Source of the DNA: an uncultured Fibrobacter sp.
GTDB lineage: Bacteria; Fibrobacterota; Fibrobacteria; Fibrobacterales; Fibrobacteraceae
Length of the DNA stretch: 45,955 bases
Direction of reading: 5' to 3'
NCBI GenBank assembly: GCA_947165045.1
Contig: CAMUYW010000023.1
Location: 1 to 45,955 of the forward strand
In this document: positions 1 through 45,955 of the stretch, piece by piece
How positions within the stretch are numbered: position 1 is the first letter of the stretch
Layout of the letters: each line of letters begins with the position of its first letter
Made by a program: the position numbers and the translations under genes
The notes under the pieces: model-generated
What the model was told of the DNA's origin: nothing
Seen by the model: the letters and a program-made list of their open reading frames with translations, nothing else
Databases searched by the model: none

Positions 1-3000
1 GATATTCTATGAGAAATGTTTCTCCAGATGTCGAATAGTGCTCCTCGGCCGATTTTCAGGTATTGCGGCAGAGTTGAAATGCGGTCGTAAAGCATCTGGA
101 TGTATTCGTCCTTTTTGCCGTTAAAATCGAGAATTTCGACGGTATAGACGCTTGGAATGTGCGGATTATTAGAACGATGTTCTGCAACTACAGTTCCCTT
201 GAGTTGCAGCGTGTAGCTCGTCGTTTGAATTTCAAAATTGATGGGTTCACCTAGGTACAAATCGTTCATGTTGTCTGTGTAAATGTCGACTCCGTGTTCA
301 AGTAGTTTTGTGGTAATGCCACTTACGCGGCAGCCGTCTTCTTTAGTGACCTCAACCAATTCCGCGGCTCGAACTTTCACGTTTTCGCCATCGGCATCGC
401 GTCCGAGAACAAGCATAATGCACATGATAAGGTAATACGAATTGATGAATAGCCAGAACAATATGGCGAGTACTCCGATGTATTCGTAAACAATGAACAT
501 GTAAGTCATTTGCGCAATTCCCAAAACGGTCAGTGTCAATAACACAATAAAGGGAATAAGGCTCTTTTTGTCGATAATTCTTTCGTTTGCTTTTTCTTTC
601 TTGGTGACTTTGAATGTCGAAAGCGTGAGGCCAAGCGCTTCCTTAATGATGGGTATCAGCAAGAATGGCATGACGGATGTTTCGTAAATGCCGCTCCAAC
701 GAGTTGAAATCATGTTGCGGCTAAGAACGCGCAGCGAAATAATCTGCATAATATGCATCGGTAGCCAGAATAAAATCAAGTCTAGCAAGGTGCATTTGAA
801 AATGGGAATGCAAAAAACAGCAAACATCAAGGGTGATAGCAAATAAACTAGATGCTTGATGGGGGAAAACCAATATAAAACGGAACTCAGGTAGCTTAAT
901 TTTTGCGCAAAGTTCAATTTGCGATTTCGTAAAAACTTGAGCTGCTTGGCCGTTGCGATGACTCCGCGCCCCCAGCGGGTGCGCTGCTGGATGTGCTCTT
1001 TGAACGAGTTGGGCGCAATTCCCGAGGCGATCGGTTCCGAAAGCCCAAGGCTTGCAAATCCAGATGATTCGATCAGCATGCCGGTTGCAAAGTCTTCGGT
1101 GATGGATTCCGTGTAAAAACCGCCGATTTTGTTTAGCGCCTTTCTTGAAAGAATTGTATTGGAGCCTCCGTAAATCACGCTGTTTGAGGATGTCTTTGCC
1201 GCTTCGATTACGCGGTAGAAAAAGTCTTGTTCGTTCGGAACAATTGTTTCTGCATACAAATTATGTTGGAAAACATCCGGTGTGTAAAAACTTTGCGGTG
1301 TTTGTACAATGCCGAGCGGAAAGCGCTTTTCTTCGGGCAAAGTTTCGTTGATTTTTTCGGCATCGATAAAGTAGGGGATGGTCTTGAGTAAAAACTTGCG
1401 GCGCGGAATCATGTCTGCATCTAAAGTCACTATGTAAGGCGATGTTGTTCGCTTTAAGGCTTCGTTCAGGTTCCCGGCTTTAGCGCCTTTGTTATCGGGG
1501 CGGTCAAAGTAATTTACGCCCAGTTCTTCGGCAAGCTTACGCATTTCGGGGCGGCGATGGTCGTCGCAAAGATAAATGTGTACTTTGTTCTTGTCGGGAT
1601 ATTCTATGTACTTGCAGCCGATAATGGTCTTGCGCAAAAGCTCAACAGGTTCATTGTAAGTGGATATGAAAATGTCGACATCCGGGAATTCTTCGGGCTT
1701 GATTTGCGGTAGCGGATATTTCCTCAAGTTGAGCATGTCGTTGTAATGAATCAATGATTCTATGAATCCGAGAATTTCTACTGCGAGCAAAATGACGCTT
1801 CCTATTACGGCGATGTTTCCGAATGCAAATGGGATGGAACATGTCATTCGCCAGCAAAGGTAAATCAAGGTACAAATAGTTCCTATAATCAGTACGGCGT
1901 TTCTCCAAAAACTTGGCTTGCGTACTTTATCTTCGGTGTGCCCGTATTTGTATAATTGCGTATAGGTCTTGATTTGGTTTCTTTTTATTTTTTTTAGAAC
2001 GATTTTTGTTACTGTTAATAATAAAACGATAATGAGCGCCGGTGCAGCAAATATAAGCCAAAGCATGTAGGGCTTCGTTCGTGACATCAACTTGAAATCG
2101 GAAGTGATGCTTTTGTCGGGTATAATCGAATCGACATCTTCTTTGCGCATAATCGCTCGTGCGAGCTTTCCGTAATATGTCAAATCTTTTTCGGTCAGGT
2201 ATTCTAATGCACGAGAATCCGAATTGACAATGGCGCAAGTTTCATCTTTGTTGGATAAACTCCAAATTGTATAATTTAGATGTAATGAATCGACAAGGCT
2301 GTACCATTTTTTGACGCTTTCCAAGTCAATATGCCCATCGCCATCTTCTTCGCAGAGACCGCTTTCGGTAATGAAAATGGGCGTGCCTGAGGCTACGACT
2401 TTTCTAAGCTTTTGGCGAAAATCATCTTTGTGCGAGGCCGCGTAAAAATGGAACACGTACATGACATTTTTAAATTCCAAAGGATCCTTGGCAGGGAATT
2501 GAATTTCTCGACTGTAGTTCGGTGTTCCGACAAGAATCAATGCATCGGGATTGTATCTGCGGATGACGGGAATTATCAGATTTGAATATTCCTTGATGTC
2601 GTCCCAAGTGGTATTGCCGTTGGGTTCGTTGCAGATTTCGAAAATGACATTGGGAATATTGGCGTATTTTTTTGCAATCTTGTTAAAAAAATCGATTGCT
2701 TCAGCAAGGTTTTCGTTGGGATTATTGTCTTGTAAAATGTGCCAGTCGATGATGACATACATGTCGTTTGCGATGGCGAATTCGACACCTTTTTCGAGAA
2801 TTTCCAAATTTTTCTTTTTGTTACCGTTGCAGTAGTCGTAAGAATACATGGCGAGTCGAATCAAGTTGGTGTTCCACTCGGAACTGATTTGGCGGAAAAG
2901 ACCTTGATTGACATATTTAGGGAACCAAGTGAGCCCGTGTGTGCTGAATCCCTTGAGAACGGCTAGATTGCCTTTGTGGTCGTAGAGGTTTGAACCTACA

Positions 3001-3092
3001 ACGTGGAGCTTTCCATGTGTGGATGGTCGGGCAACATTGGCGTTCGCAAAAACAGCAAATACGAATAAAAAAGCTAAAATAAATCTCGCCAT
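1..3092 (-). CDS. GH5 glucanase - GT2 cellulose-synthase-like - PilZ fusion (3' end cut by window edge)
   Basis: One open frame of about 1030 codons, running off the left edge. Residues 1-18 are a signal peptide or signal anchor. Residues about 20-310 are a GH5 domain: acid/base E156 in ICNEPNG, nucleophile E243 in FITESG, plus DWH, HFY and IWSLS motifs. A transmembrane helix lies at about 343-367 and two more before residue 455. The GT2 domain has DVDIF, DxD (D558/D560), TED (665-667) and QRTRW (703-707), the motif set of processive beta-glucan synthases such as BcsA. More membrane helices follow, then a PilZ-like domain from about residue 895. Its c-di-GMP motifs (RxxxR, D/NxSxxG) look degraded. 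Inferred topology: periplasmic GH5, cytoplasmic GT2 and PilZ. The product is probably a beta-glucan, but linkage cannot be read from sequence. The start is the first ATG, preceded by AAGGGGAA. No bcsB is visible inside the window. Confidence 0.9.
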   Translation of the reverse strand, partial: MARFILAFLFVFAVFANANVARPSTHGKLHVVGSNLYDHKGNLAVLKGFSTHGLTWFPKYVNQGLFRQISSEWNTNLIRLAMYSYDYCNGNKKKNLEILEKGVEFAIANDMYVIIDWHILQDNNPNENLAEAIDFFNKIAKKYANIPNVIFEICNEPNGNTTWDDIKEYSNLIIPVIRRYNPDALILVGTPNYSREIQFPAKDPLEFKNVMYVFHFYAASHKDDFRQKLRKVVASGTPIFITESGLCEEDGDGHIDLESVKKWYSLVDSLHLNYTIWSLSNKDETCAIVNSDSRALEYLTEKDLTYYGKLARAIMRKEDVDSIIPDKSITSDFKLMSRTKPYMLWLIFAAPALIIVLLLTVTKIVLKKIKRNQIKTYTQLYKYGHTEDKVRKPSFWRNAVLIIGTICTLIYLCWRMTCSIPFAFGNIAVIGSVILLAVEILGFIESLIHYNDMLNLRKYPLPQIKPEEFPDVDIFISTYNEPVELLRKTIIGCKYIEYPDKNKVHIYLCDDHRRPEMRKLAEELGVNYFDRPDNKGAKAGNLNEALKRTTSPYIVTLDADMIPRRKFLLKTIPYFIDAEKINETLPEEKRFPLGIVQTPQSFYTPDVFQHNLYAETIVPNEQDFFYRVIEAAKTSSNSVIYGGSNTILSRKALNKIGGFYTESITEDFATGMLIESSGFASLGLSEPIASGIAPNSFKEHIQQRTRWGRGVIATAKQLKFLRNRKLNFAQKLSYLSSVLYWFSPIKHLVYLLSPLMFAVFCIPIFKCTLLDLILFWLPMHIMQIISLRVLSRNMISTRWSGIYETSVMPFLLIPIIKEALGLTLSTFKVTKKEKANERIIDKKSLIPFIVLLTLTVLGIAQMTYMFIVYEYIGVLAILFWLFINSYYLIMCIMLVLGRDADGENVKVRAAELVEVTKEDGCRVSGITTKLLEHGVDIYTDNMNDLYLGEPINFEIQTTSYTLQLKGTVVAEHRSNNPHIPSVYTVEILDFNGKKDEYIQMLYDRISTLPQYLKIGRGALFDIWRNISHRI

Positions 3093-3126
3093 AAAAATTC
3101 CCCTTCTTATAAAAATAAAGATAAGC

Positions 3127-3161
3127 AAAAAAAATAAAAATCGCACTCGCAAAGCGAGTGC
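3127..3161 (-). terminator. Rho-independent terminator of uppP
   Basis: Arms GCACTCGC (3143-3150) and GCGAGTGC (3154-3161) form a perfect 8-bp stem with a 3-nt loop. On the minus strand it is followed by a T-rich tract (3127-3141). It lies 31 bases past the uppP stop and just before the GH5-GT2 start. Confidence 0.8.
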
Positions 3162-3191
3162 TGTTGAAAAAAAAGGACTTTTTTTAATTTT

Positions 3192-4037
3192 TTACTTTAT
3201 GAAAATCAGTCCCAAGATGCCGACTGCCCACACATACCAAGCGAAGTGCTGGAACTTGCCCTTCTGCAAGAATGTCATGAGCCACTTGAGGGCGATGATG
3301 CCGAAGATGAACGACACGAGCATGCCCACCAAAAGTTCGGGGGAGAAGCTGCCGGCGTCTGCGCATTTCAAAGCCTTTTCAGGGTCGAGGAGTGCCTTTT
3401 CCGGAGTCATGCTCTGGCACTTGATCCACTTGATGCAGTCGAGGAGTGCTGCACCGCCCACGGCAGGGATGCTCATGAGGAAGCTGAATTCGCCAGCGTA
3501 CTTGCGGTTCACGCCCATGAACATCATGGCGCTGATGGTCGAGCCGCTACGGCTGATGCCCGGGATGCAGGCGATGCCCTGAACGACGCCAGTCACGAGT
3601 GCGCGCCACCAGTTCATCTTGACGCCTTCGTTTTCCGGGTGCTTGGCGCCAGTCGGTCCCCACTGCGACGTGAAAAGCAGAATGCCCGTGAAGAGTTCTG
3701 CAACGCAGACGGCTCGCGGATTCACGAACAACGATTCAAGGGCGTCCTTGAAGCCGAGGCCAATCAATGCGGTCGGGATGGAAGCAAGTACGATGTAGCC
3801 TGCTTCGCGCAACTGGTCGCGGTCACGACGGAGGCAACCGACGATGATGTCTACAATCTTTTTGCGGAACACGACGAAAATGGAAAGGAGCGTTCCTGCG
3901 TGGAGCATGATGTCGAAGAACATGCCCGCTTCGTTCATGTTTAAAAGTTCGTGCCCGATCACGAGGTGACCCGAGCTAGAGATGGGGAGGAATTCGGCGA
4001 GGCCCTGCAACAGACCGAGGATAATAGATTCTAACAT
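3192..4037 (-). CDS. uppP: Undecaprenyl-diphosphatase (UppP/BacA)
   Basis: Integral membrane phosphatase that recycles undecaprenyl diphosphate to the monophosphate carrier used for peptidoglycan and other surface glycans. Both family signatures are present: GLAEFLPISSSGHL near the N-terminus and PGISRSGST in the middle. Several hydrophobic segments cover the rest. Length is 281 residues, close to the usual ~270. I chose the ATG at 4037 (MLESIILGLLQG), which aligns with the family N-terminus. An upstream start at 4103 would add a basic, non-homologous leader and overlap the divergent gene at 4074. No good Shine-Dalgarno is visible. It is divergent from the deacetylase-like gene with only 36 bases between starts, so the promoters must overlap the coding ends. 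Family assignment is secure. Confidence 0.95.
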   Translation of the reverse strand: MLESIILGLLQGLAEFLPISSSGHLVIGHELLNMNEAGMFFDIMLHAGTLLSIFVVFRKKIVDIIVGCLRRDRDQLREAGYIVLASIPTALIGLGFKDALESLFVNPRAVCVAELFTGILLFTSQWGPTGAKHPENEGVKMNWWRALVTGVVQGIACIPGISRSGSTISAMMFMGVNRKYAGEFSFLMSIPAVGGAALLDCIKWIKCQSMTPEKALLDPEKALKCADAGSFSPELLVGMLVSFIFGIIALKWLMTFLQKGKFQHFAWYVWAVGILGLIFIK

Positions 4038-4073
4038 GAAGGGAAATATAGATTTTTTACTATTTTCTCTCGC

Positions 4074-4808
4074 ATGTCTCGCAAGTTTCTCCTTTGTTTT
4101 CATGATTTTTCGGTGTGGAATTTCCGCACTTCGCTTCCGATTCTCGAAGACCTCAAGGATTTGGCGGGGGCGCCTTTTAGCGTGCTTGTTATTCCCGATA
4201 CCGAAAATGCAACGCCGGAGGCAATTGACGAATTTCGCGGCGTTCTCCGAAAGTTAAAGTCCGAAGGTTTTGAACTTGCTTTGCATGGCTTTAAGCACAA
4301 AGGTGAATTTAGCCAGGGTCGCAGTTATGCGGGGCTTGTTGGCATGAACATGACATCGGGCGAGGCTGAGTTTGCTGGCCTTTGCGAGTACGAGTCGAGC
4401 CGACTTTTGCAGGCTGCGCTTGGTGCTTGGAAAATGTTGTTTGAAATTCCGGGTCAGGACCGGAATGACGTTGAGATGCCGGTGGCATTTGTTCCGCCGA
4501 CTTGGTTCAGCAATAAGTATTTGTCTGGGCAAGTGCGTGCCGAAAAAATGTTGTACGAAGACCGCTTTTCGTTGACGACCGCTGATGGCGTTCGCTATTC
4601 TTCGCCAGTGGCTAGCTTTGCAGGAATCCCGAATGCGGCTGAAAAAGCGGCGTTTATTTATGCCGAGGGAATCCTGAAATTCCCGTTTGGTGTGCCGCGC
4701 ATTGCTGTTCATCCGGTGGATTTCCCGCGATTGAACGACAAAATTCGTGACTTGGTGCGCTTAGCGCTTGGCTGCAAACGTAAGCTCTCGCTTTACCGCG
4801 ATTTGTAA
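4074..4808 (+). CDS. DUF2334/polysaccharide deacetylase-like protein
   Basis: A 244-residue soluble protein without a signal peptide. The N-terminus has LLCFHDFS and the middle has LALHGFKHKGEF, the paired Asp and His patches expected of a NodB-like or DUF2334 deacetylase fold (DUF2334 proteins are a divergent branch of the polysaccharide deacetylases). PTWF and HPVDFPR near the C-terminus fit the later conserved motifs of that fold. The substrate is unknown; a surface or cytosolic acetylated sugar is plausible but not shown. It is divergent from uppP and ends before a hairpin that serves the opposite strand. The start is the first ATG of the frame, with no clear Shine-Dalgarno. Assignment to the superfamily is moderately sure, activity is not. 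Confidence 0.7.
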   Translation: MSRKFLLCFHDFSVWNFRTSLPILEDLKDLAGAPFSVLVIPDTENATPEAIDEFRGVLRKLKSEGFELALHGFKHKGEFSQGRSYAGLVGMNMTSGEAEFAGLCEYESSRLLQAALGAWKMLFEIPGQDRNDVEMPVAFVPPTWFSNKYLSGQVRAEKMLYEDRFSLTTADGVRYSSPVASFAGIPNAAEKAAFIYAEGILKFPFGVPRIAVHPVDFPRLNDKIRDLVRLALGCKRKLSLYRDL

Positions 4809-4811
4809 ACG

Positions 4812-4836
4812 AAAAAGGGCTACCTCGTGGTAGCCC
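4812..4836 (-). terminator. Terminator of the M23 peptidase gene
   Basis: GGGCTACC (4817-4824) and GGTAGCCC (4829-4836) form a perfect 8-bp stem with a TCGT loop. On the minus strand it is followed by TTTTTC. It sits 24 bases past the stop of the 4860-6872 gene. There is no T-run on the plus side. Confidence 0.75.
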
Positions 4837-4859
4837 AATTCACAACCATTAGCTAATAA

Positions 4860-6872
4860 CTAGAATCCAGGAATAGAAATTTCTTTCTTCACTTTACGCT
4901 TTGAATCGTCGGTGATTTCGATGGTGAGCGTTTCGCCTGCATCGGGGAGAGCTTCGCCAAGAAGGATGATTTCGCGCGGTTCGGAGTCGTATTCCGCTGC
5001 TATCCACTTGTTCCCAGCTTTGACCGTGATTGCGTTGCCGTCTGGAATTCCTGCGTATCTAGAGTAAAGTGGAATCTTAAGAGCCGCTTGGTATGTCCCG
5101 CTTACGAGCGTTTCTGCCCAATACGGGAATCCGAGTGAAATACCGTCTTCGTCTGTAATGTTGGCGAGATCTCTGAGTTCGTTTGTTGTGGCGCAACGAT
5201 TCTTGGAGCCCGTTTGCTTTTCAAAGTAGAACCATCTGCGAGTCGTTTCGCCGAGCCAGTAGAGTGGCGCCGGATTGTCTTCGTTTTCGATGCAAACGTT
5301 CCATTTGCCGTAGAATTGTAATCCCTTCGGATGGAATTCGTAAAAGTCTACACTGTCCGTTTGGTTGCGCGTGATGGCGAGAACGCGCTGCGATGTGTCG
5401 CCAACGACGGGAATTCCCGAAATCTTTTGTGAGATTTTCACATTGCCAACTTTCGTGTACCAGTTGATGCTGTTCTTGTATTTGCCATATGGATAAACGG
5501 CGATAAGTTCGTTTACACTGCGGCCAGTGCCGGTGGAGGCTGCATCTGCGCTATACCGGATGTATCTCGTCTCAGGGAACGTCTCGACGATCTTTCCGAT
5601 GGGGAGTGGCTTGCTATGGTCAAAGATTTTGCAAAGGTCATTGTTGATAATTTGTTCGTCCTTGTTCAATGCGGAGAACTTATAACCGGATTCGCAGCGG
5701 AAAATATCGAGCATGCTCTTGCTCAGGAATGTGTAAAGTGGCGTAGTCTGATTTTTAGTCAGAACAAACTTTCCATTGTCTTTGCATGATTGATGGAAGT
5801 TGAATTCGCGCCTAATAACATGTCCGCTAAAGTCTTCGACTTCAAGTCTGTAAGTGGAAATGGGTCCGAGTTTGGCGTCAATGTAATGCCAATCGCCTGC
5901 GGTGTCCGCTTCTTCTGCCCAAAGAAGTTCGTTGCGGATATCAAGCATCTTTTTATAGCTGAGTTTATCCATGACTTTACTGTAAATTTTATCGTCATAG
6001 CGCCATAATTCGATGCGTCGGACTGACATCGGGTTTTCCTTGGGCTCGCGGCTGTAATCGGCGATTTTTATGGCCATGGACAAGTTGAATTCATTCTTGA
6101 CCGGGGTTTGTGCACAGCCGTTGCGTAATGCTTCGTCCGTTGTAAGAGCAAGTTCATTCCCTTGCCATACGGCAACGCCAAAAATCTGCGGAGCGATCGT
6201 ATCAAGGCATTTTACGCCTAATTGGCAAGGAGACGTTACATCGTCTTTGTTGAGGCGGACTTCCAGATGTAGATGCGGATTGCCGATGCCGGTGCTTCCC
6301 GAGAATGTAAGTGTGTCGCCCTTGCGGAAGTAGACGTTTGGCTTGATGGAAATGTCGTTACTTTTTGTGGAATACTGTTTGTCTTTTACGAGTTTGTCTA
6401 TGTTCGGCGTGAAACTGCTTTGGTGCGCGAAAACCCAGGTCTTTCCGCTTACACCTTCAAAGAACATGACCTTGCCGTAGCCGAACGGCGATGTCTTGAT
6501 TTCCCTGACGTAGCCGTTTTCTGGGGCGTAGATTGGCCAACCTTCTTCCATTTGCGTGGAATAGTCGATGCCTGCATGGTAGCGTGAACCGCGGTTCTCT
6601 CCGAACGATGATGTCAAATACGCGTCGCGTTTGAAGGGATCGTAAGTGAAAGGTTCTACGTAGTTTTCGGAAATAAGTTCTGCGGGCGGAGCGGATCTTT
6701 CGGAGAAGTCCGTGTTGTCTAGTTTGGCGCCTCTTTGGGTTGCGATGCAGTCTTCATAAGCGAAGGCGTCCATTTTGGATGCATCGCAGACGATGTTTGA
6801 ATTTGTGTCGGCGAAACTTAATGCACTGCCGATGGAAAGTAAGAATGAAGTGATTTTGGTAAGCCTGGTCAT
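4860..6872 (-). CDS. Secreted M23 (lysostaphin-type) metallopeptidase family protein
   Basis: A 670-residue protein with a signal peptide (residues 1-21, ending ALSFA). The M23 domain spans about 85-210. Zinc ligands are visible: H99 and D103 in YHAGIDYS, H200 and H202 in NPHLHLE, and H150 in VFAHQ as the likely catalytic helper. M23 enzymes cut peptide bridges of peptidoglycan in the periplasm. The C-terminal 450 residues match no domain I recognise. They are rich in beta-strand-like segments and aromatic residues and end in an Ig-like stretch (about 600-670), possibly for binding substrate or regulating activity. It is a single-gene unit with its own terminator. All metal ligands are intact, so hydrolase activity is likely. 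Confidence 0.85.
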   Translation of the reverse strand: MTRLTKITSFLLSIGSALSFADTNSNIVCDASKMDAFAYEDCIATQRGAKLDNTDFSERSAPPAELISENYVEPFTYDPFKRDAYLTSSFGENRGSRYHAGIDYSTQMEEGWPIYAPENGYVREIKTSPFGYGKVMFFEGVSGKTWVFAHQSSFTPNIDKLVKDKQYSTKSNDISIKPNVYFRKGDTLTFSGSTGIGNPHLHLEVRLNKDDVTSPCQLGVKCLDTIAPQIFGVAVWQGNELALTTDEALRNGCAQTPVKNEFNLSMAIKIADYSREPKENPMSVRRIELWRYDDKIYSKVMDKLSYKKMLDIRNELLWAEEADTAGDWHYIDAKLGPISTYRLEVEDFSGHVIRREFNFHQSCKDNGKFVLTKNQTTPLYTFLSKSMLDIFRCESGYKFSALNKDEQIINNDLCKIFDHSKPLPIGKIVETFPETRYIRYSADAASTGTGRSVNELIAVYPYGKYKNSINWYTKVGNVKISQKISGIPVVGDTSQRVLAITRNQTDSVDFYEFHPKGLQFYGKWNVCIENEDNPAPLYWLGETTRRWFYFEKQTGSKNRCATTNELRDLANITDEDGISLGFPYWAETLVSGTYQAALKIPLYSRYAGIPDGNAITVKAGNKWIAAEYDSEPREIILLGEALPDAGETLTIEITDDSKRKVKKEISIPGF

Positions 6873-6994
6873 ATTGTTAAATAAAATACAAAAATATTAT
6901 TTTATAATAACGAATCTAATTTGTTTAAGCGCGCGATTTAGCAAGAAATTTAGGACCGATATAAATCTACATTATAGCTAGTGAATAAGATTGT

Positions 6995-7027
6995 AAAATA
7001 AAAAAGACTCGCTTCAAGCGAGTCTTT
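6995..7027 (-). terminator. Terminator of tRNA-Ala
   Basis: Arms AAAGACTCGC (7003-7012) and GCGAGTCTTT (7018-7027) with a 5-nt loop. A minus-strand T-rich tail follows. It starts 4 bases beyond the tRNA 3' end. Confidence 0.8.
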
Positions 7028-7031
7028 CTAG

Positions 7032-7104
7032 TGGAGCTAAGGAGAGTCGAACTCCTGACCTCCTGCATGCCATGCAGGCGCTCTACCAACTGAGCTATAA
7101 CCCC
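7032..7104 (-). tRNA. tRNA-Ala (GGC)
   Basis: The minus strand folds into a full cloverleaf of 73 nt. Acceptor GGGGTTA pairs with TAGCTCC, the D arm has AGCTCAGTTGGTAGAGC, the anticodon stem is CCTGC/GCAGG with loop ATGGCAT giving anticodon GGC, and the T loop is TTCGACT. The discriminator is A. The 3' CCA is not encoded. Confidence 0.95.
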
Positions 7105-7186
7105 GAGGACGCGCACAAATATAGAATGAATTATTGTACGTGTCAAGGGCGTGAAGTGAAATAATTGAAAAAATTTTCTTCGTTTG

Positions 7187-7213
7187 TCACCCCGGCCTCT
7201 GTACCGGGGGCGC
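7187..7213. repeat. Palindromic intergenic repeat (CCCGG family)
   Basis: CCCCGG and CCGGGG arms around a short loop. It is related in sequence to the hairpins at 7226-7245, 25997-26025 and elsewhere in the window. It lies between tRNA-Ala and the cyclophilin gene, next to the cyclophilin terminator. Confidence 0.55.
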
Positions 7214-7214
7214 C

Positions 7215-7245
7215 AAAAAAGAAAATCCCGGAACGGAGTCCGGGA
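7215..7245 (-). terminator. Terminator of the cyclophilin gene, also a CCCGG-family repeat
   Basis: TCCCGGA (7226-7232) and TCCGGGA (7239-7245) form a 7-bp stem. On the minus strand TTTTCTTTTTT follows. It lies 31 bases past the stop of the 7277-7825 gene. Confidence 0.75.
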
Positions 7246-7276
7246 TGACATGTAAAAAAGAATGGCTATTGCCTAA

Positions 7277-7825
7277 TTACGCCTTCTCGATCGTCACGCT
7301 TTCGATAATGACGTCGTCGTACGGGCGGTCCATGCGGTCGGTCTGCACGCCGGCGATTTCATCGAGAACATCGAAGCCTTCGTAGAGCTGGCCGAATACG
7401 GAGTAACCGTCAGCCGGACCTGGGCCGCACTGTTCGTGGTCAAGGAAGTGAACGTTGTTGCCGTGAACGATAAAGAACTGGCTGCCGATAGAATGCGGCA
7501 TTGCGGTCTTTGCCCAGCTAAGAGCGCCGCGAACGTGGGTGAGGCGGCTGTCGTACTTGTCGCCGATGGTAGAACCCGGACCCTGAGCGGCGTGGCCACC
7601 GGTGCCGTTTTTGCGAGTGAAGTCGCCACCCTGGATCATGAAGTCCTTGATGATGCGGTGGAACGGAGCGCCATCGTACTTGCCTTGCTTTGCAAGTTCA
7701 ATGAAGTTTGTTGCACATTCACCGACGATTTCTTCGAAAAGACGAAGTTTCATCGTGCCGTGGTTGGTCTTCATGATGGCGACGGTTTCGCCTGCCTGCG
7801 GTTTGTCGAGCTGATTAAATGCCAT
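7277..7825 (-). CDS. Cyclophilin-type peptidyl-prolyl cis-trans isomerase
   Basis: A 182-residue cytoplasmic cyclophilin that catalyses cis-trans isomerisation of X-Pro bonds. Family motifs in order: FHRIIKDFMIQGGD (with the catalytic Arg), GTGG, LSWAKTA, GSQFFIVHG (the substrate-pocket F), HFLDHE and VFGQLYEGFDVLDEI. There is no signal peptide with the start chosen here, the ATG at 7825, which has GGAG 6 bases upstream. An upstream frame extension to 7921 lacks a ribosome site and is unlike the family. The H of FLDHEQCG and the W-for-M shift in LSWAKTA resemble small bacterial cyclophilins. It is a single-gene unit with its own terminator. Confidence 0.93.
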   Translation of the reverse strand: MAFNQLDKPQAGETVAIMKTNHGTMKLRLFEEIVGECATNFIELAKQGKYDGAPFHRIIKDFMIQGGDFTRKNGTGGHAAQGPGSTIGDKYDSRLTHVRGALSWAKTAMPHSIGSQFFIVHGNNVHFLDHEQCGPGPADGYSVFGQLYEGFDVLDEIAGVQTDRMDRPYDDVIIESVTIEKA

Positions 7826-8131
7826 TTTTGCTCCTAAGGTTTTGGGTATGAGATCGCGTAGCCTTGTGTCATGAAAATAGTTTTTAAAGCACGGCACTAA
7901 GCGTCGCGTTTTTGCATACATATATACAAATATCGCAAGGTGATTTGAAAGCGGTTTGTCGGTTTTTCTCCAAAAAAGCTAGATTATCGAAAAAAGGTCA
8001 TAAGGTTATAGGTAGTAGGTATTAGGAAGGAAATCATGCACTTTGTGCATCTGTATGGGGCGGCTGTGCCGCGATTTTAACCTAAAGCCTAACTCCTAAA
8101 ACCTAATTTCTATGATTTTTAACTATAAGTA
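7826..8131. other. Structured 306-base intergenic region upstream of pyrR
   Basis: It holds no gene. A possible promoter is TTGTCG (7956-7961) and TAGATT (7980-7985), 18 bases apart (weak). From 8016 to 8105 the DNA can form an outer stem, TAGGTATTAGGA (8016-8027) with TCCTAAAACCTA (8094-8105), 11 of 12 paired. It encloses two hairpins: ATGCA/TGCAT (8036-8050) and GCGGC/GCCGC (8060-8072). It could be a pyrR leader or a dispersed repeat; the AGTAGG-like words also occur near 20555. Confidence 0.5.
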
Positions 8132-8695
8132 ATGACTATGAACGATAACTGCAAAAAAGTAAGCGAGCTCCTTTCGGCGCAGACAATGGAATTTGCGCTC
8201 GACGAAATGGCCGCAAAAATCGCGAAAATGCACCCATCCGCCGACAACATGATTGTCCTTGGCATGGCAAGCCGCGGTATCCCGCTGGCAAAAAAACTCA
8301 CGGAACGTCTCTCCCAGAAGTTTGGCAAGCCTATTGAAATGGGTAGCCTTGATGCCACGTTCTACCGTGACGATTTCCACTACCGCAAAAAAGTGGCAAC
8401 CGAAATGCGCTTTACCGAAATGCCCGCTTCGGTTGAAAACAAAACAGTCATTCTCGTAGATGACGTGCTTTACACGGGCCGTTCTGCTCTTGCCGCCATG
8501 CGTTCTATTTTGGACCTTGGTCGCCCGGCAGCCATTCGTCTTTGCGTGCTCGTGGACCGCGGACACCGCGAACTCCCGATTGCACCTGATTGCGTAGGTC
8601 TTACGGTTGAAACCGCTAAGAATCAAGAAGTCCGTGTGGCAATCGACCCGATTGACAAAGAAAATTCTGTTTATCTTGTAGAAGTGGAGGCGTAA
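8132..8695 (+). CDS. pyrR: PyrR-type pyrimidine operon regulator / uracil phosphoribosyltransferase
   Basis: A type I phosphoribosyltransferase of 187 residues. The PRPP-binding motif VILVDDVLYTGRSA is intact, as are SRGIPLA and the LVDRGHRELPI stretch typical of PyrR. PyrR proteins bind pyr mRNA to control attenuation and often have weak UPRTase activity (known for the family). Its place directly ahead of pyrB fits a regulator of pyrimidine synthesis. The start could be ATG 8132 or ATG 8138; neither has a good Shine-Dalgarno. The stop is one base from the pyrB start, so the genes are surely co-transcribed. I could not find a PyrR-binding loop in the leader, but a structured region lies upstream. 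Confidence 0.9.
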   Translation: MTMNDNCKKVSELLSAQTMEFALDEMAAKIAKMHPSADNMIVLGMASRGIPLAKKLTERLSQKFGKPIEMGSLDATFYRDDFHYRKKVATEMRFTEMPASVENKTVILVDDVLYTGRSALAAMRSILDLGRPAAIRLCVLVDRGHRELPIAPDCVGLTVETAKNQEVRVAIDPIDKENSVYLVEVEA

Positions 8696-8696
8696 A

Positions 8697-9638
8697 GTGA
8701 GCGCTTTGGAAATTAAACACCTGTTTGGACTCCGTGGCGTGTCCAAGCATGATATCCGCCTGATTCTGGACCATGCAAAACAGTTCCGTGAAATTCTCGA
8801 ACGCCCGGTCAAGAAGGTCCCGAGCCTCCGGGGCATGACGGTCGTGAACTTGTTCTTCGAAAACAGCACCCGTACCCGTACGAGCTTTGAACTGGCCGAA
8901 AAGCGCCTCTCTGCCGACACGGTGAACTTTGCAAGCTCCAACTCTAGCGTCAAGAAGGGCGAAACGCTCGTCGATACGCTCCGCAACATCGAAGCCATGA
9001 AGATTGATATCGTGGTTGTGCGCCACAAGGGAACGGGCGTGCCCAAGTTCCTTGCCGACAACAGCAACGCGATTATCGTGAATGCTGGCGATGGTGCGCA
9101 CGAACACCCGACTCAGGCCCTCCTCGACATGTTGACGATCGAAGAAAAGCTTGGAACGCTCGAAGGCAAGAACGTGACGATTATCGGCGACATCCGCCAC
9201 AGTCGCGTGGCCCGCAGTAACCTCTGGGGCATGTCTACGATGGGCGCTCATGTAACGCTTTGCGGACCTTCGACCTTGGTGCCGCGTAACACGGAACTCA
9301 TGAATCACGTGACCTGGGAACCGGATGTGAGAAAGGCTGTCGCAAACGCCGACGCCATCATCGCTCTTCGTTTGCAGAAGGAACGCATGGACGACGCTCT
9401 TCTTCCAAGTATGCGCGAATACCGCAACACGTTCGGCATCACGGAAGAACTTTTGGCAAAAGCCAAGGACAAGGTTATCATTATGCACCCGGGTCCAATC
9501 AACCGTGGCGTGGAACTTGATTCCGATATCGCCGACGGCGAACATTCTGTAATTCTTGATCAGGTGACCAACGGCGTTGCTGTCCGTATGGCCGTTCTCT
9601 TCCTTTTGGCTGGAGGTCGCAACAATGAAAATGCGTAA
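8697..9638 (+). CDS. pyrB: Aspartate carbamoyltransferase catalytic chain
   Basis: Catalyses carbamoyl phosphate plus aspartate to N-carbamoyl-aspartate, the committed step of pyrimidine synthesis. A 313-residue chain with the carbamoyl-phosphate loop ENSTRTRTSF (STRTR at 57-61), KKGET, HPTQALLD and HPGPINRGVE, all intact. The start is GTG at 8697, with GGAGG inside the end of pyrR as ribosome site. Its 3' end overlaps the next gene by 14 bases. This chain followed by a dihydroorotase-like protein is the arrangement of class A aspartate transcarbamoylases, which need a DHOase or pseudo-DHOase partner for assembly. No regulatory pyrI gene is visible. Confidence 0.96.
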   Translation: MSALEIKHLFGLRGVSKHDIRLILDHAKQFREILERPVKKVPSLRGMTVVNLFFENSTRTRTSFELAEKRLSADTVNFASSNSSVKKGETLVDTLRNIEAMKIDIVVVRHKGTGVPKFLADNSNAIIVNAGDGAHEHPTQALLDMLTIEEKLGTLEGKNVTIIGDIRHSRVARSNLWGMSTMGAHVTLCGPSTLVPRNTELMNHVTWEPDVRKAVANADAIIALRLQKERMDDALLPSMREYRNTFGITEELLAKAKDKVIIMHPGPINRGVELDSDIADGEHSVILDQVTNGVAVRMAVLFLLAGGRNNENA

Positions 9639-10905
9639 GCCCAATAAAGAGTTTTATTCGAAAGTCGTTTTGAAAAATGCGAAGTTCTGGAACGGCAATG
9701 CCTTTGAACTGCGCGATGAAGTCTGCTTGATTGGTGCCGGTAATAACGAAGACTCTCTTGAATATGATAGCAATGGCGCCTTGGTCATGCCGGCTCTCTT
9801 TGCCCTTGGCATTGACTTTATGGAACCGCTTCGCGACGATGTCTATACCTATGTTGATGGTGTAGAAGCGATGCGTCGTGGCGGCTTTTATGGTGGCCTT
9901 TACGAAAGTGCGGCAAACCCGATTGACGATGCAGATAAGTTGACTGCTGCGATAAATCGTAGGCCGGTTGATGAGCCGGGCAATCCGTATGGGAGTAGTC
10001 TTGCTATCCGTTTCCTTGGTGCTTATAGCAAGGGCTTTGGAACAGACAGCCTCGCCGAAATGATGGAACTTGCTCAAACCGGTGTCGCGGGTTTCGGTGA
10101 CGGCAATGCAGCCATCCCGCATTCGCGTTTCCTCCGCCTTGCCATGGAATACGGCAAGATGACGGGCAAGCGTTTCTTCTTCCAGCCGATGGACAAGACG
10201 CTCCGCAAGAGCGGTTGCGTTCACGAAGGTGCTTATTCCGACATGCTCGGCATGAAGGGCATTCCTCGAATTGCAGAAACGATTGCTGCCTACACGGTTC
10301 TTGAAACGGCTCGATTCTTGCAGGTGCCGGTGCACTTCAAGCAAGTCACTTGTGGTGAAACGCTTGACCTTGTTCGTGATGCTCGCAAGAAGGGTATCGA
10401 TGTTACTTGCGATGTCGGTCTTTACCACTTGCTTTTCGATGATTCTTGCCTCGAAACGCTGGACTCCGCATACCACATCTTGCCGCCGATTCGCTCTGCA
10501 GTGGACCGCGACGCCTTGTGGCAGGGAATTGTTGATGGAACTGTCAATGCCATCAGCATGAACCATGCGCCGGTACTCCGTCAGGATAAGGTGGTGAACT
10601 TCGAAGATTCCGTGCCGGGTGCGCTTTCGTTGGAAGTTGCTCTCCCTGCAATTTGGAACAAACTTGTTGCCAAGGTGGGCGAGGCTCGCGCCATCGAACT
10701 TCTCTCGACTGGTCCGGCACGTTTGGCAAACGCCGTCCATGGAAAAAATCACGGGGACGACGTGGTTATTCTTGCTGCTGATAAACCGCACAAGGTTGTC
10801 GAAAGCGACTTCGCCGGTCACGTCTGCAATTCTCCGCTCTTGGGTAAGGAATTGCCGTCGTCGATCCTCGCAACATACATCAACGGAGTCTTTACTCAGT
10901 TGTAG
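9625..10905 (+). CDS. Pseudo-dihydroorotase (PyrC'/PyrX-like), metal ligands lost
   Basis: A 426-residue amidohydrolase-fold protein that aligns with type I dihydroorotase through GGFYGGLYESAANP, DLVRDARKKGIDVTCDV and INRR-like segments. Active enzymes bind zinc with DxHxH, a His near residue 188, HxxH, and DHAP. Here D64-F65-M66-E67 replaces the first pair, Q188 and Q241 replace two further His, and N314 stands in NHAP instead of DHAP. Catalysis is therefore unlikely. In Pseudomonas-type class A ATCases an inactive DHOase homologue holds the ATCase together, and the 14-base overlap with pyrB fits that role here. I start at ATG 9625, preceded by GGAGGT. A true pyrC must lie elsewhere in the genome. 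Confidence 0.85.
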   Translation: MKMRKPNKEFYSKVVLKNAKFWNGNAFELRDEVCLIGAGNNEDSLEYDSNGALVMPALFALGIDFMEPLRDDVYTYVDGVEAMRRGGFYGGLYESAANPIDDADKLTAAINRRPVDEPGNPYGSSLAIRFLGAYSKGFGTDSLAEMMELAQTGVAGFGDGNAAIPHSRFLRLAMEYGKMTGKRFFFQPMDKTLRKSGCVHEGAYSDMLGMKGIPRIAETIAAYTVLETARFLQVPVHFKQVTCGETLDLVRDARKKGIDVTCDVGLYHLLFDDSCLETLDSAYHILPPIRSAVDRDALWQGIVDGTVNAISMNHAPVLRQDKVVNFEDSVPGALSLEVALPAIWNKLVAKVGEARAIELLSTGPARLANAVHGKNHGDDVVILAADKPHKVVESDFAGHVCNSPLLGKELPSSILATYINGVFTQL

Positions 10906-10919
10906 TTTGGTGGGTGCCG

Positions 10920-11927
10920 ATGGAAAGTGTTCTTCGAGAAGTTTGGGAATTTTTCCAGATTTATATACTTCCGGTTCTTCCGTTTGTTGCGCTGGTGTTG
11001 ATTGAAGTACACCTCATGTACAATCGTCGCGAAAACGATGTGATGTTTGGTACAGAATCGTTTAACGAGAAGATCAAGGCGTTTGAATTTACGCCTAAGG
11101 AAGTGCGTACGCTGGAAAAGTTGGTGCGTTCATCTAAGTTCGAAAACAAGGATGCCGTGCTGAATTCTTCGGGACTTTTTGAAGCGGCAGTCACTGAATT
11201 TTACCGTATCCGTAACGTATTTTCCGTTCGAGACGAAACGCTCGAAGCGATTGCCGGCTTGAGACGGAAAATGGATTTTACGGGGTCCAATCCTTTGACG
11301 ATGGTTTGCTCCACGAGACAGTTCAATGTGGGGGACCGCGTGGATTTGGAATTTGATGGAGGACAAGTCTTTAAGCGTGCGACAATTCTGGAACGTTCCG
11401 AAAAAACGTGGAGTGTAAAGATTGAGGGTTCCTCAGTTTTAGCCAAGTCTTTGTCTGGTTCTCGAGTTCTCGTCCGCTGGACCCGCATGAACGATGCCGT
11501 CTATTCAAAACGAATTACCGTTTTTGCGGCAACTCCTGATAAAGTAATCTTAAACCATAGTGACTCGCTCGACAAGGAACAGCTACGTAAGTGGCTTCGT
11601 GAAATTGTCGATTTCCCGGTTACAGCGACGTTCCCGAACGGCGAGGTGCACTCTGGTGTACTTTATGACCTTTCTGCTGGTGGTATTTTGCTTGGACTGG
11701 CCGAAGATTGCAAGCCGGACCAGCAGTTCTCCATTTCGTTTGAACTTCCGACATTTGGAGTACAGAACGTGGATGTCAAGGTTTTGAACAATCTTGGCCA
11801 TCGAAATCCGAACTTTCCGCAGTATAATTCCATTTCGGCTGTGTTTACTGGGGCGTATGCATGGACTCAGGAACGAGTTCTACAGTACATTTTTGAGGTA
11901 ACTCGTAAAACAAAGGCAAAAAAATAG
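10920..11927 (+). CDS. Membrane-anchored PilZ-domain protein
   Basis: A 335-residue protein. Residues about 10-32 form one hydrophobic helix (IYILPVLPFVALVLIEVHLM). Residues about 130-190 look like a YcgR-like N-terminal barrel (FNVGDRVDLEFDGG). The C-terminal PilZ domain has RKWLR (RxxxR) and DLSAGG (DxSxxG), so both cyclic-di-GMP binding motifs are intact. It is likely a c-di-GMP sensor at the inner membrane. It starts 14 bases after the pseudo-DHOase stop and lies 113 bases ahead of the pilus operon, which has its own promoter. It may act on pili or other surface machinery; that is inference. ATG 10920 has GGTGGG 5 bases upstream; GTG 10914 is the alternative. Confidence 0.85.
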   Translation: MESVLREVWEFFQIYILPVLPFVALVLIEVHLMYNRRENDVMFGTESFNEKIKAFEFTPKEVRTLEKLVRSSKFENKDAVLNSSGLFEAAVTEFYRIRNVFSVRDETLEAIAGLRRKMDFTGSNPLTMVCSTRQFNVGDRVDLEFDGGQVFKRATILERSEKTWSVKIEGSSVLAKSLSGSRVLVRWTRMNDAVYSKRITVFAATPDKVILNHSDSLDKEQLRKWLREIVDFPVTATFPNGEVHSGVLYDLSAGGILLGLAEDCKPDQQFSISFELPTFGVQNVDVKVLNNLGHRNPNFPQYNSISAVFTGAYAWTQERVLQYIFEVTRKTKAKK

Positions 11928-11979
11928 GGGTAAATAGCGTTACAACTTAGATTTATGTGTTTTTGAGATGATTTTTCGC

Positions 11980-12008
11980 TTGACATTCGCTGTTTATGAA
12001 AGTAAAAT
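11980..12008 (+). promoter_or_regulatory. Sigma-70-type promoter of the pilMNOPQ operon
   Basis: TTGACA (11980-11985), a 17-base spacer and TAAAAT (12003-12008). This is a near-consensus pair and leaves a leader of roughly 25 bases before the TTG start of pilM. Confidence 0.8.
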
Positions 12009-12040
12009 TTACATAGTATTGTTTCCTATCGGAGTTTATT

Positions 12041-13189
12041 TTGGCTTTAGGGTTGATTGCTAGAATTCGTGGAGAGCGCGAAACTGTTGGCATAGATGTT
12101 GGCCACTACAGCATCAAGTACGTTAAGGTCTATCATGATGCTAACGGTAAAAGGATTGTGCGCGAGGTGGACTTGGAACCTGTTCCTGCGGGCTCCATTA
12201 TTAATGGTCTTATCCAGAGGCGCGATTCTGATGATTTGGCCGCAGATCCAGGCGCGAAGAAAGAAAAGGACGGCTTTGACAAGTTGGGCGAGGCGTTCTC
12301 CAAGCTTATGCTTCGCCACCCGATTGATGAAAATGTGGATGTCGTGGCTTCAGTGAACTGTGGTGCCGGTGAAGGGGGCGTGCTGGTTGACCGTCTCTCG
12401 ATCAAGGTCCCGAAAAACGGAAACGAAGAGGCTATAATCGTTCAGACTGCTCAGTCCCGTCCTCCGTTCGATGACCAGGACAACGTTCTGGACTATGAGG
12501 TTGTCTCTCGTGAAGGTGACGAAGTCAAGGTGAATGTCGTTGCCGCGAAGAGTTCTATGCTTGATTCCTGGGCGCAGTTCTTTAACCGCAAGGGAATTAA
12601 GCTTTCTGCATTGGATGTCGATATCTTTGGATTGTTGAATGCGTTTGTTATGACTGCTACCGATGAAGAGCGCAAGAAAACGACCGCTATCTTCAATATC
12701 GGTGATAACAAGATGAGCGTTGGTTTTATTCAGGATGGCACTTTCCATTCCGTGCGATCCATGAATGGCGGTTCGTTGAATGTTATTATTAACAAACTAT
12801 CTTCTAGCCTTGATATTTCCGCTGAAAAGTGCCATGAAATGTTTGAGAAAAACGACTTGAAAGTTATTGACAATGTCGCTATCTCGGTGCTTGAAGATGC
12901 TATGAAAGTTGCATTTGAAGAGCTCATGTCGCAAATTACGTTTGGAATCCGTTATCATTCTTCTGCTGAAGATTCCCGCCCGCTCGAAAGAATCTTGATT
13001 GGCGGTGGTGGTGCTGCCGTTCCTGGGCTTTTGGAATACATTGCCGAAAAGACCGGAATCGAAACGGGTACCGTAAACCCCTTCCGCTCTGTGGAATGTG
13101 ATTCAAGCGTGGTCGACAGGGAAGGCATGTCTGTTGCTCTGTCTAACATTTACGCCCCGGCTTTGGGACTTGCAATGAGGAAGTTCTAA
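12041..13189 (+). CDS. pilM: Type IV pilus assembly protein PilM
   Basis: An actin-like cytoplasmic ATPase-fold protein that binds the PilN tail and links the inner-membrane alignment complex to the pilus motor. A 382-residue chain: phosphate-loop-like VGIDVGHYSIKYVKV at the N-terminus, IFNIGDNKMSVGFI as the second phosphate motif and ILIGGGGAAVPGL as the adenosine motif. Order and spacing match PilM/FtsA-like proteins. The start is TTG at 12041 with GGAG 6 bases upstream; this rare start gives the expected N-terminus. A loop of charged residues at about 60-85 (RRDSDD...KKEKDG) looks longer than usual. First gene of the operon; its stop overlaps the pilN start by one base (TAATG). Confidence 0.93.
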   Translation: MALGLIARIRGERETVGIDVGHYSIKYVKVYHDANGKRIVREVDLEPVPAGSIINGLIQRRDSDDLAADPGAKKEKDGFDKLGEAFSKLMLRHPIDENVDVVASVNCGAGEGGVLVDRLSIKVPKNGNEEAIIVQTAQSRPPFDDQDNVLDYEVVSREGDEVKVNVVAAKSSMLDSWAQFFNRKGIKLSALDVDIFGLLNAFVMTATDEERKKTTAIFNIGDNKMSVGFIQDGTFHSVRSMNGGSLNVIINKLSSSLDISAEKCHEMFEKNDLKVIDNVAISVLEDAMKVAFEELMSQITFGIRYHSSAEDSRPLERILIGGGGAAVPGLLEYIAEKTGIETGTVNPFRSVECDSSVVDREGMSVALSNIYAPALGLAMRKF

Positions 13190-13800
13190 TGGCTACGAAA
13201 AAGAATAAAGGTGCCAATAAGGCGCTTGCAATTACGATTAACCTTTTGCCGGGTGAACACCGCAAAAAGCAAAAGGACTTGACTTGGCTTACTGACCGCC
13301 GTGTTGTGTGGCCTACTGTTATTTTCATTGTTGCTGTATTTGTTGCGTTGTTCATTTATGCTTTCACGCTGGAATCTATTTCCAGTCTGGATGCCGACCT
13401 CCAGTCTAAACGCGCTGCTGTTGAACGTGAACGTCCGTTGCTCAAGAAAATCAGCGATTTGGAAAAGCATCAGTCTATTATCAATACAAAGATTAATGCT
13501 CTCAAGTCTATCCAGATTAGCAAAAAGCGTTGGGTCGTGCTGTTCGAGAACATCTCTTCTGTTTTGCCTCCGAACATGTGGCTCATGAGCTTGTCGCAAG
13601 TGAGCGAATTCAACCTCGAAATGAAGGGGACCACGTTTGACTTTTCTGAAGTCGCGGAATACATGGTCAAGCTCGAAAAGCAAGTCAGCGTAGAGAAAGT
13701 CTCGCTCGTATCCATCTCGACAACAAAGGTTGATGGTGACGAGGCCTATAGCTTTACACTCAAGGTTGAACTTAAACGCGATCTTGGTGAGGAGGGTTGA
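13189..13800 (+). CDS. pilN: Type IV pilus assembly protein PilN
   Basis: A 203-residue bitopic inner-membrane protein. The short cytoplasmic tail contains ITINLLPGEHRKK, the INLLP-type motif that PilN uses to bind PilM. One transmembrane helix follows at about 43-63 (VIFIVAVFVALFIYAF), then a coiled coil (about 65-105) and a periplasmic ferredoxin-like domain. It pairs with PilO in the alignment complex. Starts at the last base of the pilM stop codon and ends one base before pilO, which fits translational coupling. Confidence 0.92.
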   Translation: MATKKNKGANKALAITINLLPGEHRKKQKDLTWLTDRRVVWPTVIFIVAVFVALFIYAFTLESISSLDADLQSKRAAVERERPLLKKISDLEKHQSIINTKINALKSIQISKKRWVVLFENISSVLPPNMWLMSLSQVSEFNLEMKGTTFDFSEVAEYMVKLEKQVSVEKVSLVSISTTKVDGDEAYSFTLKVELKRDLGEEG

Positions 13801-13801
13801 T

Positions 13802-14407
13802 ATGGGCAATCTTAATATTGACTTAAAAGACAAGAAAAATGTTTATTGCATCGTCACGATTGCCCTGATCCTTTTATTGTCATATTCTGTTTATCAGTAC
13901 ATATGGGTACCGTATGAAGAAGAATATGGACGTCTTAATGGACAATTAGAATCTGCAACGATTGAACTCAACAAGATTGAATCCAAGAAGCATCGTGTTG
14001 CAGAACTTGAAATGCAACTTGCACAGGCCGAAAAGGATTTCCAGAAACTGAAGGAAATGTTCCCGGAAGAGGAAAAAGTTCCTCTGCGCTTGCAGGACCT
14101 TTATTCTGTGCTGCGTAGCTCTGGCGTGCAAATCCAGAAGTTCAATCCCGAAGGTCGTTCCGAAAGGGAACACTACATCGAGAACCGCTATTCCATTGCT
14201 GTCAATTCCGGCTATCACATGCTGGGTTACTTGTTTGCAGAAATTGCAAACTTCAATTACCCGACAGCGATTACGAACTTGAAGCTTTCGCGCTATTCCG
14301 GCATTGCTGCCGAAGTGCAGAAAGCTGAAACTCACGGTTGGACTCCGATTACCATGTCGGTGAATTTCAACTTGACCACTTATACATCCAAGAAGGTTGG
14401 CAAATAA
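13802..14407 (+). CDS. pilO: Type IV pilus assembly protein PilO
   Basis: A 201-residue protein: short cytoplasmic tail, one transmembrane helix at about 15-34 (YCIVTIALILLLSYSVYQYI), a heptad-like coiled coil (about 40-95) and a C-terminal ferredoxin-like domain, as in PilO. It forms heterodimers with PilN in the periplasm. ATG 13802 has GAGGAGGG directly upstream. An in-frame extension upstream to 13730 would overlap pilN heavily and is rejected. The stop overlaps the next ATG (TAATG). Confidence 0.9.
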   Translation: MGNLNIDLKDKKNVYCIVTIALILLLSYSVYQYIWVPYEEEYGRLNGQLESATIELNKIESKKHRVAELEMQLAQAEKDFQKLKEMFPEEEKVPLRLQDLYSVLRSSGVQIQKFNPEGRSEREHYIENRYSIAVNSGYHMLGYLFAEIANFNYPTAITNLKLSRYSGIAAEVQKAETHGWTPITMSVNFNLTTYTSKKVGK

Positions 14408-16182
14408 TGAAATGCAAGTTCCTTCTTATGCTGTTATCGAGTGCCGTGGCCTTACAGGCTGCGCTCATTAAGGATGTCCGTTTTAATTGCGCGAAGAATT
14501 GCCAGATGGAATTCCAATTTGCCTCTGACAAGAATTTGCCGACATTCTTCCAGAAATACGATAATGCATCCAAGACATTGACGGTTGGTTTTTCCGAATC
14601 AGATTTTGCTTTTGGTGCTGGTGATTTTGATATCGATGCTTCGTCGCCGTTTGTGCGTTCCATGAAAGTTTCCAAGGAACTATACCGCGGCATGAACTTC
14701 TTGATGATTAGAATGCCGGTGGGTGCTTCTGTAAATTCTGACAAGAATGCAATTGCGCTTGATAAGTCTAGCTTCTTTTTGAAGTTTGCTGCTAAAAACG
14801 GGAAGTCCTGGACATTCTCCAAGCTTTTTGCTAGTAAAAAAGCGGCTGCAGAAAAGGCTGCCCGTGAGGAAGAAAAGCGCTTGGCAGCCGAACGCAAGGC
14901 CGCCGAAAAGCAAGCCGCTCTCGATCGCAAGGCCGCCGAAAAGCAGGCTCTCTTAGATAAAAAGGCTGCTGAAGCCGAACGCAAAGCTGCCGAGAAGGCA
15001 GCCCGCGAAGAAGAAAAGCGTATGGCAGCTGAGCTCAAGGCCGCTAAACTGCGCTCTCAGCAACAGCCGGAAGCTGTAAATGTGGCGCCGGCGGGTGCAT
15101 CCGCTTTGCTCCCGGGACTTAAGGAAATGACGGTCCTTATCGGTTCTGGAATGGAACAGTTCCGCTTGGTTGCTGATTCTCGCTTGAGCATTGGCGAAGT
15201 CTCGAATCCGAACGCCAACTTTGTAATTACTGTCACGGCTAAAGGTCCTGAACGTTCTCCGGTGTTCAAGGTGAATGCTGGTGCTCTTGTGAAGTCTGTG
15301 TTTTGGGATCCGAACGGCCTCAATATCCAGCTTTCTGCAGGTGCGAAGCCGATAATCTTGGTGCAGGATGGCGTCTTGATTTTGCAGACTGCTGAAAATG
15401 CAATTCGTCGTGAAGGCTTTGTTTTCTGGAGTGCTCGTCCAAACGGTATTTACGTGCGCGATTGGATGAAGGCTCCGGATCCGGTTTCCGAATTCTCGGA
15501 ATTTGTGAAGTCTTATGAAAAGGAAAGCAAGAAAGTTGTTTCGAGTGCTCAGACATTCCATTTGCGCCCTGTTTTGCGTGAATTGATTGTCGTTGCCGAA
15601 GAAACGGAATTCTATGCCGCTCCGAGCGAAAAGTCTCAGGTTATGCGTCGTGTTGTCTTTGGCGATCGACTCGTGAATATGGACTTGACTGGGCTTTATC
15701 GTAAGGTTCAGATTGGAAACAAGATTGGTTACGTGAATCGCCGTGCCGTAAGCTTTACTGATGAGCTTTCTGCTGTTCAGATGGAACGCCTTAAAAAGGT
15801 GGATCAGGAACGCGGTGATATGCTTACACAAGGCCTAAAACCGGTTGGTAGTGCTCTCGATGAACTTTATGAAGACCGCGTGACTTACAGTTCCTTCGGC
15901 CGTCGTGATCCGTTTGTTGAAGTCAAGGGCCTTGTTGAAGAAGGTATTAATATCGACCAGGTTGAATTGGTGGGTATCATTTGGGAATCCGAGGAGCCGG
16001 TGGCTATCCTTGTTGACTCCAAGAATCCGGGCGTGTCTTACACCATCAAGGAAGGTGATAAGATCATGAATGGAAAAGTTCTTAAAATTACACAAACTGA
16101 TGTGCTCTTCTTGATTCAAGAATTCGGGGTGAGCCGTCGCTACTCTATGGGTCTTCCCGATAAATTTGGGGGTCAAAAGTGA
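14407..16182 (+). CDS. pilP: Enlarged PilP-like lipid-free protein with AMIN-like, Ala/Lys-repeat, SH3-like and PilP domains
   Basis: A 591-residue secreted protein, far longer than usual PilP (~175). Signal peptide 1-19 with no lipobox Cys. An AMIN-like domain lies at about 20-135. A charged helix of AAEKAAREEEKR-type repeats covers about 145-220. A second AMIN-like segment is at about 235-335, an SH3-like domain (ELIVVAEETEFYAAP...VGYVNRRAVS style) at about 390-450, and a PilP-like domain at about 500-585 (VELVGIIWESEEPVAIL, YTIKEGDKIMNGKV). PilP joins the PilNO complex to the secretin. Here the peptidoglycan-binding AMIN role appears moved from the secretin to PilP. Starts within the pilO stop and ends overlapping the secretin start. 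Confidence 0.82.
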   Translation: MKCKFLLMLLSSAVALQAALIKDVRFNCAKNCQMEFQFASDKNLPTFFQKYDNASKTLTVGFSESDFAFGAGDFDIDASSPFVRSMKVSKELYRGMNFLMIRMPVGASVNSDKNAIALDKSSFFLKFAAKNGKSWTFSKLFASKKAAAEKAAREEEKRLAAERKAAEKQAALDRKAAEKQALLDKKAAEAERKAAEKAAREEEKRMAAELKAAKLRSQQQPEAVNVAPAGASALLPGLKEMTVLIGSGMEQFRLVADSRLSIGEVSNPNANFVITVTAKGPERSPVFKVNAGALVKSVFWDPNGLNIQLSAGAKPIILVQDGVLILQTAENAIRREGFVFWSARPNGIYVRDWMKAPDPVSEFSEFVKSYEKESKKVVSSAQTFHLRPVLRELIVVAEETEFYAAPSEKSQVMRRVVFGDRLVNMDLTGLYRKVQIGNKIGYVNRRAVSFTDELSAVQMERLKKVDQERGDMLTQGLKPVGSALDELYEDRVTYSSFGRRDPFVEVKGLVEEGINIDQVELVGIIWESEEPVAILVDSKNPGVSYTIKEGDKIMNGKVLKITQTDVLFLIQEFGVSRRYSMGLPDKFGGQK

Positions 16183-17651
16183 AAAAGCTGACTAAAATTC
16201 TGACGATTCTTGTTATGGTGGCTAGTTTTGCTACCGTGTGGGCTGCTCCTGCCGAAGGCACTGTTGCTCCAAATAAGAAGTTATATGACTTCAACTTTGT
16301 CAATATGGACTATGAAGCCATTTTCCGTTCTGTGTCGGTGATTGCTGGCGTGGACATCTTGATTGCTCCTGATGTTAAGGGTAAAATCAGCTTGCGCGTG
16401 ACCAAGAAGACCTGGCAAGAAACTTTGGACATTATTTGTAACATGAATGACCTTACGTGGGTTATTCAGGACAAGTACATTTCCATCCAGCGCTTGAGTA
16501 CATATCAGGCAAAGCAAAAGAAGATTGCTGACGAAGAAAGTCAGGCTGAGCAGAACGCTCCTCTTGTTCGTAAGAATTTCCAGGTGCACCATGCTAAGGC
16601 CGATGAACTCGTCAAGGTTCTTGAAAGCATGAAGTCGAACCGTGGTAAGATTTCTGTTGTGGAACGTACGAACTCCATCATTGTCTATGATACCGAAAGC
16701 CGCATCGAACAGATGGGAAATGCTTTGGTTGAACTTGATGTCGAAACGCTCCAGATTATGATTACCGCAAAGCTTGTTGTTGTAAACAGCGAACTTGCTC
16801 GTGAACTCGGTGTGGACTGGACTGCTGCTATGGGATCTTCTACACTTACTCCGGGTACTGCAGTCGCAGCAACGGGATCTACAGCTGGTTCTAGCAGAAT
16901 CAGTGGTACAATCCAGTCTTTCCCGAACAATGGAACTTCTCCTGCTGTAAGTAAGGCTAGTACGGCCATTACGGCAAGTCTCTTGGACAACAATCTCCAA
17001 ATTGCCATTTCGAACTTGATGGGCGATGCTTCTACGGAAGTGTTGGCTAGCCCGCAGGTTTCTACGCTTGATAATACCGAAGCTCAAGTGTTCATGGGTG
17101 ACAAGGTTTCTATCCGCGTGATTGACGATAGTGGTGAATCTTCGACCAAGATGGTGGAAACTGGTATCAAGCTCACGGTCACGCCGCACGTTTCTGGCGA
17201 CAACCGCATCTTGCTCGATCTCCATCCGGAAAACAACTCCTATGGCTATGACGAAAAGGGTGAAGTCGTGATTTCGACTCAGGAAGCAAAGACCAAGGTT
17301 GTTGTAGCTGACGGTGAAACGGTTGTGATCGGTGGCCTTACCCGCAATGAAAACACGGAAAGCGAAAGCGGTATTCCGTTCCTCAAGGATATTCCGCTTC
17401 TCGGTAACCTCTTCAAGTATAGCCGTAAGTCTATCACGAAGAAAGACCTCGTGATCTTTGTTACTCCGAGAATCATCCGCAACTATATCGGCAACGTCGA
17501 TATTTCCGAAAAGTCCGAAGCAACTTCTAGCGTTGCAGCTCCGGAACTCAAGCCGGTTGAACAGCCTGTTGACGATGCTCCGGTTGCAACGGGTGAAACG
17601 CCGGACGCTCCGGTCCCGGAAAATTCCCACGACGACAGTTGGAATCAGTAA
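16179..17651 (+). CDS. pilQ: Type IV pilus secretin PilQ (short form without AMIN domain)
   Basis: Outer-membrane ring through which the pilus passes. 490 residues, shorter than Pseudomonas PilQ (~700). Signal peptide 1-22 (ends VWA). N0/STN domain at about 35-110 (DFNFVNMDYEAIFRSVSVI), N1 at about 125-190, then the secretin core with GETVVIGGLTR and VPFLKDIPLLG-like IPFLKDIPLLGNLFK, closing with DLVIFVTPRII. The C-terminal 50 residues are Pro/Glu/Asp-rich tail. No AMIN repeats at the N-terminus, which matches their presence on the upstream PilP. GTG start at 16179 overlaps the upstream TGA by 4 bases. Operon ends at the terminator at 17673. Confidence 0.94.
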   Translation: MKKLTKILTILVMVASFATVWAAPAEGTVAPNKKLYDFNFVNMDYEAIFRSVSVIAGVDILIAPDVKGKISLRVTKKTWQETLDIICNMNDLTWVIQDKYISIQRLSTYQAKQKKIADEESQAEQNAPLVRKNFQVHHAKADELVKVLESMKSNRGKISVVERTNSIIVYDTESRIEQMGNALVELDVETLQIMITAKLVVVNSELARELGVDWTAAMGSSTLTPGTAVAATGSTAGSSRISGTIQSFPNNGTSPAVSKASTAITASLLDNNLQIAISNLMGDASTEVLASPQVSTLDNTEAQVFMGDKVSIRVIDDSGESSTKMVETGIKLTVTPHVSGDNRILLDLHPENNSYGYDEKGEVVISTQEAKTKVVVADGETVVIGGLTRNENTESESGIPFLKDIPLLGNLFKYSRKSITKKDLVIFVTPRIIRNYIGNVDISEKSEATSSVAAPELKPVEQPVDDAPVATGETPDAPVPENSHDDSWNQ

Positions 17652-17672
17652 TCTGTAAAGTTTGCAACAAGA

Positions 17673-17699
17673 AAAGCCCCGAGATTGACTCGGGGCTTT
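17673..17699. terminator. Bidirectional terminator between pilQ and holA
   Basis: AAAGCCCCGAG (17673-17683) and CTCGGGGCTTT (17689-17699), a perfect 11-bp stem with a 5-nt loop, between two convergent genes. Confidence 0.85.
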
Positions 17700-17720
17700 G
17701 TCGTAGAAAATAAAAAAGAA

Positions 17721-18689
17721 TTATCTCACCACGAGCGCCGCGAGCGCGAGTTCCTGGCTCATGCGGGTGGGGCACTTGCCGCTCTTCATTTCGTAATTGA
17801 GATCGGCGAGGCGGCGGAGCACGCGAATCAATAGCGGCTTGCGCCAACGGCGGCAGCACTCGGCTGCTTGACCTTTCTTGACGAACATGTAGTAGTTCTT
17901 GCCTATCTTCTTTGCGGCTTCTTCGGGCGAAACGCCCTTGGCGGTTAAAGAAGAGTAATTGAGGAGCGAGAGCGCGTAGCTGTAAAGCGTGTTCGAAATG
18001 CGGATGGCGTCAACGCCGCTGTTCAAAAGTTCGTTGAGCTTCTGAACGTACGATTTGGCATCTTGCATCCCGAAGAACCCTTCGATTTCGTAGGTCGGGA
18101 TGTCTCGCTGCGAAACGACCATCGTTTTCACGAGGTCGAGAGTGATTTTTTTGCAGTCCGGTGCGTAGAGGATGATTTTATCGACTTCTTCGCACACGAG
18201 CTTGGTGTCGTTGCCTAATGCTTCGGCGAGGTACTGCGATGCCGCAGGCTCAATCGCCTTGTTAAAATGCGTCGGGACAACGGCAGAAATCCAGTCGGCC
18301 ATTTCGTATTGCTTCGGCACGTCGTATTTTTCGACTTTGCAGACCTTTGAGAGCGCCTTGTAGAGTTCGCTAGAGGCGAGGAGCGTTTCGAAGTCAAAGA
18401 GTACTTTGCCGCTTGCCGCATGGGGAATCCACTTGGCGATTGCCTTGCAATCGTCGGCTTTCATGGCTTCGGCTTTGCGTACAACAATGACCTGTTCTGG
18501 CGAGAACATCGATACGGAATCGCATGCTTCGATGATGACATCGGAGATAGAGGCGATATTGGTATCGGTGGCGTATAGCACTTGCTTGGCCATCGGATCT
18601 GAAATCCGGTCGCCAAGAGTCTCGGACAGGAATTTTTCGATTCGCTTGTCCTTGCTGAACTGGTCTTTGCCGATGAGCGTTACGAACAT
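17721..18689 (-). CDS. holA: DNA polymerase III delta subunit
   Basis: Clamp-loader delta subunit that opens the beta clamp. 322 residues, family-typical. The pattern MFVTLIGKDQFSKDKRIEKF at the N-terminus is the AAA+-like fold without Walker motifs; MSVEQVIVVRKAE-like MFSPEQVIVVRKAEAMK, LFDFETLLASSELYKALSK and EGFFGMQDAKSYVQKLNELL are recognisable HolA segments. Cytoplasmic. It follows greA by 15 bases in the same direction, so the two are probably co-transcribed. Its 3' end faces pilQ with a shared terminator. Confidence 0.88.
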   Translation of the reverse strand: MFVTLIGKDQFSKDKRIEKFLSETLGDRISDPMAKQVLYATDTNIASISDVIIEACDSVSMFSPEQVIVVRKAEAMKADDCKAIAKWIPHAASGKVLFDFETLLASSELYKALSKVCKVEKYDVPKQYEMADWISAVVPTHFNKAIEPAASQYLAEALGNDTKLVCEEVDKIILYAPDCKKITLDLVKTMVVSQRDIPTYEIEGFFGMQDAKSYVQKLNELLNSGVDAIRISNTLYSYALSLLNYSSLTAKGVSPEEAAKKIGKNYYMFVKKGQAAECCRRWRKPLLIRVLRRLADLNYEMKSGKCPTRMSQELALAALVVR

Positions 18690-18704
18690 GGACTTAAAGC
18701 TGGA

Positions 18705-19172
18705 TTACTTGAAATCGATGATTTCGAACTGGTTCTTGCCCTTCGGGGTCACAACTTCGACGACATCGCCTTTCTTTTTGCCCATGAGGGCTGCACCAAT
18801 CGGGCTCTTGAAGCTGATTTTGCCGTTGAGGGCATCGGCTTCTTCTGGCGAGACGAGCTGGTAGACGATATCACGCTTGGTCTTCAAATTCTTTGCGGTA
18901 ACAGTGGCGCCGAATCTGATGGTATCGGAATTCGTGTCAAATGCAATCACCTGGGCACGGGCGAGCTGGTCCTGGAGCTTCGGCATTTCGATGTTATCGA
19001 TTGCGGCGAGGCGTTCCTTGGCGGCATGGTATTCTGCATTTTCGCTCAAATCACCTTGTGCACGGGCATCAACTAATTCTTGAAGTACGCGGGGACGTTC
19101 AACATTTTTTAAATTTTCAAGGTCCTTAACGAGCTTGTCGTAAGCCTCTTGTGTAAACATGATCTTTTCCAT
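18705..19172 (-). CDS. greA: Transcription elongation factor GreA
   Basis: Binds RNA polymerase at the secondary channel and stimulates cleavage of backtracked transcripts. 155 residues, usual length. The N-terminal coiled coil carries GDLSENAEYHAAKERL with the acidic tip (D/E pair) intact, and the C-terminal FKBP-like domain has SPIGAALMGKKKGDVVEV. ATG 19172 gives MEKIMF; ATG 19160 is an alternative. Divergent from argJ across a 74-base gap. Heads a likely greA-holA unit. Confidence 0.95.
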   Translation of the reverse strand: MEKIMFTQEAYDKLVKDLENLKNVERPRVLQELVDARAQGDLSENAEYHAAKERLAAIDNIEMPKLQDQLARAQVIAFDTNSDTIRFGATVTAKNLKTKRDIVYQLVSPEEADALNGKISFKSPIGAALMGKKKGDVVEVVTPKGKNQFEIIDFK

Positions 19173-19246
19173 GCTCTATAAGGTAAAAATTTTAACGGGC
19201 GTTGCGAACCCCGAATCGCAAAGAAAGCTTCTTTTTAGGAGATACT

Positions 19247-20464
19247 ATGTACACTGTGTTGGAAAAAGGCGGCGTTTGCTCCCCCAAGGGCTTTACCGCA
19301 TCTGGAATTTGCGCCGGAATCAAGGCCAGCGGCAATGCCGATATGGCTCTTCTCAAGAGCGAAAAAGCTGCCCGCTGCTTCGCCGTTTTTACCACCAATA
19401 AGGTGAAGGCCGCTCCGGTCCTTTATGACAAAGCTGCCCTCGAACATGCCCACTTTGCTTCTGCTGTGATTGTGAACAGCGGAAACGCCAATGCTTGCAC
19501 GGGTGAAAAGGGCTACGCCGATGCAGAACGCATGGCTGTGCTTACCGAAGAAGCTCTCAAGCTCACGCCGAAGAGCGTGCTTGTTTGCAGCACGGGCGTT
19601 ATCGGCCATCTCATGCCGATGGACAAAATTGAAGCTGGCATTCCGAAGCTCGTAGAAAAGCTCCATGCCGATGCTTCCGAAGAATTTGGAAAAGCCATCC
19701 TCACGACGGACCTTGCTCTCAAGAGCCACGCCGTGGAAATCAAGACTGAAAAGGGTGTTGTGACAATCGGTGGCGCCTGCAAGGGTTCTGGCATGATCCA
19801 CCCGAACATGGCAACGATGCTTGCTTTCATCACCACAGACATTGCTCTCCCGATTGATTTCTTTGCTGAATTCCGTGCCGACATCGCAGATTCTTTCAAC
19901 GCTATTACGGTTGATGGCGATACCAGCACGAACGACACTTGCATCATGCTTGCTAACGGCATGAGCGGCATCAAGTACGAAGACTTGACTCTCACGGAAC
20001 AGGGCGAATTCCGCGCTGCACTCATGCTCGTGATGCAGAGCCTTGCCAAGGATATCGTGCGTGACGGTGAAGGTGCAACAAAGCTCATCGAACTCCGCAT
20101 TGAAAAGGCCGAAAGCCACGAAGAAGCTCTCCGCATGGCCCGCTTCATCGGTACGTCCAACCTCGCCAAGTGCGCTATGTTCGGTGAAGACCCGAACTGG
20201 GGACGTATCCTCAGCAGTGCTGGTTCTAGCGGCTGCAACATGGTTGCCGAACACACGGACCTCTACTTCGGTGAAGTGAAGGTTCTCGAAGGTGGCCGTC
20301 CGGTACAGCTGGACGAAAAGCAGACGGCTGCACTGCATGCCGTGGTTCGTCAGCGTGAATACAAAGTAACGCTCGTGTTGAACATTGGCCAGGCTTCTGC
20401 AAGCGCATTCACTTGCGACTTGAGCTATGGCTACGTGAAGATCAACGCAGAATACACAACCTAA
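19247..20464 (+). CDS. argJ: Glutamate N-acetyltransferase / amino-acid acetyltransferase ArgJ
   Basis: Transfers acetyl from acetylornithine to glutamate in the cyclic arginine pathway; some members also use acetyl-CoA. 405 residues. The proenzyme self-cleavage site KGSGMIHPNMATML is intact, with A189|T190 as the expected cut and T190 the nucleophile. Other signatures: NSGNANACTG, GDTSTNDT and GEDPNWGRI. ATG 19247 has AGGAGA 5 bases upstream; a frame extension to 19202 is rejected for lack of a ribosome site. Single-gene unit followed by repeats. A neat palindrome (AAGAAAGCTTCTT) lies before the start but does not match an ArgR box. Confidence 0.95.
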   Translation: MYTVLEKGGVCSPKGFTASGICAGIKASGNADMALLKSEKAARCFAVFTTNKVKAAPVLYDKAALEHAHFASAVIVNSGNANACTGEKGYADAERMAVLTEEALKLTPKSVLVCSTGVIGHLMPMDKIEAGIPKLVEKLHADASEEFGKAILTTDLALKSHAVEIKTEKGVVTIGGACKGSGMIHPNMATMLAFITTDIALPIDFFAEFRADIADSFNAITVDGDTSTNDTCIMLANGMSGIKYEDLTLTEQGEFRAALMLVMQSLAKDIVRDGEGATKLIELRIEKAESHEEALRMARFIGTSNLAKCAMFGEDPNWGRILSSAGSSGCNMVAEHTDLYFGEVKVLEGGRPVQLDEKQTAALHAVVRQREYKVTLVLNIGQASASAFTCDLSYGYVKINAEYTT

Positions 20465-20492
20465 TCGGCTAGAGTTAATAAGAACTTTAAGC

Positions 20493-20552
20493 AGCCGATT
20501 ATCTCGCACGCACGCCTCGTTAATACGAGGCGTTTTGTGCTCACGGTACGAC
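20493..20552 (+). repeat. 60-bp direct repeat, copy 1, containing a terminator hairpin
   Basis: Identical to the copy at 20636-20695 at 57 of 60 positions. It includes ACGCCTCGT (20512-20520), loop TAAT and ACGAGGCGT (20525-20533) followed by TTT: a terminator for argJ. Confidence 0.85.
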
Positions 20553-20635
20553 GTAGTATAGTAGACAGTAGGCAGTAGGAAGTAGACAGAAATGCTTTCG
20601 GTAACGTACCGGGGTTGATTCAAGCGTCTTCCTGA

Positions 20636-20695
20636 AGCCGATTATTTTGCACACACGCCTCGTTAATACGAGGCGTTTTGTGCTCACGGTACGAC
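20636..20695 (+). repeat. 60-bp direct repeat, copy 2, containing a terminator hairpin
   Basis: Second copy, 143 bases after the first; same hairpin at 20655-20676 followed by TTT. The two copies differ at three positions, all before the hairpin. Confidence 0.85.
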
Positions 20696-20742
20696 CCTCC
20701 TTTTCCCAATGCTAAAATGCAGAATGGAATTATAGAGTTGTC

Positions 20743-20770
20743 ATCCCCGATTTGATCGGGGATTTTTTTT
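20743..20770 (+). terminator. Strong rho-independent terminator
   Basis: ATCCCCGAT (20743-20751), 3-nt loop, ATCGGGGAT (20755-20763), then eight T. It stops any read-through from argJ before the next gene. The hairpin preceded by GTC belongs to the GTCATCCC dispersed family. Confidence 0.8.
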
Positions 20771-20866
20771 CTGTCATTCTGAAACAACATTGATTTCAAA
20801 GAATCCAAAGATGTTTTTGGTTATATTTTATCTATCTTTTCGTATAAATTTTTGATGGAGAATGGA

Positions 20867-21616
20867 ATGCCTAGTTTGATAAAAAATGTGCTTGCTTCCG
20901 TGATGCTCTTGGCTTTAACGTCTTTTGCTCAGAGTGAAGGAATACAGAAGAAAAATATTGTTTTCCATACATTTAGTATTGCGCTTCCGATGGATTGGGG
21001 CGGAACGTGGGAACAGTCTAGCAATTTAAAATACGATGATGGCAGTTTTACTCGTGATCGTGATTTAAAAATGGATATGATCATGGGACTTCAATTGAAG
21101 TGGACTCGTGATTTGGTTTATCAAGGTGGTTTGTCTTTTGAGGTCGGCGCGGGAATTGGTTTTATTAATTTCCCTGTGAATGAATCCAAAAAATATTCTT
21201 ATTTTGATCCATATGACCATATGAATCAGATTGATTCTCGTTTTGATTTGAATGCAAAAGTTGGATTGGGATATGCTCTGTTTGTAAATGATTTCATATT
21301 AGCGGTACATGCTATTTTGGGTGGTGACATGAAATACTTGGGGAAAACTTATCAGATGGAGGATATCACCGAAGATATTTCAACGTGGCTGTTTAATTTT
21401 GTTGGTGGTGCTGATATTGTTTTGGGGTATCGAATTACGGAACGGTTTGGAATTAATGCGGGTGTAGATGTGGTTGTGAATTTGTTCGGTTTTGGAAATA
21501 GAACGAAAGAATTTAATTATAGCAACGATAATTTTGAAACAATTGATTATAAACTCAATCATGTCTTTTCTGGGTTTCAGATTGTTCCGCGCGTAGGTGT
21601 TTCGCTTAGATTTTAG
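20867..21616 (+). CDS. Small outer-membrane beta-barrel protein
   Basis: 249 residues with a clear signal peptide (SLIKNVLASVMLLALTSFA, cleavage near residue 21). The rest alternates hydrophobic and polar residues in short strands (LKMDMIMGLQLKW, FILAVHAILGG, FGINAGVDVVVNLFGFG) and ends in VPRVGVSLRF. The terminal Phe is the typical outer-membrane barrel signature. Function unknown; possibly an eight-stranded porin-like or adhesin-type barrel. ATG 20867 has GGAG 6 bases upstream, better than in-frame TTG 20852 or ATG 20855. The local base composition is more AT-rich than neighbouring genes, which might mean later acquisition. Monocistronic. Confidence 0.72.
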   Translation: MPSLIKNVLASVMLLALTSFAQSEGIQKKNIVFHTFSIALPMDWGGTWEQSSNLKYDDGSFTRDRDLKMDMIMGLQLKWTRDLVYQGGLSFEVGAGIGFINFPVNESKKYSYFDPYDHMNQIDSRFDLNAKVGLGYALFVNDFILAVHAILGGDMKYLGKTYQMEDITEDISTWLFNFVGGADIVLGYRITERFGINAGVDVVVNLFGFGNRTKEFNYSNDNFETIDYKLNHVFSGFQIVPRVGVSLRF

Positions 21617-21649
21617 TAGGTGTTTCCTCTAGAGAACAGAAAATTTGGT

Positions 21650-21678
21650 AAAATCCTGCCGCTGGGTGGGATTTTCTT
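21650..21678 (+). terminator. Probable terminator of the barrel-protein gene
   Basis: AAAATCC (21650-21656) pairs with GGATTTT (21669-21675) across a GC-rich loop and is followed by CTTG. The T-run is short. Confidence 0.45.
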
Positions 21679-21708
21679 GTATTTTTAATTGAAACACAAG
21701 GATGGAAT

Positions 21709-22887
21709 ATGGATAACTTTAATTTCTATAGTCCCACGGAATTTGTATTTGGAAAAGACCGCGAAAATGAATGCGGTGAACTCGTAAAAAAGTATGGCGG
21801 CACTAAAGTGCTAATCCATTACGGTGGCGGTTCTGCTGTACGTTCGGGGCTGATTGACCGCGTGAAGGCCTCGCTTGATGCTGCCGGAATCGCTCATGTG
21901 GAACTCGGCGGTGTAAAGCCGAATCCGCGCGATACGCTCATTTACAAGGGCATAGAAATTGTGCGTGCGAACGGTGTCGATTTCATCCTTGCAGTGGGTG
22001 GCGGCTCTACGATTGACAGCTCCAAGGGAATTGCTGTGGGCGCACTCTACGATGGCGACTTCTGGGATTTCTATGCGAAAAAGTTGCCGGTCACAAAGGC
22101 GCTCCCGATTGGCGTGGTGCAGACGATTTCTGCAGCGGGTTCCGAAGGAAGTGGCGATTCTGTCGTGACTAAAGAAGACGGAATGCTCAAGCGCGATATT
22201 GGCGCCGACGTGATTCGACCGAGATTTGCGGTGCAGAATCCGGCGTTGCAGTGTACGTTGCCTCCTTACCAGACTGCTTGTGGTATTACCGACATCATGG
22301 CTCATGTTTTTGAACGCTACTTCACGAACACGCTTGAAGTCGAGACTACCGACCGCCTTTGCGAAGCTTTGCTCATCACGATGCTCAAGGAAGGCTCGCG
22401 TGTCATGGCCGAACCCGACAATTATCAGGCCCGTGCAAACATCATGTGGGCAGGTACTGTCGCTCACAATGGCCTTGTGGGCTGCGGACGTAGCCAAGAT
22501 TGGAATAGCCACGCCATTGAACATGAACTCTCGGGACTTTACGATTGTGCCCATGGTGCGGGCCTAGCAGTGATTATGCCGGCGTGGATGGAATATGTGG
22601 TCGATCATAACGTGATGCGTTTTGCGCAGATGGCAACGCGCGTTTTCGGCTGCCAGATGAACTTTGAAAATCCGAAGGCTACAGCTCTTGAAGGCATTAA
22701 GGCGTTCCGCAAGTTCCTGCATTCCATAGGCATGCCGATTAACTTTGCAGAACTTGGTGCGAAAGAAGAAGATATCCCGACGCTTGTTGAAAAACTCAAT
22801 CCAGGTGACGGCTGGGGCTTTGTGCCGCTTAAGGCTAAGGATGTGACCGCGATTTATACCATTGCTGCGCATGCCACGTTAGACTAG
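21709..22887 (+). CDS. Iron-containing alcohol dehydrogenase (YqhD/BdhA-like)
   Basis: A 392-residue cytoplasmic group III alcohol dehydrogenase that reduces aldehydes with NAD(P)H. Cofactor motif VGGGSTIDSSKGIA (GGGS at 97-100). Metal ligands D195, H199, H268 and H282 all present, and within one residue of their positions in E. coli YqhD. Length is the same as the family. It probably serves fermentative or detoxifying aldehyde reduction; substrate not readable. The ATG at 21709 has AAGGATGG upstream. Monocistronic, ending at a strong terminator at 22911. Confidence 0.9.
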   Translation: MDNFNFYSPTEFVFGKDRENECGELVKKYGGTKVLIHYGGGSAVRSGLIDRVKASLDAAGIAHVELGGVKPNPRDTLIYKGIEIVRANGVDFILAVGGGSTIDSSKGIAVGALYDGDFWDFYAKKLPVTKALPIGVVQTISAAGSEGSGDSVVTKEDGMLKRDIGADVIRPRFAVQNPALQCTLPPYQTACGITDIMAHVFERYFTNTLEVETTDRLCEALLITMLKEGSRVMAEPDNYQARANIMWAGTVAHNGLVGCGRSQDWNSHAIEHELSGLYDCAHGAGLAVIMPAWMEYVVDHNVMRFAQMATRVFGCQMNFENPKATALEGIKAFRKFLHSIGMPINFAELGAKEEDIPTLVEKLNPGDGWGFVPLKAKDVTAIYTIAAHATLD

Positions 22888-22910
22888 ACGGGTAAATTTG
22901 AAAAGTAAAA

Positions 22911-22938
22911 AAACTCCTCGGTTTTGCCGAGGAGTTTT
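22911..22938. terminator. Bidirectional terminator
   Basis: AACTCCTCGG (22912-22921), loop TTTTG, CCGAGGAGTT (22927-22936), A-run before and T-run after. Serves the dehydrogenase on the plus strand and the FISUMP lipoprotein on the minus strand. Confidence 0.85.
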
Positions 22939-22956
22939 GCTGTATAAAATTTGACT

Positions 22957-22986
22957 GGATCCTTCCGCTTTCAGCGTCAGGATGAC
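22957..22986. repeat. Degenerate GTCATCC-family palindrome
   Basis: GGATCC...GTCAGGATGAC with imperfect pairing; related to the dispersed family at 7226, 20740, 25997, 28531 and 30472. Confidence 0.4.
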
Positions 22987-22997
22987 GTTTTGATTAA

Positions 22998-23912
22998 TTA
23001 GTCTTTCAAGCAACGTAAGCTTGCGCCGAAATTGGGATCGAACTTTTCGAACTTGGCGATATCCTTATCGTGGAAGAATACGAGGACTTCGCCTTCGCTT
23101 GTCCAGAAGTAAGCTTTTTTACCCGCTTCGTCAAACTTGCGGTCCTTTATTGGCACATCGCTCTTGGCAAAGTGTGCGCCGCCTGCTTTTGCGCCAAAGC
23201 CGAGCTCATCCTTGCCGTTGCCGAAAATCGGAGATTCCGGCTTGATCGGATCCCAACCGTAACCAGCCTTGAGTACGACGCCTGGCTTTTTGCCTGCGAC
23301 TTTCAAGAGCTTTTGCCATTCAGCCTTGCTCGGCATGTGGAATCCTTCGAGGCATGCTTTCTTGGCGTTTTCGAAATCGTAGAGGCGTCCCCAGTGATTG
23401 CATTGCGCACAAATTGCGCCGGATGCTGTGGCGTAGTTCATGTTCTCTGCGGTCCAGAGCTGGTCGCCAATGACGATCCATTCGTAAGAAATCCCATCGC
23501 GCGGATCCTTATAGCTACCGCTTGTTGCTGGCGTACCATCTTCATTGTACGTTTCGCCGAATGCTACTTGCTTATTTTGTTTATATTCGGCTTTGCTTGC
23601 CACCTTGCCATTCTTGTGATAACGGATAACAGTTCCTTCTACATAGCCGTTTGCGTATGGAAGTTCCGTCTGGAGCGTGCCGTCTTTGTAGTATTCCTTG
23701 GTGACTCCTTCGCGGCGGTCGTTCACATAGTTCGATTCGCGCTTAAGCGTGCCGTCGTCGTAGAATTCCTTTTCGAGACCTTCCTTCTTATCGTTGACGT
23801 AGGTGGCTTCGAAGCGGACGTTCCCGTTCGGATATTTTTCAACTCGAATATCGTCGCATGCAGTCAAGGCTATTGAGCCTGCCGCGATGAATAGAATGAA
23901 TGGTAGTTTCAT
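22998..23912 (-). CDS. FISUMP-domain lipoprotein with MORN-like repeats
   Basis: 304 residues. A type II signal peptide ends at LTAC (C19). Residues about 22-135 hold four or five MORN-like repeats (YPNGNVRFEATYVNDKKEG, YDDGTLKRESNYV, YKDGTLQTELPY, YHKNGKVASKAEY), as in YwqK-type proteins. Residues about 145-304 are the Fibrobacter succinogenes major paralogous domain: QLWTAENMNY, GRLYDFENA, CLEGFHMPSKAEWQKL, ELGFGAKAGG, AYFWTSE and SLRCLKD. That domain family is a Fibrobacter hallmark; its function is unknown. ATG 23912 with GGAG 6 bases upstream. It follows the GH8 gene by 9 bases, so the two are one transcription unit. Confidence 0.93.
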   Translation of the reverse strand: MKLPFILFIAAGSIALTACDDIRVEKYPNGNVRFEATYVNDKKEGLEKEFYDDGTLKRESNYVNDRREGVTKEYYKDGTLQTELPYANGYVEGTVIRYHKNGKVASKAEYKQNKQVAFGETYNEDGTPATSGSYKDPRDGISYEWIVIGDQLWTAENMNYATASGAICAQCNHWGRLYDFENAKKACLEGFHMPSKAEWQKLLKVAGKKPGVVLKAGYGWDPIKPESPIFGNGKDELGFGAKAGGAHFAKSDVPIKDRKFDEAGKKAYFWTSEGEVLVFFHDKDIAKFEKFDPNFGASLRCLKD

Positions 23913-23921
23913 GCGTACTCC

Positions 23922-25040
23922 TTATAGTGTGATTTTTCCCGCTGTAGCGAGAAGCCCAATCATGTATAACATCCCATCGTAATAGCGCCAAAAACGGTAG
24001 GGCACGGAGAGTGCAGCGAGTCGCCTTACAAACGGCGTGATGCGCGGGTCGTCTACCGGTAATACTTGCGTTGCGGCTGCATTCATGGCGATTAAGCCTG
24101 GTGTCGCGTTTCTCCCTTGGTGCGGGTACGGCCCACCATCGACGGCATAGTCGGAGAGGTACGGATTGCAATTTTGGAAGAAATGCAAAATGCGTTCGCA
24201 GATTTCTTTTTCGCTTTCATGTCCGCGGAAAATGGAGTAGTCCAAGCTCAAGTTGAGCGCTACGCGCCAAGCGTCTCCGCTAAAGTTGTTGCTTTCGGGG
24301 AACCATGGCATTGCCTTGGGCGTGCCGTCGTATTCGGCGTAATCGGGGCAGAGTCCTGTGATTGGGTGCGCTGCCTTTTGCAAAAAGTCGATGCTTGCTT
24401 GTGCGACTTCGAGCCAAGATTCATCGCCGGTGGCTTCGGCAAACATGCGGTAGAACGCCATTGTGTGGTAACTCGGGTCGGTAAAGTCGTTTCCGAGAAC
24501 GGGCGAAAACTTGATAAGGTGTTTTTCTGGATCGATGATTGGCCCAACGAGTTCGTTTGTCGGCTTGTACTTGATGTCGTTGATGAGCTCTTTGGCATCG
24601 TTGAGGAGGTCTTCGCGGTTGAACCTTTTAGCCGCAAGAAGGAGTGCTGCTGCAATGTATTCTTCGCTATCGGGGGATGCGCCGGGATCCATCATGGAAA
24701 AGTCGGTTGTGTTGACTTGCCATGAAAAATATCCTTTGTGCGGACCGTCGTTGTTGCGAACAAAACGTTTGGAAAAGTTCCAAAGTTTGTCGAACGTGGC
24801 TTCGTGGTCTGTCAGCGCGGCGATGAACATGCCATAGCTCATGCCTTCCGAGCGAATGTCATCGTGTCCGATGTCGATGATGTATGCCATGTCGTCGGAC
24901 GCTTCGAAGTAAATGCGCTCGTCTATCGGGTCGCCCTCAAATAGCTTGCTATAGGCATTCTGAATAAGCTGGTCCGCAAAATTGGGGCCATATCCGGCTT
25001 CGACAAATAAATCACGCGTAGGGTAGCGTTGCAACATCAT
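23922..25040 (-). CDS. GH8 reducing-end xylose-releasing exo-oligoxylanase (Rex-like)
   Basis: A 372-residue enzyme matching the Bacillus halodurans Rex family along its whole length. The general acid is E65 in DIRSEGMSYGMF and the general base is D256 in FSGDAWRVALN; NDFTDPSYH and the closing FWRYYDGMLYM are also shared. Rex removes xylose from the reducing end of xylo-oligosaccharides (EC 3.2.1.156). There is no signal peptide, so it is probably cytoplasmic and acts on imported oligosaccharides. I chose ATG 25040 (AGG upstream); TTG 25052 is an in-frame alternative. Divergent from the thioredoxin reductase-like gene and in one unit with the downstream lipoprotein. Confidence 0.93.
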   Translation of the reverse strand: MMLQRYPTRDLFVEAGYGPNFADQLIQNAYSKLFEGDPIDERIYFEASDDMAYIIDIGHDDIRSEGMSYGMFIAALTDHEATFDKLWNFSKRFVRNNDGPHKGYFSWQVNTTDFSMMDPGASPDSEEYIAAALLLAAKRFNREDLLNDAKELINDIKYKPTNELVGPIIDPEKHLIKFSPVLGNDFTDPSYHTMAFYRMFAEATGDESWLEVAQASIDFLQKAAHPITGLCPDYAEYDGTPKAMPWFPESNNFSGDAWRVALNLSLDYSIFRGHESEKEICERILHFFQNCNPYLSDYAVDGGPYPHQGRNATPGLIAMNAAATQVLPVDDPRITPFVRRLAALSVPYRFWRYYDGMLYMIGLLATAGKITL

Positions 25041-25116
25041 TACCTGGTCCAAAAATTCTAAAATCGATTATATATTTTAAAATAAATAAATTCGTATCTT
25101 GTTTGTGGAGGTACAC

Positions 25117-25983
25117 ATGGCAGATATATTGATTTTAGGTTATGGACCGGCTGGAATTTCGGCGGCTCTTTATGGACTTCGTGCAGGGCTTGAGGTTCAG
25201 CTTGTCGGGAAAGACGTGGGCGCACTTGCAAAGGCTCACAAAATTGAAAATTATTTTGGTCTTAGGGAACCTTTGACGGGGGAAGAACTTGCCGAAGTGG
25301 GCAAAAAACAGGCTCTCGCGCTTGGTGCCGAAATTGTAAACGATGAGGTGACGGACCTCATGTTTGACGGCTTTGGATTTGTGGCAACGGGCTTGAACGG
25401 AACTTACCGTGGTAAGGTTTGCGTGATGGCAACGGGTGCGGCTCGTAAAAAGACTCCGATTCCTGGAATGGCTGAAATGGAAGGCCACGGCGTGAGCTAT
25501 TGTGCGGTGTGCGATGCGTTCTTTTATCGTAAAAAGGATGTTGCCGTGCTTGGTTCGGGCGAGTATGCTCTGCATGAAGCGACTGAACTTTTGTCTGTAG
25601 TCAACTCTGTTACGCTTTTGACGAATGGCGCTGAACTCACGGCGAAGTTTCCGGAAAATGTGAAAATGGAAACTCGCAAGATTACGGGACTCAAGGGCGC
25701 TGGACAATTTGAAGGCGTGCGCTTTGACGATGGGCTAGAAGAAAATTTTGATGGCTTGTTTGTCGCTATGGGCAGTGCCAATGCAACGGATTTGGCTTTG
25801 AAGGCCGGTGCTGCATTCGATGCTGGAAAACTCGTGCTCGATAAGGACTTTCAGACGACTGTTCCTGGGCTTTTTGCTGCAGGCGACTGCACGGGCGGAA
25901 CGCTCCAAGTCGCTGTAGCCGTGGGCGAGGGCGCAATTGCAGGCCTAGCTGCAATTAAGTATTTAAGAGAACATCGGGAGTAA
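25117..25983 (+). CDS. Thioredoxin reductase-like FAD/NAD(P)H oxidoreductase
   Basis: A 288-residue flavoprotein. FAD motif ILGYGPAGISAALYGLRAG at the N-terminus, CxxC redox pair C129/C132 in SYCAVCDAFFY, NAD(P)H motif VAVLGSGEYALHEA and FAD-closing motif FAAGDCTGGTLQVAVAVGEG. The fold and spacing are those of low-molecular-weight TrxR, but GSGEYALHE replaces GGGDSA.E, so the reductant or partner may differ. Start ATG 25117, with GGAGGT 4 bases upstream. Shorter than E. coli TrxB (321). Its hairpin-bearing 3' gap leads to the radical SAM gene. Confidence 0.88.
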   Translation: MADILILGYGPAGISAALYGLRAGLEVQLVGKDVGALAKAHKIENYFGLREPLTGEELAEVGKKQALALGAEIVNDEVTDLMFDGFGFVATGLNGTYRGKVCVMATGAARKKTPIPGMAEMEGHGVSYCAVCDAFFYRKKDVAVLGSGEYALHEATELLSVVNSVTLLTNGAELTAKFPENVKMETRKITGLKGAGQFEGVRFDDGLEENFDGLFVAMGSANATDLALKAGAAFDAGKLVLDKDFQTTVPGLFAAGDCTGGTLQVAVAVGEGAIAGLAAIKYLREHRE

Positions 25984-25996
25984 TTTTTTTTGCAAT

Positions 25997-26025
25997 GTCA
26001 TCCCGGCCTCAGTGCCGGGATCTCC
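25997..26025. repeat. CCCGG-family palindromic repeat between trxB-like and radical SAM genes
   Basis: GTCATCCCGGCCTCAGTGCC opens the copy and the hairpin arms are TCCCGGC (26001-26007) and GCCGGGA (26014-26020). It lies immediately before the radical SAM start at 26030, so it may affect that gene's mRNA. Confidence 0.65.
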
Positions 26026-26029
26026 ATCA

Positions 26030-26986
26030 ATGAAACGCATTACTCTTCTCACAAATCCCGAAAAGTGCAATTTGCGTTGTCCGCTGTGTTTTTTGAACCA
26101 GCGGAGCGGGGTGGAATGTGGTGAGCGCGGAGGCGAATGCCGCGAATTGGATGGCTGCGGTTTTGGCGAAATGCCTTTTGATGTGGTGCGGGCTGCGATT
26201 GAAAAATACGCGGCGGAGCGTGATGCTTCGGACAATCGCATTTTGCGTGAAGTAATTCCTTCGACGATGGGGGAACCGCTACTTTATTCGCGTTTTGATG
26301 AACTGCTAGAGTTGTGCCGCGGGCTTGAAATTCCACTGAACCTCACGACGAACGGAACTTTTCCGGGCAAGTGGGGGAGTGATGCTGGAATGGTGACGTT
26401 GCTGCGTGCGTGTAGCGATATAAAGGTGAGTTATTTGGCTTCGGAGCAATTTGACGGCTGGAAAGCGAATGTTGAAAAACTGCTGAATGAGCGACGTGGC
26501 TTGATTGCAGTGCGTGCTGCGCAAAATGGGAATGCGATGCGGGTTGGAAATGTCGCGAATTCCATGCTAAATGCGCGGGCCTTGGATATTGCGACCGTTT
26601 CGCTGCAAGTGACGTTGCATAAAAAGAATGTGGACGATGTCGCAGAACTTGTTGCGTGGGCTTCTGCAATTGGTATTGAACGCATCAAGTGGAACCCGGT
26701 AGTGTTCTTGAGTGTCGCTTCGCAGGAACTCCGCGAAATGTATGCGTTGGATGATGCTTCGCTTGGAAATCTTCGTGCCGAATTGCGGACAGGCGCGTTT
26801 GCTTTTTCAAAAGTTAAGCATGAAGGGAGCTTGTTCTTTGACAATAGCGAAGACCATTGCGCTGTTGGCGGCAAGTGTGAATCTTGCCCCTTTGCTGACG
26901 AAGTGTGGGTTTGGCCCGACGGCCATGAGGAGCACTGCCCCAATCCTGAAAGACGGTGGGGTGAGCTGTCGTCATCTGCCAAATAA
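26030..26986 (+). CDS. Radical SAM protein with C-terminal cysteine cluster
   Basis: A 318-residue radical SAM protein. The [4Fe-4S] motif is C13-x3-C17-x2-C20 (EKCNLRCPLC). GEPLL near residue 88 is the SAM-binding motif, and LTTNGTF follows. The C-terminus has HCAVGGKCESCPF and EEHCPNP, four more Cys that could bind an auxiliary cluster. Substrate unknown; no partner peptide or methyltransferase is visible nearby. ATG 26030 is preferred over GTG 26012 because the latter sits inside the palindromic repeat. Very GC-skewed, repetitive codon use (GCG, TTG) compared with neighbours. Its last 15 bases overlap the convergent toxin gene. Confidence 0.83.
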   Translation: MKRITLLTNPEKCNLRCPLCFLNQRSGVECGERGGECRELDGCGFGEMPFDVVRAAIEKYAAERDASDNRILREVIPSTMGEPLLYSRFDELLELCRGLEIPLNLTTNGTFPGKWGSDAGMVTLLRACSDIKVSYLASEQFDGWKANVEKLLNERRGLIAVRAAQNGNAMRVGNVANSMLNARALDIATVSLQVTLHKKNVDDVAELVAWASAIGIERIKWNPVVFLSVASQELREMYALDDASLGNLRAELRTGAFAFSKVKHEGSLFFDNSEDHCAVGGKCESCPFADEVWVWPDGHEEHCPNPERRWGELSSSAK

Positions 26987-27274
26987 GTCCGCATGCGTAC
27001 CGGTATCTACAAGTTCTAGAATCAAGATGTTTTCTTCAATTTTGTAGATGAGTAGAAGATCAGGAAGAACATGGCATTCTCTGTGACCAGTCCAGTTTCC
27101 GATTAAAGCGTGATCTTTGAATCGAATGTCCAGAATTTCCCCTTTTTGCAAGGAATTTACAACGTCATGGATTTTCCTAACGTTATCGATATTCCTTTTG
27201 GCAATCTGTTTAAGATGTTTCTTGAATCGTTTTGTAATCCGTAAGTTATACTTGAAACCGTCTTTAGAGCTCAT
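26972..27274 (-). CDS. YafQ/RelE-type mRNA interferase toxin
   Basis: 100 residues. The C-terminal pattern KDHALIGNWTGHRECHVLPD, LLLIYKIEENIL and LELVDTGTHADLFGR follows E. coli YafQ closely, including the His residues and DTGTHADLF ending. Toxins of this family cleave mRNA on the ribosome. The ATG overlaps the antitoxin stop (ATGA), the usual coupled arrangement. The catalytic residues (H, D, H near the end) appear intact, so the toxin is probably functional. Its 3' end runs 15 bases into the radical SAM gene on the other strand. Confidence 0.88.
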   Translation of the reverse strand: MSSKDGFKYNLRITKRFKKHLKQIAKRNIDNVRKIHDVVNSLQKGEILDIRFKDHALIGNWTGHRECHVLPDLLLIYKIEENILILELVDTGTHADLFGR

Positions 27275-27546
27275 TTTTTTATGTCCAGCTCCTCAAGCAA
27301 TTCATCGAACGACGCATAAGTCTTGGCGTTAGGATCGTGGGCGAGCTGTTCGCCTTCCTTTATTGCTTCGAGGAGTTCTTTAGACGGTGGCCTTGTAACG
27401 GCAAATGGCAGTCCGTGGTGCAAAATGGCCTGCTTCAGGAATACCGTAAAAGCTTGGGATAGCGTTAATCCCAAGTCGTTAAAAAGCTCGGTTGCTTGAG
27501 CTTTTAATTCTTTATCAATGCGGATGTTTGTAACCACGGTGCTCAT
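27271..27546 (-). CDS. DinJ/RelB-type antitoxin
   Basis: 91 residues. N-terminal ribbon-helix-helix (VTNIRIDKELKAQATELF, GLTLSQAFTVFLKQAI) for DNA binding and a C-terminal tail (PNAKTYASFDELLEEL) for toxin binding, as in DinJ. Normally represses its own operon. I start at ATG 27546; the open frame extends upstream to 27954 but that part is unlike the family. AGAGG lies very close to the start, giving unusual spacing. ATGA overlap with the toxin gene. No clear operator palindrome was found in the 260 bases upstream. Confidence 0.88.
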   Translation of the reverse strand: MSTVVTNIRIDKELKAQATELFNDLGLTLSQAFTVFLKQAILHHGLPFAVTRPPSKELLEAIKEGEQLAHDPNAKTYASFDELLEELDIKK

Positions 27547-27808
27547 ACCTCTAAATATACAACAAAAAGTGCCAAATGTAAAGTGAATGTGGTGTTTTCG
27601 TGGTGCTGATGCTGTTGATACCATAGGTTTTGAGTTTTTTGAATTTTTTTGACTATCACTGAAAAAGGTTGACACTTTTGGGGTGAATTTACTGATCGGG
27701 TTGAATTGCTTTTTAAAGATAGAATAAGAGTTGGGTTGAGCGTGCAATCGGTAGATTGCAAAATAATTTGTATTTTCAAATCGGGTATATGGAAGAAAAG
27801 GAGTACGA

Positions 27809-28408
27809 ATGAGAATTTTTGAATTGTCATCCTGGAGAGGCGTAGCCTCGATAGACAACCCAAAAGGCGAGAGTCGCAGCCATGCTTGCATGGATATGAC
27901 CGAGCCGAAGGGTTGGGGCTTTGCCCCATCCATTATGGTCCTTTTGCTAACCATAGCCCTCGTCGCTTGCGGCGACGATAGTGGTACGTCTGCAAAAGAA
28001 GGGGATGGCGCTCCGGAAATACCGAAAGTTGCACGGATTTAATACAAGAAAACCATCGAGGAATATGCCCTGAAGGTTGGCGACTTTTTACATGGGATGA
28101 TTATGTAATTATTCGACAATACGAAGATAAATATGATGAGGGAATAAGCGGTTTGCGCTCTCAATGTTTCAATGGAACTAATACAAGTGGATTTTCTCTT
28201 GTTAGTGCAGGAAAAAGAGTTCGAAATGGAAAATTTGAGCGATTGATAGAGTCTGTGTATTTTTTTTACGCCAGAAGAACATGATGAAAATATAAATATA
28301 TATGCTCACATGATTACTGTTGCTGGTGATGTGAATGCACCTCCTGTAAAAAATGATGGTGATAGAAAATTATTTGGCTTTTCTGTTCGTTGCGTAAAAC
28401 TCGAATAG
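27809..28408 (+). pseudogene. Decayed FISUMP-domain lipoprotein
   Basis: ATG 27809 has a strong AAGGAG and opens a frame with a lipoprotein signal (VLLLTIALVACGDDSG). The signal is interrupted after codon 4 by about 40 codons carrying GTCATCC-family repeat DNA, and the frame stops at 28042. A second frame gives CPEGWRLFTWDDY through GFSLVSAG up to about 28260, a third gives FTPEEHDEN to LFGFSVRCVKLE with stop TAG at 28406-28408. These are FISUMP domain pieces (CPxGW, SVRC). The last frame change falls at a run of eight T (28260-28267); removing one T joins the frames. At least two frame changes and an insertion make it non-functional as written. No intact copy is nearby except 22998-23912, which is a different paralogue. 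Confidence 0.8.
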
Positions 28409-28624
28409 TTTCCTTATAAAATTTTTAAAGCGGATTATATCCGCCTTCCTTGCGTTATTGCACTTCGTGCATGACAGCTGCGGAAATCAAATGAGAGTCT
28501 GCAAGCAGCCTCTCGCTTGATTCCCTTGCTTGTCATTCCGGCTCGGTGTTGGAATGTCAATGACAATCATGGAGAGATAAGACAAAAACCTAACTTGCGT
28601 TTCAACTTTGAATTTTCGCATTCC

Positions 28625-28758
28625 TATCGGAATAGCGAGATTAGATAAAATTCTCACTTACGTTTCGAATTTTACCCTTCGGGTTTTGGCTTGCGCCAAA
28701 ATCTCAAATTTGTTCATTGTTCACTTCGTTCACGGAACAAATTTGTCGAACTCACGAC
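28625..28758. repeat. Split copy of the tRNA-Pro 3' end around a hairpin-rich insert
   Basis: 28625-28642 repeats 18 bases of 28829-28846 exactly (TATCGGAATAGCGAGATT) and 28746-28758 repeats 13 bases of 28846-28858 (TCGAACTCACGAC). In the tRNA these pieces are adjacent; here 103 bases lie between. The insert is rich in inverted repeats. Confidence 0.75.
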
Positions 28759-28797
28759 TTTGTCGTTCGTTCTCAATCTCATTATGCAAACAAAAAT

Positions 28798-28823
28798 AAA
28801 AGGCCACCGAATGGTGACCTTTT
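28798..28823 (-). terminator. Terminator of tRNA-Pro
   Basis: AAAAGGCCACC (28798-28808) and GGTGACCTTTT (28813-28823) pair at 10 of 11 positions, followed on the minus strand by TTTATTTTTG. Confidence 0.7.
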
Positions 28824-28830
28824 ATTTTTA

Positions 28831-28904
28831 TCGGAATAGCGAGATTCGAACTCACGACCTCTTGCTCCCGAAGCAAGCGCTCTACCAGACTGAGCTATAT
28901 TCCG
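28831..28904 (-). tRNA. tRNA-Pro (CGG)
   Basis: 74-nt cloverleaf on the minus strand: acceptor CGGAATA with TATTCCG, D arm AGCTCAGTCTGGTAGAGC, anticodon stem CTTGC/GCAAG with loop TTCGGGA giving anticodon CGG, and T loop TTCGAAT. Discriminator A; CCA not encoded. Confidence 0.95.
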
Positions 28905-28999
28905 ATTTGTCTTGACGGTTCGTCGTTGACGCGCACAATTATAGTTAATTTCGATTGAGTTTTAAAGGGGTAAGTGAAGAAAAAAGTGAAAATTTTTCA

Positions 29000-29455
29000 T
29001 TATTTCTTCTTTTTTACGGCTTGCGGGTGTGGCTTGCCGATTTTCATGATGCTGGAACCGGCGTTGTCGGGTTCAACTTTGTAAAATACGACTCGATTTT
29101 TCCATTCGGAACGGACTTTGCGGTCGATAATGCGCTTGACGTTTCCGTATTCCGGGTTTCCGCCACCGTGGATGACTCGCAAAACGCTGAGGCCTGCGAT
29201 GAGCAAATCGTCGATGCGACGTTCAACCGCTTCGGCGGCTTCCTCGGAGGTGAGACCGTGAAGGTCGATTTCGTCTTCGGGGTTCGGGAGTTCCCAAGCG
29301 GCGGGATTGCGGCGCATTTTCTTGCCGCGTGTAGCGCGTTGCGGCCTGGCTTCGGCTTCTGACTCCGCTTGAATTTCTGCAAGCTCGTCCTTGTCTTGCA
29401 TGGGATGGTTCTTGATCCACTCTAACTGAAATTCTTCTTCTGCATTTAAAGGCAT
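29000..29455 (-). CDS. Smr-domain protein
   Basis: 151 residues. A charged N-terminal half (about 1-60, with RGKKMRRNP) leads into a Smr domain at about 62-140 with EIDLHGLTSEEA (DLHG motif) and VIHGGGNPEYG (HGxG motif). Smr domains are nucleic-acid endonuclease or nicking domains in MutS2 and stand-alone proteins; some act on mRNA at stalled ribosomes. It lies 51 bases after the acyltransferase gene on the same strand. The lysine-rich C-terminus (VKKKK) may bind nucleic acid. Family call is firm; the role here is not known. Confidence 0.88.
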   Translation of the reverse strand: MPLNAEEEFQLEWIKNHPMQDKDELAEIQAESEAEARPQRATRGKKMRRNPAAWELPNPEDEIDLHGLTSEEAAEAVERRIDDLLIAGLSVLRVIHGGGNPEYGNVKRIIDRKVRSEWKNRVVFYKVEPDNAGSSIMKIGKPHPQAVKKKK

Positions 29456-29506
29456 GATTAATCTCTTTTTTGCGTGGAAATATAAAAAAAGATGTTGCGA
29501 TTGTTT

Positions 29507-30451
29507 TTACGTCTTGTTGACGGTAAAATTCCCGTGATAGTTCCAGCTCCACTGTTCGGGGTGGTTGGCTATCCAAGTTTCGACTTCGTGCGCGATTTCT
29601 GTGATAAGCGGGCTTTTCTCATTTACGGTGTTTGCGCTTTCCCCGTTAGCATCGTATTTGGGCGGGTAGTATTTTTCGAAATGGATGATGATGCGTTTTT
29701 TTTCACTCCATGTGCGGAATGTGACGATGCCTGCTCCCATGTCGTTCACTTTTTGGGGGAGTCGCAAATAGAGTGTGGATGGGCGACCGAATAGCGTGAC
29801 GTCGTTCCCTTTGGTGTGCTTGCCTTGATCGATGACCATCGCGAGGATTCCTTTGGTGCGGAAAAGTTCGCGGATGATGCGGCCGGTTTCGTTGGGATGG
29901 TATTCGGTGAGGTGCGGGGCGCAGCGTAGTTCCTTGAGAACATCGCGGAAGGCAGGGTCGCCGACGGAATCTGTAATGAGGTGGACGTGTTCACTGTAGC
30001 GGCAAAGACTGCGGTGTAGAAGTTCAAAAGCTCCTTGATGAATGCTGATGGCGGCGATCGGTTTGCCTTGTGCGGCGCATTTGGCGATGGCGTCGCGGAT
30101 GATATGCTCGTTTTCGTAGACGATGCAATCGGTGGTGCTTTTGATGCAGGCGAGTCCTCGGTAAGATTCAAGCGCGTTCCAGAAAATTCCCTTGAAAACA
30201 TCGCGTGCGGTTGTTTGGGAGAGTTTCGCGCTGTTATTGTGAACGGCTATGGTCGCGCAGCTTATATCGCGTTCAGCGATGTATTTTCGAGCCGATTCTA
30301 AGTGCCGTACGACACGCCCGTAAGCACGCTTCTTGTGGAGTGCTTTGTATATGGGGAAAACAACTATAAAAAGAAACGAATAGAAAAAGTCCGGCAACCG
30401 GAGTAGAATAAAAAGTAAAACTCTATATGTAATTAATTTTACTTTGTACAC
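29507..30451 (-). CDS. Lipid A biosynthesis acyltransferase (LpxL/HtrB-like)
   Basis: 314 residues. A hydrophobic N-terminus (about 8-35) anchors it to the inner membrane. The HX4E catalytic pair is in SIHQGAFELL, and VIDQGKHTKGNDVTLFG matches the family's later D-Q-G...G/F motif. These enzymes add secondary acyl chains to lipid A. GTG start at 30451 gives MYKVKLITYR; no good Shine-Dalgarno. Downstream of uap and upstream of smr, all on the minus strand. The presence of this gene supports an LPS-type outer membrane. Confidence 0.85.
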   Translation of the reverse strand: MYKVKLITYRVLLFILLRLPDFFYSFLFIVVFPIYKALHKKRAYGRVVRHLESARKYIAERDISCATIAVHNNSAKLSQTTARDVFKGIFWNALESYRGLACIKSTTDCIVYENEHIIRDAIAKCAAQGKPIAAISIHQGAFELLHRSLCRYSEHVHLITDSVGDPAFRDVLKELRCAPHLTEYHPNETGRIIRELFRTKGILAMVIDQGKHTKGNDVTLFGRPSTLYLRLPQKVNDMGAGIVTFRTWSEKKRIIIHFEKYYPPKYDANGESANTVNEKSPLITEIAHEVETWIANHPEQWSWNYHGNFTVNKT

Positions 30452-30471
30452 TGTTGGACTTGTTTGATTAA

Positions 30472-30536
30472 GTCATTCTTCGCAGGAGAATCCATAATTT
30501 CTTGCCTTTATGGATTCCCGCCTTCGCGAGAATGAC
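30472..30536. repeat. Long imperfect palindrome (GTCATTCT family)
   Basis: The left arm starts GTCATTCTTCGCAGGAGAAT at 30472; the right arm, ending GAGAATGAC at 30536, is its imperfect reverse complement. It lies just past the uap stop and can act as its terminator. Confidence 0.6.
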
Positions 30537-30545
30537 AAGGGGCGG

Positions 30546-31883
30546 CTATTCATCAAACTCCAGAATATTCCTTCCGAGTTCGCGGTCGAAGATGCTCTGC
30601 TTGAGGCCTTCGCCTGCGTAACTGATGGTCGGCGAAATCTCGTAGAGCTTCTTTTCGTCAATTTTGACGTGCGCCTTGCGGAGCCAATCGCGGTGGAGTT
30701 TGCCAATCATTGTGCGAGCGGTCTTCGGAGAATCATTGCCTTCGGCATTCTTGACGGGACTGAATTCTTCTTCGCGGACGACGCCGAACGGGAGCATGGA
30801 ACCGAGCTGCGGGAATGCATCAAAGAGGAACTGTTCGAACTTGAAGCATTTTTCGATGCCACAAACGGTCTTGCGCGCTGTGTGCCACGGGAGCTTGCTC
30901 GTCTGCAACTTGCGAAGTCCGCTGATTTTAAACAAGTGAATGGCGATGTTGCCGCCGTCGAACGTGAGGCTACCATCGGCGTTTGTCATGTCGCGGTAGT
31001 TTTCCGGGAGGTCGCTATATTCTACGACGCCCGGCTTCTTGTTCTGGAATGCGAAAATGCCGACTTTTTCGTTCGGACCAGCTTTATGCACAACCTTTGA
31101 GGCGCTGAGCATGTTGCCTTTTTCGGCGAGCGCACCAATGAATGCCGGGTCGCAAATGCGGCAAAGTGCGTTATCGACGCTGTAGAGGAACACGTACTGT
31201 ACGCCGCGTTCCACAAGCCAAGCGAGCGTTCCGCTCTGGGCGAGAGCGCGGAAGCATCCGCCGTTTCCATCAGGAACAAGTGCCAAGTGGTCTTCGCCAT
31301 CGAGCACGGCCTTTCCGTCTGCGGTGAGAGCGCAAATCGTACCCTGTTCAAAGAAACGAATATCTTCGCGATTGAGCCCAAAGAAGTTGTTTTCGGCAAA
31401 AAAGTTGACTGTCGCTTCGTGGTTGAGTGGGCTCGTCATGATGCACCATGGAATCGCGTGACCAACGCGGGCGCCCAAGTTGCGTAAACGTTCTGCCTGC
31501 AATTGAAACAAACTCTTGTGGCTCGGAAGGCCGATATCGAACATTCCCTTGGGACCATCGAAACCTAGACGGGAACCTTGTCCGCCTGCGACGAGGAATG
31601 CGGCGACTTGGCCTTTGCTCAAAAGAATTTCGCCTGTCTCTTTCCAGAATTCATAACGGAGATCGTCGGTGGCGAGTTTCCACGGCATCGGGGTGAGGTC
31701 TGCAGAAACGTTGTCGCTTAAGCTTGCGGCTGATTTTTCGGCATGCAGTGCCTTGAGCTCTTGCCAGTCCTGGCTCAAAATATCGCGTTCCAAATTTGCG
31801 CGGGCGTCACCCGTCAAAGTTTCAAGATGGGCAGCCAATTCTTGCTGACCCGCAGCGTTCAAAGTTTCAATAATACTGTTCAT
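30546..31883 (-). CDS. UDP-sugar pyrophosphorylase of the eukaryote-like UAP/UDPGP family
   Basis: 445 residues. The nucleotide-binding loop LVAGGQGSRLGFDGPKGMF (about 97-115) is the UAP1/UGP2 type rather than the bacterial GalU or GlmU type. DGNGGCFRALA, EKVGIFA-like NEKVGIFAF, VEYSDLP and GNIAIHLF are further UDPGP family motifs. It makes UDP-GlcNAc or UDP-hexose from UTP and the sugar 1-phosphate; which sugar cannot be read. ATG 31883. It stands between mraY and lpxL-like genes, fitting envelope precursor supply. The 173 bases upstream are strongly structured. Confidence 0.85.
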   Translation of the reverse strand: MNSIIETLNAAGQQELAAHLETLTGDARANLERDILSQDWQELKALHAEKSAASLSDNVSADLTPMPWKLATDDLRYEFWKETGEILLSKGQVAAFLVAGGQGSRLGFDGPKGMFDIGLPSHKSLFQLQAERLRNLGARVGHAIPWCIMTSPLNHEATVNFFAENNFFGLNREDIRFFEQGTICALTADGKAVLDGEDHLALVPDGNGGCFRALAQSGTLAWLVERGVQYVFLYSVDNALCRICDPAFIGALAEKGNMLSASKVVHKAGPNEKVGIFAFQNKKPGVVEYSDLPENYRDMTNADGSLTFDGGNIAIHLFKISGLRKLQTSKLPWHTARKTVCGIEKCFKFEQFLFDAFPQLGSMLPFGVVREEEFSPVKNAEGNDSPKTARTMIGKLHRDWLRKAHVKIDEKKLYEISPTISYAGEGLKQSIFDRELGRNILEFDE

Positions 31884-32056
31884 TGTTTTTTCAAATCTTG
31901 CCCAAAGGGGTTTTAGGGGAATCCCCTAGGTGAGGGGGTGATGGAAGACTCTACAAAAGCCTAACCGCTAAGCGAACAATTCCGCAGCCGAAGGGGAGGA
32001 CCTGTGAGCGTGCGGCTTAGGCTGTGTAGAGGCTGCAGTCAGGGGGAGCCGTCCCC
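31884..32056. other. Structured intergenic region between mraY and uap
   Basis: CTCTACAAAAGCCTAACCGC (31949-31968) pairs with GCGGCTTAGGCTGTGTAGAG (32012-32031) at 18 of 20 positions, apart from small bulges. Also present: AGGGGAATCCCCT (near 31916) and AGGGGGA/TCCCCCT (32041-32058), the latter across the mraY stop codon. No T-run follows, so this is not a simple terminator. Confidence 0.65.
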
Positions 32057-33205
32057 CTACCTAATACCAAAGAACACAACCATGCTAAAGATGAGCGCGA
32101 AAATGCTCACCAAGTGCATGCGCCACACAATCTTGGAGTTCATAAGCGGCTTACTCGGGAAGCGTCCATCCCACTTCTTTTGGTAGTGGTGGTGGAGCGG
32201 GGCGCAAAGGAAGATTCGCTTGCCGGTACCCGTAGCTCTCTTGGTAATCTTGAACCAGGTAATCTGCATCAACACGGAGCATGCTTCGGCAATGATGATG
32301 ATGCAGACGATGGGGAGGAAGAGCCCTGCCTGCACGAGGATGAACATGATACCGATTGTAGCGCCAAAACCGACGGAGCCTGCGTCGCCCATGTAGATTT
32401 CTGCCGGAGGGCTATTGAACCACAGATAAGCGAGCAGCGCGCCTGCAATGGAGGTTGCCAGCGGGAAAAGTTCGTCGCAGCCGGGGAGGTACGGCACGCT
32501 CAGGTACTGACTGAAGATAAAGTTTCCGCTCACGTAGGCCACAAGTCCAACAAAGAACATGCTGGTGAGAATCGGCACGGAAACAAGGCTATCGAGACCG
32601 TCCGTGAAGTTTGTTCCGTTTGCTGAGGCCGCGATAACGAAGGTCATGAATGCCACGAAAATCCAGTTGGGGAGGTGAATCTGGAACACGTCAATCGGGC
32701 AGAACGGAATGGTGAGGTCACCCTTGAGCTCGGGAATAAACTTGTAACAGAAAATAGCAACGACGAAGCTGAACAAAAAATAGAGGAAAAGCCTAAGCGT
32801 GCTGGAAATGCCATCGGCCTTGTCCATGTACTCGGCTGCTTTGAGCTTTCCTTGGTTGATGAGGCGTTTGGCACGGACTTTAGCCATGTCGTCGGTCGCG
32901 CCGACTGCGCTGAATAGTGCGAGAATAACGAGTGTCGAAATTGTGTAGCCATTCATTTGGCAGACGAGCAGAGAAACGATTTCGACAACAATTACGAGCA
33001 GGAGGCCGCCCATAATCGGAGGCGATTTGGTTTTGCCGTCCTTGTCGAAATCGCTAGTGGCATCGAGCCTTTGCAAGAAACGGATGTACTTGGGCATAAA
33101 GAACAGCACCAAGATGATGGAAAGCATGGCGGCGACACCCGCACGGAACAGACGACCGTCAAAGAGGTCGATATGAGTTGTTTGATAAAGCCAATGACAA
33201 AGCAT
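32057..33205 (-). CDS. mraY: Phospho-N-acetylmuramoyl-pentapeptide transferase
   Basis: Makes lipid I by moving phospho-MurNAc-pentapeptide to undecaprenyl phosphate in the inner membrane. 382 residues with about ten membrane helices. Motifs: SPPIMGG (usually TPTMGG), TDDMAK, GTNFTDGLDSL, SPPAEIYMGDAGSVGFG and PLHHHYQ, with the catalytic Asp and the HHH loop intact. It is separate from a dcw cluster here; neighbours are uap and a zinc-ribbon gene. ATG 33205. The SPPIMGG variant is outside the Asp residues that bind magnesium and is probably neutral. Confidence 0.96.
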   Translation of the reverse strand: MLCHWLYQTTHIDLFDGRLFRAGVAAMLSIILVLFFMPKYIRFLQRLDATSDFDKDGKTKSPPIMGGLLLVIVVEIVSLLVCQMNGYTISTLVILALFSAVGATDDMAKVRAKRLINQGKLKAAEYMDKADGISSTLRLFLYFLFSFVVAIFCYKFIPELKGDLTIPFCPIDVFQIHLPNWIFVAFMTFVIAASANGTNFTDGLDSLVSVPILTSMFFVGLVAYVSGNFIFSQYLSVPYLPGCDELFPLATSIAGALLAYLWFNSPPAEIYMGDAGSVGFGATIGIMFILVQAGLFLPIVCIIIIAEACSVLMQITWFKITKRATGTGKRIFLCAPLHHHYQKKWDGRFPSKPLMNSKIVWRMHLVSIFALIFSMVVFFGIR

Positions 33206-33306
33206 ATTTAGGCGTTAAGTATTGGGTTATAGGTTTATATGTTGCAAAAATAAAATATTGTAATTGTATTTGGCTTGGGTATGTAAAAAATTCTACATTT
33301 TAGGGT

Positions 33307-33687
33307 ATGAGTGAAATGGATATCGAATGCCCGCATTGCGGAACGAAATTTAAGGTCCAGATCGACGGGGACTTCTCGAATATGATGGTCTTCCCGTGCG
33401 CTCGGTGCCAGACTCCCTTGATGTGCTATCATGGGGAGGTTTCGGAACTTGACCGCGAAGAGTTCGCCAAGTTGCGCCAGAGGCTTTCGAAAGTTCTGGA
33501 CGTCGTGATGCGTCAGGATGGTACTGTGGGCGAGGTCGCGAATACGCTCAAAAAGCTCGTGGATGTCTCGAACAGTCGTGCTGCGGACCGCGAACATGAG
33601 CAATCGGCAATTACCGATGATGTCTTGGATACTCTGCAAAAAGACCTCAATGAAATGGACGTCGATGCGTTCTTGAGTAAGCTGTAA
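33307..33687 (+). CDS. Zinc-ribbon protein of unknown function
   Basis: 126 residues. An N-terminal zinc ribbon: CPHCGTKFKVQ and FPCARCQTPLMCY. The remainder is acidic and helical, ending in DVDAFLSKL. I do not recognise a family. The ATG at 33307 follows a weak ribosome site. It is 3 bases ahead of the LysE gene, so the two may be co-transcribed. Confidence 0.7.
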   Translation: MSEMDIECPHCGTKFKVQIDGDFSNMMVFPCARCQTPLMCYHGEVSELDREEFAKLRQRLSKVLDVVMRQDGTVGEVANTLKKLVDVSNSRAADREHEQSAITDDVLDTLQKDLNEMDVDAFLSKL

Positions 33688-33690
33688 TTT

Positions 33691-34356
33691 ATGTTTGAAT
33701 TTTTCATTGCTGCTCTTGTTATTGGAATTGCTCCGGGGCCAGATAATTTATTTGTGCTTGCGCAGAGTGCTACATACGGGGCGCGCCTCGGTTTTTGCAT
33801 TATTTTAGGGCTTTGCACTGGGATTGCCTTGCAAATTTGCCTTTTGGTGGCTGGCGTTTCGGCGTTGATTGCTGCAAGTCCGACCGCGTTTTTCGTGATT
33901 CAGTGCCTTGGTGCCGCTTACTTGCTGTATTTGGCGTACAAAAGTTTCCAAGTCCGCGCAGGGACTGTGTCTATAGACGATAAATGCGTAGGTCGAGAGT
34001 CGCAACCAGTCATCCTCCGTAAGGAGGATCCATACAGTTCCAATGTTATTCCTTCTGCCCGTAAGCTTTACCTTCGTGGTATCATCATGAACATGACGAA
34101 CCCGAAGGTGATTCTCTTTATTCTTTCGCTGATTCCGCCTGCGGTGCGCTTGGAACGCCCGATTCACCCGAGCTTGCAAACGGCTATTTTCGGCGCGGAA
34201 TTTATCGTGGCAACGATGATTGTTTTCGGAAGCATCGCGCTCTTGGCAGGGACCGTCAAGAAATACCTTTTGAATTCGCCGAAGGCTAACCGCAACCTGA
34301 ACTGGTTCAGCGGCGGAGTCTTTGTTCTATTAGCGATTGCGCTGTTTATTTTATAG
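33691..34356 (+). CDS. LysE/RhtB family amino-acid exporter
   Basis: 221 residues with five to six membrane helices. The family signature GIAPGPDNLFVLAQSATYG is at the N-terminus, and NMTNPKVILFILSLIPP is the second conserved block. Exports amino acids or related small solutes; substrate unknown. Its polar middle loop (about 95-125) carries SIDDKCVGRESQP. It follows the zinc-ribbon gene by 3 bases. Its stop overlaps the convergent nrnA stop by 6 bases. Confidence 0.9.
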   Translation: MFEFFIAALVIGIAPGPDNLFVLAQSATYGARLGFCIILGLCTGIALQICLLVAGVSALIAASPTAFFVIQCLGAAYLLYLAYKSFQVRAGTVSIDDKCVGRESQPVILRKEDPYSSNVIPSARKLYLRGIIMNMTNPKVILFILSLIPPAVRLERPIHPSLQTAIFGAEFIVATMIVFGSIALLAGTVKKYLLNSPKANRNLNWFSGGVFVLLAIALFIL

Positions 34357-35301
34357 TTGCTCTTGGATAAGAACCAATAGCTTCTTAATGGTTTCTTCGG
34401 GGGATTCCTTGGAATTTCCGCCTGCGGCGCGAACGTGACCGCCTCCGCCAAAGGCTCCAGCAACTTTGTTTACATCGACAACGTAATTGCTACGCAAACT
34501 AATCTTGTATTCGCCGTTGACAGGGTAGAGGAATATGGCGACTTCAGTGCCGCTGACTTCGCGCAGTGTATCGATGACGTTGCTTAGTTCGACTGGTGTC
34601 ACGGAATAGTGGTCCATGTCTTCGGGCGTGAGATAACTGTAAACAACTTTGCCATCGAGGGCGAGCTTGCTGTTCATCATCACGTATCCGGTCACAAGTG
34701 TTTGGATGTATGTTCTTGTGTAGTATGTTTCGTTGATGATGCGCGTGAAGTCGATGCCTTTTTCGAGTAAATTACCGATGGCTTCCATTGTTTTTTGCCC
34801 GGTGCTGCTGAATTTGAAAGCGCCGGTATCGTGCACGATTCCCAAGTAAAGACATTCGGCCGTGTCTTTGGAAATTTTGTTCGGATCCATCAAAAAGTAC
34901 AGGACCTCGCATGCAGAACTGGCCTTGGCGTCGACGAAATTTTCGTTGCAAAGGTTCAACGGATTGCTGATGTGATGGTCGATGTTGCAGGTCTTTCGAG
35001 CGGACTTGATGCACGGTTCGCCGTTGGCTCCAACGCGTTCAAACGAAGGCGTGTCAATGAGGAACGCTAAATCGAATGTCTCGAAATTTTCGCTATAGAT
35101 TTCGTTGGTGTTGTTGGAATTCGCGAGAATCTTGTAATTCTCCGGGAAACGTTCCAAGAAAATGTTTACTTTGGTTGTCGGGTAGTTGTCGTAGATGTAG
35201 TTGTAAAGCCCAAGGGTGGAGCCCACGCAGTCTCCGTCGGGGCGGACATGCCCAAAAATGGCAACGCTATTGGCGTCTTTGAGTAAGTCATCAATTTGCA
35301 T
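34351..35301 (-). CDS. nrnA: Bifunctional oligoribonuclease / pAp phosphatase (NrnA-like)
   Basis: 316 residues. DHH-DHHA1 family: H18, D22 and D24 in GHVRPDGD, D108-H109-H110 in NIDHH, and FGGGGHVRAAGG near residue 283. These are the metal and substrate motifs of NrnA, which removes short RNA and dephosphorylates pAp. Starts at ATG 35301 with AGGAAA upstream. Divergent from the HAD gene and convergent with LysE, overlapping it by 6 bases. Confidence 0.93.
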   Translation of the reverse strand: MQIDDLLKDANSVAIFGHVRPDGDCVGSTLGLYNYIYDNYPTTKVNIFLERFPENYKILANSNNTNEIYSENFETFDLAFLIDTPSFERVGANGEPCIKSARKTCNIDHHISNPLNLCNENFVDAKASSACEVLYFLMDPNKISKDTAECLYLGIVHDTGAFKFSSTGQKTMEAIGNLLEKGIDFTRIINETYYTRTYIQTLVTGYVMMNSKLALDGKVVYSYLTPEDMDHYSVTPVELSNVIDTLREVSGTEVAIFLYPVNGEYKISLRSNYVVDVNKVAGAFGGGGHVRAAGGNSKESPEETIKKLLVLIQEQL

Positions 35302-35375
35302 AAGGTTTCCTTCTTTTAAGAAAAATGTAAATAAATATTTGTGGTAAAATGGATGGACTTTCTATATTTGGCTTG

Positions 35376-36224
35376 ATGAAACTTCTTTTTACAGATTTAG
35401 ACGGAACGCTCCTAGATGATGCTAAGAACATTAGCGATACGGATATGGCGGCTATCCATGCGATGATTGACGCGGGGCACAAGTTCGTGATGACGACGGG
35501 GCGACCTCTGACAAGCGTTAAGCGCCTTGCCGAAAAGTACGGCTTTTTGCAACCGGGATATTTTTTGGTGAGTTTCAATGGCGGGTTGATTTACGATTGT
35601 GGGGCGGGCGAGTCTATTTTGACACGACGTATTTCAGTCAATCAGGTAAAGTTCATCATGGACGAGGCTCACAAGCGTGGGTTTCATGCGCACACTTATG
35701 CCGGCGATTTGGTTGTTTCGGAATATGAGACGGAACAACTCAAGAAATATTGTAGCGCCATGCAAATGGATTATGTTGTTGTTGATGACATCCGCAATTA
35801 TTATGGTGGGGTTAATTGCAATGACGGTCCGATAAATGTCGTGATAAAACCGCCAATCAAGGTCAACATCATTACGCCGTTTGAACATTCGAGTCTTGTT
35901 GATTTCCGCGCCGATATGCGAACGGTGACTGCAAACAAACTTTTTGATGTGTTCAGCAAGCCCGAAATGCTTGAATTCTCGCATATGCTTTCGAACAAAG
36001 GCGAAGCGGTGCGCTACATGGCTGAATTCTACAACGAGCCGATTGAGAATACGATTGCCGTGGGTGACGAAGAAAATGACTGCCCGATGATCGAGGCTGC
36101 TGGTGTTGGAGTTGCGATGGCAAATGCGTCTCAGGCGGCAAAGTCTGTTGCTAATTACGTGACCACGCGCGACAATAATCATTCGGGAATTGCCGAAGTC
36201 ATCGAAAAGTTTATACTTTCTTAA
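35376..36224 (+). CDS. Cof-type HAD-IIB phosphatase
   Basis: 282 residues. HAD motifs: DLDGTLLDD (nucleophile Asp), TTGRP, K in ANKLFD-like loop, and VGDEENDCPMIEAAG. The large cap domain (about 85-185) places it in the Cof/YidA group, acting on sugar or nucleotide phosphates. The start is ATG 35376 (MKLLFTDLDG), in line with the family; an extension to 35349 adds MDGLSIFGL only. Its last 14 bases overlap the convergent aminotransferase. Confidence 0.92.
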   Translation: MKLLFTDLDGTLLDDAKNISDTDMAAIHAMIDAGHKFVMTTGRPLTSVKRLAEKYGFLQPGYFLVSFNGGLIYDCGAGESILTRRISVNQVKFIMDEAHKRGFHAHTYAGDLVVSEYETEQLKKYCSAMQMDYVVVDDIRNYYGGVNCNDGPINVVIKPPIKVNIITPFEHSSLVDFRADMRTVTANKLFDVFSKPEMLEFSHMLSNKGEAVRYMAEFYNEPIENTIAVGDEENDCPMIEAAGVGVAMANASQAAKSVANYVTTRDNNHSGIAEVIEKFILS

Positions 36225-37320
36225 GCATCTCTACAATTCCTTCAACATCTGTAAATGCGCACATGGGGAGGCTTACTGCTTTTTTGCATGCCTTGATGGC
36301 GTTATTGTTTTCGGAACCTTGTGCGAACATTTTGAAACACGGCTGTTCGTGCAATGGGGCGGGGTAGTGGATGCAGTGGGGAATTTCTGCTGATTTTAGC
36401 GCTTCGATAAACGAACTGCGTTTTTCTGCTAGAACTGTGTATTGCGCGTACGTGCTGGTGTTGCCGTCCGCCATTTTTTGCGGTACGATTTTTGCACCCG
36501 CAGGAGCGCGAATGCCTGCGTTATAATTTGCAAAAAACTCGTCGTACTTGCGGGCGTTTTCATGGCGCTTTTTCAGTTCTTCGTCTAGATGGCGGAGCTT
36601 GACGCGGAGGACTGCGGCTTGGATTGCGTCGAGCCTGCTGTTCATGCCGCAAATTTCGTGAACATACCGTGTGCTGCTTCCGTGATTTGCAATCAGGCGG
36701 ATTTTTTGAGCGAGTTCATCGTTGTGCGTGAAGAGCGCTCCTCCGTCGCCGTAGCATCCGAGTGGTTTTGCTGGGTAAAAACTTGTGATGGAAATGTCCC
36801 CGAATGTGCAGGCCGATTGCCCGTTTTGCGTTGCTCCGAATGCTTGAGCTGAGTCTTCTATCAACCAAAGACCGTGCGCGCTGGCGATTTCCTTGATTTT
36901 CTTGTAATCCGGGCATTGGCCGAACAGGTTGACAGCTATGATTCCGCGAGTCATAGGGCCGATCTGTGCTTCTATGCTTTCTGGCGAAATTTGCAATGTT
37001 TCTACATCAATATCCGCAAATTTCGGGATTCCGCCGAGTCTCATGACGCATTCTGCCGGGGCGATAAACGTAAAATCGGGGACGATGACCTCGTCTCCAG
37101 GTTTAACCCCGAGCGCAAGAAGTGCTATTGTAATTGCATCGGTCCCGCTTCCGCATGTGACCGCATGTTTTGCTCCCGTGAGCGCGGCGAGTTCTGTTTC
37201 GAATGCCTGGACGATCGGTCCGCCGATGTAGCATCCGCTATCGAGGACTTCTTGTTCTGCTTGTAAAAATTCGGATTTATAGGCTTCTCGCTGTGCTCGT
37301 ATATTGATAAAGGGAATCAT
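36211..37320 (-). CDS. DegT/DnrJ/EryC1 family sugar aminotransferase
   Basis: 369 residues, PLP-dependent. The PLP lysine is in ITSFYPAKPLGCYGDGGA; CGSGTDAITIALLALG and LIEDSAQAFGA are further marks. These enzymes aminate keto-sugars for surface polysaccharides (WbpE-like in closeness). ATG 37320. It is monocistronic, between HAD phosphatase and rpsT. Sugar substrate not readable. Confidence 0.92.
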   Translation of the reverse strand: MIPFINIRAQREAYKSEFLQAEQEVLDSGCYIGGPIVQAFETELAALTGAKHAVTCGSGTDAITIALLALGVKPGDEVIVPDFTFIAPAECVMRLGGIPKFADIDVETLQISPESIEAQIGPMTRGIIAVNLFGQCPDYKKIKEIASAHGLWLIEDSAQAFGATQNGQSACTFGDISITSFYPAKPLGCYGDGGALFTHNDELAQKIRLIANHGSSTRYVHEICGMNSRLDAIQAAVLRVKLRHLDEELKKRHENARKYDEFFANYNAGIRAPAGAKIVPQKMADGNTSTYAQYTVLAEKRSSFIEALKSAEIPHCIHYPAPLHEQPCFKMFAQGSENNNAIKACKKAVSLPMCAFTDVEGIVEMLKKV

Positions 37321-37350
37321 GATGGTAAATATAGAACTTAGCTGTACCCC

Positions 37351-37378
37351 TTGACAAATTTTAAAGCTTTACTATCTT
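37351..37378 (+). promoter_or_regulatory. Promoter of rpsT
   Basis: TTGACA (37351-37356), 16-base spacer, TATCTT (37373-37378); about 45 bases upstream of the GTG start. Confidence 0.65.
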
Positions 37379-37422
37379 TGTGCTAACATTTTTTAAGTAG
37401 GTTTTCACCCGGAGATTTTAAG

Positions 37423-37683
37423 GTGCCTCAACACAAGTCTTGCAAAAAGCGTTTGCTTCAGGCCGAAAAGGCCAACGCAATGAACCGTTCCACTCGTAGC
37501 GCTATCCGTGCTAGCCTCAAGGTTATCCGCACTGCCGCTACTAAAGCTGCTGCCCTCGAAGAAATGCCGAAGCTCTTCAGCATGCTCGACAAGGCTGCCG
37601 TTTCTCATCGCGCTGGTTTCTGCGCCAACCGTGCTGCCAACTATAAGGCCAAGGTTGCTAAGGTCATCAACGGCCTCGCTTAA
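37423..37683 (+). CDS. rpsT: 30S ribosomal protein S20
   Basis: 86 residues. MPQHKSCKKRLLQAEKANAM-style basic N-terminus and SxxRAxxKxxxxAA pattern of S20 (RSAIRASLKVIRTAATKAAA), ending HRAGFCANRAANYKAKVAKVIN. Binds 16S rRNA early in assembly. GTG start at 37423 with GGAGA about 8 bases upstream. Monocistronic with promoter and terminator of its own. Confidence 0.93.
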   Translation: MPQHKSCKKRLLQAEKANAMNRSTRSAIRASLKVIRTAATKAAALEEMPKLFSMLDKAAVSHRAGFCANRAANYKAKVAKVINGLA

Positions 37684-37708
37684 TTAAAAATCGACAAGAT
37701 TTAAAAAC

Positions 37709-37744
37709 GAACCGATATGCAATGGCGTATCGGGTTGTTTTTGT
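37709..37744 (+). terminator. Terminator of rpsT
   Basis: AACCGATATGC pairs with GCGTATCGGGTT (one G-T pair and a bulge) across loop AATG, then GTTTTTG. Lies 25 bases past the stop. Confidence 0.75.
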
Positions 37745-37863
37745 TTTGTGTACTTTGGCGTTTTTCTAACTGCTTTTACTGGATTGCAAAATAAAATGCT
37801 CCATATTGTACTAGAAATATGCTGAAATTGGGCGAAAAAAGCCGATATTATAAATTATTCGTC

Positions 37864-37890
37864 TTGTTTTTTTTGTTTTTTTACTAGATT
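37864..37890 (+). promoter_or_regulatory. Weak promoter candidate of mglA
   Basis: TTGTTT (37864-37869), 15-base T-rich spacer, TAGATT (37885-37890). The spacing is short. Confidence 0.3.
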
Positions 37891-37915
37891 AAGTATTGGG
37901 TTTCAAGGAATTATA

Positions 37916-38854
37916 ATGTCGTCTATTAATTTTGCTACAAGAGAAATTAGTTGTAAGGTCGTTTATTATGGTCCTGGTTTAAGTGGCAAGACCACGAATC
38001 TTCAGGTAATCCATCAGAAAATGCCTCAAGATAAGCGAACAGACATGGTCTCGCTTGCGACTGAAGGTGATCGAACCTTATTTTTTGACTTTTTACCTTT
38101 GAATTTAGGTGACATTAAGGGTTTTAAAACTCGATTCCAGCTTTATACGGTTCCTGGTCAGGTTTATTACAATAGCACCCGCAAACTTGTGTTGCGTGGC
38201 GTTGATGGAATTGTCTTTGTTGCTGATTCCCAGCGTTCTCGTCAGGCTGAAAATTTGGAAAGCCTCCAGAATTTGCGCCAAAACTTGCAGGACTATGGCA
38301 TGAACTTGGATGATATTCCGTTTGTGCTTCAGTATAACAAGCGTGACATGGAAAGCATTTTTACTCTGGATGAGATGAACGACATGCTCAATCCGGATAA
38401 AAAGATTCAGTTCTTCCCGGCGACCGCTCACAATGGCAAGGGTGTCGTTACGACGCTTAAGACCATTGCCATGCTTGTCATTGAAAAGTTTAACGTAAAA
38501 CAGGGCTTCTTGCGCAAGGCTGCTGTTAATGCGACTGCAGCTCCGACTGCTAGTGAAGCTCCGGCCGAAACTGCCGAGACGGGTAAACCGCAGAATGAGG
38601 CTCCTGCTCCGCAACAGCCGACTTCTCCGTTCCGCATGCCCTCGTTTGCTGCAAAGCCGCAAGCGAATATGGCTAATTCCGGCGGTGCCGGTTCTGGCTT
38701 GTTCCAGAAGGGCGCGATGTCTTCGCCGTTTGCTCGCCCTCGTGTGGCGACTGCAGTCCCGAGAATGCCTACGTTTGGCCGTGCCGTTGAAAAACCGACG
38801 CAGACTGATGATGATGAAATTGTCTTGCGTCCATATAAGCCTAAAGACAAATAG
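37916..38854 (+). CDS. mglA: MglA-like Ras-family GTPase with long C-terminal tail
   Basis: 312 residues; known MglA is about 195. Walker A is GPGLSGKTT (19-27), TVPGQVYYNSTRKLVLRGVDG is the MglA-type G3 and switch region, and YNKRD gives the G4 motif. The tail (about 205-312) is Ala/Pro-rich with low complexity, ending in DDDEIVLRPYKPKDK. MglA sets cell polarity and drives gliding or pilus localisation in Myxococcus. The next gene, 24 bases on, is an MglB-type roadblock protein, its usual GAP partner. Starts the five-gene run to 44081. Confidence 0.9.
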   Translation: MSSINFATREISCKVVYYGPGLSGKTTNLQVIHQKMPQDKRTDMVSLATEGDRTLFFDFLPLNLGDIKGFKTRFQLYTVPGQVYYNSTRKLVLRGVDGIVFVADSQRSRQAENLESLQNLRQNLQDYGMNLDDIPFVLQYNKRDMESIFTLDEMNDMLNPDKKIQFFPATAHNGKGVVTTLKTIAMLVIEKFNVKQGFLRKAAVNATAAPTASEAPAETAETGKPQNEAPAPQQPTSPFRMPSFAAKPQANMANSGGAGSGLFQKGAMSSPFARPRVATAVPRMPTFGRAVEKPTQTDDDEIVLRPYKPKDK

Positions 38855-38878
38855 ATTTTATAATGTTCGTGGTGTAAT

Positions 38879-39304
38879 ATGAGCGATTATACAATTTATT
38901 CTGATGATGCAAACAAAGTGCGTCGCTTGATGACAGCCTATCAGGCAAGCGTCAAGTGCGAATATGTTGTTCTTTGCCATCGTGATGGAAATATTATTGC
39001 AGAGGTGGGGTCCCTTGGTTCAGAACTGGATGCTACACCGCTTGCAGTTTTGAGTATTGCTGCTTTTGATTCTTCGCGCCAGATTGGTGTTATGCTTGGA
39101 GGCGAAAAGTTTCAGTCCGTTTCTTTTACGGGTGAAAATCGATCCGTCTATATTTCTCCGGTCGATCAGTCGCTCTTGCTTGTGCAGGTTTTTAACGGGG
39201 GTAGGCTCCCGAACCGCATTGAAGATTTTAACCGTTTGCTGGTGGAAAAGTTGGAGGACGCCGTTCCTGCGTTTACGCAGAATACGAGCAGTCTAGTCCG
39301 CTAG
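38879..39304 (+). CDS. mglB: Roadblock/LC7 protein (MglB-like)
   Basis: 141 residues, roadblock/LC7 fold: CEYVVLCHRDGNIIAEVG, AVLSIAAFDSSRQIGVML and SVYISPVDQSLLLVQVFNG. MglB acts as GTPase-activating protein for MglA. Its position directly after mglA supports that role here. ATG 38879. The next gene starts 10 bases on. Confidence 0.85.
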   Translation: MSDYTIYSDDANKVRRLMTAYQASVKCEYVVLCHRDGNIIAEVGSLGSELDATPLAVLSIAAFDSSRQIGVMLGGEKFQSVSFTGENRSVYISPVDQSLLLVQVFNGGRLPNRIEDFNRLLVEKLEDAVPAFTQNTSSLVR

Positions 39305-39313
39305 GAGGTGTTT

Positions 39314-39781
39314 GTGGCTGGCCGGTTTCCGCCACTGAGGAACTTGCGAAAGACGACTGTTTTTGCAATAGTCGTTTTTCTAAGTTTCTTTGTACACCGA
39401 TTTGTTTCGTTCTTTATCGATGATTCCGTCAATTTTTCGGATAATTCCGATATTGAACTTTCTCCCGCAAATAGCGTTGTCTGCCGCCATATTGTGAACG
39501 GTGAACCTTTTGGCTCCGATAGTGTTTTTGAAGAGAACACTAGACTTTACGTTTTTTCGTCCATTACAAATTCTGCACGTTATCAAGAGGATACGCTAGT
39601 CCACATTTGGTTCTTGGGAATCGATACGATTGCGGTAGAACCATGTAACCTCACGGGCGATGTGTGCAGTTCTATGCTCGCTGCTGAATTGGTCGAGCTT
39701 GGTGAATGGAGTGTCGATTTGGTGGCGGGGCGCAAGTTACTTGCTAGCAGGCAGTTCCGCATTGTGACCCCTTCCCGGTAG
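39314..39781 (+). CDS. DUF2914-domain membrane protein
   Basis: 155 residues. One transmembrane helix near the N-terminus (TTVFAIVVFLSFFVHRFV), then a periplasmic domain with CRHIVNGEPF, LYVFSSITNSA, VHIWFLGID and GEWSVDLVAGRKLLASRQF. These fit DUF2914. GTG 39314 has AGGAGG 5 bases upstream, better than GTG 39308. Function unknown; tight spacing to mglB and to the barrel gene (6 bases) marks it as part of the same unit. Confidence 0.75.
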   Translation: MAGRFPPLRNLRKTTVFAIVVFLSFFVHRFVSFFIDDSVNFSDNSDIELSPANSVVCRHIVNGEPFGSDSVFEENTRLYVFSSITNSARYQEDTLVHIWFLGIDTIAVEPCNLTGDVCSSMLAAELVELGEWSVDLVAGRKLLASRQFRIVTPSR

Positions 39782-39787
39782 TTTCGT

Positions 39788-42694
39788 ATGCGGTCTATTC
39801 CTTGTTTGGGCTTGCTGCTTGTCAGTCTAGCCTTTGCGTTGGAAGTAGATTCGCTCCCTGTTTGGGACCCTTCAATTCTTGAACAAAAAAATGTGGAGTC
39901 GCTTGAGGCTGGAGTGGGTTCTTCTGCTTTGCAAACGGATTCATCGCATGCAGAAATTGAGACGCATGGTTATAAGACCATGCAAGTGACTGTGGGCGAT
40001 GGCGGTACGCAAGTTGATCAGGAACTCCGCCTTTCGATTCAAGGGCGTCTTTCAGATAGCGTTTACATTGATGCTCTTTTGTCGGATGTGGACCGCAAGG
40101 CGGGTGACCAGACGACGGCAACGCTACAGGAAGTGGATCAAATTTATTTCAGGGTCGAGTCTCCGTTTGCGATGCTCCATTTGGGCGATTTTACGTGGAA
40201 CGATAATTCGATGGGGCTCTCGTCGTTTAGCCGTTCTACGCTTGGTGCCATGGCGACTTTGCGTTATCGCGGCACGTCTGTGAATGGCGAGGTGAGCGGG
40301 GCGTGGGGAACGGATGAAGTGACGCGTTATTCGCGCTCGTTTAGCGGTGTGCAAGGGCAGCGCGAAGGCTATTATCTCGACGAATCGGCGGGCTTTATTT
40401 CGGTAGTTCCGAATTCTGAAAAGGTTTGGTTGAACGGTGTAGAACTTGTTCGCAATCGTGATTACGAAGTGAATTATGCTGGCGGTCTTTTGAATTTCAA
40501 GAACGGGATTATTCCGGGAACCGATGATGTTATTTCGGTGGAATATGACGCGTATTTGAACGATGATATTTATACGATGTATGCCGTTCACGGTAGCTTG
40601 CGAATGGAAAATGTGTTCTTTGACGTGTCAGGTTTTCATTTAGAAAATGATGTCGAGCGTATGCGAAAAAGTACGCTAGATAGCGCGGATTACGAACTCT
40701 TGAAAAATGACCGTGGCGGTGAACTCGCCGTAGGTTCTTCGCTTCAACAACTGCATCGCCCGAGAATGTCGGAACGCTTGGGCGCTAGGCTTCGTTTGCA
40801 GGCACAGCACCGCTTTTATGCGGATGTGGAACTTGGCCTCAATCGCATGGATTCGAATACTATTTCGAAAAATGTGGGCGGGCCGAGCGGTCGTGCATTC
40901 AGGTGGTTTGTGACATCGGACTCGTCGCAGAATTTGCAAGCATTCCCGGTGGCGCTTTCTGTTTATGGCAACTTTGTTCAAGACGGTTTTGCAATTTCTG
41001 AATTTGGCGGGAGCGATAGAGATTGGGATGCGTATGCGTTGCGGAATGACTGGGATTTGGATAGCACGCTTTTGAAAGGAAACTTGCGCCATGATGAGCT
41101 CGCGTTGCGGATTCGGTTGGGCAAGGATTGGTTTGGAACGGCAATGTGGGGCTACCGCCGTGGTGATGGTGAACGTTGGAATTCTTCGCGGTCGCAGTTG
41201 TCCGTGGTGCATCGCAATTTAGATGCAATGAGTGAATTTACGGCATCGTATGTTTCGAGCGTGCAGAACGTGGAGCAAAAGCGATATCAAGGAACGTTCT
41301 CATCGGAATTCTTGCGCGGGTTCTTTAGGCCATTTGGCAGTGGCGATGTGCGCTATTCGGTGGTGGATTCGCTAGGGAATAAATCTGAACGCGGTTACGC
41401 AAAGACTGCAGTTGGCGCGACTTTGAATGACGATTTGTGGAACGTGAAGGAATCGGTCGGGACGCTTACTGTGCGCAAACACGATATGACTGGGTTAGCG
41501 GATAAGCCGAATGGAAAAGGCTGGCGCGATTCCGTGAATTCTGTGACTTGGACGCAATCGGCAGAAGCAAATTTCCGCAAGTTTAATTTGTCGCATTTGT
41601 TGCAATATTCGCATGCGGTGACGGATTCTTTGGGCGCTGCTGATTCTTGGGTCGGCGATTTGAACACCACTTTTGGCGATGACGATATGGGCGTGCAAGG
41701 CTCTGTTGCTTACCGCTTTGGAATGACTTCGGAACAGACTTACACTGCAATTTACAAGGCTGTTGCAAAAGGAACGGGCGATGTGCGCTACGATAGCCTT
41801 ACGGGCTCGTTTATCGAAGGCGTGGATAATGGTGACTTTGTCTATGAAGGTATGGGCCGCAATGATTCTGTTGGTGCCGTACTTTCGTCGAATGCTACGT
41901 TTGAAGCAACGCTAGAATGGAATCCGGGAGTCTCGCTTGGAATTTCACATGGACTTTTGCGTGACATCACGCTTAGTGCAACGTATCATTCCGAAGCCGA
42001 AGATACAACGGGAAAAAAGATTTATTTCCCGCCTGTTGTGCCTGCAGGGCTAAAGTCGGTGACCGCGGGAACCGTCTCGTGGGAGGCCTGTCTTGCTTGG
42101 GATCATCCGTCGGGCGTTTCTGCACAGTATAACCCGAGTGCCGTTTACGAAAAGAAAATGTCTTCGATTGGATATTATCAGGATATCTTTAATCATAAAA
42201 TTTCGGCAGAATTAAAAATCAACGAAAAACATTACATTAGTGTGGACAACGTTTTTGAATCGGTAAATTTGACAGCGCTTCAAAAATTGGATTGGAATAT
42301 TTGGGATATTGCCGGTCGGTACACTTGGAATTTGCCGGCGGGTTTTAGCTTGATGCCAAAATTGCGTTATCGTGAAGGTTCGGGTGAAGATGATTTGAAA
42401 TCAACGTTCAGAGCGCATCTCTGGGAAGAAGAACTTCGCGTGAGCTATGAAAAAGAAGGCTTTGCTGATGCCCATGTTTCATTTGCTTCTATACAAATGA
42501 ATAAGCAAAAAGGCGATATTCCGTACCAGATGATGTCGGGCTTTAGCGATGGTGTAACCTACAGGCTTGAAACTGGTGTTTCTATCGAGGTGAAACATTT
42601 CTTGTCTCTGTCGCTCCGTTATATTTTGCGCTTTGGTGATGCTGAAGAAAATGTGTTCCAAAAATTGTCGAGCGAGGCGAAGGCGTATTTCTAG
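39788..42694 (+). CDS. Large outer-membrane beta-barrel protein
   Basis: 968 residues. Signal peptide 1-18. Most of the chain is alternating amphipathic strands with aromatic girdles (VDQELRLSIQGRL, AMLHLGDFTWND, FDVSGFHLEND). A motif WLNGVELVRNRDYEVNYAGG with LLNFKNGII resembles the short Ig-like repeats of SprA-type proteins. The last residues (SLSLRYILRF...AKAYF) end in Phe. It is probably an outer-membrane channel or surface anchor; I do not recognise a named family. It ends one base before the Omp85-like gene. Confidence 0.75.
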   Translation: MRSIPCLGLLLVSLAFALEVDSLPVWDPSILEQKNVESLEAGVGSSALQTDSSHAEIETHGYKTMQVTVGDGGTQVDQELRLSIQGRLSDSVYIDALLSDVDRKAGDQTTATLQEVDQIYFRVESPFAMLHLGDFTWNDNSMGLSSFSRSTLGAMATLRYRGTSVNGEVSGAWGTDEVTRYSRSFSGVQGQREGYYLDESAGFISVVPNSEKVWLNGVELVRNRDYEVNYAGGLLNFKNGIIPGTDDVISVEYDAYLNDDIYTMYAVHGSLRMENVFFDVSGFHLENDVERMRKSTLDSADYELLKNDRGGELAVGSSLQQLHRPRMSERLGARLRLQAQHRFYADVELGLNRMDSNTISKNVGGPSGRAFRWFVTSDSSQNLQAFPVALSVYGNFVQDGFAISEFGGSDRDWDAYALRNDWDLDSTLLKGNLRHDELALRIRLGKDWFGTAMWGYRRGDGERWNSSRSQLSVVHRNLDAMSEFTASYVSSVQNVEQKRYQGTFSSEFLRGFFRPFGSGDVRYSVVDSLGNKSERGYAKTAVGATLNDDLWNVKESVGTLTVRKHDMTGLADKPNGKGWRDSVNSVTWTQSAEANFRKFNLSHLLQYSHAVTDSLGAADSWVGDLNTTFGDDDMGVQGSVAYRFGMTSEQTYTAIYKAVAKGTGDVRYDSLTGSFIEGVDNGDFVYEGMGRNDSVGAVLSSNATFEATLEWNPGVSLGISHGLLRDITLSATYHSEAEDTTGKKIYFPPVVPAGLKSVTAGTVSWEACLAWDHPSGVSAQYNPSAVYEKKMSSIGYYQDIFNHKISAELKINEKHYISVDNVFESVNLTALQKLDWNIWDIAGRYTWNLPAGFSLMPKLRYREGSGEDDLKSTFRAHLWEEELRVSYEKEGFADAHVSFASIQMNKQKGDIPYQMMSGFSDGVTYRLETGVSIEVKHFLSLSLRYILRFGDAEENVFQKLSSEAKAYF

Positions 42695-42695
42695 T

Positions 42696-44081
42696 ATGTT
42701 GCAGTGGATTCGAAATATGTTGCCTCTTGTTTTGGCGGTGCTTTTGCTTGGCGCAAGCGTGTGCCAGGCGTCTACTTGCCGCATTGAACGCATCGAGTGG
42801 GAAGGCGACCACAGCGATTTTGAAGAACTCTCGATGAGTGCGGTTGTCGGGATGCCTTGCAATTCTTGGCAAAGCGCCAAGCGAAAACTTTTGCGATATT
42901 ACGAAGACAATGGCTTTCTAGGCGTGAAGCTAGATGTGGGTGTCGATAGTGCGGGCGTGATGCGTTGCAAGTTTGAACGTGGTAGCGCGTGGGTGTGGGC
43001 GGGGCCAGAGAATCTGGATTCCGGCGCCACAGACGTTGATGTCTTTAGGCAATTGACCGGCCTTGAAATTGGTGGTGCGGTTTCACTTACGGACTTGGAA
43101 CGTTCACAAAATCGACTCTCGCGTTTAGGTTATTACGAACAAACGGCGGACGTTCGCTTGTTCCGTGATCCCGTGCGCAATCGAGTGATTCCGGCGTATT
43201 TCATGCGCGCAGTTCCGATTTCTGCGGCCGAAGGTTACCTCACGTATTCGAGCGATGAGAACGTTTGGGAAGGCAAAGTGAATCTCGCGCTGTTCAATAT
43301 TTTGGGAACGGGGCGCGATTTGCAGTTGGAAGGCTATTCGCAAAAAGAGTCTCGCCGAATTGAAGGCTCATACCGCGAACGCTTTATCTTTGGTACTTCG
43401 TGGGATGTTGTTGCACGCGGATTCTTTGAAGACGATTCGCTTTCGCGCAATTCGCGGTTAGAAGTGGGCGTGTCGCGGAACATTGGCTTTAGCTTTGATA
43501 TTGCTGCGTTCGTGGGCATCGGCAATGATGAGAAAAGTTCGACGTTTGAACTTTCGTACGTGTCGTTTGACCGCCGCATGTTGCCGCGCCGAGGAACTTC
43601 GTTGGATGTATCGCTCGCGTGGCTGATGGACCGCCCGGATTCGCTTGATAGCTACTTACGTTTGGAATCATCGCTGGTGCATTACATGCCATTGTACAAG
43701 AATTTTATTGTGCGGTATTCTGCTGCGGCAGGGACTTTGCTACCGTCGGGCGGCTCGTTTGCGCGCGATGACTTGTTTGCGCTTGGCGGAATCAATTCGT
43801 TCAAGGGAATGATGTATGGCTTTGTGCGAACGCGCGCGTATGGATTTTCGCAGGCGGCTTTCCTGTGGCAAGACGGTTACGATTTATCGATTGAACTTTT
43901 CTACCAACCGGGATTGTACAGACGCATGGCGCCGTTCCATGGCTGGGCTCGCGAACATGATTATGGCATTGGCTTTACGCAATACCGCAAATCGTGGAGC
44001 TTTAGCATTTACTACGCCCTCCGCAACGGATGCGACTATCTAGACGGCGTGCTCGGCTTCGGCGCCAAAACATTGTTCTAG
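42696..44081 (+). CDS. Omp85-superfamily (BamA/TamA-like) outer-membrane protein
   Basis: 461 residues. Signal peptide 1-24 (ending CQA). One or two POTRA-like domains (about 25-160: IERIEWEGDHSDFEEL, RKLLRYYEDNGFLGVKL, NRLSRLGYYEQTADVRL), then a barrel. DDLFALGGINSFKGM is the conserved Omp85 block corresponding to F.lGG..slRGy. It ends in GAKTLF. Shorter than BamA, so not the main assembly factor; more like TamA or a FhaC-type transporter. ATG 42696 follows the preceding stop by one base. Its 3' end overlaps the convergent lipoprotein gene by 4 bases. Confidence 0.85.
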   Translation: MLQWIRNMLPLVLAVLLLGASVCQASTCRIERIEWEGDHSDFEELSMSAVVGMPCNSWQSAKRKLLRYYEDNGFLGVKLDVGVDSAGVMRCKFERGSAWVWAGPENLDSGATDVDVFRQLTGLEIGGAVSLTDLERSQNRLSRLGYYEQTADVRLFRDPVRNRVIPAYFMRAVPISAAEGYLTYSSDENVWEGKVNLALFNILGTGRDLQLEGYSQKESRRIEGSYRERFIFGTSWDVVARGFFEDDSLSRNSRLEVGVSRNIGFSFDIAAFVGIGNDEKSSTFELSYVSFDRRMLPRRGTSLDVSLAWLMDRPDSLDSYLRLESSLVHYMPLYKNFIVRYSAAAGTLLPSGGSFARDDLFALGGINSFKGMMYGFVRTRAYGFSQAAFLWQDGYDLSIELFYQPGLYRRMAPFHGWAREHDYGIGFTQYRKSWSFSIYYALRNGCDYLDGVLGFGAKTLF

Positions 44082-44665
44082 AGGCGAGGTACTCTCACTT
44101 TGTCGCCGGCGTTCAGGTGCTCGAGCATGACGCCTGGGTTCACGGACTGGAGTGCCGAGAGCACGTAAAAGCGGGGGAGGTTCTGGGTGCCGGCTCCGTA
44201 CGTTCTCTTCAAGAGCTTAAATAGATCTTCACCTTCGTTTGCGGTGACGACTTTATAAAGACTCTTGTTAGATGGGTCGGACTGGAGTGCCGAGAGTGCG
44301 TTCGTGAATTTTCCGATGAAATTTTCGGCGTTGTTGTTCGGCTTCGCTGTTTCTGTAGCCGGCTTGCCAGACTTGGCGGGCTTGCTTGTGCTTGGCTTTT
44401 TGGAGGTGTTCTTTGCTCCGGTGACTGATGGTGGCAGTTTAAAGGTGGGCGCCTTGAACGTATTCATCTTGAGGCTTACGTCAGCGGAATCTTTGCCTTT
44501 TTTGACCGGTTCGAGTCGCAAAATGGAGTCCAACGAGGCTATATAGTTGCTGTCCGGCCATTCTTCAAGGACCATTTTCTTGTCAATTTGAATGATTTTT
44601 ATGGTCGGATGGTCGTTTCCACAAGCGAGTAAAAGCAATGAACAGAGCAACAATAAAGATTTCAT
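44078..44665 (-). CDS. Lipoprotein with C-terminal LysM-like domain
   Basis: 195 residues. Lipobox LLLAC (C15) with GND after it. A Lys/Thr/Ser/Pro-rich linker (about 70-110) leads to a C-terminal LysM-like stretch: YKVVTANEGEDLFKLLKRTYG, SALQSVNPGVMLEHLNAGDKVRVPRL. LysM binds N-acetylglucosamine glycans such as peptidoglycan. Monocistronic; convergent with the Omp85 gene. Confidence 0.82.
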   Translation of the reverse strand: MKSLLLLCSLLLLACGNDHPTIKIIQIDKKMVLEEWPDSNYIASLDSILRLEPVKKGKDSADVSLKMNTFKAPTFKLPPSVTGAKNTSKKPSTSKPAKSGKPATETAKPNNNAENFIGKFTNALSALQSDPSNKSLYKVVTANEGEDLFKLLKRTYGAGTQNLPRFYVLSALQSVNPGVMLEHLNAGDKVRVPRL

Positions 44666-44696
44666 GATATAAAAATACTAAAAATGGGGCTCCCGC

Positions 44697-44725
44697 TTGC
44701 CAAAATCGCGAAAATCAACTAAATT
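44697..44725 (+). promoter_or_regulatory. Promoter of rpmE2
   Basis: TTGCCA (44697-44702), 17-base spacer, TAAATT (44720-44725); about 35 bases ahead of the ATG. Confidence 0.7.
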
Positions 44726-44761
44726 TTAGCTCTCAACAATTACTTCACAGGAAGTTTTATA

Positions 44762-45070
44762 ATGAAAGAAGGTATCCACCCTAATTATCAACCGGTCGTG
44801 TTCGTCGATGCGAATACGGGTAAAGAATACATCACCCGCTCCACGAAGTCTTCCGCCGAAAAGAAGACTATCGATGGTGTTGAATATAGCGTAATTTCCT
44901 TGGAAATTACGGCTGATACCCATCCGTTCTGGACGGGCAAGCAGCATCGCGTGGATACGGCTGGCCGTATCGACAGCTTCAACAAGCGCTATGGCGGCGG
45001 TGCTAACATCACCTCTGCAAAGCGTAAGACTCGCAAGGCTGCTCCGGTCAAGGCTGAAGAAGAAGCTTAA
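44762..45070 (+). CDS. rpmE2: 50S ribosomal protein L31 type B
   Basis: 102 residues. MKEGIHPNYQPVVFVDANTG, HPFWTGKQ and RVDTAGRIDSFNKRYG are L31 signatures; the four zinc Cys of type A are missing, which marks the zinc-free type B. An extra Lys/Ala/Glu tail (TRKAAPVKAEEEA) follows. AGGAAG lies 7 bases upstream of the ATG. Confidence 0.95.
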   Translation: MKEGIHPNYQPVVFVDANTGKEYITRSTKSSAEKKTIDGVEYSVISLEITADTHPFWTGKQHRVDTAGRIDSFNKRYGGGANITSAKRKTRKAAPVKAEEEA

Positions 45071-45087
45071 TCTTCTTAAATTTTGGG

Positions 45088-45112
45088 GCCTCCCTAACTA
45101 GGGAGGCTTTTC
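45088..45112 (+). terminator. Terminator of rpmE2
   Basis: GCCTCCC (45088-45094), loop TAACTA, GGGAGGC (45101-45107), then TTTTCT. Confidence 0.85.
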
Positions 45113-45137
45113 TCTTATTTAACCCTGAGGACGCAAA

Positions 45138-45955
45138 ATGAAAAAGAAACTTAGCATTTGTGCCGCTGCCTTCATCGCTCTTGCTATGACTGGCTGCGAT
45201 AACGGTAAGACTGGTACTATCGAAGGTGAAGTTCGTGATGCTTTCACCAACAAGCCGTTGGAAATGCCGACCGTCGGTATGGACTCCACGATTTACACCA
45301 CTCTTTCCAAGAAGTACGAATTCAACCAGGAACTCCGCAAGGGCAAGTTCAAGTTCGTCAAGGTTCCGGTTGGCGCTTATAGAGTTTATGCAGGTCGTTC
45401 CAAGTACGTGAAGACCCGTATGAAGATTGAAACGACGGAACAGAATCCGAACGCTTCTCTCATTCTTTACATTTACAGCGCCCAGGTTGATCCGGGTCTG
45501 TACCAGGGTACTCCGGAAGGCCCGCTCAAGATTGATAACAAGTGGGTTGTCTACTCTACGAATTGCGATGAATCTATCGCTGGTTACCGCTTGACTATGC
45601 CGCAGCAGCAGGCTGGTGATGCAAAAGCAAGCCTTGCTGAAAAGATTGGTGCCAAGAAGAAAGGCAAGAAGGGCAAGAAGGCTAAGAAGGCCGCTCCGGT
45701 CGCTCAGGTCGCTGCTGCTGTTACGAACCTCCCGGATCCGCGTGTCATCGATGGCAAGCTCGAAGTGTTCTACCACAACTCTTCTTCTGTGTCTACCGCA
45801 ATTACGGCTAAGACCTATCCGGCTGTTGTCGCTCCGATTGCTTCTCATAAGGACTGCAAGGGCTTTGGCGCAGGCGAAACGAAGGGCGTGTTCCCGGTCA
45901 AGGACAAGGCAACCGATCTCAAGGTCGAATACGTTGCTGAAAACCTCTTCAAGAT
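45138..45955 (+). CDS. Lipoprotein with CarboxypepD-reg-like N-terminal domain (3' end cut by window edge)
   Basis: Open frame of 272 codons running off the right edge; not a listed complete frame. Signal peptide with lipobox MTGC (C20). Residues about 25-90 look like a carboxypeptidase-regulatory-like beta-sandwich (GTIEGEVRDAFTNKPLEMPT, FKFVKVPVGAYRVYAG). A Lys-rich stretch (KKKGKKGKKAKKAA) lies at about 175-190. The remainder is unfamiliar. ATG 45138 has GAGG 7 bases upstream. Function unknown; exported, outer-membrane-anchored. Confidence 0.78.
   Translation, partial: MKKKLSICAAAFIALAMTGCDNGKTGTIEGEVRDAFTNKPLEMPTVGMDSTIYTTLSKKYEFNQELRKGKFKFVKVPVGAYRVYAGRSKYVKTRMKIETTEQNPNASLILYIYSAQVDPGLYQGTPEGPLKIDNKWVVYSTNCDESIAGYRLTMPQQQAGDAKASLAEKIGAKKKGKKGKKAKKAAPVAQVAAAVTNLPDPRVIDGKLEVFYHNSSSVSTAITAKTYPAVVAPIASHKDCKGFGAGETKGVFPVKDKATDLKVEYVAENLFK

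What the first reader, a model, noticed from the sequence alone, without database searches (positions are those of the whole stretch)
1..3092. GH5 glucanase fused to a cellulose-synthase-like GT2 and a degenerate PilZ domain
One polypeptide carries a periplasmic GH5 domain with both catalytic Glu (E156, E243), membrane helices, a complete processive GT2 core (DxD, TED, QRTRW) and a PilZ-like C-terminus. Usual bacterial cellulose systems keep the hydrolase (BcsZ, GH8) separate. A synthase with its own glucanase on the other face of the membrane could trim, release or sense the nascent glucan. The PilZ RxxxR and DxSxxG motifs look lost, so c-di-GMP control may be absent or altered. I do not know how common the fusion is.
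Basis: partly seen in the sequence, partly recalled or inferred. Interest (0 to 1): 0.75.

Follow-up and report, generated by a model that had tools for sequence, protein, structure and literature searches.

The report
Cellulose synthase with built-in cellulase
This Fibrobacter gene joins a cellulase domain and a cellulose-synthase-like domain in one protein, a fusion shared by many gut bacteria; the cellulase part is predicted to cut the sugar chain as it emerges, and the usual c-di-GMP switch is likely lost.

Summary
The fusion is real and unbroken: signal peptide, GH5, membrane helices, GT2, more helices, PilZ-like barrel; 1032 aa, the last two on the adjoining contig. It is not a frameshift or misassembly: all 120 listed homologues carry both domains, 23 of 80 genomes of the genus match, and 80 further loci were fetched, mostly Clostridia. 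GH5 and GT2 catalytic residues are conserved wherever covered. GT2 trees give the fusions one origin, next to Ccs (clostridial cellulose synthase) and apart from a mixed-linkage glucan synthase. Of seven unfused loci examined, four lie in Ccs-like operons; near the fusions such genes are almost absent (MBOAT at 1 of 97 loci). Unfused relatives keep both c-di-GMP motifs (88 of 89); fusions do not (0 of 119), yet their PilZ-like domain stays conserved with other residues. BcsB (0 of 13 genomes) and BcsC (0 of 8) were not found; 5 of 27 fusion genomes lack detectable GGDEF. Best reading: a one-protein synthase whose own endoglucanase likely cuts the nascent β-glucan, laid out like GH17-GT2 (NdvB). 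Product, cutting and c-di-GMP independence are untested. Nine paper searches listed no description that I could see.

The parts
1..3092 (-). GH5-GT2-PilZ-like fusion gene; residues 1-1030 lie in the window, the last 2 residues and the stop on contig C49
3024..3092 (-). predicted signal peptide (hydrophobic stretch, residues 1-23)
   Evidence: hydropathy; low model confidence here
2139..3023 (-). GH5 endoglucanase domain, residues 24-318 (Cel5A-like)
2625..2627 (-). E156, predicted GH5 acid/base (NEP motif)
   Evidence: invariant in 119 of 119 fusions
2364..2366 (-). E243, predicted GH5 nucleophile
   Evidence: invariant in 119 of 119 fusions
1977..2072 (-). extra membrane helix, residues 341-372, absent from 24 of 25 unfused rows
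1731..1910 (-). membrane helices 395-418 and 426-454
957..1685 (-). GT2 catalytic domain, residues 470-712
   Evidence: Pfam; BcsA relatives
1413..1421 (-). DAD (DxD) motif, residues 558-560
1092..1100 (-). TED motif, residues 665-667
972..986 (-). QRTRW motif, residues 703-707
597..614 (-). gating-loop signature FKVTKK, residues 827-832
   Evidence: signature FxVTxK described in PMC10374906
405..866 (-). C-terminal membrane and interface helices, residues 743-896
87..401 (-). PilZ-like domain, residues 898-1002, without RxxxR and [DN]xSxxG
294..299 (-). E932-H933, conserved pair in the altered PilZ-like domain
   Evidence: 119 of 119 fusions; E in 89 and H in 91 of 95 covered loci

Best explanation
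It is one protein, conserved in many gut bacteria, in which a GH5 endoglucanase domain with a predicted signal peptide is fused to a GT2 that groups with the clostridial cellulose synthase CcsA, and the GH5 part would likely cut the β-glucan that the GT2 part is predicted to extrude, releasing it as short chains. Shown: the fusion and its conservation, one origin in the GT2 trees, near absence of Ccs partner genes around it, loss of both c-di-GMP motifs, and an added membrane helix. Inferred: the GT2 polymerises UDP-glucose into a mainly β-1,4-linked chain and passes it out through its own channel. The GH5, about 20 residues from the first membrane helix (341-372), sits at the exit, where BcsB acts in Bcs and CcsB and CcsZ are proposed to act in Ccs, and cuts or transfers the chain. 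The PilZ-like barrel is kept for structure or another signal, so the synthase would run without c-di-GMP. In Gram-negative Fibrobacter, with no BcsC-type pore found, the product would be a short glucan that starts in the periplasm; in Gram-positive hosts it would be released outside.
For: All 120 listed homologues have both domains. 23 of 80 genomes of the genus match, 21 of them in one piece. E156, E243 and the GT2 motifs are invariant in 119 fusions and present at every covered site in 96 loci, so both activities seem to be kept. GT2 trees: 35 fused rows form one clade of SH-aLRT 100, grouped with the Ccs row L122 and apart from the RiGT2-like row L166. L122 lies in L149 in the gene order ccsZABHI, and the GH5 there matches CcsZ 6UJE at 603 bits. 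Near 97 fused loci: MBOAT at 1, no DHHW-, CotH- or DUF4956-like gene. c-di-GMP motifs: 0 of 119 fusions, 88 of 89 unfused. No GGDEF hit in 5 of 27 chosen fusion genomes. BcsB 0 of 13, BcsC 0 of 8 genomes. The predicted topology puts GH5 outside and GT2 inside. Precedent for the layout: GH17-GT2 Orphan/NdvB proteins (PMC10237404, passages). Precedent for c-di-GMP-independent synthesis that still needs the PilZ domain: RiGT2 (PMC10374906 section 10).
Against: No activity, product or topology was measured. The place of the GH5 cleft relative to the channel is unknown. 22 of 27 fusion genomes do have GGDEF domains, and a GAF-GGDEF gene follows the fusion in 5 of 20 Fibrobacter loci, which share one neighbourhood. 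RiGT2 keeps both motifs yet showed no c-di-GMP binding, so motif and response need not go together. Three of seven unfused loci lack MBOAT and DHHW genes (L151-L153), and the direct sister rows P0163 and P0211 have no context. The node that joins Ccs to the fusion group has support 88, and the tree tool warned of long branches. 17 of 97 loci have under 4 kb on both sides, so partner genes could be missed.
Confidence: 0.5

Rival explanations
1. Quality control and export: the GH5 only trims stalled or tangled chains so that long cellulose is exported, as proposed for the separate hydrolases BcsZ and CcsZ; the product is ordinary extracellular cellulose.
For: Hydrolases are regular partners of cellulose synthases; CcsZ is an endo-β-1,4-glucanase proposed to release nascent chains (PMC7710045, passages). 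The GH5 here is an endoglucanase by its relatives.
Against: No outer-membrane pore of BcsC type in 8 Fibrobacter genomes and no Ccs export or acetylation partners near the fusions. A one-to-one covalent tie at the exit would cut far more often than occasional trimming needs (inference).
Confidence: 0.25
2. Transglycosylase: the GH5 joins or cyclises the emerging chain instead of hydrolysing it, as proposed for the GH17 part of NdvB/Orphan proteins.
For: Same order of parts as the GH17-GT2 proteins, for which cleavage and cyclisation are proposed (PMC10237404, passages). GH5 enzymes are retaining, which allows transfer (recalled).
Against: The domain's solved relatives are named hydrolytic endoglucanases, and cyclic β-1,4-glucans are sterically unlikely (recalled).
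Confidence: 0.1
3. Two tasks on one anchor: the GH5 digests outside plant glucan while the GT2 makes an unrelated surface polymer; the fusion only ties them to the membrane.
For: The nearest unfused GH5 relatives are clostridial GH5 proteins, many with PF00553, a cellulose-binding module by recalled name. Many hosts are rumen bacteria by title.
Against: GT2 motifs are invariant, so the GT2 is no mere anchor, and it groups with a synthase that has its own GH5 gene. In Fibrobacter a GH5 on the inner membrane would not reach insoluble fibre (inference).
Confidence: 0.1

Closest known systems
Clostridial cellulose synthase Ccs, ccsZABHI (PMC7710045)
   Same: GT2 core in the same group of the tree; a GH5 endoglucanase partner; no BcsB.
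   Different: In Ccs the GH5 is a separate gene of subfamily GH5_25 (paper) and the synthase has PilZ motifs. Here a Cel5A-like GH5 is fused on, with an extra membrane helix; the motifs and nearly all partner genes are missing.
GH17-GT2 Orphan/NdvB cyclic β-glucan synthases (PMC10237404)
   Same: Signal peptide, exported glycosidase barrel, membrane helices and GT2 in one chain; proposed coupling of synthesis and cutting.
   Different: GH5 in place of GH17, a PilZ-like tail, a Ccs-type GT2; predicted β-1,4 rather than β-1,3 chain.
Bacterial cellulose synthase BcsA-BcsB-BcsC-BcsZ
   Same: GT2 fold and motifs, gating loop, PilZ-like tail; best fold match of residues 334-1030.
   Different: Scores 367.6 against a cut-off of 699.1 for TIGR03030; no BcsB or BcsC found; BcsZ is GH8 and separate (PMC7710045 passages).
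RiGT2, mixed-linkage β-glucan synthase of Romboutsia ilealis (PMC10374906)
   Same: Stand-alone GT2 with PilZ-type tail, no BcsB gene beside it, reported independent of c-di-GMP.
   Different: Falls in another group of the tree (row L166); keeps the PilZ motifs; the paper names no GH5.

Membership tests
Ccs (clostridial cellulose synthase) system | GT2 catalytic subunit of CcsA type | tested here: met
   Groups with L122 (in a ccsZABHI-ordered operon, L149): support 88 for the joint group, 100 for the 53-row group that holds all fusions
Ccs (clostridial cellulose synthase) system | operon with ccsB, MBOAT (ccsH) and DHHW (ccsI) | tested here: not met
   MBOAT near 1 of 97 fused loci, DHHW and the 358-aa gene of L149 near none; 51 of 97 loci have 4 kb or more on both sides
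Ccs (clostridial cellulose synthase) system | separate GH5_25 hydrolase CcsZ | tested here: not met
   GH5 is fused and Cel5A-like; 26% local identity to the CcsZ-like protein of L149
Ccs (clostridial cellulose synthase) system | PilZ domain with c-di-GMP motifs | tested here: not met
   0 of 119 fusions; L122 has both motifs
Bcs cellulose synthase (BcsA, TIGR03030) | score above the curated cut-off | tested here: not met
   367.6 bits against 699.1
Bcs cellulose synthase (BcsA, TIGR03030) | BcsB and BcsC partners | tested here: not met
   BcsB 0 of 13 genomes, control rang in 2 of 14; BcsC domain 0 of 8, control rang in 1 of 14
Bcs cellulose synthase (BcsA, TIGR03030) | processive GT2 motifs D, DxD, TED, QxxRW | tested here: met
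Mixed-linkage β-glucan synthase (RiGT2/Cgs) | placement in the RiGT2 clade | tested here: not met
   L166 (identified by printed length and motif positions) lies in another group, across a branch of support 100; long-branch warning
GH17-GT2 cyclic glucan synthase (NdvB/Orphan) | exported glycosidase domain, membrane region and GT2 in one chain | tested here: met
   topology is predicted only
GH17-GT2 cyclic glucan synthase (NdvB/Orphan) | GH17 domain | tested here: not met
   Pfam finds GH5 and no GH17
GH5 endo-β-1,4-glucanase | GH5 fold with both catalytic glutamates | tested here: met
   subfamily GH5_2 is suggested by neighbours titled so (1egz, 1tvn), not formally assigned
GH5 endo-β-1,4-glucanase | activity on β-1,4-glucan | not testable with these tools
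   needs an enzyme assay

The most novel reading that the evidence does not exclude
A self-cutting, c-di-GMP-blind synthase: gut bacteria reduced a multi-gene cellulose operon to one polypeptide that makes and at once cuts a β-glucan, so that the product is a short soluble glucan (a periplasmic glucan in Fibrobacter), made even by bacteria that live by eating cellulose. Control has passed from c-di-GMP to other switches: in several Clostridia the gene lies beside STAS, STAS-kinase, RsbW-type ATPase and SpoIIE-phosphatase genes, or beside a class III nucleotide cyclase and a cyclic-nucleotide-binding protein.
Probability: 0.3. Interest if true: 0.78.

Novelty: new variant of a known kind. Interest (0 to 1): 0.57.

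Why it matters
It would give a natural one-protein test of what synthase-associated glucanases do, an open point for BcsZ, CcsZ and plant KORRIGAN (the last recalled): mutate E156 or E243 in one chain and compare the products. It offers a cellulose-type synthase that seems to need neither BcsB nor c-di-GMP. It also matters for annotation: among the 120 listed homologues, seven named rows read 'cellulase family glycosylhydrolase' and four 'cellulose synthase (UDP-forming)', so gut surveys may count a polymer maker as a fibre degrader. A glucan made by Fibrobacter and Butyrivibrio, known as fibre digesters (recalled), would be a new part of rumen carbon flow.

Tried and rejected
Frameshift or chimaeric assembly: rejected; unbroken homologues in many genomes. 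Two genus genomes do have broken hits: G135 in two pieces on one contig, G066 in two pieces at contig ends.

Mixed-linkage glucan synthase: my first idea, since RiGT2 also lacks BcsB. Given up as a family placement when the RiGT2-like row L166 fell in another group.

A conserved neighbourhood in Fibrobacter: none; the commonest neighbour families occur in 5 of 20 loci, the BacA/UppP gene next door in 3 of 20.

STAS/SpoIIE linkage as a rule: not supported. It lies within three genes in 10 of 77 non-Fibrobacter loci (20 of 365 genes, against 6 of 340 further off) and in 1 of 20 Fibrobacter loci; the cyclase/cyclic-nucleotide group in 6 of 77 (9 of 365 against 3 of 340) and 0 of 20. The families were formed by single-link BLAST clustering; Pfam checked only some members.

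GH5 against the channel exit: not measured; no coordinates are given out. In the structural second look other folds are not listed, which shows nothing.

Rows dropped or doubled: L128 left out of the trees (29 residues of core); L155-L159 and L168 not added to the second tree; L103 and L136 are one locus fetched twice, so 97 loci are 96. The trees used chosen subsets (35 fused rows; 16 of the 89 unfused PilZ proteins plus locus rows; quick method, no bootstrap). In the GH5 tree 7 GH5-only rows fall inside the fused clade; some look like fragments, and P0252/P0258 may be later splits. The 27 GGDEF-tested genomes were chosen, not drawn at random; G169 went into after one search had shown none.
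Full report
WHAT IS THERE. The window begins at base 1 of contig C23. Its first gene runs on the minus strand from the Met at 3092 off the left edge without a stop. Bases 1-55 recur as C49:1-55 reversed; reading across that overlap gives two more serines and a stop, 1032 aa, the length of P0001, from which it differs at 7 residues. Pfam finds GH5 (38-282, 200.8 bits) and GT2 models (470-760) but no PilZ. The genus is Fibrobacter: two loci of same-genus genomes G136 and G131 lie on contigs of 1,021,791 and 123,736 bases, the contig lengths given for P0007 (Fibrobacter sp. UWB10) and L103 (Fibrobacter succinogenes RUG12439); L103 and the G131 locus carry the same protein.

NOT AN ARTEFACT, NOT RARE. 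The search scored 7999 candidates and found 2063 hits at 1e-20; all 120 that were listed carry GH5 and GT2 domains. In the genus 23 of 80 genomes match, 14 of 40 good ones; 21 are in one piece, G135 and G066 in two. Among 167 Fibrobacterota genomes at 1e-60, the four hits outside the genus cover only the GT2 or only the GH5 part. A scan with a Butyrivibrio homologue gave 105 relatives, 80 kept: 76 Bacillota, 3 Fibrobacterota, 1 Actinomycetota (one metagenome bin, perhaps mis-binned); 45 Lachnospiraceae, 10 Erysipelotrichaceae, 9 Oscillospiraceae. Many titles name rumen or gut samples. It is patchy: in a draw of 391 genomes of the Butyrivibrio genome's class, 10 had a GT2 match at 1e-30, and only the centre genome itself had a fusion-length frame.

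BOTH HALVES ARE UNDER CONSTRAINT. In 119 fusions E156, E243, N155, H215, W277, both DxD aspartates, TED and QxxRW are invariant, and H118 too except for one gap. In 96 loci the same residues are present wherever the site is covered. Neither half looks like a dead passenger.

ORIGIN. In the GT2 trees 35 fused rows form one clade (SH-aLRT 100) among unfused clostridial synthases. The ten-row group with the window (support 100) holds the two rows traceable to Fibrobacter records, P0033 and P0036, and lies within a group that also holds rows from Lachnospiraceae and Clostridiales records (P0068, P0069). That fits one fusion in Clostridia and a transfer into Fibrobacter; most rows are unnamed. Of seven unfused loci fetched, four lie in Ccs-like operons. 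L149 reads GH5 - GT2 - 358 aa - MBOAT - DHHW, the order of ccsZABHI (PMC7710045, passages), and its GH5 matches 6UJE, the CcsZ structure, at 603 bits. L147, L148 and L150 hold MBOAT and DHHW/AlgX-like genes with CotH- and DUF4956-like genes, by Pfam or similarity. L151-L153 lack MBOAT and DHHW genes. Two of the four (L147, L148) belong to the unfused group nearest the fusions; the direct sisters P0163 and P0211 have no context. Around 97 fused loci (20 Fibrobacter, 77 others; one doubled; 51 with at least 4 kb on both sides) an MBOAT homologue occurs once, a relative of one 240-aa operon gene once, and CotH-, DHHW- and DUF4956-like genes never. The GH5 is not CcsZ: its best solved relatives are Cel5A types, and it gives only a 26% local hit with the CcsZ-like protein of L149. 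In the GH5 tree 32 fused and 7 GH5-only rows make one group of support 100. Helix 341-372 is special: 24 of 25 unfused rows start with at most 34 residues before column 395 and no membrane stretch there; L126 is the exception.

MIXED-LINKAGE SYNTHASE TESTED. PMC10374906 (abstract, sections 9 part 1, 10, 11, 12 and passages read) reports RiGT2, a mixed-linkage glucan synthase without a BcsB gene beside it. Row L166 matches its printed length (637) and motif positions. It falls outside the Ccs-plus-fusion group across a branch of support 100, with a long-branch warning. So the fusion is Ccs-like and β-1,4 linkage is the better guess; CcsA's own product is inferred in the literature.

THE PILZ-LIKE DOMAIN. 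88 of 89 unfused proteins have both RxxxR and [DN]xSxxG; 0 of 119 fusions have either. In 94 loci with a C-terminus RxxxR occurs once and [DN]xSxxG twice. The domain is not decaying: R898, E932 and H933 are invariant in the 119, and in 95 covered loci E932 holds in 89 and H933 in 91. Over two calls, 5 of 27 chosen fusion genomes have no GGDEF hit; all five are uncultured records by title and may be incomplete. Against c-di-GMP independence: the other 22 have 1 to 61 hits, 13-32 in each of 8 Fibrobacter genomes, and a GAF-GGDEF gene follows the fusion in 5 of 20 Fibrobacter loci that share one neighbourhood. RiGT2 kept its motifs yet showed no c-di-GMP binding or stimulation, and lost activity without the PilZ domain.

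PARTNERS. BcsB: 0 of 13 genomes, control rang in 2 of 14. BcsC C-terminal domain: 0 of 8 Fibrobacter genomes, control rang in 1 of 14. The window's own genome is 87% complete. Left of the gene C49 carries an Hsp90 gene; to the right lie BacA/UppP, DUF2334 and M23 peptidase genes. In some Clostridia the fusion sits beside STAS or STAS-APH genes, with HATPase and SpoIIE genes in the best case (L034, L035, L054, L064, L101), or near cyclic-nucleotide-binding or class III cyclase genes (L061, L066, L078, L084, L090). This is suggestive only (counts under Tried and rejected).

HOW IT PROBABLY WORKS. The GT2 makes the chain and passes it out; the tethered GH5 meets it at the exit and cuts or transfers it, so that synthesis and release are coupled in one protein, free of c-di-GMP. 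All of this paragraph is inference. The nearest precedent for the layout is the GH17-GT2 Orphan/NdvB family, for which cutting and cyclising of a β-1,3 chain was proposed (PMC10237404, passages). PMC7112194 (passages) reports BcsAB and BcsZC fusions; the passages shown name no synthase-hydrolase fusion. Nine searches listed no paper that I could see describing GH5-GT2; some searches listed only part of their hits, and most subscription journals are not held.

VERDICT. Real, conserved, widespread in gut bacteria, apparently undescribed; a new variant of a known kind (glycosidase-GT2 fused glucan synthases), related to Ccs but not a member of the Ccs system.

Noticed in passing
window 10914-11927 (+): A 337-aa protein with a PilZ domain near its C-terminus; the only PilZ hit in the window's own genome.
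   Followed up: partly
L034 4054-10861; L035 and L054 alike: Butyrivibrio fusions lie in a row with STAS, STAS-APH kinase, HATPase_c_2 and SpoIIE genes, with 15-37 bases between the fusion and the next gene; in L101 a STAS-APH-HATPase protein ends two bases before the fusion.
   Followed up: partly
L061, L066, L078, L084, L090: Genes for a PAS-class III nucleotide cyclase and/or a double cyclic-nucleotide-binding protein near the fusion.
   Followed up: partly
L133, L134, L138, L139, L140: A GAF-GGDEF gene directly follows the fusion in five Fibrobacter loci of one shared neighbourhood; its possible signal is not one the altered PilZ-like domain should bind by motif.
   Followed up: partly
L146 8391-9728 (-), genome G060: A second, partial copy of the fusion (query residues 619-1030) without the GH5 part in the same genome.
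   Followed up: no
L106 and L150 (genome G171, Oribacterium sp. C9): One genome holds both the fusion and an unfused PilZ synthase in a Ccs-like operon with MBOAT, so the fusion does not simply replace it.
   Followed up: no
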